Assembly: GCA_013335115.1 (NCBI GenBank)
Contig: JAAXWQ010000013.1
Location: 1-45,533 of the forward strand
Direction: 5' to 3'
Origin: Chlorobiaceae bacterium
GTDB taxonomy: Bacteria; Bacteroidota; Chlorobiia; Chlorobiales; Chlorobiaceae
DNA length: 45,533 bases
The first letter of the stretch is position 1. Each line of letters opens with the position of its first letter. The notes under the pieces are model-generated. The model did not search any database and was not told the DNA's origin. It saw nothing but the letters and a program-made list of their open reading frames with translations. A program made the translations under genes and the position numbers. This document shows, piece by piece, positions 1-45,533 of this stretch.

Positions 1-127
1 CGACAGCATTCGGGATGATCACGTTATCGGTCGCGATGACCCCGCCGATCGGCATCCCGTACCCCTGATGACAGTCAGGCATGAGGGCGACGTGATTGCG
101 CAGGAACGGGAGGTTTGCGAGGTTCTT
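1..127. repeat. Terminal direct repeat, left copy
   Basis: These 127 bases are identical to bases 45407-45533. An exact repeat at both ends of a contig is the signature of a circular or circularly permuted molecule assembled past its own start. The RtcB-like reading frame continues through the join without a break, which supports true circularity. The unique sequence is 45,406 bp. A physical 127-bp terminal redundancy in the virion is possible but less likely, because the repeat lies inside a gene. Confidence 0.95.
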
Positions 128-208
128 TGCCTGAGCAAGTGCGCCCGGCTCAATATCCGACACCCAGGAGTAAATGGGGTGCGATTCGGAAATGTATTTC
201 TGCATCAT
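1..208 (-). CDS. RtcB-like RNA ligase, N-terminal part (continues at the right end of the window)
   Basis: This is the 5' part of the RtcB-like gene whose remainder is at 44820-45533. The start is ATG at 208, in an ATGATG string that overlaps the TGA stop of the upstream gene (ATGA), implying translational coupling. The first residues read MMQKYISESHPIYSWV, then a stretch matching the short-RtcB N-terminus (AQAKNLANLPF, then ALMPDCHQGYGMPIGG). The PDCHxGYGMPIGG segment is the first metal-binding region of the family. Across the join the protein is 264 residues. See the right-hand entry for the missing C-terminal half. Confidence 0.85.
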   Translation of the reverse strand, partial: MMQKYISESHPIYSWVSDIEPGALAQAKNLANLPFLRNHVALMPDCHQGYGMPIGGVIATDNVIIPNAV

Positions 209-402
209 GATTCAATGGTTTTGAGTTCGTTGATTGCCATTACAGCCTCCCCGTAGGTGTCTCCGGTCCTGATTCCGTCAACGGCATACAGATAGGCAGC
301 TTCTATTGTTTGGTGCGGCCTGGCGTCATACCAGGCTTCGAGGATCGCGCATGCTCGCCGGAGCTCGAAGGCGGCCAGGGCGCGGAGGGCGAGGGCCTTC
401 AC
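205..402 (-). CDS. Small hypothetical protein upstream of RtcB-like gene
   Basis: A 65-residue protein with no family I recognise. The N-terminal part is Ala/Leu/Arg rich (MKALALRALAAFELRRA) and probably helical. It overlaps its upstream neighbour (stop at 399) and the RtcB-like start (208) by four bases each, so it sits within a tightly coupled operon. Small proteins of this kind are common in phage accessory operons. Function unknown. Confidence 0.6.
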   Translation of the reverse strand: MKALALRALAAFELRRACAILEAWYDARPHQTIEAAYLYAVDGIRTGDTYGEAVMAINELKTIES

Positions 403-836
403 GATTCACCACCTTTGTGTCTTTCAATGAGCGCCCTTATATGCGGCGAGTCGAGATACTTATCCGCGTATTCCAGTGCCTCCACCAACTCACACACCTC
501 TTTCTTGTGCCTCTCTTCGGCTGAACGGAGGTCGGCGGCGTGGGCGGCGGTGAGGCGTTTTTTTAAATAATCCCTAACCCATTCACCCCCCTCCCAATAC
601 GTTTGTAGCTCACCATCTCTTAGCCCACATTCACGCCCTTGATTTTCGATAAAGTCGTCTGTCACTTCCACAAATACCCGCTCAAACTCCCCCCCGCCAC
701 CCGGAGCTTCGAGCTCCTTCACGGCCTTGGCAATGCGGTCGATTGATGCGTTGTGCGCTTCTGACGGCATCGGCGCAAGGGCGTGCTCGTCAATAGCCCA
801 CTTTTCATTCTCAATCGCCTGAATGATTTTGTTCAC
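399..836 (-). CDS. Hypothetical coiled-coil-like protein
   Basis: Length is 145 residues from a GTG start at 836. I chose this start because it overlaps the upstream TGA as GTGA and has a GGAGG Shine-Dalgarno sequence just upstream. A longer in-frame start at 884 lies inside the preceding gene and is less likely. The C-terminal half is charged and helical (RSAEERHKKEVCELVEALEYA). An acidic central part precedes an aromatic segment (LQTYWEGGEWVRDYLKKR). No family recognised. It belongs to the coupled gene run leading to the RtcB-like ligase. Confidence 0.6.
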   Translation of the reverse strand: MNKIIQAIENEKWAIDEHALAPMPSEAHNASIDRIAKAVKELEAPGGGGEFERVFVEVTDDFIENQGRECGLRDGELQTYWEGGEWVRDYLKKRLTAAHAADLRSAEERHKKEVCELVEALEYADKYLDSPHIRALIERHKGGES

Positions 837-1141
837 TTCACACCTCCTTCGGGCAGCACCGGCGGCGCTTCGAGTTCGAGCCAATGAGTTGCCGCTTCAA
901 GATCTTCGTGCCCTCCGTCGTCCTGAAACCATCTGTCGTCTCCGTCATAGTACGCTGGAAAAGGCTCAAACACATCCCGGTACTCTGTGCTGAAATACCA
1001 GTAAAAACCCTCTTTCTCCGGCCTGCACTCTTCGCTGTACGGCTTCATCGCTCGCGGCTTTTCGATCTCTTCGATGCGGGCCTTCAGGCGGTCGTTTTCA
1101 GCGACCAGCGCATCATTCTCAGTCTCTTGCTCAGTGATCAC
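833..1141 (-). CDS. Hypothetical protein, DUF551-like C-terminus
   Basis: A 102-residue protein. The first 30 residues form an acidic heptad-like helix (ENDALVAENDRLKARIEEIE), likely a short coiled coil. The middle is rich in Tyr, Phe, Trp and Asp. The end (ATHWLELEAPPVLPEG) resembles the ATHWMPLPEPP ending common in DUF551-type phage proteins. That resemblance is family knowledge, and the function of DUF551 is not known. It is followed by the GTGA-coupled gene at 836. Confidence 0.6.
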   Translation of the reverse strand: MITEQETENDALVAENDRLKARIEEIEKPRAMKPYSEECRPEKEGFYWYFSTEYRDVFEPFPAYYDGDDRWFQDDGGHEDLEAATHWLELEAPPVLPEGGVK

Positions 1142-1175
1142 CTGCAGATAATAGGCAATGCGACCAGGTGCAGTA

Positions 1176-1475
1176 TCAGGAGTATGCGTATTGAGATTGC
1201 CGACCGGGAAGCGCGCGCATTACGGCATTCATGTATCCTTCCGCCTTCTCAGCCCGTTTGCTCTCGCGTTCAGCAATACGTAAAGCTCTTTTTTCAGTGC
1301 TTTTAAGAATCTCATGAACACCAGACAACGTAACCCATTCACGGTGTTTTTCGGAGTCATACTTCACCGGTTTTGTCGCTGGTGGCCGCCCGTCGATGCC
1401 CGATAGGCTGCGGCCGTCCCGGATGATCCGTTCGCGGTCGCCCGCCTCGATCTGCTCAATTTGTGACTCGTTCAT
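1176..1475 (-). CDS. Hypothetical protein
   Basis: A 99-residue protein starting MNESQIEQIEAGDRERI. A longer frame exists upstream, but its sequence lies over the neighbouring gene and has the Arg/Ser-rich look of an out-of-frame translation. The leader before the ATG is CA-rich (CACAAAACCTACACAACC) with no clear Shine-Dalgarno sequence, a pattern repeated at several genes here. The C-terminal half is a charged helix (RALRIAERESKRAEKAEGYM). Function unknown. Confidence 0.55.
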   Translation of the reverse strand: MNESQIEQIEAGDRERIIRDGRSLSGIDGRPPATKPVKYDSEKHREWVTLSGVHEILKSTEKRALRIAERESKRAEKAEGYMNAVMRALPGRQSQYAYS

Positions 1476-1494
1476 GGTTGTGTAGGTTTTGTGA

Positions 1495-1707
1495 TTAGAA
1501 AAAGCTCGCCTGCCCTTCCGAGATGACCGGCGCAACCTGGTCCTCAGTGACGTTCTGGATCTGGACGCCGCCCTTGGTGCGCAGGGTGAGAACCCGGTGC
1601 TCGTCCATCGTGCCCTCATGCTCGATGACGATCCGCTCGATCTCGCAGGTGATGCCGGTTCTGAGGTGTCGGGCGACCACGCCCTCGCGGTACTCGTTTT
1701 GGTTCAT
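1495..1707 (-). CDS. Small hypothetical protein
   Basis: A 70-residue protein, MNQNEYREGVVARHLRTG at the start, with an alternating hydrophobic and charged pattern that suggests a small beta fold. It overlaps the stop of the upstream zinc-binding-like gene by four bases. No family recognised. It sits in the accessory operon between the tRNA-like gene and the RtcB-like gene. Confidence 0.55.
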   Translation of the reverse strand: MNQNEYREGVVARHLRTGITCEIERIVIEHEGTMDEHRVLTLRTKGGVQIQNVTEDQVAPVISEGQASFF

Positions 1708-2063
1708 GGCTTGGTGTATTTAAGGTTCTTATATCCTTCCTCAACTCTGTTGATGAACTCCCTGAACGCCAGGTCGGCTGCGGCCAGTGGATGAATAATT
1801 TCAGGAATATTTTTTGCCACCTCCGTCACGGTTTCAGGTAATTTTACCGGCTCAGGATCGACAGTTTCCGCGGTTCTCCGGGGTTTTTCGGTAGATTTAC
1901 CGGAAACCGGCGGGGGCGCAGCCTCTGCCTCAAGCACCCGCTTGCCATAGCATTCCCGGCATACCGCCTCATAATCCGCCACGACGAGATGATGCTTGTA
2001 CATCGCGCCGGAGATGGGCGTCGTCGTCATCTGCCCGCAGTCATCACATTTCGTGCGCCCCAT
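1704..2063 (-). CDS. Small zinc-finger-like protein
   Basis: A 119-residue protein. The N-terminus carries CDDCGQM (residues 6-9 CxxC) and later CRECYGK (CxxC), which together can bind one zinc ion. A Pro/Glu/Lys-rich linker follows, then a helical C-terminus (FREFINRVEEGYKNLKY). The zinc site is read directly from the sequence. The role is unknown; nucleic-acid or protein binding would be typical. It starts 2 bases after the exonuclease stop codon region (2066). Confidence 0.65.
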   Translation of the reverse strand: MGRTKCDDCGQMTTTPISGAMYKHHLVVADYEAVCRECYGKRVLEAEAAPPPVSGKSTEKPRRTAETVDPEPVKLPETVTEVAKNIPEIIHPLAAADLAFREFINRVEEGYKNLKYTKP

Positions 2064-2065
2064 GG

Positions 2066-2638
2066 TTATCGTCCAATTAAAATGTTGTAGAGAGTTCTTG
2101 CCGCCCCCACGTCACTCAATGCGTCGTGGGCGTTGATTTGGATGCCGTAATGGGCGCACGCAGTCCCGAGCTTGTAATCCGGCAGGCTGATCGTACCAAT
2201 CGCATCCATGACGTACAGGATGGCGAGCGGGTCCTGCATCCGCCAGTTGTGATAGCTGCCAAACCCATACTTGTTTCCGTGAGCGTACGCCCATGCCTGC
2301 AGGAACTCGAAGTCGAACTTTGCGTTGTACCCTGCCGGATACGCTTTATCGGCCTTGTCATACTTGTCGATATGCTTCCCAATCCACCGAAGAAACTCGA
2401 AATATGCGTCATTGCTCTGCGCCCGGTTCGCCAGATCCGCCATTGTGGTTCCGGTCACGTCGAGTGCTGACTGATCGATTGCTGCGTCCTGGTGAGGCTG
2501 GAACTTAAGGTTGAAGGAGTCGACAACCTCGCCGCCGATCTCCATCAGAGCGGCCAGTTGGATGATGCCGTGCTTCGATGGATCGGTTCCGGTTGTCTCG
2601 GTGTCGATCCAGAGAAGTTTCTTGAAAAGGTTGGACAT
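2066..2638 (-). CDS. DnaQ-like DEDDh 3'-5' exonuclease
   Basis: A 190-residue protein of the DEDDh exonuclease fold. Motif I is LLWIDTETTG (catalytic Asp and Glu), motif II is GYNAKFDFEFL (Asp), and motif III is HDALSDVGAART (HxAxxD). All catalytic residues are present and the length fits a stand-alone DnaQ or oligoribonuclease-type enzyme. Such enzymes trim DNA or RNA 3' ends with two metal ions. The gene lies directly downstream of the tRNA-like gene on the same strand and upstream of the small genes leading to RtcB. The substrate, DNA proofreading or RNA end trimming, cannot be decided from sequence. Confidence 0.88.
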   Translation of the reverse strand: MSNLFKKLLWIDTETTGTDPSKHGIIQLAALMEIGGEVVDSFNLKFQPHQDAAIDQSALDVTGTTMADLANRAQSNDAYFEFLRWIGKHIDKYDKADKAYPAGYNAKFDFEFLQAWAYAHGNKYGFGSYHNWRMQDPLAILYVMDAIGTISLPDYKLGTACAHYGIQINAHDALSDVGAARTLYNILIGR

Positions 2639-2667
2639 GCCTGATTGATTTCTATGTTGCTTCTGCT

Positions 2668-2795
2668 TGGTGGTGGAGGCAGGATTCGAACCTGCAAAAC
2701 ATTTGATACCTCATATCAGTCAGAGAACATAGTCAAGCTAACCTGCTTTCGCTGCCGATCTTCTCAAATGGCGTTTACCATTTCGCCACTCCACC
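2668..2795 (-). tRNA. tRNA-like gene with an over-long anticodon region (Leu-like)
   Basis: The acceptor stem is a perfect 7-bp helix (GGTGGAG at 2795-2789 with CTCCACC at 2678-2672), followed by A and an encoded CCA. The T-arm is perfect: GCAGG, loop TTCGAAT, CCTGC (2695-2679). The D-arm (GCG, AAATGGTAAA, CGC) is Leu-like. Between the D-arm and T-arm lie about 75 nt instead of the usual 22-40. One fold puts CATTTGA (2770-2764) against TCAAATG (2706-2700), an extended anticodon stem enclosing some 57 nt. Another uses the local hairpin TGAT-ATGAGGT-ATCA (2718-2704), whose loop has T33 and a GAG (Leu) anticodon. Neither gives a normal tRNA, so it may be interrupted, decayed or processed. Confidence 0.6.
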
Positions 2796-2819
2796 ACTCA
2801 CCAGTGGCCACTGGTGAGT
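2796..2819. repeat. Perfect 24-bp palindrome abutting the tRNA-like gene
   Basis: The left arm ACTCACCAGTGG (2796-2807) is followed without a spacer by its exact reverse complement (2808-2819). It ends one base before the 5' end of the tRNA-like gene. No T-run follows on either strand, so it is not a standard terminator. It could be a binding site, a processing signal for the tRNA transcript, or part of the 3' end of the outer-membrane-like gene. Confidence 0.85.
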
Positions 2820-2862
2820 TTCGTTGCCCTGCCTCAGAGGGAGAGGCCCGGGCGCTCACATC

Positions 2863-3732
2863 TTACAGTGCCACCGCAAGGCCAGCCGAAGCCGTCACCC
2901 TGCTGCCAAGGTTGAGTCCGATGCTCGGAATATCTGCGTTGTAGTTGTAGGCCGCGCCAGCAGTCAGAGAAAAGACGTTGCCGATCGAACGCTCAAGGTT
3001 CAGCCCGGCCATGGCCGTAAAACCGTTACCGCTCTCGCCGTCCACCTTCGCGAAGTTCTCACCGGCCCCCAGGGTCAAGCTCACGCCGTCGAACAGGGCC
3101 ACGTCATAGGTCACCATCGCCTGATACAGCTCGACGGAGTGGGTGCGGTGAACTTTCGTCACGCTTTCAGGGGTGTAGCTGCTCGGAGTGCCTGCGGTTT
3201 CCTCGGTGTACGCTGACGGGGTTCCCGGCTGCTCAGGGACATAGCTCGAAGGCGTCCCGGCCGTCTCAGGGGTGTAAGTTCCCTCGGTCTCGCGGGTGTA
3301 TTTGCTCGAGCATTCCATCTTTCCGACACCACTGTTCCCGAGCTCCTTGAACCGTTCAGGAGTGTACTTGCTTGGCCTCCCAGGGACATAACTCGAAGGA
3401 GTTCCGGCGGTCTCCGGCACATATTCCGACGGGGCGCCCGCGGTCTCAGCGGTATAGGTCGAATGGGTTCCTGCCGTCTCGGCGGTGTAGCTGCTCGGGG
3501 TGACCGTCACTTCATCCCAGGATGCGCTGCCCTTCCCGCTGGTTACTCTCAGGCCAAAGCCGCCACCGACCTTTGCCTTCAGGCCAAGCTCTTTGCCGAA
3601 GTCGACGCCGTGCCCGTTGATGGTGCTCTTTTCGCTGACAGCGCCCTGGATGAAAGGTTCGAAGACGGCAGCCTGAGCGGTTCCGGCCATCATTGCGGCC
3701 GCTGCGGTGATCATAAGAAATGCTTTTTTCAT
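2863..3732 (-). CDS. Outer-membrane-like protein with tandem PETAGTPSSY repeats
   Basis: A 289-residue protein with a clear Sec signal peptide (MKKAF start, hydrophobic core, cleavage near AQA-A at residues 20-22). Residues about 77-190 contain imperfect 10-residue repeats of the type PETAGTPSSY, rich in Thr, Ser, Pro and Tyr. The C-terminal 90 residues alternate polar and hydrophobic residues with many Gly, as in beta-barrel strands. A surface-exposed outer-membrane protein is inferred. It lies beyond the late terminator with two membrane or lipoprotein-like genes, which suggests expression from the prophage and a role such as superinfection exclusion or host surface change. The C-terminal residue is Leu rather than the Phe usual in barrels. 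Confidence 0.65.
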   Translation of the reverse strand: MKKAFLMITAAAAMMAGTAQAAVFEPFIQGAVSEKSTINGHGVDFGKELGLKAKVGGGFGLRVTSGKGSASWDEVTVTPSSYTAETAGTHSTYTAETAGAPSEYVPETAGTPSSYVPGRPSKYTPERFKELGNSGVGKMECSSKYTRETEGTYTPETAGTPSSYVPEQPGTPSAYTEETAGTPSSYTPESVTKVHRTHSVELYQAMVTYDVALFDGVSLTLGAGENFAKVDGESGNGFTAMAGLNLERSIGNVFSLTAGAAYNYNADIPSIGLNLGSRVTASAGLAVAL

Positions 3733-3797
3733 GGTAATCGATGTTTTTTTGGTTTGCCCTCAAATTCCCCGCTGAAGGCTTACGGGCTACTGCAGAT

Positions 3798-4298
3798 TCA
3801 TTTAGCAAACTGGAAGTCAACGAACCGCCAATCGTACTCCCCGACCTGCACGACTTTGCAGGTGTATTCCGTACGGATCATGGCCCCAAACGAGTTTTGT
3901 GCATCGACCCAGGAATAGATGGTGTACTCGTGGCCAGACTTTGCCACCAAAGTGTTCTTGTCGGTCATCGACGGGAATTCCGCAGTGCTTGGTGCTTTCA
4001 AGTGATCTTTTGCGACCCCCTGCGAAAGAACAAAGGCATACTCTGAATTATCCTGCGTTCGCCATGCGTTAGGATCAGGATCTCCGCACCCGTTCAGGAT
4101 CACAAGGCTGACGGTCGCCACCGTCTTGATCGCCCTGCGCAGCATCACCCCGTGCAGAAGGCCGATACCCGTGCAGATTGCCAAGCCGGCCAGGCCCGCC
4201 CACTTGATCCACTGAGCGTCACCGTTGACGTCAGCAGCATAGACCCCGGAGAAGCCAACTATGGCGCCGATGGCGATCCAAAAGTGTGAGTGTTTCAT
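3798..4298 (-). CDS. Membrane/lipoprotein-like protein
   Basis: A 166-residue protein from ATG at 4298. Residues about 7-20 and 33-51 are hydrophobic and probably span the membrane. An internal Met at residue 52 (about 4145) begins MLRRAIKTVATVSLVILNGC, which resembles a lipoprotein signal with a lipobox (LNGC), so a shorter lipoprotein form may also exist or be the true product. The C-terminal domain (APSTAEFPSM, then YSWVDAQNSFGAMIRTEYTC) matches a widespread small domain of unknown function. It sits between a small membrane gene and the outer-membrane-like gene. An envelope function is inferred. Confidence 0.6.
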   Translation of the reverse strand: MKHSHFWIAIGAIVGFSGVYAADVNGDAQWIKWAGLAGLAICTGIGLLHGVMLRRAIKTVATVSLVILNGCGDPDPNAWRTQDNSEYAFVLSQGVAKDHLKAPSTAEFPSMTDKNTLVAKSGHEYTIYSWVDAQNSFGAMIRTEYTCKVVQVGEYDWRFVDFQFAK

Positions 4299-4300
4299 GT

Positions 4301-4477
4301 TCAGGCCTCCGTTTGATCGTTGGTAAAAGTGGTCGCGCGATTGTCGCGATTGGTGATCTGGTATTCCCACGGGCCCCCAAGGTGCTCGCAGGTTGTGGTG
4401 CGGCTGTGCTTCCACATTTTCCAGCAGAGATAGACTCCACCGATGCAGAAGAGGATGACGAATGCGGTGTTGATCAT
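4301..4477 (-). CDS. Small single-span membrane protein
   Basis: A 58-residue protein starting MINTAFVILFCIGGVYLCWK: one N-terminal transmembrane helix followed by a basic, polar tail (HSRTTTCEHLGGPWEYQ). The start is chosen so that the hydrophobic helix is N-terminal. A longer frame reads back toward the terminator and lacks support. It is the first gene after the strong terminator at 4565-4597 and so needs its own promoter, which I cannot place with confidence. It is followed after 2 bases by the lipoprotein-like gene. Function unknown. Confidence 0.55.
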   Translation of the reverse strand: MINTAFVILFCIGGVYLCWKMWKHSRTTTCEHLGGPWEYQITNRDNRATTFTNDQTEA

Positions 4478-4564
4478 GGTCGTGTTCGGTTTGGTGTTCA
4501 AATCTACTTCCCGAAATAAAAGTACGCCTTTTAGGGAAGTTTCCAAAAAAATAATTGTCAGGGC

Positions 4565-4597
4565 AAAAAAAAAGCGGGAACCCCGTAAGATTCCCGC
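4565..4597 (-). terminator. Rho-independent terminator of the late operon
   Basis: On the minus strand GCGGGAA (4597-4591) and TTCCCGC (4580-4574) form a 7-bp stem with a 10-nt loop, followed by nine T residues (4573-4565). It stands just after the last virion gene (4646-4960) and ends the long late transcription unit, separating it from the accessory genes. Confidence 0.9.
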
Positions 4598-4645
4598 CCC
4601 AACCGAACCATGATGAACACACTTAAAATGTACGGATTCCCGGCA

Positions 4646-4960
4646 TCACTTCAAAACTTTCGGGGCCTCGATAATAAATTCCGTCTCGTCTGGTGACGAA
4701 TACGCACCGTATTCCGAGACGCAGTGCTGAATGTAGATACCCGGCGCCAGGTCAAGCTCCGTCTGCCACACGTACTCGTGATCGCCGCTCGCCTCATTGA
4801 AGAGCATCGGGATATCCTCAAGTACGAACACGGTCGGTGTTGACTTGCGCGCGATGGTGAGCTTCACATTGTCCGGGTTCGTCCCAGAGGCAGCGCCCCT
4901 GAGTACCGGCCTTGTCCGGAGGACGATCGATTCGCCCGCGAGAAATACTTGGAGTGTCAT
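4646..4960 (-). CDS. Putative virion-associated beta-sandwich protein
   Basis: A 104-residue protein, MTLQVFLAGESIVLRTRPV at the start, composed largely of predicted beta strands, with an Ig-like look (ELDLAPGIYIQHCVSEY near the end). It follows the large fibre gene after 2 bases and precedes the late terminator, so it is the last gene of the structural operon. It may be an accessory or chaperone for the fibre. No family recognised. Confidence 0.6.
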   Translation of the reverse strand: MTLQVFLAGESIVLRTRPVLRGAASGTNPDNVKLTIARKSTPTVFVLEDIPMLFNEASGDHEYVWQTELDLAPGIYIQHCVSEYGAYSSPDETEFIIEAPKVLK

Positions 4961-4962
4961 GG

Positions 4963-7326
4963 TTATCCCGTCTGATTAAGTTCCTGGGTGATAAGATGTT
5001 CCGCACTGGTCTCGGCCAATATGAACCGTTCTTGACCGGTCAGCATAGCAATGAGTGAAACCGGCGGCAGGTTTTGTGTCGAGATGTCTACGGTGAAGCC
5101 GGCCATAAGGCGGCCGGCCGTCAGGACAGCCGTGTTCGTGAATGATCCGCCGGGCATTCTGGCCCCGCCAGACCACTCTCCCGGCTGGATGCCGGTGATG
5201 ACCTCAAAGATGACCCCGGCAATCCCGCCGCCAGCCGTCAGGTTTCCCGCGGACAAAGATGCGGCCAGGTCAAGAATCGACCCCGGCATCATAGCTGACC
5301 CGCGTAGCCCGCCGGTCGTAAAAGCTGCCGATGCCGTCAGGCTCGCGCCGGACATGCGCCCGCCGCCAGAAAACGCCCCCGGCTCGATCGATGTCCGAGC
5401 GGTGAACGTCGCCCCGTTGATGATCGATGCCGCTGGATTGAGCAGCGACCCGGGAGCAAACGCGACCGAGGCCGTGAGTTGTGCCCCGCCAAGGTGCGCC
5501 GAACCGTGCAAGGCTCCGGCGGCAAGGCTTGCGGTGATGGAAATGCCTGCGCCGGTCATCCTCCCGCCAGCTCGCAGAGATCCCGAACTTATGGACGACG
5601 TGACAGGGAACGTCTGCCCGGCCATTCGCGCGGAACCGAGAAGATGGCCAGCGGTCAAAGTCCCAACAGCCGATAGCGTCGCCCCTGTGATCTTGCTGCC
5701 GCCCTTGATTGATCCCGCCGACAGCGAAGAGGTAGCTGAGAGCGTGGCTCCGGATATCCAGCCTGATACCCTCATCGACCCGGGCGTGAGTGTCGCCGTC
5801 ACACCGAGTGACGCCCCGGAGAGGGCGCCGCGCGCCCGAAGCGCCCCGGCCGTGATGGTGGCGCTTGCCGTGAGCGCCGACCCTGACAGCTTGGCCCCGC
5901 CCTTCAGCGATCCGCCCGACACGACCGCCGCCGCGGAAAGAGTTGCCCCAGGCATGACGGCGCGGACCATGAGCGAACCGGGGGCCAGGGCCGCGGTGGC
6001 GGACATCGCGGACCCCGGCATCGCCGCCGATCCTCTCAGAGCCCCGCCCGTCAGCGTGGCCGTGCTCGATAGCGCCGCACCTGATAACCGCGCCCCGCCC
6101 TTCAGGCTGCCTGATGTGATCGAGGCCGTAGTCGACAGGGACGCACCCGCCAGCGATCCATAGGCGCGCAGGGATCCGGAGCTTAGGCTTGCGGTCGCTG
6201 TCAGCGTGGCGCCGGTAAAGCTGCCATTCCCGCCACCCTCTTGATACTCGATGTACCCCGACATGATGACGGTCGTGTCGGTGTACTGTGGCGTCGGGTA
6301 TGTGCTCGGAGGCGTGGCGTAGGCGTCGCTGATGTTCTGGTTCTCAATTACAAGACCAGACCCGGCATCCGCATAGTACCGGACCTGCCCGTCGCCGACC
6401 GCGCCGATATAACAGTCCCCGCCGAGGGCGAGGTCGGAAAGAGACACCGACACCCACCCTGGTGTCGTCGTGATGGCTTGAGCGGACGATGCAAACAGCC
6501 GTGTACCGGGGTTACCTGAACCGCCGTCGTCGTCGTAGACGAGCAGCTTGACGTTGCACCCGGTCGTGTTGCCGTTGCAGTACAGCTTTAAAGTCTTCCC
6601 GACGCCAGACCCAACCGGGACATTAACTTTTGCCAGCACCACCGAACCGGCCGCTTCGACAAAGCTGCTGCCCCCTGCGGTCGTCTTTCCTGCTGTCGAA
6701 TATCCATTGGATGGGCGCAGCGACACCAGAGCCCCGATGTTGATCGCATTGGTGCTCATGGTGGCCGATGACGCGCCGGATGCGGCTGCGGTCGCCTGCA
6801 GGTAATACGAAATTGCGATGGACGTGTAGGTCGAATAGGCTGAATCTACGGCCTCCGTCCAGTTCCCGGCCGCGATATTTGCGGTAGCCTCTGCGCTCCA
6901 AGTGTAGTTACCGATCGGTGTCCCGAAAAGCGCGACAAGCATGTTCCCAGCCGTAACCGGTGTGATGCTTGTTGTGCCGGTCGTACCGCTGGCGTTGCGC
7001 CGAATGGTCGGGGTGACGTCGAGAGGTGTGGTCGTGTCGACGCCAGAAAAGGCTATGCAGGTGACCTGCGTCCGGGTTGTCCCGGTGAAGCTCCACGGAC
7101 CGGTATTGTTGGCATCATGGACACGGTAAAAGATTTCACCGCGACCACTCGTTCCGCTTGCTGAGTTGATCCTGGTCCAGCCAGCCGGCGCCGTTGTCGT
7201 GCCGCTGGTGGCCCGATCAATCTTAAGGGCAATCAGGACATCACCGATCTGCACACCTGACGGGGCCGCAAGGGATGCGGACGTCGTACCGCTGGCGGTT
7301 GATGTTGATCGGTAAGCGATTGCCAT
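4963..7326 (-). CDS. Large repeat-containing tail fibre/adhesin
   Basis: A 787-residue protein. Residues 1-205 resemble a phage beta-sandwich domain (APAGWTRINS, then FYRVHDANNTGPWSFTG). Residues about 210-365 form a second beta-rich domain (LKLYCNGNTTGCNVKLLVYDD). Residues about 371-746 are 17 tandem copies of a 22-residue unit of type SGATLSATASLTAGSLKGGARL. The last 40 residues are unique. Low complexity, repeats and location among fibre genes indicate an elongated virion adhesin. A terminator-like hairpin precedes it (7349-7392), so its level may be set separately from the upstream lysis genes. Confidence 0.7.
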   Translation of the reverse strand: MAIAYRSTSTASGTTSASLAAPSGVQIGDVLIALKIDRATSGTTTAPAGWTRINSASGTSGRGEIFYRVHDANNTGPWSFTGTTRTQVTCIAFSGVDTTTPLDVTPTIRRNASGTTGTTSITPVTAGNMLVALFGTPIGNYTWSAEATANIAAGNWTEAVDSAYSTYTSIAISYYLQATAAASGASSATMSTNAINIGALVSLRPSNGYSTAGKTTAGGSSFVEAAGSVVLAKVNVPVGSGVGKTLKLYCNGNTTGCNVKLLVYDDDGGSGNPGTRLFASSAQAITTTPGWVSVSLSDLALGGDCYIGAVGDGQVRYYADAGSGLVIENQNISDAYATPPSTYPTPQYTDTTVIMSGYIEYQEGGGNGSFTGATLTATASLSSGSLRAYGSLAGASLSTTASITSGSLKGGARLSGAALSSTATLTGGALRGSAAMPGSAMSATAALAPGSLMVRAVMPGATLSAAAVVSGGSLKGGAKLSGSALTASATITAGALRARGALSGASLGVTATLTPGSMRVSGWISGATLSATSSLSAGSIKGGSKITGATLSAVGTLTAGHLLGSARMAGQTFPVTSSISSGSLRAGGRMTGAGISITASLAAGALHGSAHLGGAQLTASVAFAPGSLLNPAASIINGATFTARTSIEPGAFSGGGRMSGASLTASAAFTTGGLRGSAMMPGSILDLAASLSAGNLTAGGGIAGVIFEVITGIQPGEWSGGARMPGGSFTNTAVLTAGRLMAGFTVDISTQNLPPVSLIAMLTGQERFILAETSAEHLITQELNQTG
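5089..6216 (-). repeat. Seventeen tandem 22-residue coding repeats
   Basis: The 66-bp unit encodes a Gly/Ala/Ser/Thr-rich 22-mer ending in (K/R)GGA(R/K)(L/M) with hydrophobic residues at regular positions, fitting a stack of short beta strands. Copies are diverged but in register; one has a two-residue insertion (about residue 630). Such arrays can change copy number by recombination and thereby alter fibre length. Confidence 0.85.
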
Positions 7327-7348
7327 GTCTGTCTCAGGTATTGGTTAC

Positions 7349-7392
7349 AAAAACGGCCCCCAAGCTGCCCTTACGGGATTGCCTGGAGGCCG
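7349..7392 (-). terminator. Terminator-like hairpin before the large fibre gene
   Basis: On the minus strand CGGCCTCC (7392-7385) pairs with GGGGGCCG near 7354, closing an imperfect long stem with an inner CCC/GGG pairing, followed by five T residues (7353-7349). It lies between the stop of the gene at 7412 and the fibre start at 7326. It may attenuate rather than fully stop late transcription. Confidence 0.7.
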
Positions 7393-7411
7393 CTGTCAGC
7401 CCTCTCAAGGC

Positions 7412-7831
7412 TTAGTTCTGCAGCGTGATCACGCTGGCAGTCAAGGAAAACGTGCCGTTCGTGCTCACGATATCGCTTGCCGAATCGACCAGGGCGACGA
7501 GTTCATCAGCGGTTGCTGCGCCTCCGCGCCGTTTGTAAATCACCGCGCGCCTGGCGGTGATCGTCGAGTTCGCCCAATCAACCTGCGCGAACGTGATCGT
7601 CTCCCGGTCGTTGGCCGTGTCCTTGTTCAGCGTGACAGCGCATGCCGCGCCGCCGGTAGCGTACCCGTTACCGTTCGCAACCTCGTTGGTTACGTCCGAC
7701 CGCTTAACGTGCGCATCCTTGTCCGCGGTGTAGGAGGATGTGGTCAGCAGCGCGTAAAAAGTATCGGTGTCCAGGTCGATATTGCCCTTTGCAAGGTCGT
7801 CCCAAAAGCTGTTGAAAATGAATGATGCCAT
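7412..7831 (-). CDS. Phage virion-associated protein
   Basis: A 139-residue protein, MASFIFNSFWDDLAKGNIDL at the start, containing the pattern LLTTSSYTADKDAHVKRSDV and NGNGYATGG that recurs in many tailed-phage proteins located between lysis and fibre genes. It is small, beta-rich and has no signal peptide. A structural or fibre-associated role is inferred from position. It precedes a terminator-like hairpin. Confidence 0.65.
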   Translation of the reverse strand: MASFIFNSFWDDLAKGNIDLDTDTFYALLTTSSYTADKDAHVKRSDVTNEVANGNGYATGGAACAVTLNKDTANDRETITFAQVDWANSTITARRAVIYKRRGGAATADELVALVDSASDIVSTNGTFSLTASVITLQN

Positions 7832-7855
7832 GTTGTCCCTCTCTGATTGTTGTGG

Positions 7856-8389
7856 TTACTTTGATTTTCCGGTCCCGCCCACTGCGTTCGCCATAGCGGT
7901 GGTTTTGTCGGCGCTCCCCTGCGAACTGCCGAAGAAGTATCCGACGACCTGCTGGGAGTTTGACGCAAGATACCCGATCAGGGTTCCTGTCAGCACCTCG
8001 CTGACGGTTGATGGAACGTTACCGCTCAAGACAGCATAAACGGCTGCGGCGAACGAACAGAGGATTGCCAGCCCAAGCCAGAACACGTTTTGGTTTGTCC
8101 CGAAGGTGTGCCTGGCATCGCTGGTGTCGGCGATGTAGGCTTTCGTCAGGTCAATGTCGAGCGCCTTCATATCTTTTGCGAACTGCTGGTCCGCCTGCTT
8201 GAGCATGAGCAGTTGCTCAGGCGTTGCCTTGGCGATCACCTCAGCAACCTCCTGCTCAGTCGCGTCGCTCTTCAGGCCGAGAGCGCTTGTGAGCGCACCG
8301 ACAGCGGTTCCCGCGAGCGGACCACCGAGCGCTGTTGCGATTGCAGGTGCGACGCTACCGACAGCCCCGAGAATATCCTTCAGTTTCAT
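7856..8389 (-). CDS. Holin-like membrane protein (GTA holin 3TM type)
   Basis: A 177-residue protein with two or three hydrophobic segments: residues about 7-36 (Gly/Ala-rich), 102-122 (FWLGLAILCSFAAAVYAVL) and 128-155 (LTGTLIGYLASNSQQVVGYFFG). The FFGSSQGSADKT ending after the last segment is typical of the GTA_holin_3TM family. Holins open the inner membrane at a set time so the endolysin can reach the wall. It overlaps the endolysin gene by four bases (ATGA), a classical lysis cassette. The endolysin lacks a signal peptide, which fits dependence on a holin. Confidence 0.78.
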   Translation of the reverse strand: MKLKDILGAVGSVAPAIATALGGPLAGTAVGALTSALGLKSDATEQEVAEVIAKATPEQLLMLKQADQQFAKDMKALDIDLTKAYIADTSDARHTFGTNQNVFWLGLAILCSFAAAVYAVLSGNVPSTVSEVLTGTLIGYLASNSQQVVGYFFGSSQGSADKTTAMANAVGGTGKSK

Positions 8390-8856
8390 GCGATTGCCCT
8401 TTTTTTTTCTGTGATTCCCGCAAAAAGTTCCTGCTCCGCTTCCCTGCGCGCCTCAAGTCCGGCCATCACCCGGCCGCCCGCGCGAGTCCACCGCATGAAC
8501 TGGCCCATTGCCCCGCTGTAGTCGCCATCGTTCAGCAGTTTCATGAGCGTGCTCTTCTTCAAGGCGGCCGCTCCAAGGTTGTACGCAAACGACACGAGGG
8601 CGTCGAACTGGTGCTGCTCGAGCGGCACCGCGACCATCTCATTGACGGCTTTCTCATAGCTCCCGAGCGTCCCGAGCAAAAGTGCCTCCGCGCGCTCGCA
8701 GGTTATGGGCTGGTCCGTCATCTTCACCTTCGAACCATCCTCGTACCTGGTCGACCCATACCCGATTGTCGGGATGTTCGCCGGGCACCGATACGGCTTC
8801 AGGCGGAGGCCCTCGAAGCGCTTGATCAGGTCAAGCCCCTGATTGCTGATTTTCAT
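8386..8856 (-). CDS. Endolysin, GH24 lysozyme family
   Basis: A 156-residue T4/lambdoid-type lysozyme that cleaves peptidoglycan glycan strands. The catalytic Glu is in LIKRFEGLRLKPY (residue 15). The downstream motif is YRCPANIPTIGYGST, in which the Asp of T4 lysozyme is replaced by Cys, as in many lambdoid endolysins, while the Thr is kept. FDALVSFAYNLG and GLEARREAEQELF are conserved C-terminal segments. There is no signal or SAR helix, so export depends on the holin. It overlaps the holin gene and the upstream small membrane gene by four bases each. Confidence 0.92.
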   Translation of the reverse strand: MKISNQGLDLIKRFEGLRLKPYRCPANIPTIGYGSTRYEDGSKVKMTDQPITCERAEALLLGTLGSYEKAVNEMVAVPLEQHQFDALVSFAYNLGAAALKKSTLMKLLNDGDYSGAMGQFMRWTRAGGRVMAGLEARREAEQELFAGITEKKRAIA

Positions 8857-9074
8857 GACACTCGTAAATGATTGATTTTGTGCTCAGCCTTCAGGCCAGT
8901 AAGGTCCAACTCAACAGACCTCAACCGCTCGAAAGCCTCGCCAAGTCCTTCGTCCAGCTTGGTCGACAACTTCGCCTGATTCTCGTCGACCTGCTTTAAG
9001 GTCCTGATCGAGAAAAAACCAATGACCGAAGCCATCGTCCCGAGAACGGCAATGATTACCTGATTTGTTTCCAT
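8853..9074 (-). CDS. Small membrane protein with coiled coil (lysis cassette)
   Basis: A 73-residue protein: one N-terminal transmembrane helix (about residues 6-23) and then a charged heptad-like helix (VDENQAKLSTKLDEGLGEAF). The layout resembles an inner-membrane spanin subunit or XhlA-like lysis accessory. It overlaps the endolysin start (ATGA), which supports a lysis role. No separate outer-membrane spanin lipoprotein was found nearby, so the spanin reading is tentative. Confidence 0.6.
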   Translation of the reverse strand: METNQVIIAVLGTMASVIGFFSIRTLKQVDENQAKLSTKLDEGLGEAFERLRSVELDLTGLKAEHKINHLRVS

Positions 9075-9080
9075 TGCTCC

Positions 9081-9557
9081 TTACGCGATCTGGAACCACT
9101 TCGTGCCATTGCAGTAGAGCCGCCAGCCGCCGAAGGCCGTCTCCTTCGTCTCGTCTGCGCCCGCTGCGAGCTGGATGTCCTGAGACCCGCCGCCCTCATT
9201 GTTTTCGATGGTGACATTGTTCGTCGCGTCGACGATGACCACGTCGATGACCTGGCCGTCCACGCCACCGGCAAAGCCTCCGATCGTGACGGCGTTTGCG
9301 GCCGCATTGATACAGAGGATATTGCAGTCGGCCACGTTGACGTTGTCGACCGGCCCGAGAGCGCTGTGCGTCTTTTTGGTCTGCAGGAAGGTCTTTGTCG
9401 CCTTCAGCTTGTCCGTAGACATTTCCACCGCAAAGGTGGTGCCGTTGTCGCCGTCTTTGACAGGCACGAGGTTTGCGCCATTACCGCCACCAGCGGTGTC
9501 GACGTGCAGGATCTGAGGAAAGGCGTCCTTGATTTTCTGAGCGGAAAGTGAAGCCAT
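9081..9557 (-). CDS. Putative virion/fibre-associated protein
   Basis: A 158-residue protein, MASLSAQKIKDAFPQILHVD at the start. The C-terminal half (ANAVTIGGFAGGVDGQVIDV, NNVTIENNEGG, WRLYCNGTKWFQIA) has the repeated short-strand character of phage fibre and tail-tip domains. It lies between fibre and lysis genes in the late operon. A structural role is inferred and the exact part is unknown. Confidence 0.6.
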   Translation of the reverse strand: MASLSAQKIKDAFPQILHVDTAGGGNGANLVPVKDGDNGTTFAVEMSTDKLKATKTFLQTKKTHSALGPVDNVNVADCNILCINAAANAVTIGGFAGGVDGQVIDVVIVDATNNVTIENNEGGGSQDIQLAAGADETKETAFGGWRLYCNGTKWFQIA

Positions 9558-9575
9558 GATATTCTCCTTTGAAAG

Positions 9576-10019
9576 TTATCGTTCGATGATGATCGCGGTT
9601 CCTGCGGAACCGACGTTTTGATAAGTGTAGCCGACAGCCCCATCGGGAACCGGGAAAAATATCGGCTGCTGCGCACCAAGCACCAGCACGTCATAGTTGC
9701 TGTCGGCAAGAGCGTCAGCGAAAGTGTCCTCTGTGGATTCGAAAGTCGCGTCCATACCCTCGAAAGACATATCCCAATTCAGAACGACGGGCTGAGACAG
9801 GTCCCCGACTTCGAGCATACTTGCCCCTGCGGACAGCGTGCGCGACACTGCCGCTCCGGCCAGCGCTCCCGGGCTGGTGACGTAGAGGGATTTCAGGGCG
9901 GGAGGCAAAGGCATTGCCTGATAGCTGACAAGCTCGTCAGCCGCGACCCCCGCCCGCTTTACTCCCGCTGGCATGGTGATTTTTGCCACCGGAAACTTTT
10001 CAATTACATGTGATGCCAT
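9576..10019 (-). CDS. Hypothetical late protein
   Basis: A 147-residue protein starting MASHVIEKFPVAKITMPAGV, mixed alpha/beta, with no signal peptide or membrane segment. It lies between the fibre-assembly gene and another virion-like gene on the late strand. I do not recognise the family. A fibre or baseplate accessory function is possible from context only. Confidence 0.55.
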   Translation of the reverse strand: MASHVIEKFPVAKITMPAGVKRAGVAADELVSYQAMPLPPALKSLYVTSPGALAGAAVSRTLSAGASMLEVGDLSQPVVLNWDMSFEGMDATFESTEDTFADALADSNYDVLVLGAQQPIFFPVPDGAVGYTYQNVGSAGTAIIIER

Positions 10020-10030
10020 GGGTTCCCCCG

Positions 10031-10456
10031 TTAAAGTTTCGATGCTTCGATATAAAACTGGTCGACCCTTTCACCATTCCAGTTCAAAAGCTGCTGCATG
10101 GCCGGGACCAGCGGGTTCGAACGCTCCACTTCTGAAGCGTACTCCCATTCGATTTGAGCAGCCGCACCCATAGTTGCCACCGCCGAATTCACGTCGTCCA
10201 GGAATCCGTCAGCAAGCAACTGTAGGCGACACTGGCGCATACTGATTCTGGAAGGAATGACGACGACAACCTCCTGGTCAATCAGTACCGGGAAGCCGTT
10301 TTCGTCCGGGACGATCTGCTGTCCGTTTGACTGTCCATCGAACAGTTCCGCGTGACGTGCCGCCGTGATCTCGACGGCATCGGCAGGGATGTTGGTTCCG
10401 TGGATCTCCGGAGCGTAAAAACCTCGGGTTGAAGGTGAATAGTGCATATTTTTCAT
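10031..10456 (-). CDS. Tail fibre assembly-like protein
   Basis: A 141-residue protein. The N-terminus (MHYSPSTRGFYAPEIHG) matches the start of caudoviral tail-fibre-assembly proteins, and the C-terminal half (ISMRQCRLQLLADGFLDDVN, AQIEWEYASEVERSNPLV) is the XkdW-like helical domain often attached to them. These chaperones help fibre trimers fold. It follows the fibre gene by 3 bases, the usual H-G order of P2-like phages. Confidence 0.8.
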   Translation of the reverse strand: MKNMHYSPSTRGFYAPEIHGTNIPADAVEITAARHAELFDGQSNGQQIVPDENGFPVLIDQEVVVVIPSRISMRQCRLQLLADGFLDDVNSAVATMGAAAQIEWEYASEVERSNPLVPAMQQLLNWNGERVDQFYIEASKL

Positions 10457-10459
10457 TTT

Positions 10460-11332
10460 TTAGTATCCAATTCCGAAGGCGAATGCTACGGACTCCGCAA
10501 GATCTTGCGCAGCATTCCTGATGGTAATGCGATACTGAGCCGCGCTCAGGTTGTTACCCTGACACCAGTTGTAACCACTATCGCTCGGGGCCTGATAAAA
10601 TGCACCAAGGCCGACACAGAAGTTCGGGAAAGTCATAGGCCAGTTAAAAGTCGCCGCACCACCGGTGACCGTCACTTTTGCAAACTGAAAAATCAGGCCG
10701 CTAGGGAGCTTCTGGTATCCAGAAGTTCCAAGACTGAACGGGCCAACATTGTTGATCACCTTCCAGTTGCCCCCGTCCGAAACACATTTTACAGACACCC
10801 CGGAAGGAACAGAGAATGAGCTTGAGCCACTTACTCCGCCTCCATAAAAATTGCCTCCAGCAGAAGCAAGCGCCACAGCCACAGCTGAGGTGTTGCTGAG
10901 CGTGAAGCAAAGGCCCTGCCGACTTACCGCCGACGGCAAAGTCGTCGTCCCTGATCCAGTGATCTCATACAACCCGCCACCATCAGCGGCGGATAGAGAG
11001 TTGTCTCCGGAAATCCCAATGTAGGAGCGATAGTTCCCAATGGCCCGCTGCACAAACGCTGTCGTCGCGATGCTCGTGTCGTTGTCAAACTGCGCCGGGG
11101 TTGGTGCGGCCGGGCTTCCGGTGAACGTCGGAGATGCCAGTTTTGCATAAGCATCAAGGTCCCCAAGGTCGGCGATCAGGTCGTCGACAAGTGCCTTAAT
11201 GTACGCAGTCCGATTCAGTAACTCCTGCGGCTGCCGGTTCGCAACTCCACCAGGGCCGCCGAGAACCGGATCGGTCGTCTCAAGCTGGTAAACGTCGCTG
11301 AAAATAAGCGGATTTGGAGTAAGGTTTGCCAT
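10460..11332 (-). CDS. Tail fibre protein (P2 H position)
   Basis: A 290-residue protein. The N-terminus (YQLETTDPVLGGPGGVANRQ, then ELLNRTAYIKALVDD) is a typical baseplate-attachment start, followed by PTFTGSPAAPTP, a motif of phage fibres. The C-terminal 90 residues (GYQKLPSGLIFQF, then FNWPMTFPN, ending FAFGIGY) match a common receptor-binding fibre tip. It is much shorter than P2 gpH, so the shaft is short. It follows the baseplate gene I and precedes its assembly chaperone. Confidence 0.85.
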   Translation of the reverse strand: MANLTPNPLIFSDVYQLETTDPVLGGPGGVANRQPQELLNRTAYIKALVDDLIADLGDLDAYAKLASPTFTGSPAAPTPAQFDNDTSIATTAFVQRAIGNYRSYIGISGDNSLSAADGGGLYEITGSGTTTLPSAVSRQGLCFTLSNTSAVAVALASAGGNFYGGGVSGSSSFSVPSGVSVKCVSDGGNWKVINNVGPFSLGTSGYQKLPSGLIFQFAKVTVTGGAATFNWPMTFPNFCVGLGAFYQAPSDSGYNWCQGNNLSAAQYRITIRNAAQDLAESVAFAFGIGY

Positions 11333-11333
11333 A

Positions 11334-11915
11334 TCAGATTGCCCCGAAATTATAGTTTCCGTCGAAATTGGCCCCGCCGTTGTACCTCAACGAGACAGCC
11401 GTGTAATTGATTTGCCGAAGCCTACACCGCGCCGGGGCGTACTCTTTGCAAAGCGCGGCGATCAACTCCGCTTGCTCATTCGTGATCGCCCGGTCCATGA
11501 TCAGGACATACTCGGCCCACATGCCGTTATCCGGCCCATATGAGTACAGCCCGTCATAGCTCGCCACCCCGCCATAACTTACCTCGCCGGCCCGTTCGAT
11601 GATCGTCACGTTCCCGAACCCGGCCGCAGCGATCACATACTTCAGCCCCGCAGGCGTCCCCTTCATGCGGTGTAGCTCGATGGCGATCCGCAGAAGGTAC
11701 CGGCGGTTCGTTGCATTCTCGGCAAGCCGACCGCCCTCGTTGCCGGCAACATGGAACTGCTCAAGCAGAAGAGGGAGCGCGGCCTCCGTCACATCGTTGA
11801 TGATGTAGACGAGCAGCGGAGTGAGGTCTACCGTACCCATCCGGTCGATCAATTCATTCAGGGCCAGCGTGTTCGCGTCCCGGATCCCCGCGGGTATGAG
11901 ACGCTCGTCAGCCAT
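11334..11915 (-). CDS. Baseplate/tail protein I (P2 gpI-like)
   Basis: A 193-residue protein. The motif YLLRIAIELHRMKGTPAGLK is diagnostic of P2 gpI (Tail_P2_I), which joins the baseplate wedge to the fibres. The C-terminal segment (EYAPARCRLRQINY, SLRYNGGANFDGNYNFG) is also typical. It overlaps gene J by 8 bases and precedes the fibre gene, matching the P2 order J-I-H. Confidence 0.9.
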   Translation of the reverse strand: MADERLIPAGIRDANTLALNELIDRMGTVDLTPLLVYIINDVTEAALPLLLEQFHVAGNEGGRLAENATNRRYLLRIAIELHRMKGTPAGLKYVIAAAGFGNVTIIERAGEVSYGGVASYDGLYSYGPDNGMWAEYVLIMDRAITNEQAELIAALCKEYAPARCRLRQINYTAVSLRYNGGANFDGNYNFGAI

Positions 11916-13017
11916 TGGTGTACCCGGTAATATTCACGGTGATGGCCGTGCAATTGCTCCACTCGTTCTCCGCGTTCACCACGTCGGCGGACGGCGATGC
12001 CAATGCCACCTTATAGACCCCAGTCACGCTGTTGATTGCTGCGATGATCTGAGTGAGCACGACGTCGCGCCCGAGCGTAGCCCGGTGCATAGACGCAAAG
12101 GAATCAAGAGCTGATTCAACAGCCGCCTGAACGGTCGGCCCGTCAGCCGTGTCGAAAAGCGTAAGGTTCGCGGTGATGACAAAGTCCTTTTTTGTCGGAG
12201 CCAAAACGCTCACCGAGTCGCACAGCGGACGCACCGTCTCAGCCGAACAGGTCCCAGCTACCGCGTCCAGAATCGCCTGCGATGGGGTTCCATCACTTGC
12301 GAGAGGATAGATATTGACCGACCCCGGTTGCGGGCTTGTGACGGCCACAGCGATAACGTTGGGGTGCGCGGTGAAAGCCCAGTACCGATACGCCCCATAG
12401 CTCCCGGCATTGGTGTACTTCTCTGGAGCAAGTTTGATGCGGGCGCGGAGGGCGTCGTCACTTTCTTCATCGCTGCCGCCCGTCGAGGTAGTCGTGTTTG
12501 CCGCTCCGGCCACATTGGCGACCACGTCAAGCAGGCCATTCACCTCGCCGGCAGCATACCCGTTCCCGGCGATCCCGGCAGCCTGGCAGACGGCGGACAC
12601 GTCGCCGTAGGTTGCCCCTGCTGCGATGATCAGGTTTCCCTCGGTTTCGAATATCATGGTGCCGTCCTTCGTCTCGACGCGAGTCCCTGAAGGAACTGCA
12701 ACGTCAAAAGCCTGAACGGCCGTTAGGGTGAAACGGATCGTGCAACGTGCGGCCTGCGCATCAAGGCGAACAACACCGACGAGTTCGCCAAGGTAGTCGA
12801 GCATCGGGAAAACGGCGTACTCGACGAGGTTCTGTTTCGCAGCCTCCTGGATGCCGATACGCAGGAGGTTTTCCCGGTAGGCGATCAGGTTGATAAGGAC
12901 GCGCTCAACCTGAGCCGGGAACAGCGTTTTGCCGGTCGCGGCCTCATACCGGGCGACCATTTCAGCGGTGATGGCGTCAACGTCGCGGGTGATAAATGAT
13001 GGTTCAGGCAGCGCCAT
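11908..13017 (-). CDS. Baseplate wedge protein J (P2 gpJ-like)
   Basis: A 369-residue baseplate J-like protein. It shows AVPSGTRVETKDGTMIFETE and IAGNGYAAGEVNGL near the middle, the GGSDEESDDALRARIKLAPE segment, and TNAGSYGAYRYWAFTAHPNV, all standard for the family. The protein forms the wedge arms of contractile-tail baseplates. It overlaps gene W upstream by 14 bases and gene I downstream by 8. Confidence 0.93.
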   Translation of the reverse strand: MALPEPSFITRDVDAITAEMVARYEAATGKTLFPAQVERVLINLIAYRENLLRIGIQEAAKQNLVEYAVFPMLDYLGELVGVVRLDAQAARCTIRFTLTAVQAFDVAVPSGTRVETKDGTMIFETEGNLIIAAGATYGDVSAVCQAAGIAGNGYAAGEVNGLLDVVANVAGAANTTTSTGGSDEESDDALRARIKLAPEKYTNAGSYGAYRYWAFTAHPNVIAVAVTSPQPGSVNIYPLASDGTPSQAILDAVAGTCSAETVRPLCDSVSVLAPTKKDFVITANLTLFDTADGPTVQAAVESALDSFASMHRATLGRDVVLTQIIAAINSVTGVYKVALASPSADVVNAENEWSNCTAITVNITGYTNG

Positions 13018-13378
13018 AGACGGTCACGTTTGTTCTCTGGACAGCATTGTCCTCGTTCAGTTTCCACTCGATCTGCAGCGTCAGTTGAGCGCCGTCGGTC
13101 ACCGGAGCTACCTTCACGAGTTTGATGCGCGGCTCCCAAATAGTAATCGCGTCGATTGCTTCGCGGATGACGTGCGGGATTGCTTCGGGGATCGGGTAGT
13201 CGATGTACAGATGAATGTCGCTCCCAAAAAGCGGCCGATGCGGATCACTGCCTTTCGGGGTCGTGAGGATTATCCGAATACACTGACTTATGTCGTCGAG
13301 TTCCTCAACGACGGCCCCGATCTCGCCCAGCTTTGGGCTCCAATCGGTCGCATTTATGTCAGTGATGAGTGTCGGCAT
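13004..13378 (-). CDS. Baseplate protein W (gp25-like)
   Basis: A 124-residue gp25/gpW-like baseplate protein from ATG at 13378; a GTG two codons upstream (13384) is also possible. DISQCIRIILTTPKGSDPHRPLFGSD is seen in two parts (ISQCIRIILTTPKGSDPHRP and LFGSDIHLYID), with IREAIDAITIWEPRIKL further on, all typical. These proteins initiate sheath assembly at the baseplate. A repeated 20-bp intergenic element lies just upstream (13409-13429). Confidence 0.92.
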   Translation of the reverse strand: MPTLITDINATDWSPKLGEIGAVVEELDDISQCIRIILTTPKGSDPHRPLFGSDIHLYIDYPIPEAIPHVIREAIDAITIWEPRIKLVKVAPVTDGAQLTLQIEWKLNEDNAVQRTNVTVYGAA

Positions 13379-13408
13379 GATCACATTTTATGCAAATCCT
13401 CGATCAAA

Positions 13409-13429
13409 TTCCTGTAAGGAAATTTTTTT
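13409..13429. promoter_or_regulatory. Repeated intergenic element, copy 1
   Basis: The plus strand reads TTCCTGTAAGG then AAATTTTTTT. It matches the copy at 25775-25795 at all but one of the first 20 positions. Each copy starts at the stop codon of the gene upstream on the minus strand and lies before a small W-named gene. Role unknown: an activator site, an RNA processing hairpin (TTCC/GGAA), or on the plus strand an antisense terminator (hairpin plus T-run). Confidence 0.55.
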
Positions 13430-14013
13430 CAATTCGGCTGACCCGTCGTTCCGCCAGAATCTCCCGGGTGCGTATGGTGAATGAGAGACTTCCCGCCGGC
13501 CGTGACATCGTTGGTGACGACCACCGGGCCGAGCATCGTCGCCCCGCCGCCGGCGCTCCCCTTGCCCTGCGTCAGCATGCCATTGATGACCACGTTTGCG
13601 TTGATGGTAAAAGTCGGTGTGGTCAGCGTCGTTTCCCCGGTGATGGTTCCTGTCAGAGTCCCTGAGGCGATCAGTTCGACGTTGCCTTTCACGTCGGCCT
13701 TCAACTTATGCGCCGCGCGGTCATACTCGACCGTGGTGCCGTCATCGAACGCGATGTAATACTTATCTTGACTGCTCACCGGAGGGGCGTCAGCGTCGCT
13801 GTAAATGGCCCCAAGGACGACGCCAAATTCCTCGTTCTCGTCCATCATGCAGACGACGTGTTCCCCGAAGTCCGGCATCCAGTAATCCTTGTCCCTCAAG
13901 GTCTTTTTCTGCATGACCGGGAGCCAGTCCGACACGACGGCGTCCTGGTCCTGAAACTGCACTCTCACCTTGCAAGTGGCCGGCTCGGTGGCCGTCACAA
14001 TCCCGATCTTCAT
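13429..14013 (-). CDS. Baseplate spike protein V (P2 gpV-like)
   Basis: A 194-residue protein. The N-terminal OB-like domain (MKIGIVTATEPATCKVRVQF, then SDWLPVMQKKTLRDKDYWMP) is followed by DFGEHVVCMMDENEEFGVVL and a repeated Thr/Gly-rich beta segment that forms the spike helix. The end carries HTHPGDSGGTTGQ, the common iron-binding HxH-type tip of phage spikes. It pierces the outer membrane on sheath contraction. It overlaps gene D by four bases. Confidence 0.92.
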   Translation of the reverse strand: MKIGIVTATEPATCKVRVQFQDQDAVVSDWLPVMQKKTLRDKDYWMPDFGEHVVCMMDENEEFGVVLGAIYSDADAPPVSSQDKYYIAFDDGTTVEYDRAAHKLKADVKGNVELIASGTLTGTITGETTLTTPTFTINANVVINGMLTQGKGSAGGGATMLGPVVVTNDVTAGGKSLIHHTHPGDSGGTTGQPN

Positions 14014-15062
14014 TTCACGACCTGCTTTTCGTTCTTGAGATTCTTCAGGCTCTTGTTGTGCGCCGAATTGGTCGAAAGCTCGACCTCCGTCGTGTAGCCT
14101 CCAGACCTGGTCATCATGTGCCGGGCCTTCTGGATCTGGTACGATCCATCGAGCACCCCGATCCCTTTGATGTCGACGTTCCCACCGGCGGCCAGGCGCG
14201 GAGCTCCAGAGACGGTGACAGCGCCCTCGACCTGTCTCCCGTTCCGATCCCTGAGCGCAGCCTTTGCCTTCAGGATTGCGTCGGTCTTTCCCTCACACCG
14301 TTCGGTCAACTTCAGGGTGTCGCCCGTCGTAACACCGGTAGCCTTCTCGGTGTGCGTCACGAGCTTCTTGGTTTTCGGGTCGTGATATGAGACCTGGCAG
14401 GCCTTGTACACCTCGTCGGTTTTCGCGCGGAAAGTGTACCGGATCATATCGGTCCGGTTGATGACCGTGATCGCATTCGCCGCGTCGAGCTCGTCCTGGT
14501 CGTGCCAGACAAGCTGCTTATCCTTGATCGTAAAAATGACGCCCTCGATCTCCCCCAGGCGCTTCAGGAACTCAAGGTCGGTTTCAGTCCGCTGCGTGAT
14601 CCGGCGCGGTCTGCGCAGCCGCTTCGCCTCGGAGATGATCCCGATCAGCGTCAGCCCGTGCTTTTTGGCGATCCCGGACGCGATTTCCCCGAGCGTCTTG
14701 TTCTCGTATGCTACGGTATTCTTCGTCCGGAGCGATTCGGTAACGCCGGCCGACAGGGCGCGCAGGCTGACCGTGTCCGGAGGCCCGTTGATCTCCACCT
14801 CGTCAACCTGGTACGTCCCGCATTTGACAAGTGCTGCGCCTTCGTACCCAATCGAGAGGACAATCTCGTCCCCCTTCTGCGGGAACCAGCCGTTTTTCCA
14901 TCGGTGATCCGCGTCGGTGAGGTTGATTTCGACGTCGTCAGATTCCCCCTGCAGGACGTCGTTATAGGTGATGTCGAGGATGTACGGCGCGATGTTCGCG
15001 GAAATATCCTTGCCGGAGTATTCGAGCACCCACCGCGGCTTTCTGACCTTTACAGCTTCCAT
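14010..15062 (-). CDS. Baseplate hub / late control protein D (P2 gpD-like)
   Basis: A 350-residue phage late control D protein. The N-terminus (ISANIAPYILDITYNDVLQG, then ESDDVEINLTDADHRWKNGW) is characteristic, as are PPDTVSLRALSAG and RTETDLEFLKRLGEIEG. It forms the baseplate hub that holds the spike. It overlaps X upstream by 13 bases and V downstream by four. Length and order match P2. Confidence 0.93.
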   Translation of the reverse strand: MEAVKVRKPRWVLEYSGKDISANIAPYILDITYNDVLQGESDDVEINLTDADHRWKNGWFPQKGDEIVLSIGYEGAALVKCGTYQVDEVEINGPPDTVSLRALSAGVTESLRTKNTVAYENKTLGEIASGIAKKHGLTLIGIISEAKRLRRPRRITQRTETDLEFLKRLGEIEGVIFTIKDKQLVWHDQDELDAANAITVINRTDMIRYTFRAKTDEVYKACQVSYHDPKTKKLVTHTEKATGVTTGDTLKLTERCEGKTDAILKAKAALRDRNGRQVEGAVTVSGAPRLAAGGNVDIKGIGVLDGSYQIQKARHMMTRSGGYTTEVELSTNSAHNKSLKNLKNEKQVVK

Positions 15063-15280
15063 GGCGGCAGCCCCTCGGTGGTGTCGGTTTCGGCCGCCTC
15101 GATGACCGGGATCAACACCTTAAGGCCTGAGGGCAAAACCGGATCGATTGCAATGGCGGGATTCGCGGCAATGATCGCCTCGTATGCCATCGCGTCCCCG
15201 TAGTATTCCCAGGCGAGAAGATCCCACCGGTCGCCGTCTTTGGTGATGTGCTCGATCACCTCAATTATCTGGCTGCTCAT
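15050..15280 (-). CDS. Tail protein X (LysM-like)
   Basis: A 76-residue protein with the tail-X/LysM pattern: ITKDGDRWDLLAWEYYGDAM, EAIIAANPAI and LPSGLKVLIP. In P2-like phages gpX is a small tail-hub component and may contact peptidoglycan. It overlaps U (stop 15277) by four bases and D by 13, which supports translational coupling. Confidence 0.92.
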   Translation of the reverse strand: MSSQIIEVIEHITKDGDRWDLLAWEYYGDAMAYEAIIAANPAIAIDPVLPSGLKVLIPVIEAAETDTTEGLPPWKL

Positions 15281-15813
15281 TGACGCACGATGGTTTTTTT
15301 GTCGACTGATTTGTAATCGCCCTTCTTACTGACTTTCGGGACGGTCGCTTTTTTCGACTTTGGTTTCTTTGTGCCCGGCTTGCTGACCGCGCCGGCCTCA
15401 CCTTTTTTCTCGGCCTTCCTCGTCTCGAGCGGAGCCGGGTCCACCCACTCCTTGAGACTCACCTGGCACTCACAAGCCTTCATGGTCCCGTTCTCCGACA
15501 TTACCGTCGAGGCCTTGCTGAGTGTCACCAGGACGAACATCCCGAGCAGCTCGCCGTTCCCCATCGATACCGGGAAGGCGCTCCGGCTATCCAACATGTC
15601 GACCAGTTGTTCCCAGGCGTATTGAGGATCGATAAAATCCTCGTGGAAAAGAAACGAAAAAGAGAGTTCGTCGAGGGCCGGTCCCATGTGCTGAAGCAGC
15701 GGCTTCCCTTCGGTCACCTGGTGCTCTGCATAGTCTGCTTTTTTTTCGATCTCATGTACCGACGGGCTGGTCAGCCTCGCATACCCAATTCCTCCGAGCA
15801 GCATGTAAAGCAT
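15277..15813 (-). CDS. Tail protein U (P2 gpU-like)
   Basis: A 178-residue P2 gpU-family protein. Residues 1-115 carry the conserved core (MLYMLLGGIGYARLTSPS, HQVTEGKPLLQHMGPALDEL, FIDPQYAWEQLVDM). The last 50 residues are a Lys/Pro-rich extension (KPGTKKPKSKKATVPKVSKK) not typical of P2 gpU and probably disordered. gpU is part of the tail tube end or hub. It overlaps the tape measure gene by one base. Confidence 0.88.
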   Translation of the reverse strand: MLYMLLGGIGYARLTSPSVHEIEKKADYAEHQVTEGKPLLQHMGPALDELSFSFLFHEDFIDPQYAWEQLVDMLDSRSAFPVSMGNGELLGMFVLVTLSKASTVMSENGTMKACECQVSLKEWVDPAPLETRKAEKKGEAGAVSKPGTKKPKSKKATVPKVSKKGDYKSVDKKTIVRQ

Positions 15814-17867
15814 CAGAAACGCCTCCTGCTCTGCTGGTCAAGTATCCGCTGAAGCATTTTCTCAAGGTCGTGCTCCGTGGTTTTCATTGCCCCCTCGACC
15901 TCTCTCCGAACGCTGGCACCATCTGACGCGTTAACGGTGATGTTCTGCGTCACTTGGATCGTCCCACCGCCACCATGAGACCCAGCCATCGCCCCGCCAT
16001 GACCGGCGACGACCATCATCGTGGCCGCGGTGGCCGCTCGCATGGCGTTCACCATTGGGGCTGGTTTCATGCTGCCTGCGATGGTCTCGATCAACCTGAT
16101 ACGGTGAATGTCGCGAAGGGGTCCCTCCTTTGCCGGGCTGAAAGGCAGGTGGTTACGGATCTTCTGCACGATATTCTTGATGGCCTCGACGGGCTTCATC
16201 GCCATGCTCTTAATGCCTTCCCACAGCATCGTGACGATCTTTGCGCCCGCGTCGTACATCTTCCCGGCAACGTCGACGACGACCTTCCAGATGCCGATAA
16301 AGAACGCCTTGATGGGCTCCCAGTTCTTGTAGATGAGATATGCTGCAGCGGCCAGAGCGACGACCGCGATAATGACGGGGCCCAAGCTCACGCCCATCAA
16401 CGCCAGGACGATCTGAAGCGCCCTAAACACCATCATGGCGATCCGGAACCCTCCGCTCAGAACCGACACAATCCTTGACAAAGCGGCAAGCCCGGCGAGG
16501 AACGGCCCGACGGCCGACCCGATCGCCGCGATGGTCATCAGGATTCCGCCACCCACCAGCGCAAGAGCTGTAAGCGCAGCAACGACACCACCAATCACCC
16601 CTGCAGTTCTCGGATTTGCCAGAACCCAATCGTTCATCTTCCCGAAGGTAGCGTTCAGGCTCTCCAACACGGCCGGAAGGTCGACCAGTTTGGCAAACAT
16701 TCCACCAATGTTGGCGACCAGGTTCCCGACTGTTCCGGTCATGGTCTCCCACCGCATTTTCGAGGTTCCCATGATTTCGTCGATTTTCTTCTGCATGTCA
16801 GCCTGCGCCTTCATGCGAGCAGTCATTTGGTCAAAGCCCTTCACGCCCTTGTCGATGAAGATGGACAGCGGTCTGGCGGCCTCCTGCCCAAACAGCTTTG
16901 ACAGCACGACCAGCCTGTCCTGCTGACTGAGCGTCCGCAGCTTCTCAAGCTCGCCCATCATCGCGCGGATGCCCTTGAAGTTCCCGGCCTCGTCGAAGAA
17001 GTTCAGCTTGATCCCTTTGGCGTCGAGTATCGGCCCGACGAGTTTGGCGACCTTTCCGCTGTCCAACCGATGGCTGATCTCGGCCATGCGCGAGAGGGCC
17101 ATGGCGAAGTTCGTCCCTGCCTGCGACCCCTCGATGGATGATGTTGCCATCATGCCGATGGCCGCACTTACATCCCATCCGGCCTGCTGCCCCTGCAGCC
17201 CGAGCGCCTTGAGTGCTGCGCCGGAGTACTTGAAGGACTCGGTCAGGTCCTGAACATTGACACCGCCGGCAGATTTCAGGCGCTGCAGGGTGTCCATGAA
17301 AGCAACGGCATCCTCGTCAGCGATCCCCATCGCCTCCGACAATTTCGCGACGTGCGTAGCGGCCTCGACGAAAGGAACGTTCATGATCACGGAGAACTTG
17401 GCCGCAGCTTCACCCATGCCGCCCAGGATCACGTTCGTCTGCACACCCTGCTCACGGAGCGCCGTGAACATTTCGAGCATGTCCTGGGTGCTGCCGGGAA
17501 GGTCAGTGCCGAGCTTTTCGGCCAGCTTGAGCATCTTCTCATACTCAGGGCCGACCTTTCCCGCGCTGTCCATCATGTTGGTTTTGAGGCGGGTCTGGGC
17601 CTCTTCCAAATCGGCGAACTTTTTTACAGTCAGGCCGATGCCGACAGCTCCAGCGGTCCCGGCAGCCAAAAGCGGCTTGCCGAGTGCGTCGAGTTTCTTG
17701 GCGTCCTTCGCGAGTTTGTCGACCTGGTTTGATAGGCGGGTAAATCGGCGCGCGGCTTTATCAGCAGCATCACCTATTCCATCGACGGAATGGACGACTT
17801 TTTTCAATGGGCCGCTGATCTTGTCCACCAGGGACAGTATCATGTCGATGGAAAGGTGATTTGCCAT
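15813..17867 (-). CDS. Tape measure protein (P2 gpT-like, TP901 family)
   Basis: A 684-residue tape measure. The N-terminus is helical and basic (SGPLKKVVHSVDGIGDAADK), then comes the TP901-type core (LPGSTQDMLEMFTALREQGV, YSGAALKALGLQGQQAGW). A hydrophobic membrane-like block lies at about residues 425-510 (GVIGGVVAALTALALVGGG). The C-terminus has HLPFSPAKEGPLRDIHRIR, a conserved tape measure motif. At the usual 1.5 angstrom per residue it would set a tail of about 100 nm (inference). It follows the E/E' chaperone gene. Confidence 0.93.
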   Translation of the reverse strand: MANHLSIDMILSLVDKISGPLKKVVHSVDGIGDAADKAARRFTRLSNQVDKLAKDAKKLDALGKPLLAAGTAGAVGIGLTVKKFADLEEAQTRLKTNMMDSAGKVGPEYEKMLKLAEKLGTDLPGSTQDMLEMFTALREQGVQTNVILGGMGEAAAKFSVIMNVPFVEAATHVAKLSEAMGIADEDAVAFMDTLQRLKSAGGVNVQDLTESFKYSGAALKALGLQGQQAGWDVSAAIGMMATSSIEGSQAGTNFAMALSRMAEISHRLDSGKVAKLVGPILDAKGIKLNFFDEAGNFKGIRAMMGELEKLRTLSQQDRLVVLSKLFGQEAARPLSIFIDKGVKGFDQMTARMKAQADMQKKIDEIMGTSKMRWETMTGTVGNLVANIGGMFAKLVDLPAVLESLNATFGKMNDWVLANPRTAGVIGGVVAALTALALVGGGILMTIAAIGSAVGPFLAGLAALSRIVSVLSGGFRIAMMVFRALQIVLALMGVSLGPVIIAVVALAAAAYLIYKNWEPIKAFFIGIWKVVVDVAGKMYDAGAKIVTMLWEGIKSMAMKPVEAIKNIVQKIRNHLPFSPAKEGPLRDIHRIRLIETIAGSMKPAPMVNAMRAATAATMMVVAGHGGAMAGSHGGGGTIQVTQNITVNASDGASVRREVEGAMKTTEHDLEKMLQRILDQQSRRRF

Positions 17868-17887
17868 TGCGAGGTTCGATTGTGCGG

Positions 17888-18055
17888 TTACTGATCTTTC
17901 TGCGCTTCGATTTCCAAAACGTCGCGCAATTCTTCAACCCAATACAGCAACTCGTCGGGCGCCATCCTCAGAACGTGTTCTGATGAAAAACGCCCGTGCC
18001 GAGTCAGGAGTATTACTGCTCGCCCCCAGCCTCCGCCAGCATAGGGGCAAGCGCG
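17888..18055 (-). CDS. Tail assembly chaperone E', frameshifted extension of E
   Basis: This frame has no start of its own suited to expression and is read by a -1 shift from gene E at a GGGAAAC heptamer (plus strand 18055-18061), in frame as G-GGA-AAC. After the shift 55 residues follow, including GRAVILLTRHGRFSSEHVLR and MAPDELLYWVEELRD, a match to the P2 gpE' pattern of a Pro-containing segment then DELLxW. The fusion E-E' would be 130 residues (75 from E). Lambda uses the related GGGAAAG for G-GT. The stop (17888) is 20 bases before the tape measure start. Confidence 0.85.
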   Translation of the reverse strand, partial: RACPYAGGGWGRAVILLTRHGRFSSEHVLRMAPDELLYWVEELRDVLEIEAQKDQ

Positions 18056-18279
18056 TTTCCCAGTTCGACCAGGTCGGCCGCCGACATTTTCCTGAGTTCT
18101 TCAGGCGGCAGTTTCGCCCCGTCAAACGTACCGATCTGCGAAAGAACAGCGACCATGAATTCAAGGCCGGTGTCCTCTCCTGCGATCCGCTTTGCCTTGA
18201 TGAGGTCGTCGGTGATCGGGGTCCGGAGCTCGACCTCTTCGAACGTCCGGGTATCAGTCTTTTTTGTGGTGATCTTCAT
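18013..18279 (-). CDS. Tail assembly chaperone E
   Basis: An 88-residue P2 gpE-type protein: EVELRTPITDDLIKAKRIAG, EFMVAVLSQIGTFDGAKLPP and MSAADLVELGNALAPMLAEA. It binds the tape measure during tube assembly. Near its end the in-frame heptamer GGGAAAC allows a -1 shift into E'. It lies between the tail tube gene and the tape measure gene as in P2. Confidence 0.9.
   Translation of the reverse strand: MKITTKKTDTRTFEEVELRTPITDDLIKAKRIAGEDTGLEFMVAVLSQIGTFDGAKLPPEELRKMSAADLVELGNALAPMLAEAGGEQ
18055..18061 (-). other. Programmed -1 ribosomal frameshift site (GGGAAAC)
   Basis: On the minus strand the codons read CTG GGA AAC, giving the canonical X-XXY-YYZ heptamer G-GGA-AAC in the zero frame of gene E. 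The shifted frame stays open to 17888 and encodes the conserved E' domain. The sequence and position match the known tail-chaperone frameshift of contractile and lambda-like phages. Confidence 0.85.
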
Positions 18280-18282
18280 TTG

Positions 18283-18804
18283 TTAGCCTCCGATAATCTG
18301 TTTGAAAAGCTCAAGCAGGTCGACATCGCCCGACTTGTAGATGTTCGCCAGGGCGTCGACCTCGAGGATCAGCTCGCCATCGATCTCCATCTTGCAGTAG
18401 GTGACCGACATGGACGTTTCCGCCTCGACGTTGTCGTTCTGCTTGAAGCCTCCCATCGGGAACTTTTTGAAGCTGCCGGTCATGTAGACCACGGCCGGAA
18501 CCTCGGCGGTACGGCCACCGTTGCCGTAGGTTTCCAGCGACCCGCGGAGCTGGACCTCGCAGGCCTTGAAGGGATTGCCGACCTTTTTCAGGACGTCGGC
18601 ATACAGGCTGTTCCACTTGAACGTGGCTTCCATCTTGTCGATACCTGCCGGGAATTCGAGCTTGCACTGCATGCCGAGCGCCTTATGCTCGGACATGACC
18701 ACATTGACCTCCGGCAGTTTGCACTCTTCGACCTTGCCGAGCAGGGAGTTCCCGTCAACGTAAACGTTGGCGTTCGTCATCCTTTTGATTTCAATCTGTC
18801 CCAT
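18283..18804 (-). CDS. Major tail tube protein (P2 FII-like)
   Basis: A 173-residue tube protein. Recognised segments are MTNANVYVDGNSLLGKVEEC, then LPEVNVVMSEHKALGMQCKL and EFPAGIDKMEATFKWNS, matching the P2 FII family. It polymerises as hexamer rings inside the sheath. It follows the sheath gene by 12 bases. Confidence 0.94.
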   Translation of the reverse strand: MGQIEIKRMTNANVYVDGNSLLGKVEECKLPEVNVVMSEHKALGMQCKLEFPAGIDKMEATFKWNSLYADVLKKVGNPFKACEVQLRGSLETYGNGGRTAEVPAVVYMTGSFKKFPMGGFKQNDNVEAETSMSVTYCKMEIDGELILEVDALANIYKSGDVDLLELFKQIIGG

Positions 18805-18816
18805 TTATGGGCCTCC

Positions 18817-20262
18817 TTATTTGAGAGCTTTCAGGAGCTCAATGTTGATGTAGCTTTCGAAGGTGATCCTTTCGAGCGGAGTCGGCGGCATGAACTCAAG
18901 GTCGAAGGTCAGATGACCGGCGGCAATCTCGGTTACCGGATTCTTGGCCGTGTCATAGACACACTTGCCATCGATCAACGCGCCCCTCTGAATCAGGGTC
19001 CGGATGAAGCTGTTCACGCTCTGGCGGATGCTGTCGATGACTGCCTGAGTGATCGGCATGTCGAGGAACTGCAACATGCTGTACTCAATCGACTCATGCA
19101 GCATGTCAGCGGTCCGCTGGACATTGATGAAATTCGACGGCAAGGTGCTCGTCGGGAAGGCCGCGGAGCGGTTACCCCACACCCGGAAGCCGGTCCCGAA
19201 GGAGTTGAAGACGGTCACGATTCCGGCCTCATTCAGCGCGTTGGCCTCGGTGGTGCTGTCGTTGATCAAGGCAGTGATGGGCAGCTCCATTCCGACGATA
19301 CCCTTGATCTCGGTGTTCGAGGGCGACCACCAGTACCCCTTCTCGATGTCCTTGGCCGCGATGACGCCGGCGAGACGCTGAGACAAAGGTTCCAGTACCT
19401 CGGTATCGGTTGCGGTGTCGTAGCGTTTGACGTGCGGGTAACAGAGGACGGCGCGCTTCGAACTGGTGTTGAAGTTGATCGTCCCGCTCGGTCCACGGCC
19501 AGCGATGGCTTCGGCTACGGTCGTGCCGATTGGTGCATCGATCAGTGCCATGGCGCGCAGTTTGTCAGCGACCGCGATCATCTCAACAGCGACACTGTTC
19601 TGCGTGCAGTAACCGGGAGCGATGATCATTTTGGCGACGTAGCCAATAAGGTTGTACGTGCCAATCAGAGCCTGAAGGCCGCTTGCGTTGCCATCCACAT
19701 CCACGGCGCCGATGACGTCGGCGGCCAGTACTTTTGACGTGTCCGTCCATGAGTAATCGACCTTGACTGCTGCGCCGGCCGCAATGGTCCCGCCAGACAC
19801 CCGGGTGATCACGCCATTTGCGGCGTCCACGGTGTAGTGGGTATTGACGACATAGGTGGTGTTGCCGTCGCCCGACTTGACCACGACACTCGACACCTGC
19901 GGGTGCGCAAGGGTGATCTTGTCGTCCGCGCCGAAAGTCTTTGCTTCAGCCAGGACAGCGGTGACGTCGGTCGCTGGGTCGGCAACGTTAACCACGATGC
20001 AGATAGGACCGTTCCCCTGATCGAAAATAGCATCGAGCGCGGCCGGAATCGTGAAGCCGGTCCGGTTGGTGCCGAAATACTTTGCAGCGTCGACCGGGTT
20101 CCGGACGACGACGGGAGTGTTCAGCGAGCGGTTTGCGCTCAAAACATCAAGCATCGGTGCCGTACCGATCAGACCGATGACGGCGGTCTTGACGCCAGTA
20201 ATCGGGCGAGGGCCTTTCTCGATGACGATGGTTTCAACGCCATGCAGGAAGTTTGCGGACAT
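18817..20262 (-). CDS. Contractile tail sheath protein (P2 FI-like)
   Basis: A 481-residue tail sheath subunit. The N-terminus FLHGVETIVIEKGPRPITGV and GLIGTAPMLD are typical. The C-terminal domain has the conserved GFRVWGNRSAAFPTS and NVQRTADMLHESIEYSML segments that form the sheath handshake core. Length is normal. The start overlaps the upstream DUF2635-like stop (TAATG). This gene shows that the phage is a myovirus. Confidence 0.95.
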   Translation of the reverse strand: MSANFLHGVETIVIEKGPRPITGVKTAVIGLIGTAPMLDVLSANRSLNTPVVVRNPVDAAKYFGTNRTGFTIPAALDAIFDQGNGPICIVVNVADPATDVTAVLAEAKTFGADDKITLAHPQVSSVVVKSGDGNTTYVVNTHYTVDAANGVITRVSGGTIAAGAAVKVDYSWTDTSKVLAADVIGAVDVDGNASGLQALIGTYNLIGYVAKMIIAPGYCTQNSVAVEMIAVADKLRAMALIDAPIGTTVAEAIAGRGPSGTINFNTSSKRAVLCYPHVKRYDTATDTEVLEPLSQRLAGVIAAKDIEKGYWWSPSNTEIKGIVGMELPITALINDSTTEANALNEAGIVTVFNSFGTGFRVWGNRSAAFPTSTLPSNFINVQRTADMLHESIEYSMLQFLDMPITQAVIDSIRQSVNSFIRTLIQRGALIDGKCVYDTAKNPVTEIAAGHLTFDLEFMPPTPLERITFESYINIELLKALK

Positions 20263-20474
20263 TATGGTTTCCTCCGTTTGGTTTTCTCTTCAATTTCGAT
20301 TTCGGTCGGCGCCGGTTCCAGGTTTTTGACCGCCGTCAACCAGCCCTTTCGGATCAGCCGACCGGTGTACTCATTTCCTTCCGGCAGCTGCACCTCAGCA
20401 CCGGGAATAAGCATCACGTCGCCGCCTTCTTTCAGGCTCACGCCCGACAACGGGCCAGTGTAAATGTATTTCAT
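20262..20474 (-). CDS. Small DUF2635-like tail-region protein
   Basis: A 70-residue protein containing PLSGVSLKEGGDVMLIPGAEVQLPEGNEY in separate parts (GVSLKEGGDVMLIPG and AEVQLPEGNEYTGRL) and RLIRKGWLTAV. The pattern resembles the small DUF2635 (Mu gp38-like) proteins that stand just before tail sheath genes. Function unknown; it is probably structural. It overlaps both neighbours. Confidence 0.7.
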   Translation of the reverse strand: MKYIYTGPLSGVSLKEGGDVMLIPGAEVQLPEGNEYTGRLIRKGWLTAVKNLEPAPTEIEIEEKTKRRKP

Positions 20475-21001
20475 GGTTCCTCTTCAGGTTCAGGTTCAGG
20501 GAGCGTTGTCTCGGCCTCCGAAGTGTCGTCATACTGGTCGGTGACGGTGAGCTTTCGCACAAGCGGCAACACCTCATCGTCCGCAAAGTTCAGCCAGGCT
20601 TCATGCTCCCACTCGACAAGCCAGACCAGATACCCGTCGAGCCCAGGCTTGAAGGCGTCGTCCCCGGCGCGCTTCAGGTTGATCGGCCCGACATTGGGAC
20701 TTTGCGGAGCCCAGTCCCGAAGAGCCCACCACGCCATGGCCGCGAACTCCTTCAATTCGACATACCCGTTCTCGAGGATCGGGTCGACCAGCAAGCGCGC
20801 TTCGAAGTTCAAATACACCTGGCTTCGATCCCTCCGGTTCCCGAACTCGGAGAACGGAGTAATATCCACCAACTCAATCAGGCATGCAGGGAGCGAGACG
20901 CTGCGCTCGGTCATGATCTCCGGACTGAACGCCTTGACGGTCACGCCCGTGAGCTTGCCGGCCAAATACGCTATGAGTTCGGTGTGCAGCGCAGAAAGCA
21001 T
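20471..21001 (-). CDS. Putative tail terminator/completion protein
   Basis: A 176-residue protein. By position, between the gpZ-like protein and the sheath gene, it should be the tail terminator or completion protein (Mu gp37-like, DUF1834 region). Features: MLSALHTELIAYLAGKLTGV at the start, RRDRSQVYLNFEARLLVD in the core, and an acidic Pro/Glu tail (LPEPEPEEEP). Family assignment is from context, not motif. Confidence 0.65.
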   Translation of the reverse strand: MLSALHTELIAYLAGKLTGVTVKAFSPEIMTERSVSLPACLIELVDITPFSEFGNRRDRSQVYLNFEARLLVDPILENGYVELKEFAAMAWWALRDWAPQSPNVGPINLKRAGDDAFKPGLDGYLVWLVEWEHEAWLNFADDEVLPLVRKLTVTDQYDDTSEAETTLPEPEPEEEP

Positions 21002-21002
21002 G

Positions 21003-21545
21003 TCATTCCCCTGTTACCTTAAAAACTTCGTACCTCAACTCTTGCAGGGCCAATTCTCGCATCCATCCAGGGACCCGCGTGGCGATTTCGTTAAAAGCCT
21101 TGTTTGCTGCCTCGTCGATCTCGATCTGCGATCGCCTTATCGGTAATCGGCTTTTTGTCGTTCTCTCCATCAGTTTGCCAGCATACCGACCGCGCTTCGG
21201 GATGAAGGCTGTCGGAAAAGCCCACTGACGAACCCGGTAGCCTTTCGACATCTTGATCGGCTTTGCGATAGTGTCGGCATTGACAGCGTCGATACCAAAC
21301 CAGACCTTTATCGCCTTTCCACCACCACCACCGGCACGCCAGCTCTTGTCATACAGACGGACACGATGAACGATGACTTTTCTGCGGATGCCTTCGTCCT
21401 TGATAGCCCTAAGCAGGTGAGTTCTCACCCGCAACGCCGCTTTTCTATTTGCTCTCTTGATTGCAGCCTCAATGGATGATGGCCCGAGCTTTTCGGTGAA
21501 GCGGTAGAAATCAGCGCTGTCAAAGTCGATTTTTACAGCGATCAT
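21003..21545 (-). CDS. Tail completion protein, lambda Z-like
   Basis: A 180-residue protein from ATG at 21545, which overlaps the upstream stop as ATGA. A longer frame exists upstream but lies over the neighbour. The sequence is basic: IKRANRKAALRVRTHLLRAI, KSWRAGGGGGKAIKVWFGID, then FIPKRGRYAGKLMERTTKS and LPIRRSQIEID. This matches minor tail protein Z of lambda and its relatives, which complete the tail end that joins the head. Confidence 0.8.
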   Translation of the reverse strand: MIAVKIDFDSADFYRFTEKLGPSSIEAAIKRANRKAALRVRTHLLRAIKDEGIRRKVIVHRVRLYDKSWRAGGGGGKAIKVWFGIDAVNADTIAKPIKMSKGYRVRQWAFPTAFIPKRGRYAGKLMERTTKSRLPIRRSQIEIDEAANKAFNEIATRVPGWMRELALQELRYEVFKVTGE

Positions 21546-21841
21546 GGCTTCAGCTTGAGAAAGAGCATTGTGAAGCCGTCGTTCATCGGTTTGAACCTCA
21601 CGACCTCGTAGGTGTCCCCAAGGCACACCAGAACAGAACCGCGAATTACGGTTGCGGCCTCACCATCAGGAAGCCTGAAGGCCAGTTGCTGAAACCCGGT
21701 CATCCCGCCAGACAGTTCCGACTGATCGATCGGAGTGGTCAGTTCTCCGCGTACTGGTTTCCCGTCCAGCGTCGCAGGATCCCCGACCCTCTCGATGATC
21801 TGCCTGTCGGCCTTGGCGAAGATGTCGCGGAAATCAGTCAC
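21542..21841 (-). CDS. Head-tail joining protein (lambda FII-like)
   Basis: A 99-residue protein. MTDFRDIFAKADRQIIERVG at the start and RGSVLVCLGDTYEVVRFKPM near the end fit the small FII-type head-tail connector proteins. It sits between a short Lys/Glu/Ala-rich protein and the gpZ-like gene, coupled by four-base overlaps on both sides. Family level is moderate confidence. Confidence 0.68.
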   Translation of the reverse strand: MTDFRDIFAKADRQIIERVGDPATLDGKPVRGELTTPIDQSELSGGMTGFQQLAFRLPDGEAATVIRGSVLVCLGDTYEVVRFKPMNDGFTMLFLKLKP

Positions 21842-22005
21842 TTCTTACCTTTCTTGTCTTTCACTTCTTTCTCGACCTGCCTGGATGCAGCCTTCTCGGT
21901 GGAAGCCTTTTCAGCCGTATCCTTTTCTGCCTGTTCGGCGGCGGCGGACCGGGCGGCCTCTTCTGCCGCCCTCCGTCTCGCTGCGTTAAATGATGCAAGT
22001 CCCAT
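21838..22005 (-). CDS. Small charged head-region protein
   Basis: A 55-residue protein, MGLASFNAARRRAAEEAARS at the start, almost all Ala/Glu/Lys/Arg and strongly helical, ending in a KDKKGKK tail. The start at 22005 has GGGGG upstream as a ribosome site, right after the capsid stop (22017). Such short Ala/Lys-rich proteins often follow capsid genes in phages. The role is unknown. A longer upstream frame overlaps the capsid gene and is rejected. Confidence 0.6.
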   Translation of the reverse strand: MGLASFNAARRRAAEEAARSAAAEQAEKDTAEKASTEKAASRQVEKEVKDKKGKK

Positions 22006-22016
22006 CACGCGCCCCC

Positions 22017-22997
22017 TTAGCCAGCAGCCGCAACGCGGTGCTTGAAGGCCACGATGCGGATCTTCTTGGGATCGTACACGCGGGTCCAGTTGGTGCCGGT
22101 CGCAAGCTCCGTGCGGGTCGGGTGACCTGCTGAAGCGTTGCCGGTTGAAACCGTTGCCGTTCCGACCCACTTCACGCCACGCGGGTGCATGACGAAGTGC
22201 CTGCGGGAAATCAGGATGTCGATACCAGAGAGGCTGTCGCGATCGGTCTCGACCGGAACCTTCGGAGTACCTTCAGCATAGCCGAAAGCGCCCTGGCCGA
22301 AGAGATAGGTCGTGTAGACGCCGTTCGCGCCGGCAAGGGTATCGTCGATGAGGATGCGCTTGCCCTGGTAGGTCTCGAACATCTTGCCCTCGGAAGGCTT
22401 TGCCTCATCGATCAGGTCGGCCTTGTACAGGACCTTGTAGGTGTCCGAGTGCATGGCGACGGCGGTCAACTGGTCGGCATGGTCGCCGAGTTTGAAAATA
22501 GCATCAGCGAAGGACGACTTGTCGATCACTGCGGCACCGGCGCTCAGGGCAGAGATGTCCAGGACGTTGCCGGACATGTTTGCGGCGGCAAAGATACCGG
22601 TCAGCTGCGACTTCAGGCGGTAACCCATATTCCGGCCCCAAAACTCACCCACTCGGCTGGCGATCACACGGACGGGGTCGTCACCAGCAAGAGCGCCGGC
22701 GAGGTCGTTGGCGCCGAACGCTTTACCGAGCGCCTGCAGGACAGCAATGTCCTGGCCGGCATCGATCTTGTTCACGGTCAGGGCCTTCTGATCGGACAGC
22801 TCTTCGGCTTCGCCGTCGAGGTCGTTCCAGTACGGCATGTTGATGGTTTCACCGCCGTTGCGCGATCCGATCTCGACCCTGCTGTCGGCAGTGACGATTC
22901 CGGACTGGAACAAGACAGACTTTTCGACCGTCTCGTTGATCACGTAAGGGGCGAAAACCTCAGGGACGATGACGTCCGAAATTCTCGTTTCAGCCAT
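22017..22997 (-). CDS. Major capsid protein
   Basis: A 326-residue capsid protein. The start (SDVIVPEVFAPYVINETVEK) and GETINMPYWNDLDGEAEELS are hallmarks of a tailed-phage coat family with the HK97 fold. FGYAEGTPKVPVETDRDSL and SRRHFVMHPRGVKW are the usual C-terminal segments. It follows the protease gene by 3 bases; no lambda D-like decoration gene lies between. A GC-rich codon pattern typical of highly expressed genes is visible. Confidence 0.92.
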   Translation of the reverse strand: MAETRISDVIVPEVFAPYVINETVEKSVLFQSGIVTADSRVEIGSRNGGETINMPYWNDLDGEAEELSDQKALTVNKIDAGQDIAVLQALGKAFGANDLAGALAGDDPVRVIASRVGEFWGRNMGYRLKSQLTGIFAAANMSGNVLDISALSAGAAVIDKSSFADAIFKLGDHADQLTAVAMHSDTYKVLYKADLIDEAKPSEGKMFETYQGKRILIDDTLAGANGVYTTYLFGQGAFGYAEGTPKVPVETDRDSLSGIDILISRRHFVMHPRGVKWVGTATVSTGNASAGHPTRTELATGTNWTRVYDPKKIRIVAFKHRVAAAG

Positions 22998-23000
22998 GAT

Positions 23001-24026
23001 TCAGTTCTCCTTCGTTAAGTGTTTGATTGCTTTGTCGATCTCTCCTTTGGCGAGATACGACCTTACAGTAAGGTTCGTTTTCGCCGCCTCCTGAAGTTCT
23101 TCCGTGAGTCCCTGGGGCGCAGTATTCAACGGCGCGACCGGTGCCTGTCCGTCAAGCTGCAACTTTGCCAGTATACCGCGGACCTCATCAGCCGTTTTAC
23201 CTTCGCGAATCCATGCGGCGGCATTGGACGGCCGACCGGCCAACTGGCACAGTTCGACGATTTCGGCGGCATTCTCAGCCGGATCGAATGCGGTGGCGGC
23301 AGGTTCCGGTTCCGGTTCGGGAGCGGGCTCCGGTTTCGGTTCAGGCTCCGGCACAGGATCAGGTTCTGGTTCAGGTTCCGGATCAAGAGCCGGTTCTGGT
23401 TCAGGTTCCGGATCAAGAGCCGGTTCTGGTTCAGGTTCCGGAGCGGGGACTGGCTCGGCTTCAGGTTTTACAAACTTCGCCGGACAGCCCTCGGCTATGC
23501 TCTTCGGCATGTGAGCGAATGCGGCAATCTGGACTGCATCGATCACGGTATCAGCAAACCCCATTTCAACAGCCTGAGGCCCATCCAGCCAGGTTGTAGC
23601 GTCCTGAATCTGCCGGATTTCCTCGACCGTCTTTCCGCTTTTCTTCGCGTAGACGGTAGCCATTGATGCTTCAAACTGAGCGAACAGGTCGGCAGCGTCG
23701 GCAAAATCTTTGCTTTCGCCCTGCACAAACCCCCACGGATTATGAATCATGAGGAAAGCGTTTTCAGGCATGCGTATTTCATCGCCAGCCATAGCGATGA
23801 GCGATCCGGAGCTCGCTGCAATACCGGCCACCGTGACAATGACTTTCGACGGATGCTGTTTCAGTGCATTGTAAATAGCAACGCCTTCGAACATGTCTCC
23901 GCCGTATGAGTGAATCGATACATTGATGTCCTCACCCTTCGGACAGGAAGCAAGCTGCGAAAACACATCCTTTGCGCTCACGCCATCCCACCAGCCGCCG
24001 ATATCTCCGTGAATTTTTATATCCAT
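23001..24026 (-). CDS. ClpP-like prohead protease with EP-repeat linker and scaffold-like tail
   Basis: A 341-residue protein. Residues 1-185 are a ClpP (S14)-like protease: [20 protein letters not shown] with the catalytic Ser, FLMIHNPWG with the His, and [16 protein letters not shown] near the Asp. Residues about 190-255 are Glu-Pro repeats encoded by tandem 30-bp units. The last 85 residues form a helical region ([20 protein letters not shown]), probably a scaffold domain. In lambda-like heads such proteins organise and then clean the procapsid. It lies between portal and capsid as in lambda C/Nu3. Confidence 0.92.
23362..23451. repeat. Three tandem 30-bp repeats inside the prohead protease gene
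   Basis: On the plus strand a unit beginning GGTTCTGGTTCAGGTTCCGG is present twice in full (23362-23391, 23392-23421) and once partly (23422-23451). It encodes alternating Glu-Pro on the minus strand. Such repeats expand and contract by slippage or recombination. This is coding, not a CRISPR array. Confidence 0.9.
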
Positions 24027-24056
24027 TGATGGATCTCCTTTTTATTCGAAACAAAA

Positions 24057-25496
24057 CTACACATTTGGCGGATCAACCGCCTGTACGGAAATTCCCAAGG
24101 CATCCTCGCGCCTTTTGTCCTCGGCCCGATCTGCGTCAACTCTTTCCGGATCGTCGCCGCGCTCGGTGATTTTCGCCGTCCTCGACGACAGCCCTGCAGT
24201 GATCTCGGCCGCCTGCGTCTGCACGTCCTGCAGCGGGTTGATGTACGGCCAGACCTGAGGCGTCCAGGTGACAAGCACTTTCGCCGCCGAGATACTCGCT
24301 AATGAGTTCAGGATCCCGACCTGCACCACTTTGTTCCAAACCGGTTGGCAGAACTGCGGGACGATTATGTGCCACTGATCCTGCTGTAGCTTCCGGCGGA
24401 AAACCCCAAGCGCCACGCGAACGGTGCGGTCGTTGGTTCCGCTGTAGTCGCCAGTCAGAAGTTCATACGGGATCCCCGCGCCAGAGGCGACCTGCCGCTC
24501 GTGATGCTTGACAAACTCGGCGTAATCCTTCCCGAGCTCAGGCATGTCCGGAAACTCGATTTCCTCTCCGGGCAACAGGGTATAGGCTGATCCCGGGTTG
24601 ATCTCCGACTCGGTGACCAGGTCCGGGTCGATTTCTTTACCGGTGACTGGGTCGGTGCCGGCATCGATCGGGACCGGGCGCCGAATAAAAGCGGTGATGG
24701 CTGAAGCGAGCTTCTGTCGCTCGAGCGTCGCCTCGTCAAAGTCGGAAAGCTCGGCGATGGTCGGAAGTACTCCGGAAAGCCTCGGGACACCACGGAGTTG
24801 CCCCGGCCTGGTCGGTCGGTATACGTGCAGCATCTCATCATCCGGAACACGAATCATTGTCTGCTCATTATACACTCCATCAAACGCGCCACCGGTTTTC
24901 GAGAAAAGCAAATACTCGCCCGGGTGCGTCTTATGCACCCAGTAAGCTACACGCCGGCCACCATGAAACTCAATTCCGTTCCGGATTTCGTTTCTACTTC
25001 CTGGAGCGGTCCCGTTCGCCAAAGGGACCATGTCCGCTTCGAGCAGTTGTATCCTCAATGGGACAACGTCGCCGCCGTCATACGGCACAACGATGAAGCG
25101 AGCGAAAACCTCGCCCGATTCTTTCCACGCTCTATCAACAAGGGCCTGCATCCCGTAGATGTCCAGGACGCCATCAAAATCAGCCTTTGCGCCCCACTTT
25201 TCCCACATCGACGTAAGAGCATCCTTCAGGTTGCCGGTTGCACTCGGAAGCGGAATAATACCCGTACCAATAGTTTCCGACACCAGCGTCTCAATAGCGC
25301 CATCAGCGCTCGCCGAGTTCCTTACCTGGTCACGGACACGGGCGCGGAGAAGTGGGAGGTATGGGATTGTTGCCTGATTGGGGCCGGTACTGTTGGCCGT
25401 GGTACCAAACGCACGGTTCGGGCGGCCAGCCTTATAGTGAGCTTTCGGAAGTGGGATCTTGGCGACCTTCGCCACAGTTCGCTGCAGCCAGTTCAT
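24057..25496 (-). CDS. Portal protein (lambda gpB-like)
   Basis: A 479-residue portal protein of the lambda B family. Diagnostic pieces are PYLPLLRARVRDQVRNSASA near residue 46, YGMQALVDRAWKESGEVFAR, VPDDEMLHVYRPTRPGQLRG, and YELLTGDYSGTNDRTVRVAL. It forms the dodecameric DNA channel at one head vertex. Its start overlaps the gpW-like stop by one base; the prohead protease follows 30 bases on. Confidence 0.93.
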   Translation of the reverse strand: MNWLQRTVAKVAKIPLPKAHYKAGRPNRAFGTTANSTGPNQATIPYLPLLRARVRDQVRNSASADGAIETLVSETIGTGIIPLPSATGNLKDALTSMWEKWGAKADFDGVLDIYGMQALVDRAWKESGEVFARFIVVPYDGGDVVPLRIQLLEADMVPLANGTAPGSRNEIRNGIEFHGGRRVAYWVHKTHPGEYLLFSKTGGAFDGVYNEQTMIRVPDDEMLHVYRPTRPGQLRGVPRLSGVLPTIAELSDFDEATLERQKLASAITAFIRRPVPIDAGTDPVTGKEIDPDLVTESEINPGSAYTLLPGEEIEFPDMPELGKDYAEFVKHHERQVASGAGIPYELLTGDYSGTNDRTVRVALGVFRRKLQQDQWHIIVPQFCQPVWNKVVQVGILNSLASISAAKVLVTWTPQVWPYINPLQDVQTQAAEITAGLSSRTAKITERGDDPERVDADRAEDKRREDALGISVQAVDPPNV

Positions 25497-25723
25497 CAGA
25501 GCCCCACGTATTTCATCTGGCGAACTCGGCCAGCTGCTTTCGGGACCTGAGACATAAGGCGGGCGCGCTCTGCGTTCAGTTCCGGGAGGGTGATCTCTGA
25601 GTACTTGATGGTGCGGTCACCGAAGCGAACTTCCGAAACTCGATCGCCCGCAGTGAATGCACGGATCGCAGTCTCGATGGCCTCGATGTTGTCCTTCAAT
25701 GTGGCGAGTTCGGAATCGGTCAC
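25496..25723 (-). CDS. Head-tail connector gpW-like (lambda W)
   Basis: A 75-residue protein with the gpW pattern: EAIETAIRAFTAGDRVSEVR, FGDRTIKYSEITLPEL and ERARLMSQV. Lambda gpW joins the packaged head to the connector. It lies between terminase large and portal as in lambda. The repeated intergenic element (25775-25795) stands about 50 bases upstream. Confidence 0.88.
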   Translation of the reverse strand: MTDSELATLKDNIEAIETAIRAFTAGDRVSEVRFGDRTIKYSEITLPELNAERARLMSQVPKAAGRVRQMKYVGL

Positions 25724-25774
25724 GGGCGGTCCGGATTATTGTTTCCGAAAATGATACGATTTTCAAAATTCATT

Positions 25775-25795
25775 TTCCTGTAAGAAAATTTTTTA
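25775..25795. promoter_or_regulatory. Repeated intergenic element, copy 2
   Basis: The plus strand reads TTCCTGTAAGA then AAATTTTTTA and matches copy 1 (13409-13429) except for one base in the first 20. It includes a 6-bp dyad (ATTTTC 25772-25777 with GAAAAT 25784-25789) and overlaps the stop codon of the terminase gene. See copy 1 for possible roles. Confidence 0.55.
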
Positions 25796-27625
25796 CGCAC
25801 TTTTCCCGAACACCCGCTTCACGACTTTTCTTACTCTCGGTTGCGGTGCTTCCGATTTTGGTTCGCGCGGAGTAGGTGGCGAAAGCCTCGCGAGATTAAC
25901 GCGTTTCAGCTTCCGTAGGGCCTCAAGCGCAGCCCATCCGTAGACCGTGCAGTCAAATGTCTCGTTCCTCGCGCCCGGAGGTTTTACCCAAACACGCTTC
26001 GGTCGCCCGCGGTTGTCATACTTCAGCACCCGACGCTCGACCGTGAGCTGCGCAAAAAATTCCGGAGACAGGTCCGCAGCGAACCGGATCCTTCCGTCGC
26101 CCTCGGTCAGCGACAGCCGTGCTCGCAGAATGTCCTTGATTGTGTCGACGCCGATCCGCCACACTTTGTGGCCGCGGTACTTTCTCGACGTACTCGACCG
26201 GTCCGGCCAGGCAGGTATCGGGCCGTCTGCACCCTTGATCGCGTAAACGTCGCGCCCGGCCCGTGCCGTACAGAAATTGTACGCCTGCTGCGTGTGATGA
26301 CCGCCGGAGTCCACACAGGTCGCGCGGATCTTCAGATACCCGCCGGTTTCCGTCTGACGTTCTTCCAGTAGCCAAGCGTCGAGCGTTGCCCACACCTGCG
26401 GGAACGAAGGCGACCCTTCAAACACCCGGCGCGCCGAAATCATCAGCTGGCCGGTTGTGGCCCACCCAAGCAGCACGGCCTCAAGTCTATCGTCCTGGGA
26501 GTCAACCCCGGCAGTGAGCATAACCGTCTCGGCCGGAAGCAGGTTCTCGCGCCAGCTTTCCCTGCGCGACTGCAGAACATCCGCCACAAGGAGCTCGCCG
26601 TCTCGATCTTCGTGCGGCAACCCAAGTGCCGTATTACGCCAAACCTTTTCCTCTTCCGGCTTGCCCCTCGAGTCGAGGTACTTTGCGACAACCGTCGCCC
26701 ACTTCACCCAGGGTGAATACAGCTTGTTGAGATGAAACCCGGCGACGCCTCGGCTTTTTGAGTGAGCCCGCCAATCGTATCTTTCGAGCATCCACGATTT
26801 ATGCGACTCGTCGATCAGGGCTCCACATCCCGCGCAGGTGTAAGAGGCCGTTTCTGGTTTGTCGTCGTCGTAGACGATCCGTTCCCACTCGAGCATCTGC
26901 ATAAACCCACAATGCGGACAAGGGAGATAACAGTGCCTCTGGTCAGACTTCTCGTACTCGCTTTCAATCCGGCTCATCCCTTTTATGGTGGGAGTTGAGA
27001 AATATCCCCGGATCCGGTTGTGAAAGTTGCTCGTCCGTTCATCTGCCAACATAATGGGATCGCCTTCGGTGCCGGCGCTTGCCGGGTAACCATCAACCTC
27101 GTCACAAAGAAGCACGCGAATCGGGCGCGACCTCAATCCGACTGGGCTGTTCGCGCCACCAAGAGCCCACTGCCCACCCGGGAACTTCTTGTGCAAGAGA
27201 GTGTTTCCGCTGTCCCTGGATTTTGAATCGGCAATGATCTCCGAGAGAGCTTTTGTGTCACGCACCATAGGCGCGATTCGATCCTTGGAGAAGGTCTCAG
27301 CAAGATCCAGGGTCGGCTGAATAATGAGCATCGGCGAAGGGTCCTGATGCGCAAAATACCCCATGACGTTCAGGATCGTCTCAGTCTTTGAAACCTGAGT
27401 GCACATCATACCGACAACCGTATCGATGCCCTTTTCGCAGAAGGCATCAAGTATGTCACGCAAAGGAGGAAACCTGTTGGTGCGCCACTGTCCAGGCTCA
27501 GCTGATGCCTCAGGAGATAGCTGTCTGTACGTGTCCGCCCACTCGCTGACGGTCAGGTCAGGAGGCGGTGCAAGTATGGCCAGAGCCTGTCGGCCGACAT
27601 CAATCAGTGTCTGAGGGAACACCAT
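25793..27625 (-). CDS. Terminase large subunit (GpA family)
   Basis: A 610-residue packaging ATPase/nuclease of the lambda GpA type. The start at 27625 is preferred because a GGGTGG ribosome site stands upstream; a start at 27685 is possible. The N-terminal motor has VGMMCTQVSKTETILNVMGY (Walker A-like, SKTE) and IRVLLCDEVDGYP (Walker B). Two CxxC pairs (CPHCGFMQ, CAGCGALI) follow. The nuclease domain includes ATCVDSGGHHTQQAYNF. GpA-type motors usually cut at cos sites. It overlaps the small subunit by 26 bases. Confidence 0.95.
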   Translation of the reverse strand: MVFPQTLIDVGRQALAILAPPPDLTVSEWADTYRQLSPEASAEPGQWRTNRFPPLRDILDAFCEKGIDTVVGMMCTQVSKTETILNVMGYFAHQDPSPMLIIQPTLDLAETFSKDRIAPMVRDTKALSEIIADSKSRDSGNTLLHKKFPGGQWALGGANSPVGLRSRPIRVLLCDEVDGYPASAGTEGDPIMLADERTSNFHNRIRGYFSTPTIKGMSRIESEYEKSDQRHCYLPCPHCGFMQMLEWERIVYDDDKPETASYTCAGCGALIDESHKSWMLERYDWRAHSKSRGVAGFHLNKLYSPWVKWATVVAKYLDSRGKPEEEKVWRNTALGLPHEDRDGELLVADVLQSRRESWRENLLPAETVMLTAGVDSQDDRLEAVLLGWATTGQLMISARRVFEGSPSFPQVWATLDAWLLEERQTETGGYLKIRATCVDSGGHHTQQAYNFCTARAGRDVYAIKGADGPIPAWPDRSSTSRKYRGHKVWRIGVDTIKDILRARLSLTEGDGRIRFAADLSPEFFAQLTVERRVLKYDNRGRPKRVWVKPPGARNETFDCTVYGWAALEALRKLKRVNLARLSPPTPREPKSEAPQPRVRKVVKRVFGKSA

Positions 27626-28277
27626 CGCCACCCTTTGAAAGTTCACCAAGCGCCTCGTAAATGATCGCCTGGGCTTCGGCCTCAATCTCTTCTGATGTTT
27701 TTCCAGCGCATACCGAAGCTATTCGAGACGGCAGCGAGAGTAGTTTCGAACGCACAATCGCCAGGACATTCGACCAGAACGACCGAATCATGTCGACGTG
27801 AATCAACTCCCGTTTTTTTCGGCCCTCTTCGAGTGCTGCCGCGTTCGCCTGGTGATGAGTCAAGCGGCCACGCTCAACCTCGTAGACGTAAACCGAACCA
27901 TCATCGGCAACACCGAGGCCGCGGCTGAGGTCAGATTTCAGCCACCGGCCAAATGCCTCACACGGGTACTGTCCCTCACTGTTCTTCGGTGGCGGGTTGT
28001 CCTCTTGATCTCGCTGTCGAAGACGGCGCGCTGATACCCCGAGGATCGCTGCGGCCTGTGATTGTGTCAGAACCTTGTCATTCGCCATGACCTCAGAGTT
28101 TTTTGTTTCATCGACTTCCTTCTGCAGCCACCGGATATAAGCGGCTGCGCACTTTGTCGGGTCCCACTGGTTATGCCCTGCTCGGGTGATGATCCCGTTA
28201 TGTTCCAGGTTACGGAGTTGGTTTTGTGTCAGATTGAGAAACCGCGCGATGTCAGCGGTTGATACCTCAGCCGGCAT
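27600..28277 (-). CDS. Terminase small subunit (Nu1-like)
   Basis: A 225-residue protein with two winged-HTH-like N-terminal segments: STADIARFLNLTQNQLRNLE and SQAAAILGVSARRLRQRDQE. The second half is helical (HHQANAAALEEGRKKRELIH, then IRSFWSNVLAIVRSKLLSLP), typical of Nu1-type DNA-recognition subunits. It recognises the packaging site. It overlaps the ParB-methyltransferase gene upstream by 11 bases and terminase large by 26. Confidence 0.9.
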   Translation of the reverse strand: MPAEVSTADIARFLNLTQNQLRNLEHNGIITRAGHNQWDPTKCAAAYIRWLQKEVDETKNSEVMANDKVLTQSQAAAILGVSARRLRQRDQEDNPPPKNSEGQYPCEAFGRWLKSDLSRGLGVADDGSVYVYEVERGRLTHHQANAAALEEGRKKRELIHVDMIRSFWSNVLAIVRSKLLSLPSRIASVCAGKTSEEIEAEAQAIIYEALGELSKGGDGVPSDTD

Positions 28278-29655
28278 GCTCGGACCTCCACTTCGACAGG
28301 ACGTTCAGCACATCGTCGGCTCGGTTGTACGTCCCTTTCGGCAGCGGAAGCGAGAACTCGAAGGTGATCGCGTCGACGAACCTTTCCCGGTCGAGCGGTT
28401 TCTCGTTCACCGCTTTCGCCTGCCATGAGCTTCGGGGGAAACCGTTAACCTCAAAGGTTAACGAAAATTCCCGACAGATATTCTCGACCATCTCCCGGGT
28501 GTGGAACTTCTGGTAAAACCAATTCCCCAGGCGAAGGTTTGCCGTGAACAAGTTCTCATCGCAGAAATACACGTTGTTCCGAAGGTCAGACTTGATCCCG
28601 TTCCGCATTACCGACGACGTGAACTCATAGCTCCGTCCGCTAAAGTACACCGTCCCGCCGATCCGGCAGAAGGCTCGAACTGTGTCGATGACCGCATTAT
28701 GCGCCGCCATCGAATCGACCGAGTTCAATACAGAGTCGCAAACGACCACATCGTACAGCCCGTTTTTAGAAACGTCGTCCAGGACGTCATCGATCAGAGC
28801 GTTCACTGCTTTCGTGTCGATGCTTGCCCCGCCGCTCTTCAGCAGGTAAAACTCGATCCCGCGGATGTCGTACCCCTTGGCGCGAAGCATTTCGACGTAA
28901 CCCATCCGACCGGCGCCGAAGTCGAGCACCCGGACACCCTTCTGCAACTCCGGGATGACGAGTAGCCTGTAAAGCGTCGATTCGATCTTCCGTTTCTTCA
29001 CGCCCTTCAGGCGGTGCATCTGCGCGAGGCTCTGGATGTAGGTCTTTTTTTCCAGCATCTCGTAGTTGAACACACCATATTCGTCCGAGAAATACCGGAC
29101 AATCCGTTCATCCTCTTTCGCGCTCGAGGATCTATACACCAGCAGATTCTTCCGGATCGCCTTGCAGCAGCTCGCATAGTCAGCGCTCACGATCACGCGG
29201 CCATCAGAACCGACGACCGATGCTCCGAACTCGCCGTACCTGGTCAACAGCTTCACGAGTTCCGCCTTCTGAGTGGCCGACTTTCCGATCTTGAGAACTC
29301 TGACCTTATCGTGATCAACCCATGACCACCCGGGTCGAGAGACATCGACAGCCACCTGATCAACTTGTCCGACCTCGACGTCGCTACCATTGTGGAGCTG
29401 GTTGAACCTCACTTCGTCCGTCACGCTGATGCTATCGATCACATAGGCCGGCGCGGTCTTGATCCCCATCGACAGAAGGCACTTCGTTCGCTGGTGCCCG
29501 GCGATGATCGTCCCTGTTGAGTTGACGATGATCGGTTTCAGAAAGCCGACCTCTCGAATCGACCTGACCAGTTTCGACATTTTCTCAGCGCTCAGGTATC
29601 GAGGGTTGTAGCTCGCCGGCTGTATCGTGGTGATGTCAAAGTCCTCGACGAACAT
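28267..29655 (-). CDS. ParB-domain protein fused to a SAM-dependent methyltransferase
   Basis: A 462-residue protein. Residues 1-85 are a ParB/Srx-like domain (IREVGFLKPIIVNSTGTIIA followed by GHQRTKCLLSMG). After a linker region, residues about 240-400 form a class I methyltransferase: motif I is VLDFGAGRMGYVEMLRAKGY, and DVVVCDSVLNSVDS is the motif IV region, followed by GGTVYFSG. The DPPY motif of amino-methyltransferases is absent. The ParB fold binds CTP or acts as a nuclease in other families. Lying next to terminase and a second ParB protein, a role in DNA modification or packaging control is inferred. Confidence 0.8.
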   Translation of the reverse strand: MFVEDFDITTIQPASYNPRYLSAEKMSKLVRSIREVGFLKPIIVNSTGTIIAGHQRTKCLLSMGIKTAPAYVIDSISVTDEVRFNQLHNGSDVEVGQVDQVAVDVSRPGWSWVDHDKVRVLKIGKSATQKAELVKLLTRYGEFGASVVGSDGRVIVSADYASCCKAIRKNLLVYRSSSAKEDERIVRYFSDEYGVFNYEMLEKKTYIQSLAQMHRLKGVKKRKIESTLYRLLVIPELQKGVRVLDFGAGRMGYVEMLRAKGYDIRGIEFYLLKSGGASIDTKAVNALIDDVLDDVSKNGLYDVVVCDSVLNSVDSMAAHNAVIDTVRAFCRIGGTVYFSGRSYEFTSSVMRNGIKSDLRNNVYFCDENLFTANLRLGNWFYQKFHTREMVENICREFSLTFEVNGFPRSSWQAKAVNEKPLDRERFVDAITFEFSLPLPKGTYNRADDVLNVLSKWRSEHAG

Positions 29656-29656
29656 C

Positions 29657-30256
29657 TCAACCCCTCAAGACGTGGTAAAAGTATCCGGCAGTGAAACCGT
29701 TTGTCCGGACGTACTGATCGATGGATTTTCTCACGAGATCACTCTCCTCTTCCGTCAGGACAATGTCGTAACCGAGGATCCGGATGCGGATGGTGTTCGT
29801 AACTGACCCGGCATCTTTCCCGATGTACTGATCATCACCGCCGTCTCCATCTCCGACAGGTCCGCCGATAGGTCCAAAGTCGTGACCGGATAGCTGCAAC
29901 TCAACGCCCCACTCGGTTAGCTCTTCCTCGGTGTACTCGGACGCGAGGATGTCGAAATCCCACTCACCGAACGCGAGGTTATCCTCGATGATAAAACGCC
30001 GGCGCTCGTCATCCGTCAGCTCGTCGGCAACCTTCACCCACTCGTCAGGGATCTCCGTGTAACCGAGATGATCGAGTGCGCGATACCGTATGTTCCCGCC
30101 GATGATTGTCCCGGTCTTGTCGACAACGATCGGTCGTAGCGCCATCATCTTCGGGAAATCCTTCACCGACTCCACTAGCTTTGCGAACTTTTCGTCAGTG
30201 ATGAATCGCGGGTTGTCCTGGTTCAGTCTGATCTGGTCGATCCTGATCATCGTCAA
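29657..30256 (-). CDS. ParB/Srx-domain protein
   Basis: A 199-residue protein whose N-terminal 95 residues form a ParB-like domain: NPRFITDEKFAKLVESVKDF, RPIVVDKTGTIIGGNIRYRA (the GGNxRxxA-type motif) and LGYTEIPDEWV. Then come IIEDNLAFGEWDFDILASEY, seen in phage ParB-like proteins, an acidic Gly/Asp-rich linker and a C-terminal part. It stands one base upstream of the ParB-methyltransferase gene, so the two probably act together. It may be a DNA-binding or nuclease subunit. Confidence 0.82.
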   Translation of the reverse strand: MTMIRIDQIRLNQDNPRFITDEKFAKLVESVKDFPKMMALRPIVVDKTGTIIGGNIRYRALDHLGYTEIPDEWVKVADELTDDERRRFIIEDNLAFGEWDFDILASEYTEEELTEWGVELQLSGHDFGPIGGPVGDGDGGDDQYIGKDAGSVTNTIRIRILGYDIVLTEEESDLVRKSIDQYVRTNGFTAGYFYHVLRG

Positions 30257-30765
30257 CGAGCCTCCCTTTTTGTTGGCCGGTAGGAAACCGGTCGAGTTCT
30301 GGAGCTAGGCGTTTTCCGCGGGTCTGCCGGCCCGTGGGCGGCTTTTCCCCCAGGGACCCCCGCCCCCGTCTCACATTGAGACAAGACCACGCACCCAGCC
30401 ACCCCGTCGGCCCGCTTCGTCTCAGCCTGGCCAGCCAGCCCGTACTCGTTCGCGATCTGCATCACCCTATCGTACGAGATGCCCACGATCGGAGCAGCGT
30501 CCATAGGGCTCACACCACTAGCCAGCATCTTCACCGTGTTCACCTCGATAACGACCCTGCGAATAGGGTTCGGCAGTCTGATTGATCGTCCACCGAATTT
30601 CTCCACCAGGATTCTGGCAGCACGTACGCCGATCACGATTGCAAGCAGGTGGTTGTCGTCGTGCTTATCCGGGACGTAGAGAGACGCCCCACCCCATCCG
30701 GCCATCAGGCGAAATGTTGGTTCGAATCCAAGTTCGTCGTTGAGCTGCTTCAGGATGCTTGGCAT
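30253..30765 (-). CDS. Mor-family-like transcription activator
   Basis: A 170-residue protein. The N-terminal half fits the Mu Mor/C family: LMAGWGGASLYVP followed by LVEKFGGRSIRLPNP, the two GG-xx-(I/L)xxP motifs of the dimerisation domain. A helix-turn-helix follows (NTVKMLASGVSPMDAAPIVG then ISYDRVMQIANEYG). The C-terminus is Pro/Arg-rich. It is the first gene after the dyad-rich intergenic region and before the packaging and virion genes, so it is the best candidate for the switch to late transcription. It overlaps the next gene by four bases. Confidence 0.75.
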   Translation of the reverse strand: MPSILKQLNDELGFEPTFRLMAGWGGASLYVPDKHDDNHLLAIVIGVRAARILVEKFGGRSIRLPNPIRRVVIEVNTVKMLASGVSPMDAAPIVGISYDRVMQIANEYGLAGQAETKRADGVAGCVVLSQCETGAGVPGGKAAHGPADPRKTPSSRTRPVSYRPTKREAR

Positions 30766-30976
30766 CAGGTCCTCGGTTTTAGTGTTTCGGTCAATGTACG
30801 ATTTTCAACCCATTTTTCCCGTGCTGTCGTTCGGGAAGTATTTGCATGTCCCTAAAGGGACACATGCAAAAATTTCCCCACGGGAACGAATGAACAAATT
30901 TCCTTTTTTCGCTCTTCCTTCCTGGAAGGAAATGTAAAGGAAGGGTGTTTTTCTGTCCTTCCTTTCCTTCCTTTTA
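30766..30976 (-). promoter_or_regulatory. Dyad-rich intergenic switch region
   Basis: These 211 bases lie between the last early gene and the Mor-like gene. On the plus strand they contain TTCCCG (30816-30821) with CGGGAA (30832-30837); TTTGCATGTCCCT (30841-30853) against AGGGACACATGCAAA (30856-30870), with a 2-nt bulge; TTCCTTCC-T-GGAAGGAA (30915-30931); and further TTCC repeats to 30973. This is likely the early/late control region with operators and perhaps a terminator. No clear sigma-70 promoter can be fixed. Confidence 0.6.
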
Positions 30977-31249
30977 TCACATTGGAGTGAGTTCACGTTT
31001 CGACTCCGGAAAGTTCACAACGGCATCAACCCCAAACATCTCGACGGCTTTTCTGTCGTATTTTCTGGCGGCATCCTCAGCAGTTTTCCCGCCACCGCAG
31101 TAAACTTTTTCTTTCCTTCCGGGGACACGGATAAAAGCATCGTACCGGTCCGATCGTTTATTGTGCTTCACACCGAGAAACCCCGTCTTATTGGTCTTGT
31201 TGTCTCGGTGAAAAACGGCCTTTTCTTTTGGTGTGAATTTCCTTTCCAT
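30977..31249 (-). CDS. Stand-alone AP2-like DNA-binding protein
   Basis: A 90-residue protein that consists almost wholly of an AP2-like domain: TGFLGVKHNKRSDRYDAFIR, KTAEDAARKYDRKAVEMFG and VVNFPESKR. In phages the domain usually sits at the C-terminus of HNH homing endonucleases; here no HNH part is present. It follows the primase-helicase after 12 bases. DNA binding is likely, the role unknown; it might be a remnant of a homing endonuclease or a regulator. Confidence 0.78.
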   Translation of the reverse strand: MERKFTPKEKAVFHRDNKTNKTGFLGVKHNKRSDRYDAFIRVPGRKEKVYCGGGKTAEDAARKYDRKAVEMFGVDAVVNFPESKRELTPM

Positions 31250-31261
31250 AGCGATATTTGT

Positions 31262-33283
31262 TTAGTGTTTCATCAGCTTTGAAAACGTGCTCTCAGTGAT
31301 CATGTCGTTCATGATTTTGGCGGCCGTTACTTTGCTGCCGGTGACCAGAACGTCGCCTTTTTCCTCAAGCTGCTCGACCTGTTCCTTGAAGCTCTGGTTT
31401 TTCCTGCGATCACTCACGCCTTCGAGGTAAACCTTGTACCGATCTCGCCACGTCGCCAGCATGCATATACCGGCACCGATCCCGTCGGCTTCAATCGCTT
31501 CTTTGAGGGCTTTCAGCGCCGCGCGCATATTGGCGGTCATTTTCGGTCCCTTTTTGCCCTCAGTGGCCTCGTACAGCAGCACACAGCTATTCTCGTGCTT
31601 CCCTTCACCGTACCTGATCTGTTTGACGCTGAAGGAGATGGACGGCGGCGGTTCAATATCCTTGGTTTTCGTCCACTCGATCATTCCGTCGGCGCTCACC
31701 ATGATTTCGACGTCCATGGCGCCCTTCAGGGCTGACGATCCACGTGCTCGCTTGGTCTCGTTGTGGCCGGTGTGGTGAACGATGATTACGGCGCAGTTGT
31801 AGGTCTCCTGCAGGCGGTCACATTCCTTGATGAACAGTCCGGTATCCTTCGTGCTGTTCTCGTCGGCGTTTCCCGGGAGGGCTCGCGCCATAGTGTCGAT
31901 GATGATCATGACCGGCGGTTCCCCGAACTGAGCGGCCATCTCGTTGATCTCGGCGATCATGGCGACGATGTTCACAGGCTCGAAATCGATAGCCGTGCTC
32001 GATACCATCAGGCGGTTATACGGAACGGTGACGCTGTGGTGTGTCTCCCAGGCTTTCACGCGCCTCGGGATTGCGTGCCGGCCCTCGCCGCAGATGTAGA
32101 TGACGGGTCCGGCCTTTACCTTCTTTCCGTTCCACTCCTTCCCGGTAGCGCAACAGAGTGCCAGGTCGAACACGAGGAACGATTTGCCGGATCCGGACGG
32201 CCCGAATATCATCCCGGTGCAGGGTGACTCGATGGACTCGTCGACGAGGAACGACGGTTCCTTCAGTGTCATGCTTTTGGCATCGACGAAAAGGCGCTTG
32301 CGGGCCGCTGGACGCAATAAAAGCTCGCGGGTGACCTGTCCACCCTGTTGGAGCGCGAAGTCGTTCCAGTCGACCTTTGTCTCAGGCTCAGCGGGCGGAT
32401 AAATGACTGTACCGCGTCCGATCAGTTCGCGCGCCTTCTCGGCCAGTGTCACGCCAGGGTTTTTCATCTGCCGCGGGTTCTTCGGCGTCACGTTGTCGTT
32501 GTCGGCCGCGAAGATGATTTCAGAGGTCGGGTACATCACGGAGACTTTCCGGGCGATCTCCTGCAGGGTTGACGCGCTCACGGTCATGACGGCCGTTTTC
32601 CCGGTCGCCATATGGACGGTCATCGCGGTGGCGTAGCCCTCGCAGATGTAAACGACGTCGCGCTCGCCTTGGATGGTGTGGTAACAACCGGAGAACCGGC
32701 CCCCGTGGTTCACCTTCTTCGTTCCATCAGCGAAAATCCGTTGTACGGCCAAGAGTTCGGTTTCGTCACGCAGCGGGATGAGGATGGCGCCGGTTTCCGG
32801 GTGAAACCTCAGTCCGGGATCCGCGTTGACCTGCTTCTTGACCAGGTACGGATGATCTGGCGGGCAGGTCTCGCCCTCCATCCAGAGAGCCATAGAGACC
32901 TTCGCAGCATGGGCGCGCTTTTCCTCTTCGGTGACGGTCGGGATCGGTGGAGGTGTTGGGGTGTCCTCGGTGATGTTGAGGAAGTCGGCGATCATCATGG
33001 CGGCATCGGTCATTGTCACGCGCTCGCGTTGCGCGACCAGGTCGATCAGGTCGCCCCAGGACTCGCCAGCCGCGAAGTCTGACCCGACGCCGGTCGTCAT
33101 ATTGGTACTGCATGACTCGCCCCGCCCGCCCTCGATGCACCCGCACTGATATTCACCACCCTTCACGCGCCCGCCTGGCATCCAATGGTTAAGGACGGAT
33201 TCAATGTTCAGAAGCGCGACGGCCTTGATGGTGGCGAAGTCAACTTCCTTTTTCGGCGCGCCAAAATTGTTGAAGTCAAGCAT
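31262..33283 (-). CDS. Primase-helicase (Toprim + RepA-like ATPase)
   Basis: A 673-residue replication protein. A zinc-finger-like region lies at residues about 45-60 (YQCGCIEGGRGESC). The Toprim domain has YICEGYATAMTVHMATGKTA and IIFAADNDN. The RecA-like helicase has GMIFGPSGSGKSFLVFDLAL (Walker A), IIIDTMARALPG (Walker B) and AVIIVHHTGHNETKRARGSS. Such proteins prime and unwind at the phage origin. It is the only replicative helicase candidate besides the SF2 enzyme, and no phage DNA polymerase was found, so host polymerase is expected. Confidence 0.92.
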   Translation of the reverse strand: MLDFNNFGAPKKEVDFATIKAVALLNIESVLNHWMPGGRVKGGEYQCGCIEGGRGESCSTNMTTGVGSDFAAGESWGDLIDLVAQRERVTMTDAAMMIADFLNITEDTPTPPPIPTVTEEEKRAHAAKVSMALWMEGETCPPDHPYLVKKQVNADPGLRFHPETGAILIPLRDETELLAVQRIFADGTKKVNHGGRFSGCYHTIQGERDVVYICEGYATAMTVHMATGKTAVMTVSASTLQEIARKVSVMYPTSEIIFAADNDNVTPKNPRQMKNPGVTLAEKARELIGRGTVIYPPAEPETKVDWNDFALQQGGQVTRELLLRPAARKRLFVDAKSMTLKEPSFLVDESIESPCTGMIFGPSGSGKSFLVFDLALCCATGKEWNGKKVKAGPVIYICGEGRHAIPRRVKAWETHHSVTVPYNRLMVSSTAIDFEPVNIVAMIAEINEMAAQFGEPPVMIIIDTMARALPGNADENSTKDTGLFIKECDRLQETYNCAVIIVHHTGHNETKRARGSSALKGAMDVEIMVSADGMIEWTKTKDIEPPPSISFSVKQIRYGEGKHENSCVLLYEATEGKKGPKMTANMRAALKALKEAIEADGIGAGICMLATWRDRYKVYLEGVSDRRKNQSFKEQVEQLEEKGDVLVTGSKVTAAKIMNDMITESTFSKLMKH

Positions 33284-33518
33284 TTGTGCTCCTGTTTTTC
33301 CGCTTCTCCGCCCACCCCATCACCAACTTTCGGCCGGCCTCGGTGTAAATGACGGCGGACCCGACCTTGTTCCAGTGCCTTCCTTGTTTAAGTCTCGGCC
33401 CGTAGGTGTATTTTCCGACCTTCTGGCCGGTCCGCATTGTCCAGAGTGATTGCTTGTTGTACCCGGATTCTCGGGCGACTACCGATTCGTGGTATCCGAT
33501 TGTGATTGTCATGATCAT
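33276..33518 (-). CDS. Small hypothetical protein, possibly DNA-binding
   Basis: An 80-residue basic protein, MIMTITIGYHESVVARESGY at the start. A second ATG two codons on (33512) is an equally good start. SVVARESGYNKQSLWTMRTG could be a helix-turn-helix, and the end is basic (KLVMGWAEKRKNRS). It overlaps the primase-helicase by 8 bases. No family recognised. Confidence 0.5.
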   Translation of the reverse strand: MIMTITIGYHESVVARESGYNKQSLWTMRTGQKVGKYTYGPRLKQGRHWNKVGSAVIYTEAGRKLVMGWAEKRKNRSTNA

Positions 33519-33522
33519 TTTC

Positions 33523-33672
33523 TCAGTTTAAACTCCACCGGCAGACCATGCCGACGTAAAAATGAAATCCCCACACCGGGACCAGGCACATCCGAGTGAA
33601 TTCGAGTGCCGGTCGACAATACTCCGGCCGCCAGGGCAGCCGGATTCTGTTTTGGCTGAATTGAGCGCTCAC
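33523..33672 (-). CDS. Possible short ORF in the gap before 33518 (tentative)
   Basis: A GTG at 33672 overlaps the TGA of the DUF3560-like gene (GTGA) with GGGGAA upstream, and opens a 49-residue frame beginning MSAQFSQNRIRLPW. The same 150-bp gap also has a second open frame ending RRHGLPVEFKLRK without a good start. Codon use does not clearly favour either. The gap may be non-coding. Confidence 0.25.
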   Translation of the reverse strand: MSAQFSQNRIRLPWRPEYCRPALEFTRMCLVPVWGFHFYVGMVCRWSLN

Positions 33673-34532
33673 GCGTCGTTCCCCGTCAGCAATCTTATGA
33701 CCTGGCGGGCAGCGTATGAGGCATTACCAGTGATCTTCCGTTGCCAGCAATTCCCATCGCGCCGGCTGAACACAAACCCGTATCGGCGCATGTTCAGGCC
33801 AGTTCTTTCGCATAACTCACGGTAGATGGCGACCGATTCGAAATCAATCTGGATGCGGTTCAGGTCAGGGTCGACGATCACCGCAAACCCCTCATACTCT
33901 TTCCGGCTGTACTCGATGGATCCGGCGCGCTCCAGTTCTTCGATACGCTTTTTCGTGGCGTTGATCTTGGCGTTGTTGTTCGAAAGCTGGAACCCCTGGA
34001 ACCCGATTTCCCATCGAGCTCCTTCGAAGAGTTTGACCGCCGTGGCTTCCTTGAACCCAAGTGCGACCAGCTTTTCGATCTTCTCACTCGTCGCTTCGTT
34101 TTTGGGCTTGCGCTGGATGATCTTATTCGCAGCCTTCATCATCTCCTGCACCTCTTCGAGCTTCGCCAGCTTCTCACGCAGAGCCTCGATCGCGTCCGGA
34201 TCGTCGCTTGAAATGGTGCAATTGCTTTCGGCGGCAGCCGCTCGTGCGGCAAGGCTTTTCGCTTCCCGGTCAAGCTCGACGGATTTGGTGGCATAGTTGC
34301 CGATGCGGTCAGCATCCCGGCGCGCCCGTTTTTCCGAGTGGTGCCCGACAAGGATCGGCTGACCGAACGGGATCTGATCGGCAAGGCGCTTGCTGGCGTT
34401 GTAAGCTGCATCTGAAGCTGCGGCCTTTTTCTCTGCCCGACCAGTCAAGCGGTCGATGCGGTTCTGTTTGATTTTGTTGTAGTCGTTGCGTCCCATGGTT
34501 GTGTTGTGGTTTTGTGGTTGAGTGATCATCAT
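33669..34532 (-). CDS. DUF3560-like protein
   Basis: A 287-residue protein. The core IPFGQPILVGHHSEKRARRD followed by ADRIGNYATKSVEL is the signature of DUF3560 proteins, found on plasmids and phages, preceded by IKQNRIDRLTGRAEKKAAA. A coiled-coil middle follows (DAIEALREKLAKLEEVQEMM), then a C-terminal domain (IDFESVAIYRELCERTGLNM). The start at 34532 has AAAGGA upstream and overlaps the previous stop; a start at 34496 (MGRNDY) is also possible. Function unknown. Confidence 0.7.
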   Translation of the reverse strand: MMITQPQNHNTTMGRNDYNKIKQNRIDRLTGRAEKKAAASDAAYNASKRLADQIPFGQPILVGHHSEKRARRDADRIGNYATKSVELDREAKSLAARAAAAESNCTISSDDPDAIEALREKLAKLEEVQEMMKAANKIIQRKPKNEATSEKIEKLVALGFKEATAVKLFEGARWEIGFQGFQLSNNNAKINATKKRIEELERAGSIEYSRKEYEGFAVIVDPDLNRIQIDFESVAIYRELCERTGLNMRRYGFVFSRRDGNCWQRKITGNASYAARQVIRLLTGNDA

Positions 34533-34735
34533 TCCTTTTCAATTTCCGACCCATCGGCCTCGATGACACTCGACAAAGTATACGTATCGGTCCATTCAGC
34601 GTCGCATTCCGAGCAAAACACCTGCTGGCGTACTCCTGTTTCGTCGATATCGAAAGCCTTGCCGGAGATATCATAGCTCCCACAATAGGGGCACCGGCAC
34701 CCCCCGGTATTAATGTAACTGGAAAAGTCTGGCAT
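34529..34735 (-). CDS. Small zinc-ribbon-like protein
   Basis: A 68-residue protein with two CxxC knuckles, CRCPYCGSYDI and QVFCSECDAEW, in the standard spacing of a zinc ribbon, and an acidic tail (EADGSEIEKE). The leader is CA-rich (CCACCAAAAACCACAACC) with no Shine-Dalgarno sequence and is preceded by a hairpin (34762-34781). It is similar in type to other short phage zinc-ribbon proteins. Partner unknown. Confidence 0.7.
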   Translation of the reverse strand: MPDFSSYINTGGCRCPYCGSYDISGKAFDIDETGVRQQVFCSECDAEWTDTYTLSSVIEADGSEIEKE

Positions 34736-34754
34736 GGTTGTGGTTTTTGGTGGA

Positions 34755-34782
34755 TAAAAATGCCCCTGGTCTCGCCGGGGCC
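34755..34782 (-). terminator. Hairpin with T-run before the zinc-ribbon gene
   Basis: On the minus strand GCCCC (34781-34777) pairs with GGGGC (34766-34762) around a 10-nt loop, followed by ATTTTT. It could be a weak terminator of the preceding gene or a leader hairpin, since the next start codon is 27 bases on. A related hairpin stands at 39311-39330. Confidence 0.5.
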
Positions 34783-34798
34783 TGTTGGTGGTAAGTAC

Positions 34799-35026
34799 TC
34801 AGGACGCATTTATTTTGCCTATTAGCTTAACCATATCTTTCAGTTCATCGAAATTATCTTTCAAAACGAACTGAACATCACTCGCGGTCATACCAGACCA
34901 GCACGTCCCGTCACAAAAGTTTTTGATCGCGATGTCTATCTCATGACCCTGTGCTTCCGATTTCACGAAAAACTCTTCGCCATCAGAAGTAATAAAGACA
35001 GGGATCTCTCGCTTTTCTGTTTTCAT
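34799..35026 (-). CDS. Small hypothetical protein
   Basis: A 75-residue acidic protein, MKTEKREIPVFITSDGEEFF at the start, mixed alpha/beta, with two Cys in NFCDGTCWSGM. The AT-rich 90-base stretch upstream (35027-35116) may hold a promoter but I cannot place one firmly. The gene is followed by a terminator-like hairpin (34755-34782). No family recognised. Confidence 0.55.
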   Translation of the reverse strand: MKTEKREIPVFITSDGEEFFVKSEAQGHEIDIAIKNFCDGTCWSGMTASDVQFVLKDNFDELKDMVKLIGKINAS

Positions 35027-35116
35027 GTTTGGCCCCGTTTCGTTTGGTGGTCAGGCACTCCGTTGCCTTCTGATATAAAGGTAAAAAAGTTATTAATATC
35101 ATCCTAATAAAAAGCA

Positions 35117-35863
35117 TCATGTTGACCAGCACGCCTCCCTGAAATCGCACCACTTGCATTTGTAGAAATTGCGGTCACCCGAACACCTCTGACACCACCG
35201 CCCTTCATTCGTCGCGGTGATCACCCCGTGAACCCTCGCGCGCCCGAGCTGCGCCTCCACCTCGTCATAGTTGTAGATGGTGTGGTGCATTTCCATCGTG
35301 TCGGCGTTGATGACGGTGTAGAGGCATCGCGGCAGTTCGAGGTACGCCATGTACTGGTGGATCTGCCCCCAGTAGGTCGAACTGTACTCTTTCAGGCCCT
35401 TATCAACGACCTGTTTCCAGTACTTTGAACCGAGACACTTACATTCCCACAAGGCAGGGAGTTCGATCGGGCAGATGACCCCGTTCCTCGTCAGGATCTC
35501 CCGCCATCCCGTGACGACGTCATCCACGCTCCCGCGGTACTCTCCGCCAAAGTCCTGAAATGATCGGCCCGTGCGTGTTGTCCCGAATAAGAACCCGGCA
35601 TCCTTCAACCACTTGCGCGCCTTGGCTTCGTATGTGTGGCCGCGGTCAAATATCCGGAGGTTTCGCGCTTCCGGTCGCTTCCTCTCGATCAGGCCGTGGG
35701 CAGCAAGCAGTTGGAACTGCACGTACCTTTCGCATTCATGCCCGACCACCGAAGCGCCCAGGTAGTGCCGTCGTTGCGATTCCTCGGCCGTGGCGGCAAT
35801 CGGCCCGTCAATCAGGTAATTGATGCGGTCGGTGAACGCCGTCTTTGAATTGAAGTCGATCAT
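35117..35863 (-). CDS. Cas4/RecB-like PD-(D/E)XK nuclease
   Basis: A 248-residue nuclease-like protein. The core has GEYRGSVDDVV (Asp) and LPALWECKCLGSKYW (E-x-K), the PD-(D/E)XK residues, and YWGQIHQYMAYL (QxxxY). A Cys lies early (GHECERYVQF) and three near the end (CQRC, then CKWCDFREAC), the layout that binds an iron-sulphur cluster in Cas4/AddB-type nucleases. It probably resects DNA ends for recombination with the Sak4-like and SSB-like proteins in this operon. Confidence 0.82.
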   Translation of the reverse strand: MIDFNSKTAFTDRINYLIDGPIAATAEESQRRHYLGASVVGHECERYVQFQLLAAHGLIERKRPEARNLRIFDRGHTYEAKARKWLKDAGFLFGTTRTGRSFQDFGGEYRGSVDDVVTGWREILTRNGVICPIELPALWECKCLGSKYWKQVVDKGLKEYSSTYWGQIHQYMAYLELPRCLYTVINADTMEMHHTIYNYDEVEAQLGRARVHGVITATNEGRWCQRCSGDRNFYKCKWCDFREACWST

Positions 35864-35878
35864 GGTTTGGTGTCCTGG

Positions 35879-36241
35879 TTAAAATGGTGCGGTCATCAAG
35901 TCGTTCCAGAGTGCTTCCGTCATCGGGCGTCCGATGACATCAGTCTCGATGTACTGCCGGGCAACGGACCAGGGCGCTTTCAGGTCCTGCAGCGTCTCGC
36001 GCAGGGTTTTCCCTCCTGGTTGCCACCACCGGTAATCAGGGTGACAGTCGAGCGGGATCACGAGTTCCCCACCCTTTGCGATGTAGGGAAGTTTCCAGCC
36101 GTCGGCCGGAACCTCGTCGCCGATGGACGAGAGGACGGACTGGCAGACGGCAAGGATCTCGGTTTTCGTGCAGTCCATAAAGGACTTGTTCAGGAGGCCG
36201 TCGGCCTGAAGGCGCTCGGCAAGGTGTGGTAAGTTGATCAT
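35879..36241 (-). CDS. Hypothetical phage protein
   Basis: A 120-residue protein from ATG at 36241, which overlaps the upstream stop (ATGA). Segments LPHLAERLQADGLLNKSFMD and GKTLRETLQDLKAPWSVARQ look like a recurring phage family, with an aromatic PDYRWWQPGG between. No function known. It sits between the TGT/DpdA-like gene and the nuclease. Confidence 0.6.
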   Translation of the reverse strand: MINLPHLAERLQADGLLNKSFMDCTKTEILAVCQSVLSSIGDEVPADGWKLPYIAKGGELVIPLDCHPDYRWWQPGGKTLRETLQDLKAPWSVARQYIETDVIGRPMTEALWNDLMTAPF

Positions 36242-36963
36242 GTCCAAAGTTGCATTTGAGTTGATGGTTTCCAGGTCGCGGCGCTGTTATGGCACTCGAT
36301 CCGATCGGCGATGATGCAAGCAGATTGTGCCGCGGTCGGAGGCTTGTACATGCCGAACCTGGTATTGCTTTTTGAGTTCATGACGGCGTTCGTCGAGTCG
36401 GCGGAAGCAAGCGGAAGACGTCCGAATATCTCAGGGTCCAACATTCGGAGCCCGTGCAGCTTCACTCGTGGCTTGCCATTGATGCAGCAGACCTCCATGA
36501 TCTGTTCCATACGGGTCCACCATGACGCGGTTCCCGGGTTTGGCCACTGTCCTGAGCTCCCGATTGCGATACGCGGAAACTCCTTGATGACGCGCTCGAG
36601 GTGGTCGAGTGATTCGTGCATGTGGTAGACAGGCATGGCATGGCGAACACGGAGCCCATACTTGAACATGAGCTTCCAGTTTGCTCTCTCGTCCCCCTCG
36701 ATGTCGTCCGGGATGATCCAGAAGTCGAACCCCGGATGACTTGCCCACTCGCTCACCCATTCAAGGTATTCGTCCCAGTCTGGCGTATGACCGCGTTTCC
36801 AGGCGCTGAAAGCCCCGTTGTCGAGACAGAAGGACTGGCAACACTCGGCGGCGACCGCGATATCATCAGGGCGCGCGAATGACACGAGAGCGTGCCGCGC
36901 TTGGTAGAATCTCGGGAGGTCTGCGCTCACGCCTCCGCAGGGTGTGCCGTGGTAATGGATCAC
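36238..36963 (-). CDS. TGT/DpdA-like TIM-barrel protein (candidate DNA base modification)
   Basis: A 241-residue protein from a GTG at 36963 that overlaps the helicase stop (GTGA). LDNGAFSAWKRGHTPDWDEY, FWIIPDDIEGDERANWKLM, MPVYHMHESLDHLERVIKEF and IAIGSSGQW follow the layout of tRNA-guanine transglycosylase paralogues, including phage DpdA, which exchange a guanine base for a 7-deazaguanine. VKLHGLRMLDPEIF and ASADSTN match the barrel end. No preQ0 synthesis genes are present, so the base would come from the host. Family placement is by pattern reading and needs a profile search. Confidence 0.6.
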   Translation of the reverse strand: MIHYHGTPCGGVSADLPRFYQARHALVSFARPDDIAVAAECCQSFCLDNGAFSAWKRGHTPDWDEYLEWVSEWASHPGFDFWIIPDDIEGDERANWKLMFKYGLRVRHAMPVYHMHESLDHLERVIKEFPRIAIGSSGQWPNPGTASWWTRMEQIMEVCCINGKPRVKLHGLRMLDPEIFGRLPLASADSTNAVMNSKSNTRFGMYKPPTAAQSACIIADRIECHNSAATWKPSTQMQLWT

Positions 36964-38687
36964 CCAGCCACCCCCAGCGCCCGCTCGATGGCGGCTCGGT
37001 TGAAGTGGAACGACGCATGACAAGCGGCCCCGTACTTTGTGAATCCGCTGTTCCCCATCATATCGACTTCCGCCTGGTATCCGAACCGGTTCAGTATCTC
37101 GACCTGCTTCTCGGTCGCCGGATCGTCCAGCCATCGCTTTGACTTCCGTGCAGCCTTGTCGGTCTCGTACTGCCTTAAGAAGTCATCTGCCGCACTCATC
37201 GCCTGCAGCCGGCCGGTCACGGCCAGGCAGTAGACCCTTTTATCGTCCTGCTTTTTCCCCATCGCATAAAAAGTCTCACCCTTGTCCGGAGAGAACACCC
37301 CGGCCCATGCCGAGAACCCCGTCGCCATCAGGCATGTGTCAGTTCCGAAAAGGTCCAGCCACCTGAACGGCGAAGCGTTCAGGATGTCGAGCTCGGTCAG
37401 GCTGACCTCAGTCACCTCGGAGACCTTCCCGTCCAGCCGCTCGAACTCGAACCCGCAGAACGGACAACGCTTCGTCTGCGCCGGCACCTCAGCTCCGCAC
37501 CCCTCGCTGCCGCTCCGGTCCGGGAATTTGTAGACCATGCCGGGCGCATAGAATTCCGGACAAATCTTTGTCACCGGCTTGCCCTTGGCATCGGTGCCGG
37601 CCTCTTCGTGCAGTCCGTCCTCTTGGTCGAGGTTGCCGTGGGTCAAAAGGGATGTGCCGAAGTCGAGGATGATGCAGTCGCGTTTGATCACTCCAGGATA
37701 AAGCTCGGGATCCACGGTCCGAAGCCCGCGCCCGGCCATCTGGATCATGGGCGATTTTTCCGAGCACTGCCGGAGCAGGATCACGCAGGAAACCGGCTGA
37801 CTGTCGTACCCCTCAGTGAGGACGGCAACGTTCACGATGACTTGCAGGTCGCCCTTGTCGAACCTGAACAGCATGCTTTTGCGGTCACCGTCACTCATGT
37901 CGCCGGTGATCACCCCGGAAGAAATGCCGGCGGCTTTGAAGGCGTCGCACACGTCGATGGCGTGTTGGATCGTCGCGCAGAAAACGATGGTCTTGCGGCC
38001 AGAGGCCTTCTCGCGCCAGTGTCGGATAACCTCGCCGTTGATGGCCGTGGTGTCGAGGATATTGGCGACTTCCGTCTGGTCACCGAAGGCAGACAGGTTC
38101 TTGATTGCGGCCAGTTCTTGCTGCGCCCCGACATTCACCACGAAGGCGCGCGGCGGGACCAGGAACCCGAGCCCGACAAGCTCTCTGATTGTGATCTTGT
38201 CGGCGACGTTGTCGAAGTACTTCCTCAGGCTCTTTCTGTCGCCCCTCTCAGGGGTCGCTGTGAAGCCCGAAAGCATCAAGTCGGGGTTTCTATCCTTGCA
38301 AGCGTCGATGATGGCCTGATAAGTCGGTGCGACGATGTGGTGTGTTTCGTCGACGATGACGTGATCAAAAGCCGGGATATACTCGAGATTTCGCGTGAGG
38401 GTCTGTTGCATCGCAAACACGGCCTTCCCGCCGAAGCTCTTCTCATCAGCGGTGAACTGCGAGATTCGCCATTCAGGGTTGACCTTCAGGAACTTGGAAG
38501 CGTTCTGCTGCACGAGCTCCTGCCGGTGCTGGAGGATCAGGGTTTTCCCGTCGACCTCCCCGGCAAGTGATGCAAGCATGATCGTTTTCCCGGCACCCGT
38601 GGATGCGACGATCATGGTGTTTCCCTTCTTCTTTAGCGCCGCCTTGCCTCGCTGAACGGCTCGGTTCTGGTATGGTCGGAGGATCAT
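36960..38687 (-). CDS. SF2 DEAD/DEAH-box helicase
   Basis: A 575-residue helicase from ATG at 38687 (MILRPYQNRAVQRGKAAL), the start that places the Q-like RPYQ motif at the N-terminus. Motif I is MIVASTGAGKTIM, motif II is DETHHIVAP, motif III is SGFTATP and motif VI is IQMAGRGLRTVDPEL. Then CPFCGFEFE gives part of a zinc site. The type is that of phage and RecQ/YejH-like (RadD) helicases. It probably remodels recombination or replication forks. It is coupled to the TGT/DpdA-like gene by GTGA. Confidence 0.9.
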   Translation of the reverse strand: MILRPYQNRAVQRGKAALKKKGNTMIVASTGAGKTIMLASLAGEVDGKTLILQHRQELVQQNASKFLKVNPEWRISQFTADEKSFGGKAVFAMQQTLTRNLEYIPAFDHVIVDETHHIVAPTYQAIIDACKDRNPDLMLSGFTATPERGDRKSLRKYFDNVADKITIRELVGLGFLVPPRAFVVNVGAQQELAAIKNLSAFGDQTEVANILDTTAINGEVIRHWREKASGRKTIVFCATIQHAIDVCDAFKAAGISSGVITGDMSDGDRKSMLFRFDKGDLQVIVNVAVLTEGYDSQPVSCVILLRQCSEKSPMIQMAGRGLRTVDPELYPGVIKRDCIILDFGTSLLTHGNLDQEDGLHEEAGTDAKGKPVTKICPEFYAPGMVYKFPDRSGSEGCGAEVPAQTKRCPFCGFEFERLDGKVSEVTEVSLTELDILNASPFRWLDLFGTDTCLMATGFSAWAGVFSPDKGETFYAMGKKQDDKRVYCLAVTGRLQAMSAADDFLRQYETDKAARKSKRWLDDPATEKQVEILNRFGYQAEVDMMGNSGFTKYGAACHASFHFNRAAIERALGVAG

Positions 38688-38689
38688 GC

Positions 38690-39280
38690 TTATCTCCCGA
38701 TTCGCATTGGCATGATCAAACCGCGCCACTCTCCATTTTCCGCATCCGGCTTTACCGCGCACGGGCTTGTGGGTCCGTAGAATGTCATGATCATACCGCC
38801 ATACCGATGACTTGCCCGACAGAACCCATCAAATGCCGCGACTATTCCCGGGTCAAAGCACATGACGTTTTGAGAACTCGAATCTCCATCCGGCCATACT
38901 TTCTGAGTGTTAGGGAACTTTTCGGTGGTGAGCGGATAAATCTCCTGCCTGATCATCTTAGGAGACCAGTCTTTTATCGTCTTTCCGCGAACATCAACTC
39001 CGTCACCTCTTTTGATCGGTTCGAATATTGTGACAGTCGCCATGCGCCCTTTGACAACCAAGGCCCTGCGGTCTTTGCTTGTGACCGGGAACACCTCGAT
39101 GGGTAATACACAGTCATTTCGGATTCCGACGCTGAACTCTTCATCGATCCACTCGATCAAAGTGTGTCCATTAGTAGCCTCAAACACTTTACGTTTTTTA
39201 TCAAAACGCACCCCGTGCATCGCAGGCCGCAAGGAACACGTTGACACGAACGGCCTGATCATTTTCTGTGTAGCCTTCAT
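38690..39280 (-). CDS. DNA sliding-clamp-like protein (DnaN-related)
   Basis: A 196-residue protein starting MKATQKMIRPFVSTCSLRPA. It follows the pattern of beta-clamp domains: RKVFEATNGHTLIEW (as in ATDGHRLA), CVLPIEVF (as in IIPR), EKFPNTQKVWP (as in FPDYxxVIP) and the C-terminal GLIMPMRI (as in MPMRL). It is about half the length of bacterial DnaN (366), so it holds roughly two domains. It may act as a clamp or as a decoy for host clamp partners. The leader is CA-rich and preceded by a hairpin. Confidence 0.7.
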   Translation of the reverse strand: MKATQKMIRPFVSTCSLRPAMHGVRFDKKRKVFEATNGHTLIEWIDEEFSVGIRNDCVLPIEVFPVTSKDRRALVVKGRMATVTIFEPIKRGDGVDVRGKTIKDWSPKMIRQEIYPLTTEKFPNTQKVWPDGDSSSQNVMCFDPGIVAAFDGFCRASHRYGGMIMTFYGPTSPCAVKPDAENGEWRGLIMPMRIGR

Positions 39281-39310
39281 TTCTGGTCTGGTTTGGTGGT
39301 TGAAAATTTT

Positions 39311-39330
39311 GCCCCGTATCTGGCCGGGGC
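39311..39330 (-). other. Leader hairpin before the clamp-like gene
   Basis: GCCCCG (minus strand 39330-39325) pairs with CGGGGC (39316-39311) around an 8-nt loop. It lies 31 bases before the start codon. The stem and the adjoining GGC are shared with the hairpin at 34762-34781, with different loops, so this may be a common leader element. Confidence 0.5.
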
Positions 39331-39342
39331 CACGCCTGACGG

Positions 39343-39708
39343 TCACTTCACAGCCCTGAGCGTCGTATCTCCACCCTCAGGGAACATGTCCTCCTGAAGG
39401 TCTTCAGTCGTCGCCGGGCGAGAGTTTACGACCTCGCCGGTGTCCTGCCTGACAGTGTAGACCTTGCGGGCGTCGTGGTCGGTGGTGTCGCACACCTCAA
39501 CGTCGCGGACCTCGGTTTTTGCCTTGATCGCGTCGGCAAGCTTCAGGGCCGCGACACGCCTCGCGTCGATCTTCGCCTTGTAGTCCGCCTGGCTTTCCTT
39601 CTTTTCGAATTCAAGGTCGTCGACCTCTTTAGTCAGGCGGGCGAGCTCGTCGCCCCTATACCTGAGTTCATCATCGGTGAGCTTCACCGGGAGTTGCATT
39701 GTCCGCAT
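39343..39708 (-). CDS. Hypothetical early protein with coiled coil
   Basis: A 121-residue protein. Residues 10-65 form a charged coiled coil (DELARLTKEVDDLEFEKKES, DARRVAALKLADAIKAKTEV). The second half has VRQDTGEVVNSRPATTEDLQ and a C-terminal DMFPEGG. Proteins of this layout stand near SSB and Sak genes in many phages, role unknown. Confidence 0.6.
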   Translation of the reverse strand: MRTMQLPVKLTDDELRYRGDELARLTKEVDDLEFEKKESQADYKAKIDARRVAALKLADAIKAKTEVRDVEVCDTTDHDARKVYTVRQDTGEVVNSRPATTEDLQEDMFPEGGDTTLRAVK

Positions 39709-39735
39709 GATCGTTTCTGTTTTGAGTTGATGAAG

Positions 39736-40485
39736 TTACTTCGCAGCCCATCCGGGGACGACGCCTGTCACCGGAGCCGCCTGGGCCGGTTGCGCTGCTG
39801 CTGCCGGCTGCCCCGCGGGCGCGCCGAATCCGCCGAATCCGCCAGGCCCCGCAGGAGTAGCTGTCGGCTTCGCGGTCGCTGGCGCGCCGAATACCGGGAG
39901 CCCTCCGGGCGCTCCTGATGGGGCGCCTGGGCCCGCAGGCTTCGTTGACGGGTCAGGAATCGCCGGGAGCGGCTTGTCGGTAATGACCTCGCCGATGGCA
40001 TACTCGGGCATGTCTGGAGTGATAATCTTCGCGATCGAGTTGTTCACGTAATGGTTTCCGTCCTTGCTTGACTGCTCGACCACACACTTCACTTTCGCCA
40101 GAAAAACCATTCCGTTGAAATCCGCCCAGTCTGACAGTTGGCGACCTGCGGCAGCCTGCGGGCTTGCGTCGTCAGCCCTGACGTTCCGGGCGCTCTCGAT
40201 GATGGCGCGCAGGGTGCTCATGCTCTGGTTCGAGTTTGGCTGGCCTTTCCGGTTTGTCCCGGTCATGGTGAAGTTCTCGTAAATCTTCCGGCCCGAGTGG
40301 TTAACAGGCTCAAACTCGCAGTCGAGAAATTCGTTTCCGGACGTAGCCCTTGTCATCCACGGGCTTTGAGTGCCTTCCTTCCCGGACTTTGGCGGCCTGA
40401 TGGTCATCTTAAAAGCGATGATCGAATCAGGCGGGAATGCGCCAGAAAATTCTTTCTGCGGTTCAGCTTCGTTGAAATTCAACAT
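39736..40485 (-). CDS. Single-strand DNA-binding-like protein
   Basis: A 249-residue protein. Residues 1-165 form a compact domain (IIAFKMTIRPPKSGKEG, FLDCEFEPVNHSGRKIYENF, FNGMVFLAKVKCVVEQSS, NHYVNNSIAKIITPD) like DUF669-type phage SSBs. The last 80 residues are Gly/Pro/Ala-rich and disordered, ending VVPGWAAK, like the tails of bacterial SSBs, though without the usual acidic DIPF end. It lies directly downstream of the Sak4-like ATPase, as in phage recombination modules. Confidence 0.72.
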   Translation of the reverse strand: MLNFNEAEPQKEFSGAFPPDSIIAFKMTIRPPKSGKEGTQSPWMTRATSGNEFLDCEFEPVNHSGRKIYENFTMTGTNRKGQPNSNQSMSTLRAIIESARNVRADDASPQAAAGRQLSDWADFNGMVFLAKVKCVVEQSSKDGNHYVNNSIAKIITPDMPEYAIGEVITDKPLPAIPDPSTKPAGPGAPSGAPGGLPVFGAPATAKPTATPAGPGGFGGFGAPAGQPAAAAQPAQAAPVTGVVPGWAAK

Positions 40486-40488
40486 GGG

Positions 40489-41304
40489 TTATTTCTCCTT
40501 GGTTTTGGTTGCGGTTGCGGTCGTGGTTACTGGAATCGGCGAGATGTAGCGGCCCCCGGTCGCGGCCTCGAGCTGCTGGTGGAAGGCGGCGAAAGTTTTG
40601 TCCTTCCCGATCAGGATCTCATCAGGCAGCGGCCAGCGGCTTTTCGCTCGCCATGCCGGACGCTCGGCGGTGTAAATCATGCGGTCGCCGGTTCCAACGC
40701 CGCGGGTGCGTTCCTCATTGATGCCTGTCTTGGTCTTGACGATGTTGACCTTGTAGTTCAAGAAGAGCACGAGGTCGGCCCATTCCTGCCAGAGAGCGAA
40801 GGCCCGCTTCTGCATCTTGATCTGATAGGTGTCGTAGCTGTCGCTGTCGGGCGGCGTGATCGTCTTTACCTCGCTGTGCGCCAGAACGATAACGTCCATG
40901 CCCTTGTTATGCCTCAGGCTATCGAGCCCGGTCATGATGTACTGCCACCAGCGATCTACCTCGATATAGCCCTTGCCGTACCCGAAGGACTCGATAGACT
41001 CCTTGCCGTGGTGTTCGCAGCAGGCCTGCCACAGAAGCGGCTCAAGCCAGTCGAGCGTGTCGACAATTAGTGTTTTGTACTGGTGATCTCCGTGCAGCGC
41101 CTGGATGGCGTTCACGACGTCCAGGTAAGTGGTCGAAAGCGGGAACGCCGGGATATCGAGAGCAGCGCTGCCGTCCTCAATCTGGATCATCACCGGGTTT
41201 TTGAATGTCGCGGCGAAGGTGTTCTTGCCGATACCCTGAACGCCATAGACGAGGGCCTTTATCGGTTTCCACACCGCGTTCGCGGGTCTGATTTGGTCGA
41301 GCAT
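40489..41304 (-). CDS. Sak4-like RecA-fold ATPase (recombinase)
   Basis: A 271-residue protein of the AAA_24/Sak4 type. Walker A reads KALVYGVQGIGKNTFAA, with Asn where Thr or Ser usually follows GK. Walker B is YKTLIVDTLDWLEPLL, and MDVIVLAHSEVKTITPPD is the sensor region. These ATPases anneal or exchange single strands with a partner SSB. It lies with an SSB-like protein, RusA and a Cas4-like nuclease, a complete-looking phage recombination set. Confidence 0.85.
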   Translation of the reverse strand: MLDQIRPANAVWKPIKALVYGVQGIGKNTFAATFKNPVMIQIEDGSAALDIPAFPLSTTYLDVVNAIQALHGDHQYKTLIVDTLDWLEPLLWQACCEHHGKESIESFGYGKGYIEVDRWWQYIMTGLDSLRHNKGMDVIVLAHSEVKTITPPDSDSYDTYQIKMQKRAFALWQEWADLVLFLNYKVNIVKTKTGINEERTRGVGTGDRMIYTAERPAWRAKSRWPLPDEILIGKDKTFAAFHQQLEAATGGRYISPIPVTTTATATKTKEK

Positions 41305-41326
41305 GTTGGTTTGTCTCCTTGGTTGG

Positions 41327-41782
41327 TTATTCGAAGGTCTCGAATTTGATCGACGGTTTGCCCGGCTTCACGGTGCGCGCCTCGTCGAAGATGTTGCGGA
41401 CCGGCTTCGGGAATTCGGAGTACTGCTTTTCGGGCACGTCGAACTTCTGGCGCATATAGGTCAGCGGGTTGTCTCCTGCGATCATGATCCGGTCGTAAAT
41501 TGCGGCCAACTTCTCCTGGTCCCACGTAATGGTTTTCGCGATCGTCTCCGAAACCTTCACCCCGTCGACGTTCATGTGAACCACGCCAAACTCTTTCCCC
41601 TGCATGGCCCGGAGTTCATGCAGGCGCTGATTGACCATCTGATCAATCTGCCTTTGGATATCCATGACGGCCTCACAGAACGGCTGCATCACCGCCTCCA
41701 TATGCGCGCGGATCGGCGCAATGGCTTCATCCATCGCGGCCTGCGTTTCGGCCTTCTTGGCCAGTAATTCTTTCAGGTTCAT
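41327..41782 (-). CDS. Hypothetical early helical protein
   Basis: A 151-residue protein. The first 80 residues are helical (MNLKELLAKKAETQAAMDEA, AVMDIQRQIDQMVNQRLHEL). The rest includes KTITWDQEKLAAIYDRIMIA and FPKPVRNIFDEARTVKPGK. This kind of protein commonly accompanies Sak4 ATPases in phage genomes. Function unknown. A Shine-Dalgarno-like GGAG precedes the start. Confidence 0.62.
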   Translation of the reverse strand: MNLKELLAKKAETQAAMDEAIAPIRAHMEAVMQPFCEAVMDIQRQIDQMVNQRLHELRAMQGKEFGVVHMNVDGVKVSETIAKTITWDQEKLAAIYDRIMIAGDNPLTYMRQKFDVPEKQYSEFPKPVRNIFDEARTVKPGKPSIKFETFE

Positions 41783-41786
41783 GTGT

Positions 41787-42245
41787 TCAGTTCTCCGTTT
41801 GGTTGTTGATAAGTTGTTTGATCTCGATCAATACCCCAGGCTGCTCGCCGTAGACCTTCAGCGCCCCAACGATCCGTGAGACCTGTGAGTCGTCTTTCCA
41901 CGCAATCCCCGTCAAGGCGTCCAAGACGCAGCGTTGCAGCTTGTCAAGGTCCGGCTTGCTCGTGTGGTAGAGTGGGACCACGTCTCGCAGCACTCCGGCG
42001 TTCTTCCCGGTCCCGAAGTGGCCCTTCAGGCGCGGCATCACAAATTCCATCTTGATGCTCACTGGCCCATCGTTCACAATCCGGACACCGTTTTGCTGCG
42101 CCGTGTAGGCGATGGAGGACGCCCAGGGCTTCTGCTTGTCGGCGTTGTCCTGGCGGGTGATGACTTTCCCCGTCTTGTTGTGAAGGAAGGCGCGAGCGCT
42201 GCCTTTCGGAACCGGGATACCGGCGACGAAAAAGACTACGCTCAC
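41787..42245 (-). CDS. RusA-like Holliday junction resolvase
   Basis: A 152-residue RusA family protein: VFFVAGIPVPKGSARAFLH at the start, YHTSKPDLDKLQRCVLDALT followed by GIAWKDDSQVSRIVGALKVY. The Asp residues in KPDLDKL and WKDDSQV are the metal-binding catalytic residues. It cuts four-way junctions formed in recombination. It overlaps the Cro-like gene by four bases. Confidence 0.93.
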   Translation of the reverse strand: MSVVFFVAGIPVPKGSARAFLHNKTGKVITRQDNADKQKPWASSIAYTAQQNGVRIVNDGPVSIKMEFVMPRLKGHFGTGKNAGVLRDVVPLYHTSKPDLDKLQRCVLDALTGIAWKDDSQVSRIVGALKVYGEQPGVLIEIKQLINNQTEN

Positions 42246-42460
42246 TGCTCACCCCCGTCCTCTTCGACAATAAAGTCGATTCCAGCCAGCCAGCGGTTCA
42301 TCTCGACCTTCTCGCCGAGTACGGCATCGCTGACAGCTTCCAGTCTCGCCGCAAGCCGAAGGGTGCAGGTACGCCGCCCCTTCAGGATGTCGTTCATGTA
42401 AGAAGGAGAAACCCCGACCTTTTCGGCAAGCTCCTTCTGTTTTCCGTGTCCAATAATCAT
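42242..42460 (-). CDS. Cro-like HTH regulator
   Basis: A 72-residue protein with an XRE-type HTH: KQKELAEKVGVSPSYMNDIL followed by KGRRTCTLRLAARLEAV. Its recognition helix (SPSYMNDILKGRR) is nearly the same as that of the divergent repressor-like protein (SPQYINDMIAGRK), as in CI/Cro pairs that share operators. It is the first gene of the early leftward operon. A leader of about 60 nt from the proposed promoter is expected. Confidence 0.8.
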   Translation of the reverse strand: MIIGHGKQKELAEKVGVSPSYMNDILKGRRTCTLRLAARLEAVSDAVLGEKVEMNRWLAGIDFIVEEDGGEQ

Positions 42461-42629
42461 TTGCTTGACTCCGTGTTAAATTCGCGATATGGTGAACTTG
42501 CATTACAATAATACGCAATTCAGGGAATTTTCTAAACGAATTTTTCTATTGCGTCAACTTTTTTTTGAGCATAAAGAATCGAATTTTTTCGGTAGTAGAT
42601 ACTAAAGTACTTCTGGGGAGGTTTTTTCG
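42461..42629. promoter_or_regulatory. Divergent early/lysogeny promoter-operator region
   Basis: This AT-rich gap separates the Cro-like and repressor-like genes. A leftward promoter candidate is TTGACG (minus, 42557-42552), 17 nt, TAGAAA (42534-42529). A rightward candidate is TTGCGT (42549-42554), 17 nt, TAAAGA (42572-42577). ACGCAAT (42513-42519) and ATTGCGT (42548-42554) form a 7-bp inverted pair, and GAATTTT occurs three times (near 42525, 42538, 42580). These are probable operators. GGGGAGG near 42615 is the repressor ribosome site. Confidence 0.6.
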
Positions 42630-43115
42630 ATGGTTATCAGTTCTGCCCGTTGCTTCAGTGCCGCGGTAGGGCGAATAATCAAGAGCTACCCGAGAGGGTG
42701 CCAACGGACGCTCGCCGAAAAGATTCGGATCAGCCCGCAGTACATCAACGATATGATCGCCGGGCGGAAGATGTGGCCGGACGAGCACAAGGACTCGATC
42801 GCGCAGAGTATCGGGTTCTCTGTGTCCGAGCTTCTCCAGATTGGCCAGGTCATCATCGAGACCGGGCAGTTCTTCCCGTATATAAAGGATGTGGCCGCGC
42901 TGACCCCGCACTCGGAGGATCGGGCAGATTGGATCATGCGGAGGGCTGGCCGGGACGAGGGGCTCGGTGACGTACGGTTTCTCGTGAGCGCGGCGGTCAA
43001 GATATGGTCGTACGGGCTGATAGAAGCATATCTGGTAGGGAAAGAGACTGATGCGGAGCTATACGAGCGGACCAGGTTGATCTGCCGGAGAATTCTGAAC
43101 AAGGATAATCGTTGA
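42630..43115 (+). CDS. Repressor-like HTH protein (CI analogue)
   Basis: A 161-residue protein. An XRE HTH lies near residues 25-60 (QRTLAEKIRISPQYINDMIA). The rest has no Ser-Lys autoprotease (LexA-type) motif, so it is not a classical RecA-cleaved repressor; induction may need another signal. The middle (FSVSELLQIGQVIIETGQFF) and C-terminal part are helical. It faces the Cro-like gene across the operator region and precedes the excisionase-like gene. A strong ribosome site (GGGGAGG) is present. Confidence 0.78.
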   Translation: MVISSARCFSAAVGRIIKSYPRGCQRTLAEKIRISPQYINDMIAGRKMWPDEHKDSIAQSIGFSVSELLQIGQVIIETGQFFPYIKDVAALTPHSEDRADWIMRRAGRDEGLGDVRFLVSAAVKIWSYGLIEAYLVGKETDAELYERTRLICRRILNKDNR

Positions 43116-43157
43116 CATGCTTCTCGGTATGGCGTACATCGAGCGGTCATGTACGCC
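43112..43157 (+). promoter_or_regulatory. Putative excisionase/integrase promoter with overlapping dyad
   Basis: A consensus -35 TTGACA (43112-43117) overlaps the repressor stop codon; 17 nt on is TACATC (43135-43140), a poor -10. GGCGTACAT (43131-43139) and ATGTACGCC (43149-43157) form a perfect 9-bp inverted repeat with a 9-nt spacer that covers the -10 and the excisionase start codon at 43149. The dyad could be an autoregulatory operator or an RNA hairpin hiding the start. Confidence 0.5.
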
Positions 43158-43427
43158 AGCATCCGGACAGTTTGCAAACAGTGGGACGTGTCGCGCTCTA
43201 CCGTTATCCGATGGATTTCGGCGGGGCACGTCCAGGCAGTCCGGCTCCCTGGCGGTCAGTGGCGGGTTGACGTCTCATCGCTGGATGCCTGGAAGTCGCC
43301 GGACGGAAGGGTGAGCGAGATATGGGCATCCGTAAGCCGTACCGAGTCGAGGGAAAGCCGTACTGGCACGTTGACATTGATCGAAAGCGGCGGTCGCTCA
43401 AGACGGCAGACTTCCGGGAAGCGATGA
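43149..43427 (+). CDS. Excisionase-like winged-HTH protein
   Basis: A 92-residue protein: TVCKQWDVSRSTVIRWISAG followed by HVQAVRLPGGQWRVD is the MerR/excisionase (HTH_17) DNA-binding domain. The last 35 residues (VSRTESRESRTGTLTLIES) are read from the same DNA as the start of the integrase, a 106-base overlap in another frame, as seen for xis-int pairs. The start codon lies within a 9-bp inverted repeat and close to the predicted transcription start, so it may be translated from a nearly leaderless RNA. Confidence 0.72.
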   Translation: MYASIRTVCKQWDVSRSTVIRWISAGHVQAVRLPGGQWRVDVSSLDAWKSPDGRVSEIWASVSRTESRESRTGTLTLIESGGRSRRQTSGKR

Positions 43428-44335
43428 AGATGTACGGCGACCTCAAGCGCCGGTATCACCTGCAGCAGATGGAACCACCCACCGAAGAAATCCCCTCACT
43501 GCACACATTTACATCGGCCTATCTTGATTGGGTGAAGGAAACCCGATCCATCTACACCTGGCGATCATACCGAACGTCACTCCGAAAGTTGGAGACGATC
43601 GGGGATGTCCCGCTCGACAAGGTGACGACGGAACGGATCGACAAACTGGCCGCGAAGGAACTGAAGGCCGGAGTGTCAGCGATCAGTGTGAATACAATGC
43701 TCCGGCAGGTGAAGGCCGCTATGACAAAGGCGTTCGAATGGCATGGCGTCAAGCGTCCAAAGATCACGTTCCTGCCCGTCACAGCCCGCACCCCGTCCGT
43801 TGTGTCGGTTGATAAGTCCGAGGCTGTCCTGCGGGCTGCTGAGCCCCGTATTCGCGAAATGATACTTGCTTACTTGGTCACCGGCCGGAGACGGCAGGAA
43901 CTCCTGCGGTTGACATGGGAGGATATTGACCTGGCCGGTCATCGGTACTTTGTCCGGCAGACGAAAGCGCACCTCTCAGGGTGGTTCCCGATGCAGTCCA
44001 CGTTTGAAGAGATTTTGAAGGCAAGACCGGAAGAGGATCGGGATGGGGCGGTGTTTGGCGGGTTGCACCCGGACACGGTCACCCACTACATCGGGAAGCT
44101 GCTCAAGGCGGCAGGGACGAAGGCCAGGCTCCATGACCTCCGGCACACCTTCGCAACCGCGTACCTCGAGAACGGCGGCAGCATCCAAGCCCTTCGCAGG
44201 CTGCTCGGGCATCAGCAACTTTCGACCACTCAAATCTATGAGCACCTGGCCGAAACCCACCTCGCCGAAGAGCTGAAACGCGTACCCTTTGCGTACCCTT
44301 CAGAAGAAACCCGCGCCCAGCCTACACTTACCTAA
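43322..44335 (+). CDS. int: Tyrosine-family phage integrase
   Basis: A 337-residue integrase. The N-terminal arm-binding domain has YRVEGKPYWHVDIDRKRRSL. A core-binding SAM-like domain follows (FTSAYLDWVKETRSIYTWRS). The catalytic domain has TGRRRQELLRLTWEDIDLAG (Arg I), LHDLRHTFATAYLENGG (His-x-x-Arg), RRLLGHQQLSTTQIYEHL (His and nucleophile Tyr). All catalytic residues are present. It ends just before the attP core, the usual place. Confidence 0.95.
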   Translation: MGIRKPYRVEGKPYWHVDIDRKRRSLKTADFREAMKMYGDLKRRYHLQQMEPPTEEIPSLHTFTSAYLDWVKETRSIYTWRSYRTSLRKLETIGDVPLDKVTTERIDKLAAKELKAGVSAISVNTMLRQVKAAMTKAFEWHGVKRPKITFLPVTARTPSVVSVDKSEAVLRAAEPRIREMILAYLVTGRRRQELLRLTWEDIDLAGHRYFVRQTKAHLSGWFPMQSTFEEILKARPEEDRDGAVFGGLHPDTVTHYIGKLLKAAGTKARLHDLRHTFATAYLENGGSIQALRRLLGHQQLSTTQIYEHLAETHLAEELKRVPFAYPSEETRAQPTLT

Positions 44336-44337
44336 TT

Positions 44338-44384
44338 ACTCTTAATCATTAGGTTCGCGGTTCGATTCCGCGGCAGCCCACCAG
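44338..44384 (+). other. attP: attP core: 3' half of a tRNA-Lys(CTT) gene
   Basis: From 44339 the plus strand carries the anticodon loop CTCTTAA (anticodon CTT), stem half TCATT, variable loop AGGTT, the perfect T-arm CGCGG-TTCGATT-CCGCG, acceptor half GCAGCCC, then A and CCA at 44381-44383. The 5' half is absent: the bases before the loop (AATTA) differ at one position from the expected AATGA. This is the form expected when a phage integrates at a tRNA gene and restores its 3' end. Confidence 0.9.
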
Positions 44385-44391
44385 AAAAACG

Positions 44392-44427
44392 AAGCCCGGC
44401 GGGACGTTACAGTCTGCCGGGCTTTTT
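44392..44427 (+). terminator. Rho-independent terminator next to attP
   Basis: AAGCCCGGC (44392-44400) pairs with GCCGGGCTT (44416-44424) across a 15-nt loop, and five T residues end it (44423-44427). It serves the integrase transcript and could have come with the host tRNA gene. On the minus strand the hairpin is followed by CGTTTTT, so it may also stop leftward RNA from the RtcB operon. Confidence 0.88.
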
Positions 44428-44470
44428 CATTCTTGGTCAAGTCGGTGCAAAAGGTACGCAAATGCGTACC

Positions 44471-44608
44471 CTATTTTCGAGCACGCTTCCGCTTTCGCGG
44501 CTTTGTCCGCTTCATCCTGATCGTCAGGTAGAACGGCGTTGATGGACCAGGCAGGATGAAGTGCTCAATCGTGTTACACCAGAACGAGAAAATCGGCCAG
44601 TTGAACAT
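44471..44608 (-). CDS. Very small basic protein
   Basis: A 45-residue protein, MFNWPIFSFWCNTIEHFILP at the start and RMKRTKPRKRKRARK at the end: an aromatic, possibly membrane-touching N-terminus and a strongly basic C-terminus. A good ribosome site (GGAGGA) precedes the ATG, and the start overlaps the upstream stop by one base (TGATG). Function unknown. It is the last gene before attP. Confidence 0.55.
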   Translation of the reverse strand: MFNWPIFSFWCNTIEHFILPGPSTPFYLTIRMKRTKPRKRKRARK

Positions 44609-44823
44609 CAGTCCTCCTTTTCTTTGTAGGTGATCACGATCTTGACCTTCAGGATCGTTTCCCATCTTGCGAAAATGTCAAAAAGCAACACGTACAACAC
44701 TCCGTTTCTGAACGGCTTCCATGCCGGGTGCATGTGGCTTCCAGATTCGTTTATTCTGGCGTTGAAGATTTGGGAGCCTTTGCAGACCGGTTCGATCAGG
44801 AATTCGGCTTTGTTCAGCTTCAT
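44608..44823 (-). CDS. Small hypothetical protein after RtcB-like gene
   Basis: A 71-residue protein starting MKLNKAEFLIEPVCKGSQIF, ending in a Lys-rich segment. It overlaps the RtcB-like stop as ATGA, so it is translationally coupled to it. It does not resemble the missing RtcB C-terminal half (no HRKGAT, PGS or SHGAGR motif). A partner of the ligase is possible from context only. Confidence 0.55.
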   Translation of the reverse strand: MKLNKAEFLIEPVCKGSQIFNARINESGSHMHPAWKPFRNGVLYVLLFDIFARWETILKVKIVITYKEKED

Positions 44824-45533
44824 GCGTCACCGTCCCCGGCGATCTCTTCGTCCCTGATATGCTCGATCGCCGCGTAATTGTGGTGGACGTCAAGAATGCA
44901 TTCGATATCGTCCTCCCCATAGATAGCGTCGAATACCCTGTCCAACATGATCTTTCTGTTTTGCTTGGCAAATTCCAGGCAGTAGTTCATGGCCGCGAAA
45001 TACTCGCGCCCCGGCCGGCTGTCCATTGAGAGATGAGCGAGTTCACTATCCTCTCCGCATTCCTGCTTTGCGATTTCATGGTACGTCGACGCGACCTTCA
45101 GGCCAAAGTTTCGGCTCCCGGAATGGATCATCACCCATAACCGGCGGTCCTCATCCTCCTGAAACTCGATGAAGTGGTTTCCACTTCCAAGCGTCCCGAG
45201 CTGCTTTCGCGCGCTGCCCAGCTCCTGCTGGATGATCGCAATATCCGGAGCCTGATCGAACCCCGTCCACTCCTGGGCTTCATTCTGGTGGTTGAACCCC
45301 ACCGGCACGGACTGGCGAACACGGCCCATGATCTCCTTCAGCGCGCCGGTTTCGATCCCGGTAATGCTGGTTCTGATCGCAATCATTCCGCACCCGATAT
45401 CGACCCCGACAGCATTCGGGATGATCACGTTATCGGTCGCGATGACCCCGCCGATCGGCATCCCGTACCCCTGATGACAGTCAGGCATGAGGGCGACGTG
45501 ATTGCGCAGGAACGGGAGGTTTGCGAGGTTCTT
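44820..45533 (-). CDS. RtcB-like RNA ligase, truncated at the C-terminus (main part)
   Basis: Read with 1-208 the protein has 264 residues. It keeps NAVGVDIGCGMIAIRT (Asp and Cys metal ligands), LGTLGSGNHFIEFQ (Asn-His), WVMIHSGSRNFGLKVA (His) and ILDVHHNYAAIEH (His). Family members of about 380-480 residues continue with HRKGATR, a GTP-binding PGSxGT and a SHGAGR with the guanylylated His; here the frame ends soon after HHNYAAIEH with a short acidic end. It could be an inactive paralogue, an RNA-end-binding protein or one needing a host partner. It is the penultimate small-gene block before attP. Confidence 0.88.
   Translation of the reverse strand, partial: KNLANLPFLRNHVALMPDCHQGYGMPIGGVIATDNVIIPNAVGVDIGCGMIAIRTSITGIETGALKEIMGRVRQSVPVGFNHQNEAQEWTGFDQAPDIAIIQQELGSARKQLGTLGSGNHFIEFQEDEDRRLWVMIHSGSRNFGLKVASTYHEIAKQECGEDSELAHLSMDSRPGREYFAAMNYCLEFAKQNRKIMLDRVFDAIYGEDDIECILDVHHNYAAIEHIRDEEIAGDGDA
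45407..45533. repeat. Terminal direct repeat, right copy
   Basis: Exact copy of bases 1-127. Joining the two gives a closed 45,406-bp circle in which the RtcB-like frame is continuous. Confidence 0.95.

Follow-up and report, generated by a model that had tools for sequence, protein, structure and literature searches.

A temperate phage rtcB-like gene that keeps its metal ligands and ends before the guanylylation half

RtcB ligases work through a cycle that requires GTP and a conserved histidine, in which cyclic-phosphate hydrolysis and ligation take place only after the histidine has been guanylylated (PMC10630183). The title of Chakravarty and Shuman 2012, cited in PMC9223846, names both steps as GTP-dependent. 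Full-length phage RtcB is thought to mend tRNAs cleaved by host defence (PMC3203893; PMC7824862). Binding by RtcB without catalysis has also been described for RtcB-RtcR complexes (RtcR CARF binding; PMC9650030). Some phage rtcB genes in sequence records are short or interrupted. The product of Brevibacterium phage AGM5 gp49 (L204:2474-3067) has 197 aa, is annotated as an RNA-splicing ligase and breaks after HSGSR; this 594-bp gene is 99.8-100% identical across 32 records (H104-H135), and its closest relatives are full length. In Bacillus phage CM1, rtcB is split into N and C frames with an unidentified ORF between them.

The window analysed here is a whole contig of 45,533 nucleotides (C20) in a bin of 29 contigs and 2.1 Mb. 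Its two ends are identical over exactly 127 bases, positions 45407..45533 (no strand) being a second copy of bases 1-127. Artefactual direct terminal repeats of 127 bp are known in single-contig SPAdes phage assemblies, where they are a sign of completeness (PMC9331655). The terminal identity therefore indicates a closed circle from an assembly at k = 127, with the second copy being the overlap of a circular contig and no true repeat, and a circle of 45,406 bp is left when one copy is dropped. The circle represents a contractile-tailed temperate phage with genes for the terminase, portal, protease, major head protein, sheath, and baseplate. An ORF of 787 aa without a PHROG match lies near the tail genes (4963-7326, minus strand). 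No close relatives of the phage were found by megablast of 24.5 kb of its sequence against GenBank phages, and the relatives of its terminase and integrase in viral contigs share only 28-34% identity.

The rtcB-like frame runs on the minus strand from 208 to 1 and then from 45406 to 44820, giving 795 nt, or 264 codons plus a stop. The ATG of its 5' part (1..208, minus strand) is located at 208-206 and overlaps the stop of the preceding ORF (205-402), and its 3' part (44820..45406, minus strand) holds codons about 70-264 and the stop. The original prediction placed a frame of 264 residues over the circle join; the count is right, but a literal join of 45533 to 1 counts 127 bases twice and breaks the frame. 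The protein begins with MMQKYISESHP and ends with AAIEHIRDEEIAGDGDA before the stop. Residues 26-256 match positions 1-292 of the 426 in the Pfam RtcB profile (PF01139; E = 2.1e-62), and the score of 212 bits, against a curated cut-off of 27, assigns the protein to the family by sequence over a part of the profile only. Residues 7-252 match columns 61-320 of the 459 in PHROG 1075 (tRNA splicing ligase; E 2e-72).

The prediction further described an RtcB homologue with all N-terminal metal ligands present, and the Pfam profile search and the alignment to P. horikoshii RtcB agree on this. In the alignment, D72, C75, H147, H164, and H245 correspond to P. horikoshii D95, C98, H203, H234, and H329, respectively. 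On the minus strand, D72 and C75 (VDIGCGM) are encoded at 45390..45401, N146 and the ligand H147 (GSGNHF) at 45174..45179, H164 (MIHSGSRN) at 45123..45125, and H245 at 44880..44882, the last being the second of the two adjacent histidines of DVHHNYA. Of the 51 columns that at least 95% of relatives conserve, the retained 252 residues keep 49 and depart at two, with G144S and P196S; the serine of G144S also occurs in P. horikoshii RtcB. Codon usage is phage-like in frame through to the end of the gene, and from its sequence the retained part shows no clear sign of decay. The terminal branch of the gene measures 0.63 against a mean of 0.38 (sd 0.16), the fifth longest of 70, which weakly fits relaxed constraint, with close relatives being unsampled.

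A structure model was obtained for the 237 of 264 residues that are contiguous in the window, using an alignment of relatives that included full-length ones (mean pLDDT 88, pTM 0.87). Its confident matches in the PDB, 16 in all, are RtcB without exception, and the Mn/GMP complex 4dwq ranks first among them (TM 0.77 by query length). The model shows kinship with RtcB and says nothing on whether the fragment folds alone.

Homology to full-length relatives stops after HNYAAIEH, and the protein ends about 12 residues past DVHHNYA. The truncation junction, as aligned with these relatives (44820..44858, minus strand), consists of a non-homologous tail of about 12 residues, IRDEEIAGDGDA, and the stop. 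HRKGAT, PGSxGT, and SHGAGR are missing from the 264-aa protein in the alignment, in keeping with the predicted loss of the guanylylation half beside a retained metal site, and the C-terminal KG segment likewise lies beyond the end of the frame. A profile of the RtcB C-terminal half, derived from full-length relatives, was searched at maximum sensitivity against all six frames of the region around the junction (44200-44950) and of the entire phage. It gave no significant match (best E 0.42), and the guanylylated histidine (H404 in P. horikoshii, in the SHGAGR motif) is missing from the protein and from every phage frame. The expectation that no simple frameshift lies behind the short frame is borne out in the same way, for a frameshift or an assembly indel hiding the C-terminal half is ruled out by its absence from all frames. 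The same absence rules out a split of rtcB by an intron or a homing endonuclease, despite the precedent of Bacillus phage 278BB001. An Rfam search of 43300-45533 found no intron; a sub-threshold match to an archaeal snoRNA inside rtcB was taken as chance. Since the C-terminal half is absent everywhere in the phage, it has been lost rather than shifted out of frame or split off.

The rtcB stop overlaps the start of the next gene as ATGA. This gene, an ORF of 71 aa (44608..44823, minus strand), is followed by an ORF of 45 aa (44471..44607, minus strand) whose start overlaps the stop of the 71-aa ORF (TGATG). Both look like genuine genes from their sequences, given the phage-like codon usage of the 71-aa ORF in its frame and the strong AAGGAGG ribosome site of the 45-aa ORF, and the coupled gene foreseen after the rtcB stop is thus supported. 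The 71-aa ORF has no relatives in PHROG, in viral contigs, or in the other genomes of the family; three weak matches in viral contigs fall within an unrelated 35-codon frame and were regarded as chance. Farther along, a sequence resembling the 3' half of a tRNA-Lys(CTT) and ending in CCA forms a putative attP core (44340..44383, plus strand). It is incomplete as a tRNA, and no complete tRNA genes were found in the phage. A tyrosine-type integrase-like gene adjoins it (43322..44335, plus strand), assigned by inspection from its HDLRHTFAT...GH motif and weak relatives in viral contigs. Past the attP, the 45-aa ORF, the 71-aa ORF, and the rtcB-like gene follow in this order, all on the minus strand. 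The GC content is 47% at 44500-44800, in the stretch from the attP to the junction, versus about 57% phage-wide, which fits a different segment placed beside the attachment site. GCGTACC(C) repeats flank the putative attP core (44280-44298 and 44453-44471), one pair forming an inverted repeat; judging from their sequence and position these are possible integrase arm sites, with counts over the whole window just modestly above chance.

A 16S gene was sought in the bin and not found, but an FMO protein identifies a green sulfur bacterium. The tRNA-Lys-like attachment sequence has no other copy in the bin, allowing up to 3 mismatches, and a search of the 97 other Chlorobiales genomes with up to 2 mismatches was likewise empty; the exact pattern of the sequence has no match in viral contigs. 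The nearest terminase relatives within Chlorobiales share just 33-38% identity. The phage may therefore have been mis-binned and originate from a different bacterium in the sample, as the missing attachment sequence suggests. The bin outside the phage gave no match to RtcB, so that interference with a host RtcB would have no known target there.

Whether the short form is shared was assessed with relatives gathered from viral contigs, species genomes, and the bin's own family, with every frame measured. Of the 162 distinct viral relatives, 161 contain HGAGR, all but the one in Brevibacterium phage AGM1. Among 58 genome relatives, 54 carry HGAGR, three are cut by contig ends, and one is short (L102, 118 aa), so HGAGR occurs in 54 of the 55 that no contig end cuts. 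The same end point was found in none of the 162 viral and 58 genome relatives, and a degenerate junction pattern had zero matches in viral contigs. The view of the original prediction that the short form is established is not supported by this search, in which related phages with the same end point were sought and 161 of 162 viral relatives proved full length. The ATGA overlap is also expected from an in-frame deletion fusing rtcB to the tail of its neighbour and hence does not prove an old architecture. The nearest relatives of the retained part are only about 57% identical, which means that the immediate lineage of the phage rtcB is unsampled.

Among GenBank phages, the retained part finds matches in 631 records and the C-terminal half of a relative in 558, a gap that is partly made up by the 32 Brevibacterium records; the only Halorubrum record opened, HF2, has a gene of 454 residues that is merely divergent. 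The short genome relative (L102:2980-3333, genome RUG14783) holds the N-terminal 75 residues of RtcB at 72% identity followed by unrelated sequence, and over about 1.2 kb neither of the two remaining forward frames showed a continuation of RtcB. Short or interrupted chromosomal RtcB fragments were also observed in Chlorobiaceae (L284 in G064, L285 in G083, and L286 in G062; also L039 in G016). The rtcB query went unmatched in 60 of the 86 genomes of the bin's family, and rtcB seems to have been lost repeatedly in Chlorobiaceae.

We consider it probable that the C-terminal third of the gene was removed on the phage's own branch, leaving a ligase-dead remnant that would be still translated and uneroded. 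By this account, about 120-140 C-terminal residues of RtcB and the start of the neighbouring gene would have been lost together when the end of the genome beside the attachment site underwent a deletion or replacement, so that from about codon 252 rtcB would now run on in frame into the final dozen codons of the former neighbour. The ATGA overlap of the lost neighbour with the 71-aa gene would have survived, and the truncated gene would go on being translated. The predicted product would comprise the half of the RtcB fold that binds metal, devoid of the guanylylated histidine and the guanine pocket, and the GTP-dependent cycle of cyclic-phosphate hydrolysis and ligation would not be possible for it; lacking the histidine, it is expected neither to ligate nor to carry out GTP-driven healing of ends. 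The end of the Pfam match at position 292 of 426 supports the deletion, as do the other broken RtcBs known from AGM gp49 and the Chlorobiaceae chromosomal scraps. In its favour, too, are the loss of alignment just past HNYAAIEH, the lack of a C-terminal half in every phage frame, the full length of nearly all relatives examined, and the lower GC beside the attachment site. What counts against a remnant is the lack of decay in 252 residues, the open frame overlapping both neighbours, and the confident predicted fold (pLDDT 88). A recent loss would explain these features, and so would selection for a non-catalytic role.

Such a role, in which the metal-site fold binds RNA 2',3'-cyclic-phosphate ends or a partner and the short form is kept to protect or sense cleaved tRNA or to block RtcB or nuclease complexes, appears unlikely on balance. 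It would account for the retention of every metal ligand and of nearly all strict columns (49 of 51) and for the tight overlap with a genuine downstream gene, and it is compatible with the confident RtcB-like model matching the Mn/GMP complex 4dwq. Elsewhere RtcB can act by binding alone, for example with the RtcR CARF (PMC9650030), and a different short RtcB of 197 aa stands in 32 Brevibacterium phage records. However, that AGM form is broken at another place, and even the last metal ligand is missing from it; the two hence do not point to a common short design, and the end point seen here recurs in no relative. RtcB is moreover described as a single conserved fold, whose GTP site and active site would be incomplete without the missing part, and the phage has no complete tRNA genes in a bin where no other RtcB was seen. 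A broader version of the idea is quite unlikely in our estimation: that in phages the loss of the guanylylation half has repeatedly made RtcB a ligase-dead, metal-binding protein for end recognition, with the 264-aa protein capping or sensing 2',3'-cyclic-phosphate ends from host anticodon nucleases, perhaps jointly with the 71- and 45-aa products of the overlapping genes.

A chimeric join near 44820-44860, or a minority variant in a population with the full-length gene, is very unlikely. The assembly is of metagenome type and was closed at k = 127, and the end point comes from one source only, its junction pattern having zero matches in viral contigs; yet the k-mer join lies at 1/45406, nearly 600 bp away from the truncation, a frameshift is ruled out with no C-terminal half downstream, and the flanking genes are orderly, the 71-aa ORF having phage-like codon usage with exact ATGA and TGATG overlaps. 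A split ligase, with the C-terminal half supplied in trans from a phage or host gene or separated by an intron or homing endonuclease, is the most improbable of these readings. Bacillus phage 278BB001 provides a precedent (N half, HTH endonuclease, C half), but the C-terminal half is nowhere in the 45-kb phage, no other RtcB was matched in the bin, and the Rfam intron search of 43300-45533 was empty; for the phage itself this reading is largely refuted.

If the likelier reading of a deletion remnant holds, automatic annotation would misname as an RNA ligase a protein that lacks the nucleotidyl-transfer residue, a mistake already made in the 32 AGM-type records. If instead the short protein still binds RNA ends, recognition would be separated from ligation in RtcB, pointing to a new phage answer to tRNA-cleaving defences.

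The split rtcB of Bacillus phage 278BB001 (gp97/gp95; L211) resembles the present gene as an interrupted phage rtcB with a short N-terminal frame, whereas its C half is present after the HTH homing endonuclease gene and is gone here. AGM gp49 is likewise a phage RtcB without the guanylylation half, its frame intact and still annotated, but it breaks earlier, right after HSGSR, so that the last metal ligand is also absent, and its own relatives are full length; its truncation is an event independent of that of the 264-aa form. The phage RtcB ligases (PHROG 1075, PF01139) share the metal ligands and up to about 57% identity with the 264-aa protein, which stops before the guanylylation histidine motif found in 161 of 162 viral relatives. 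In comparison with P. horikoshii RtcB (1uc2, 4dwq), the counterpart of the residues past 336, including the GMP-carrying His404, is missing; the ligands of the two metals are shared, and so, in the model, is the fold as far as about residue 336.
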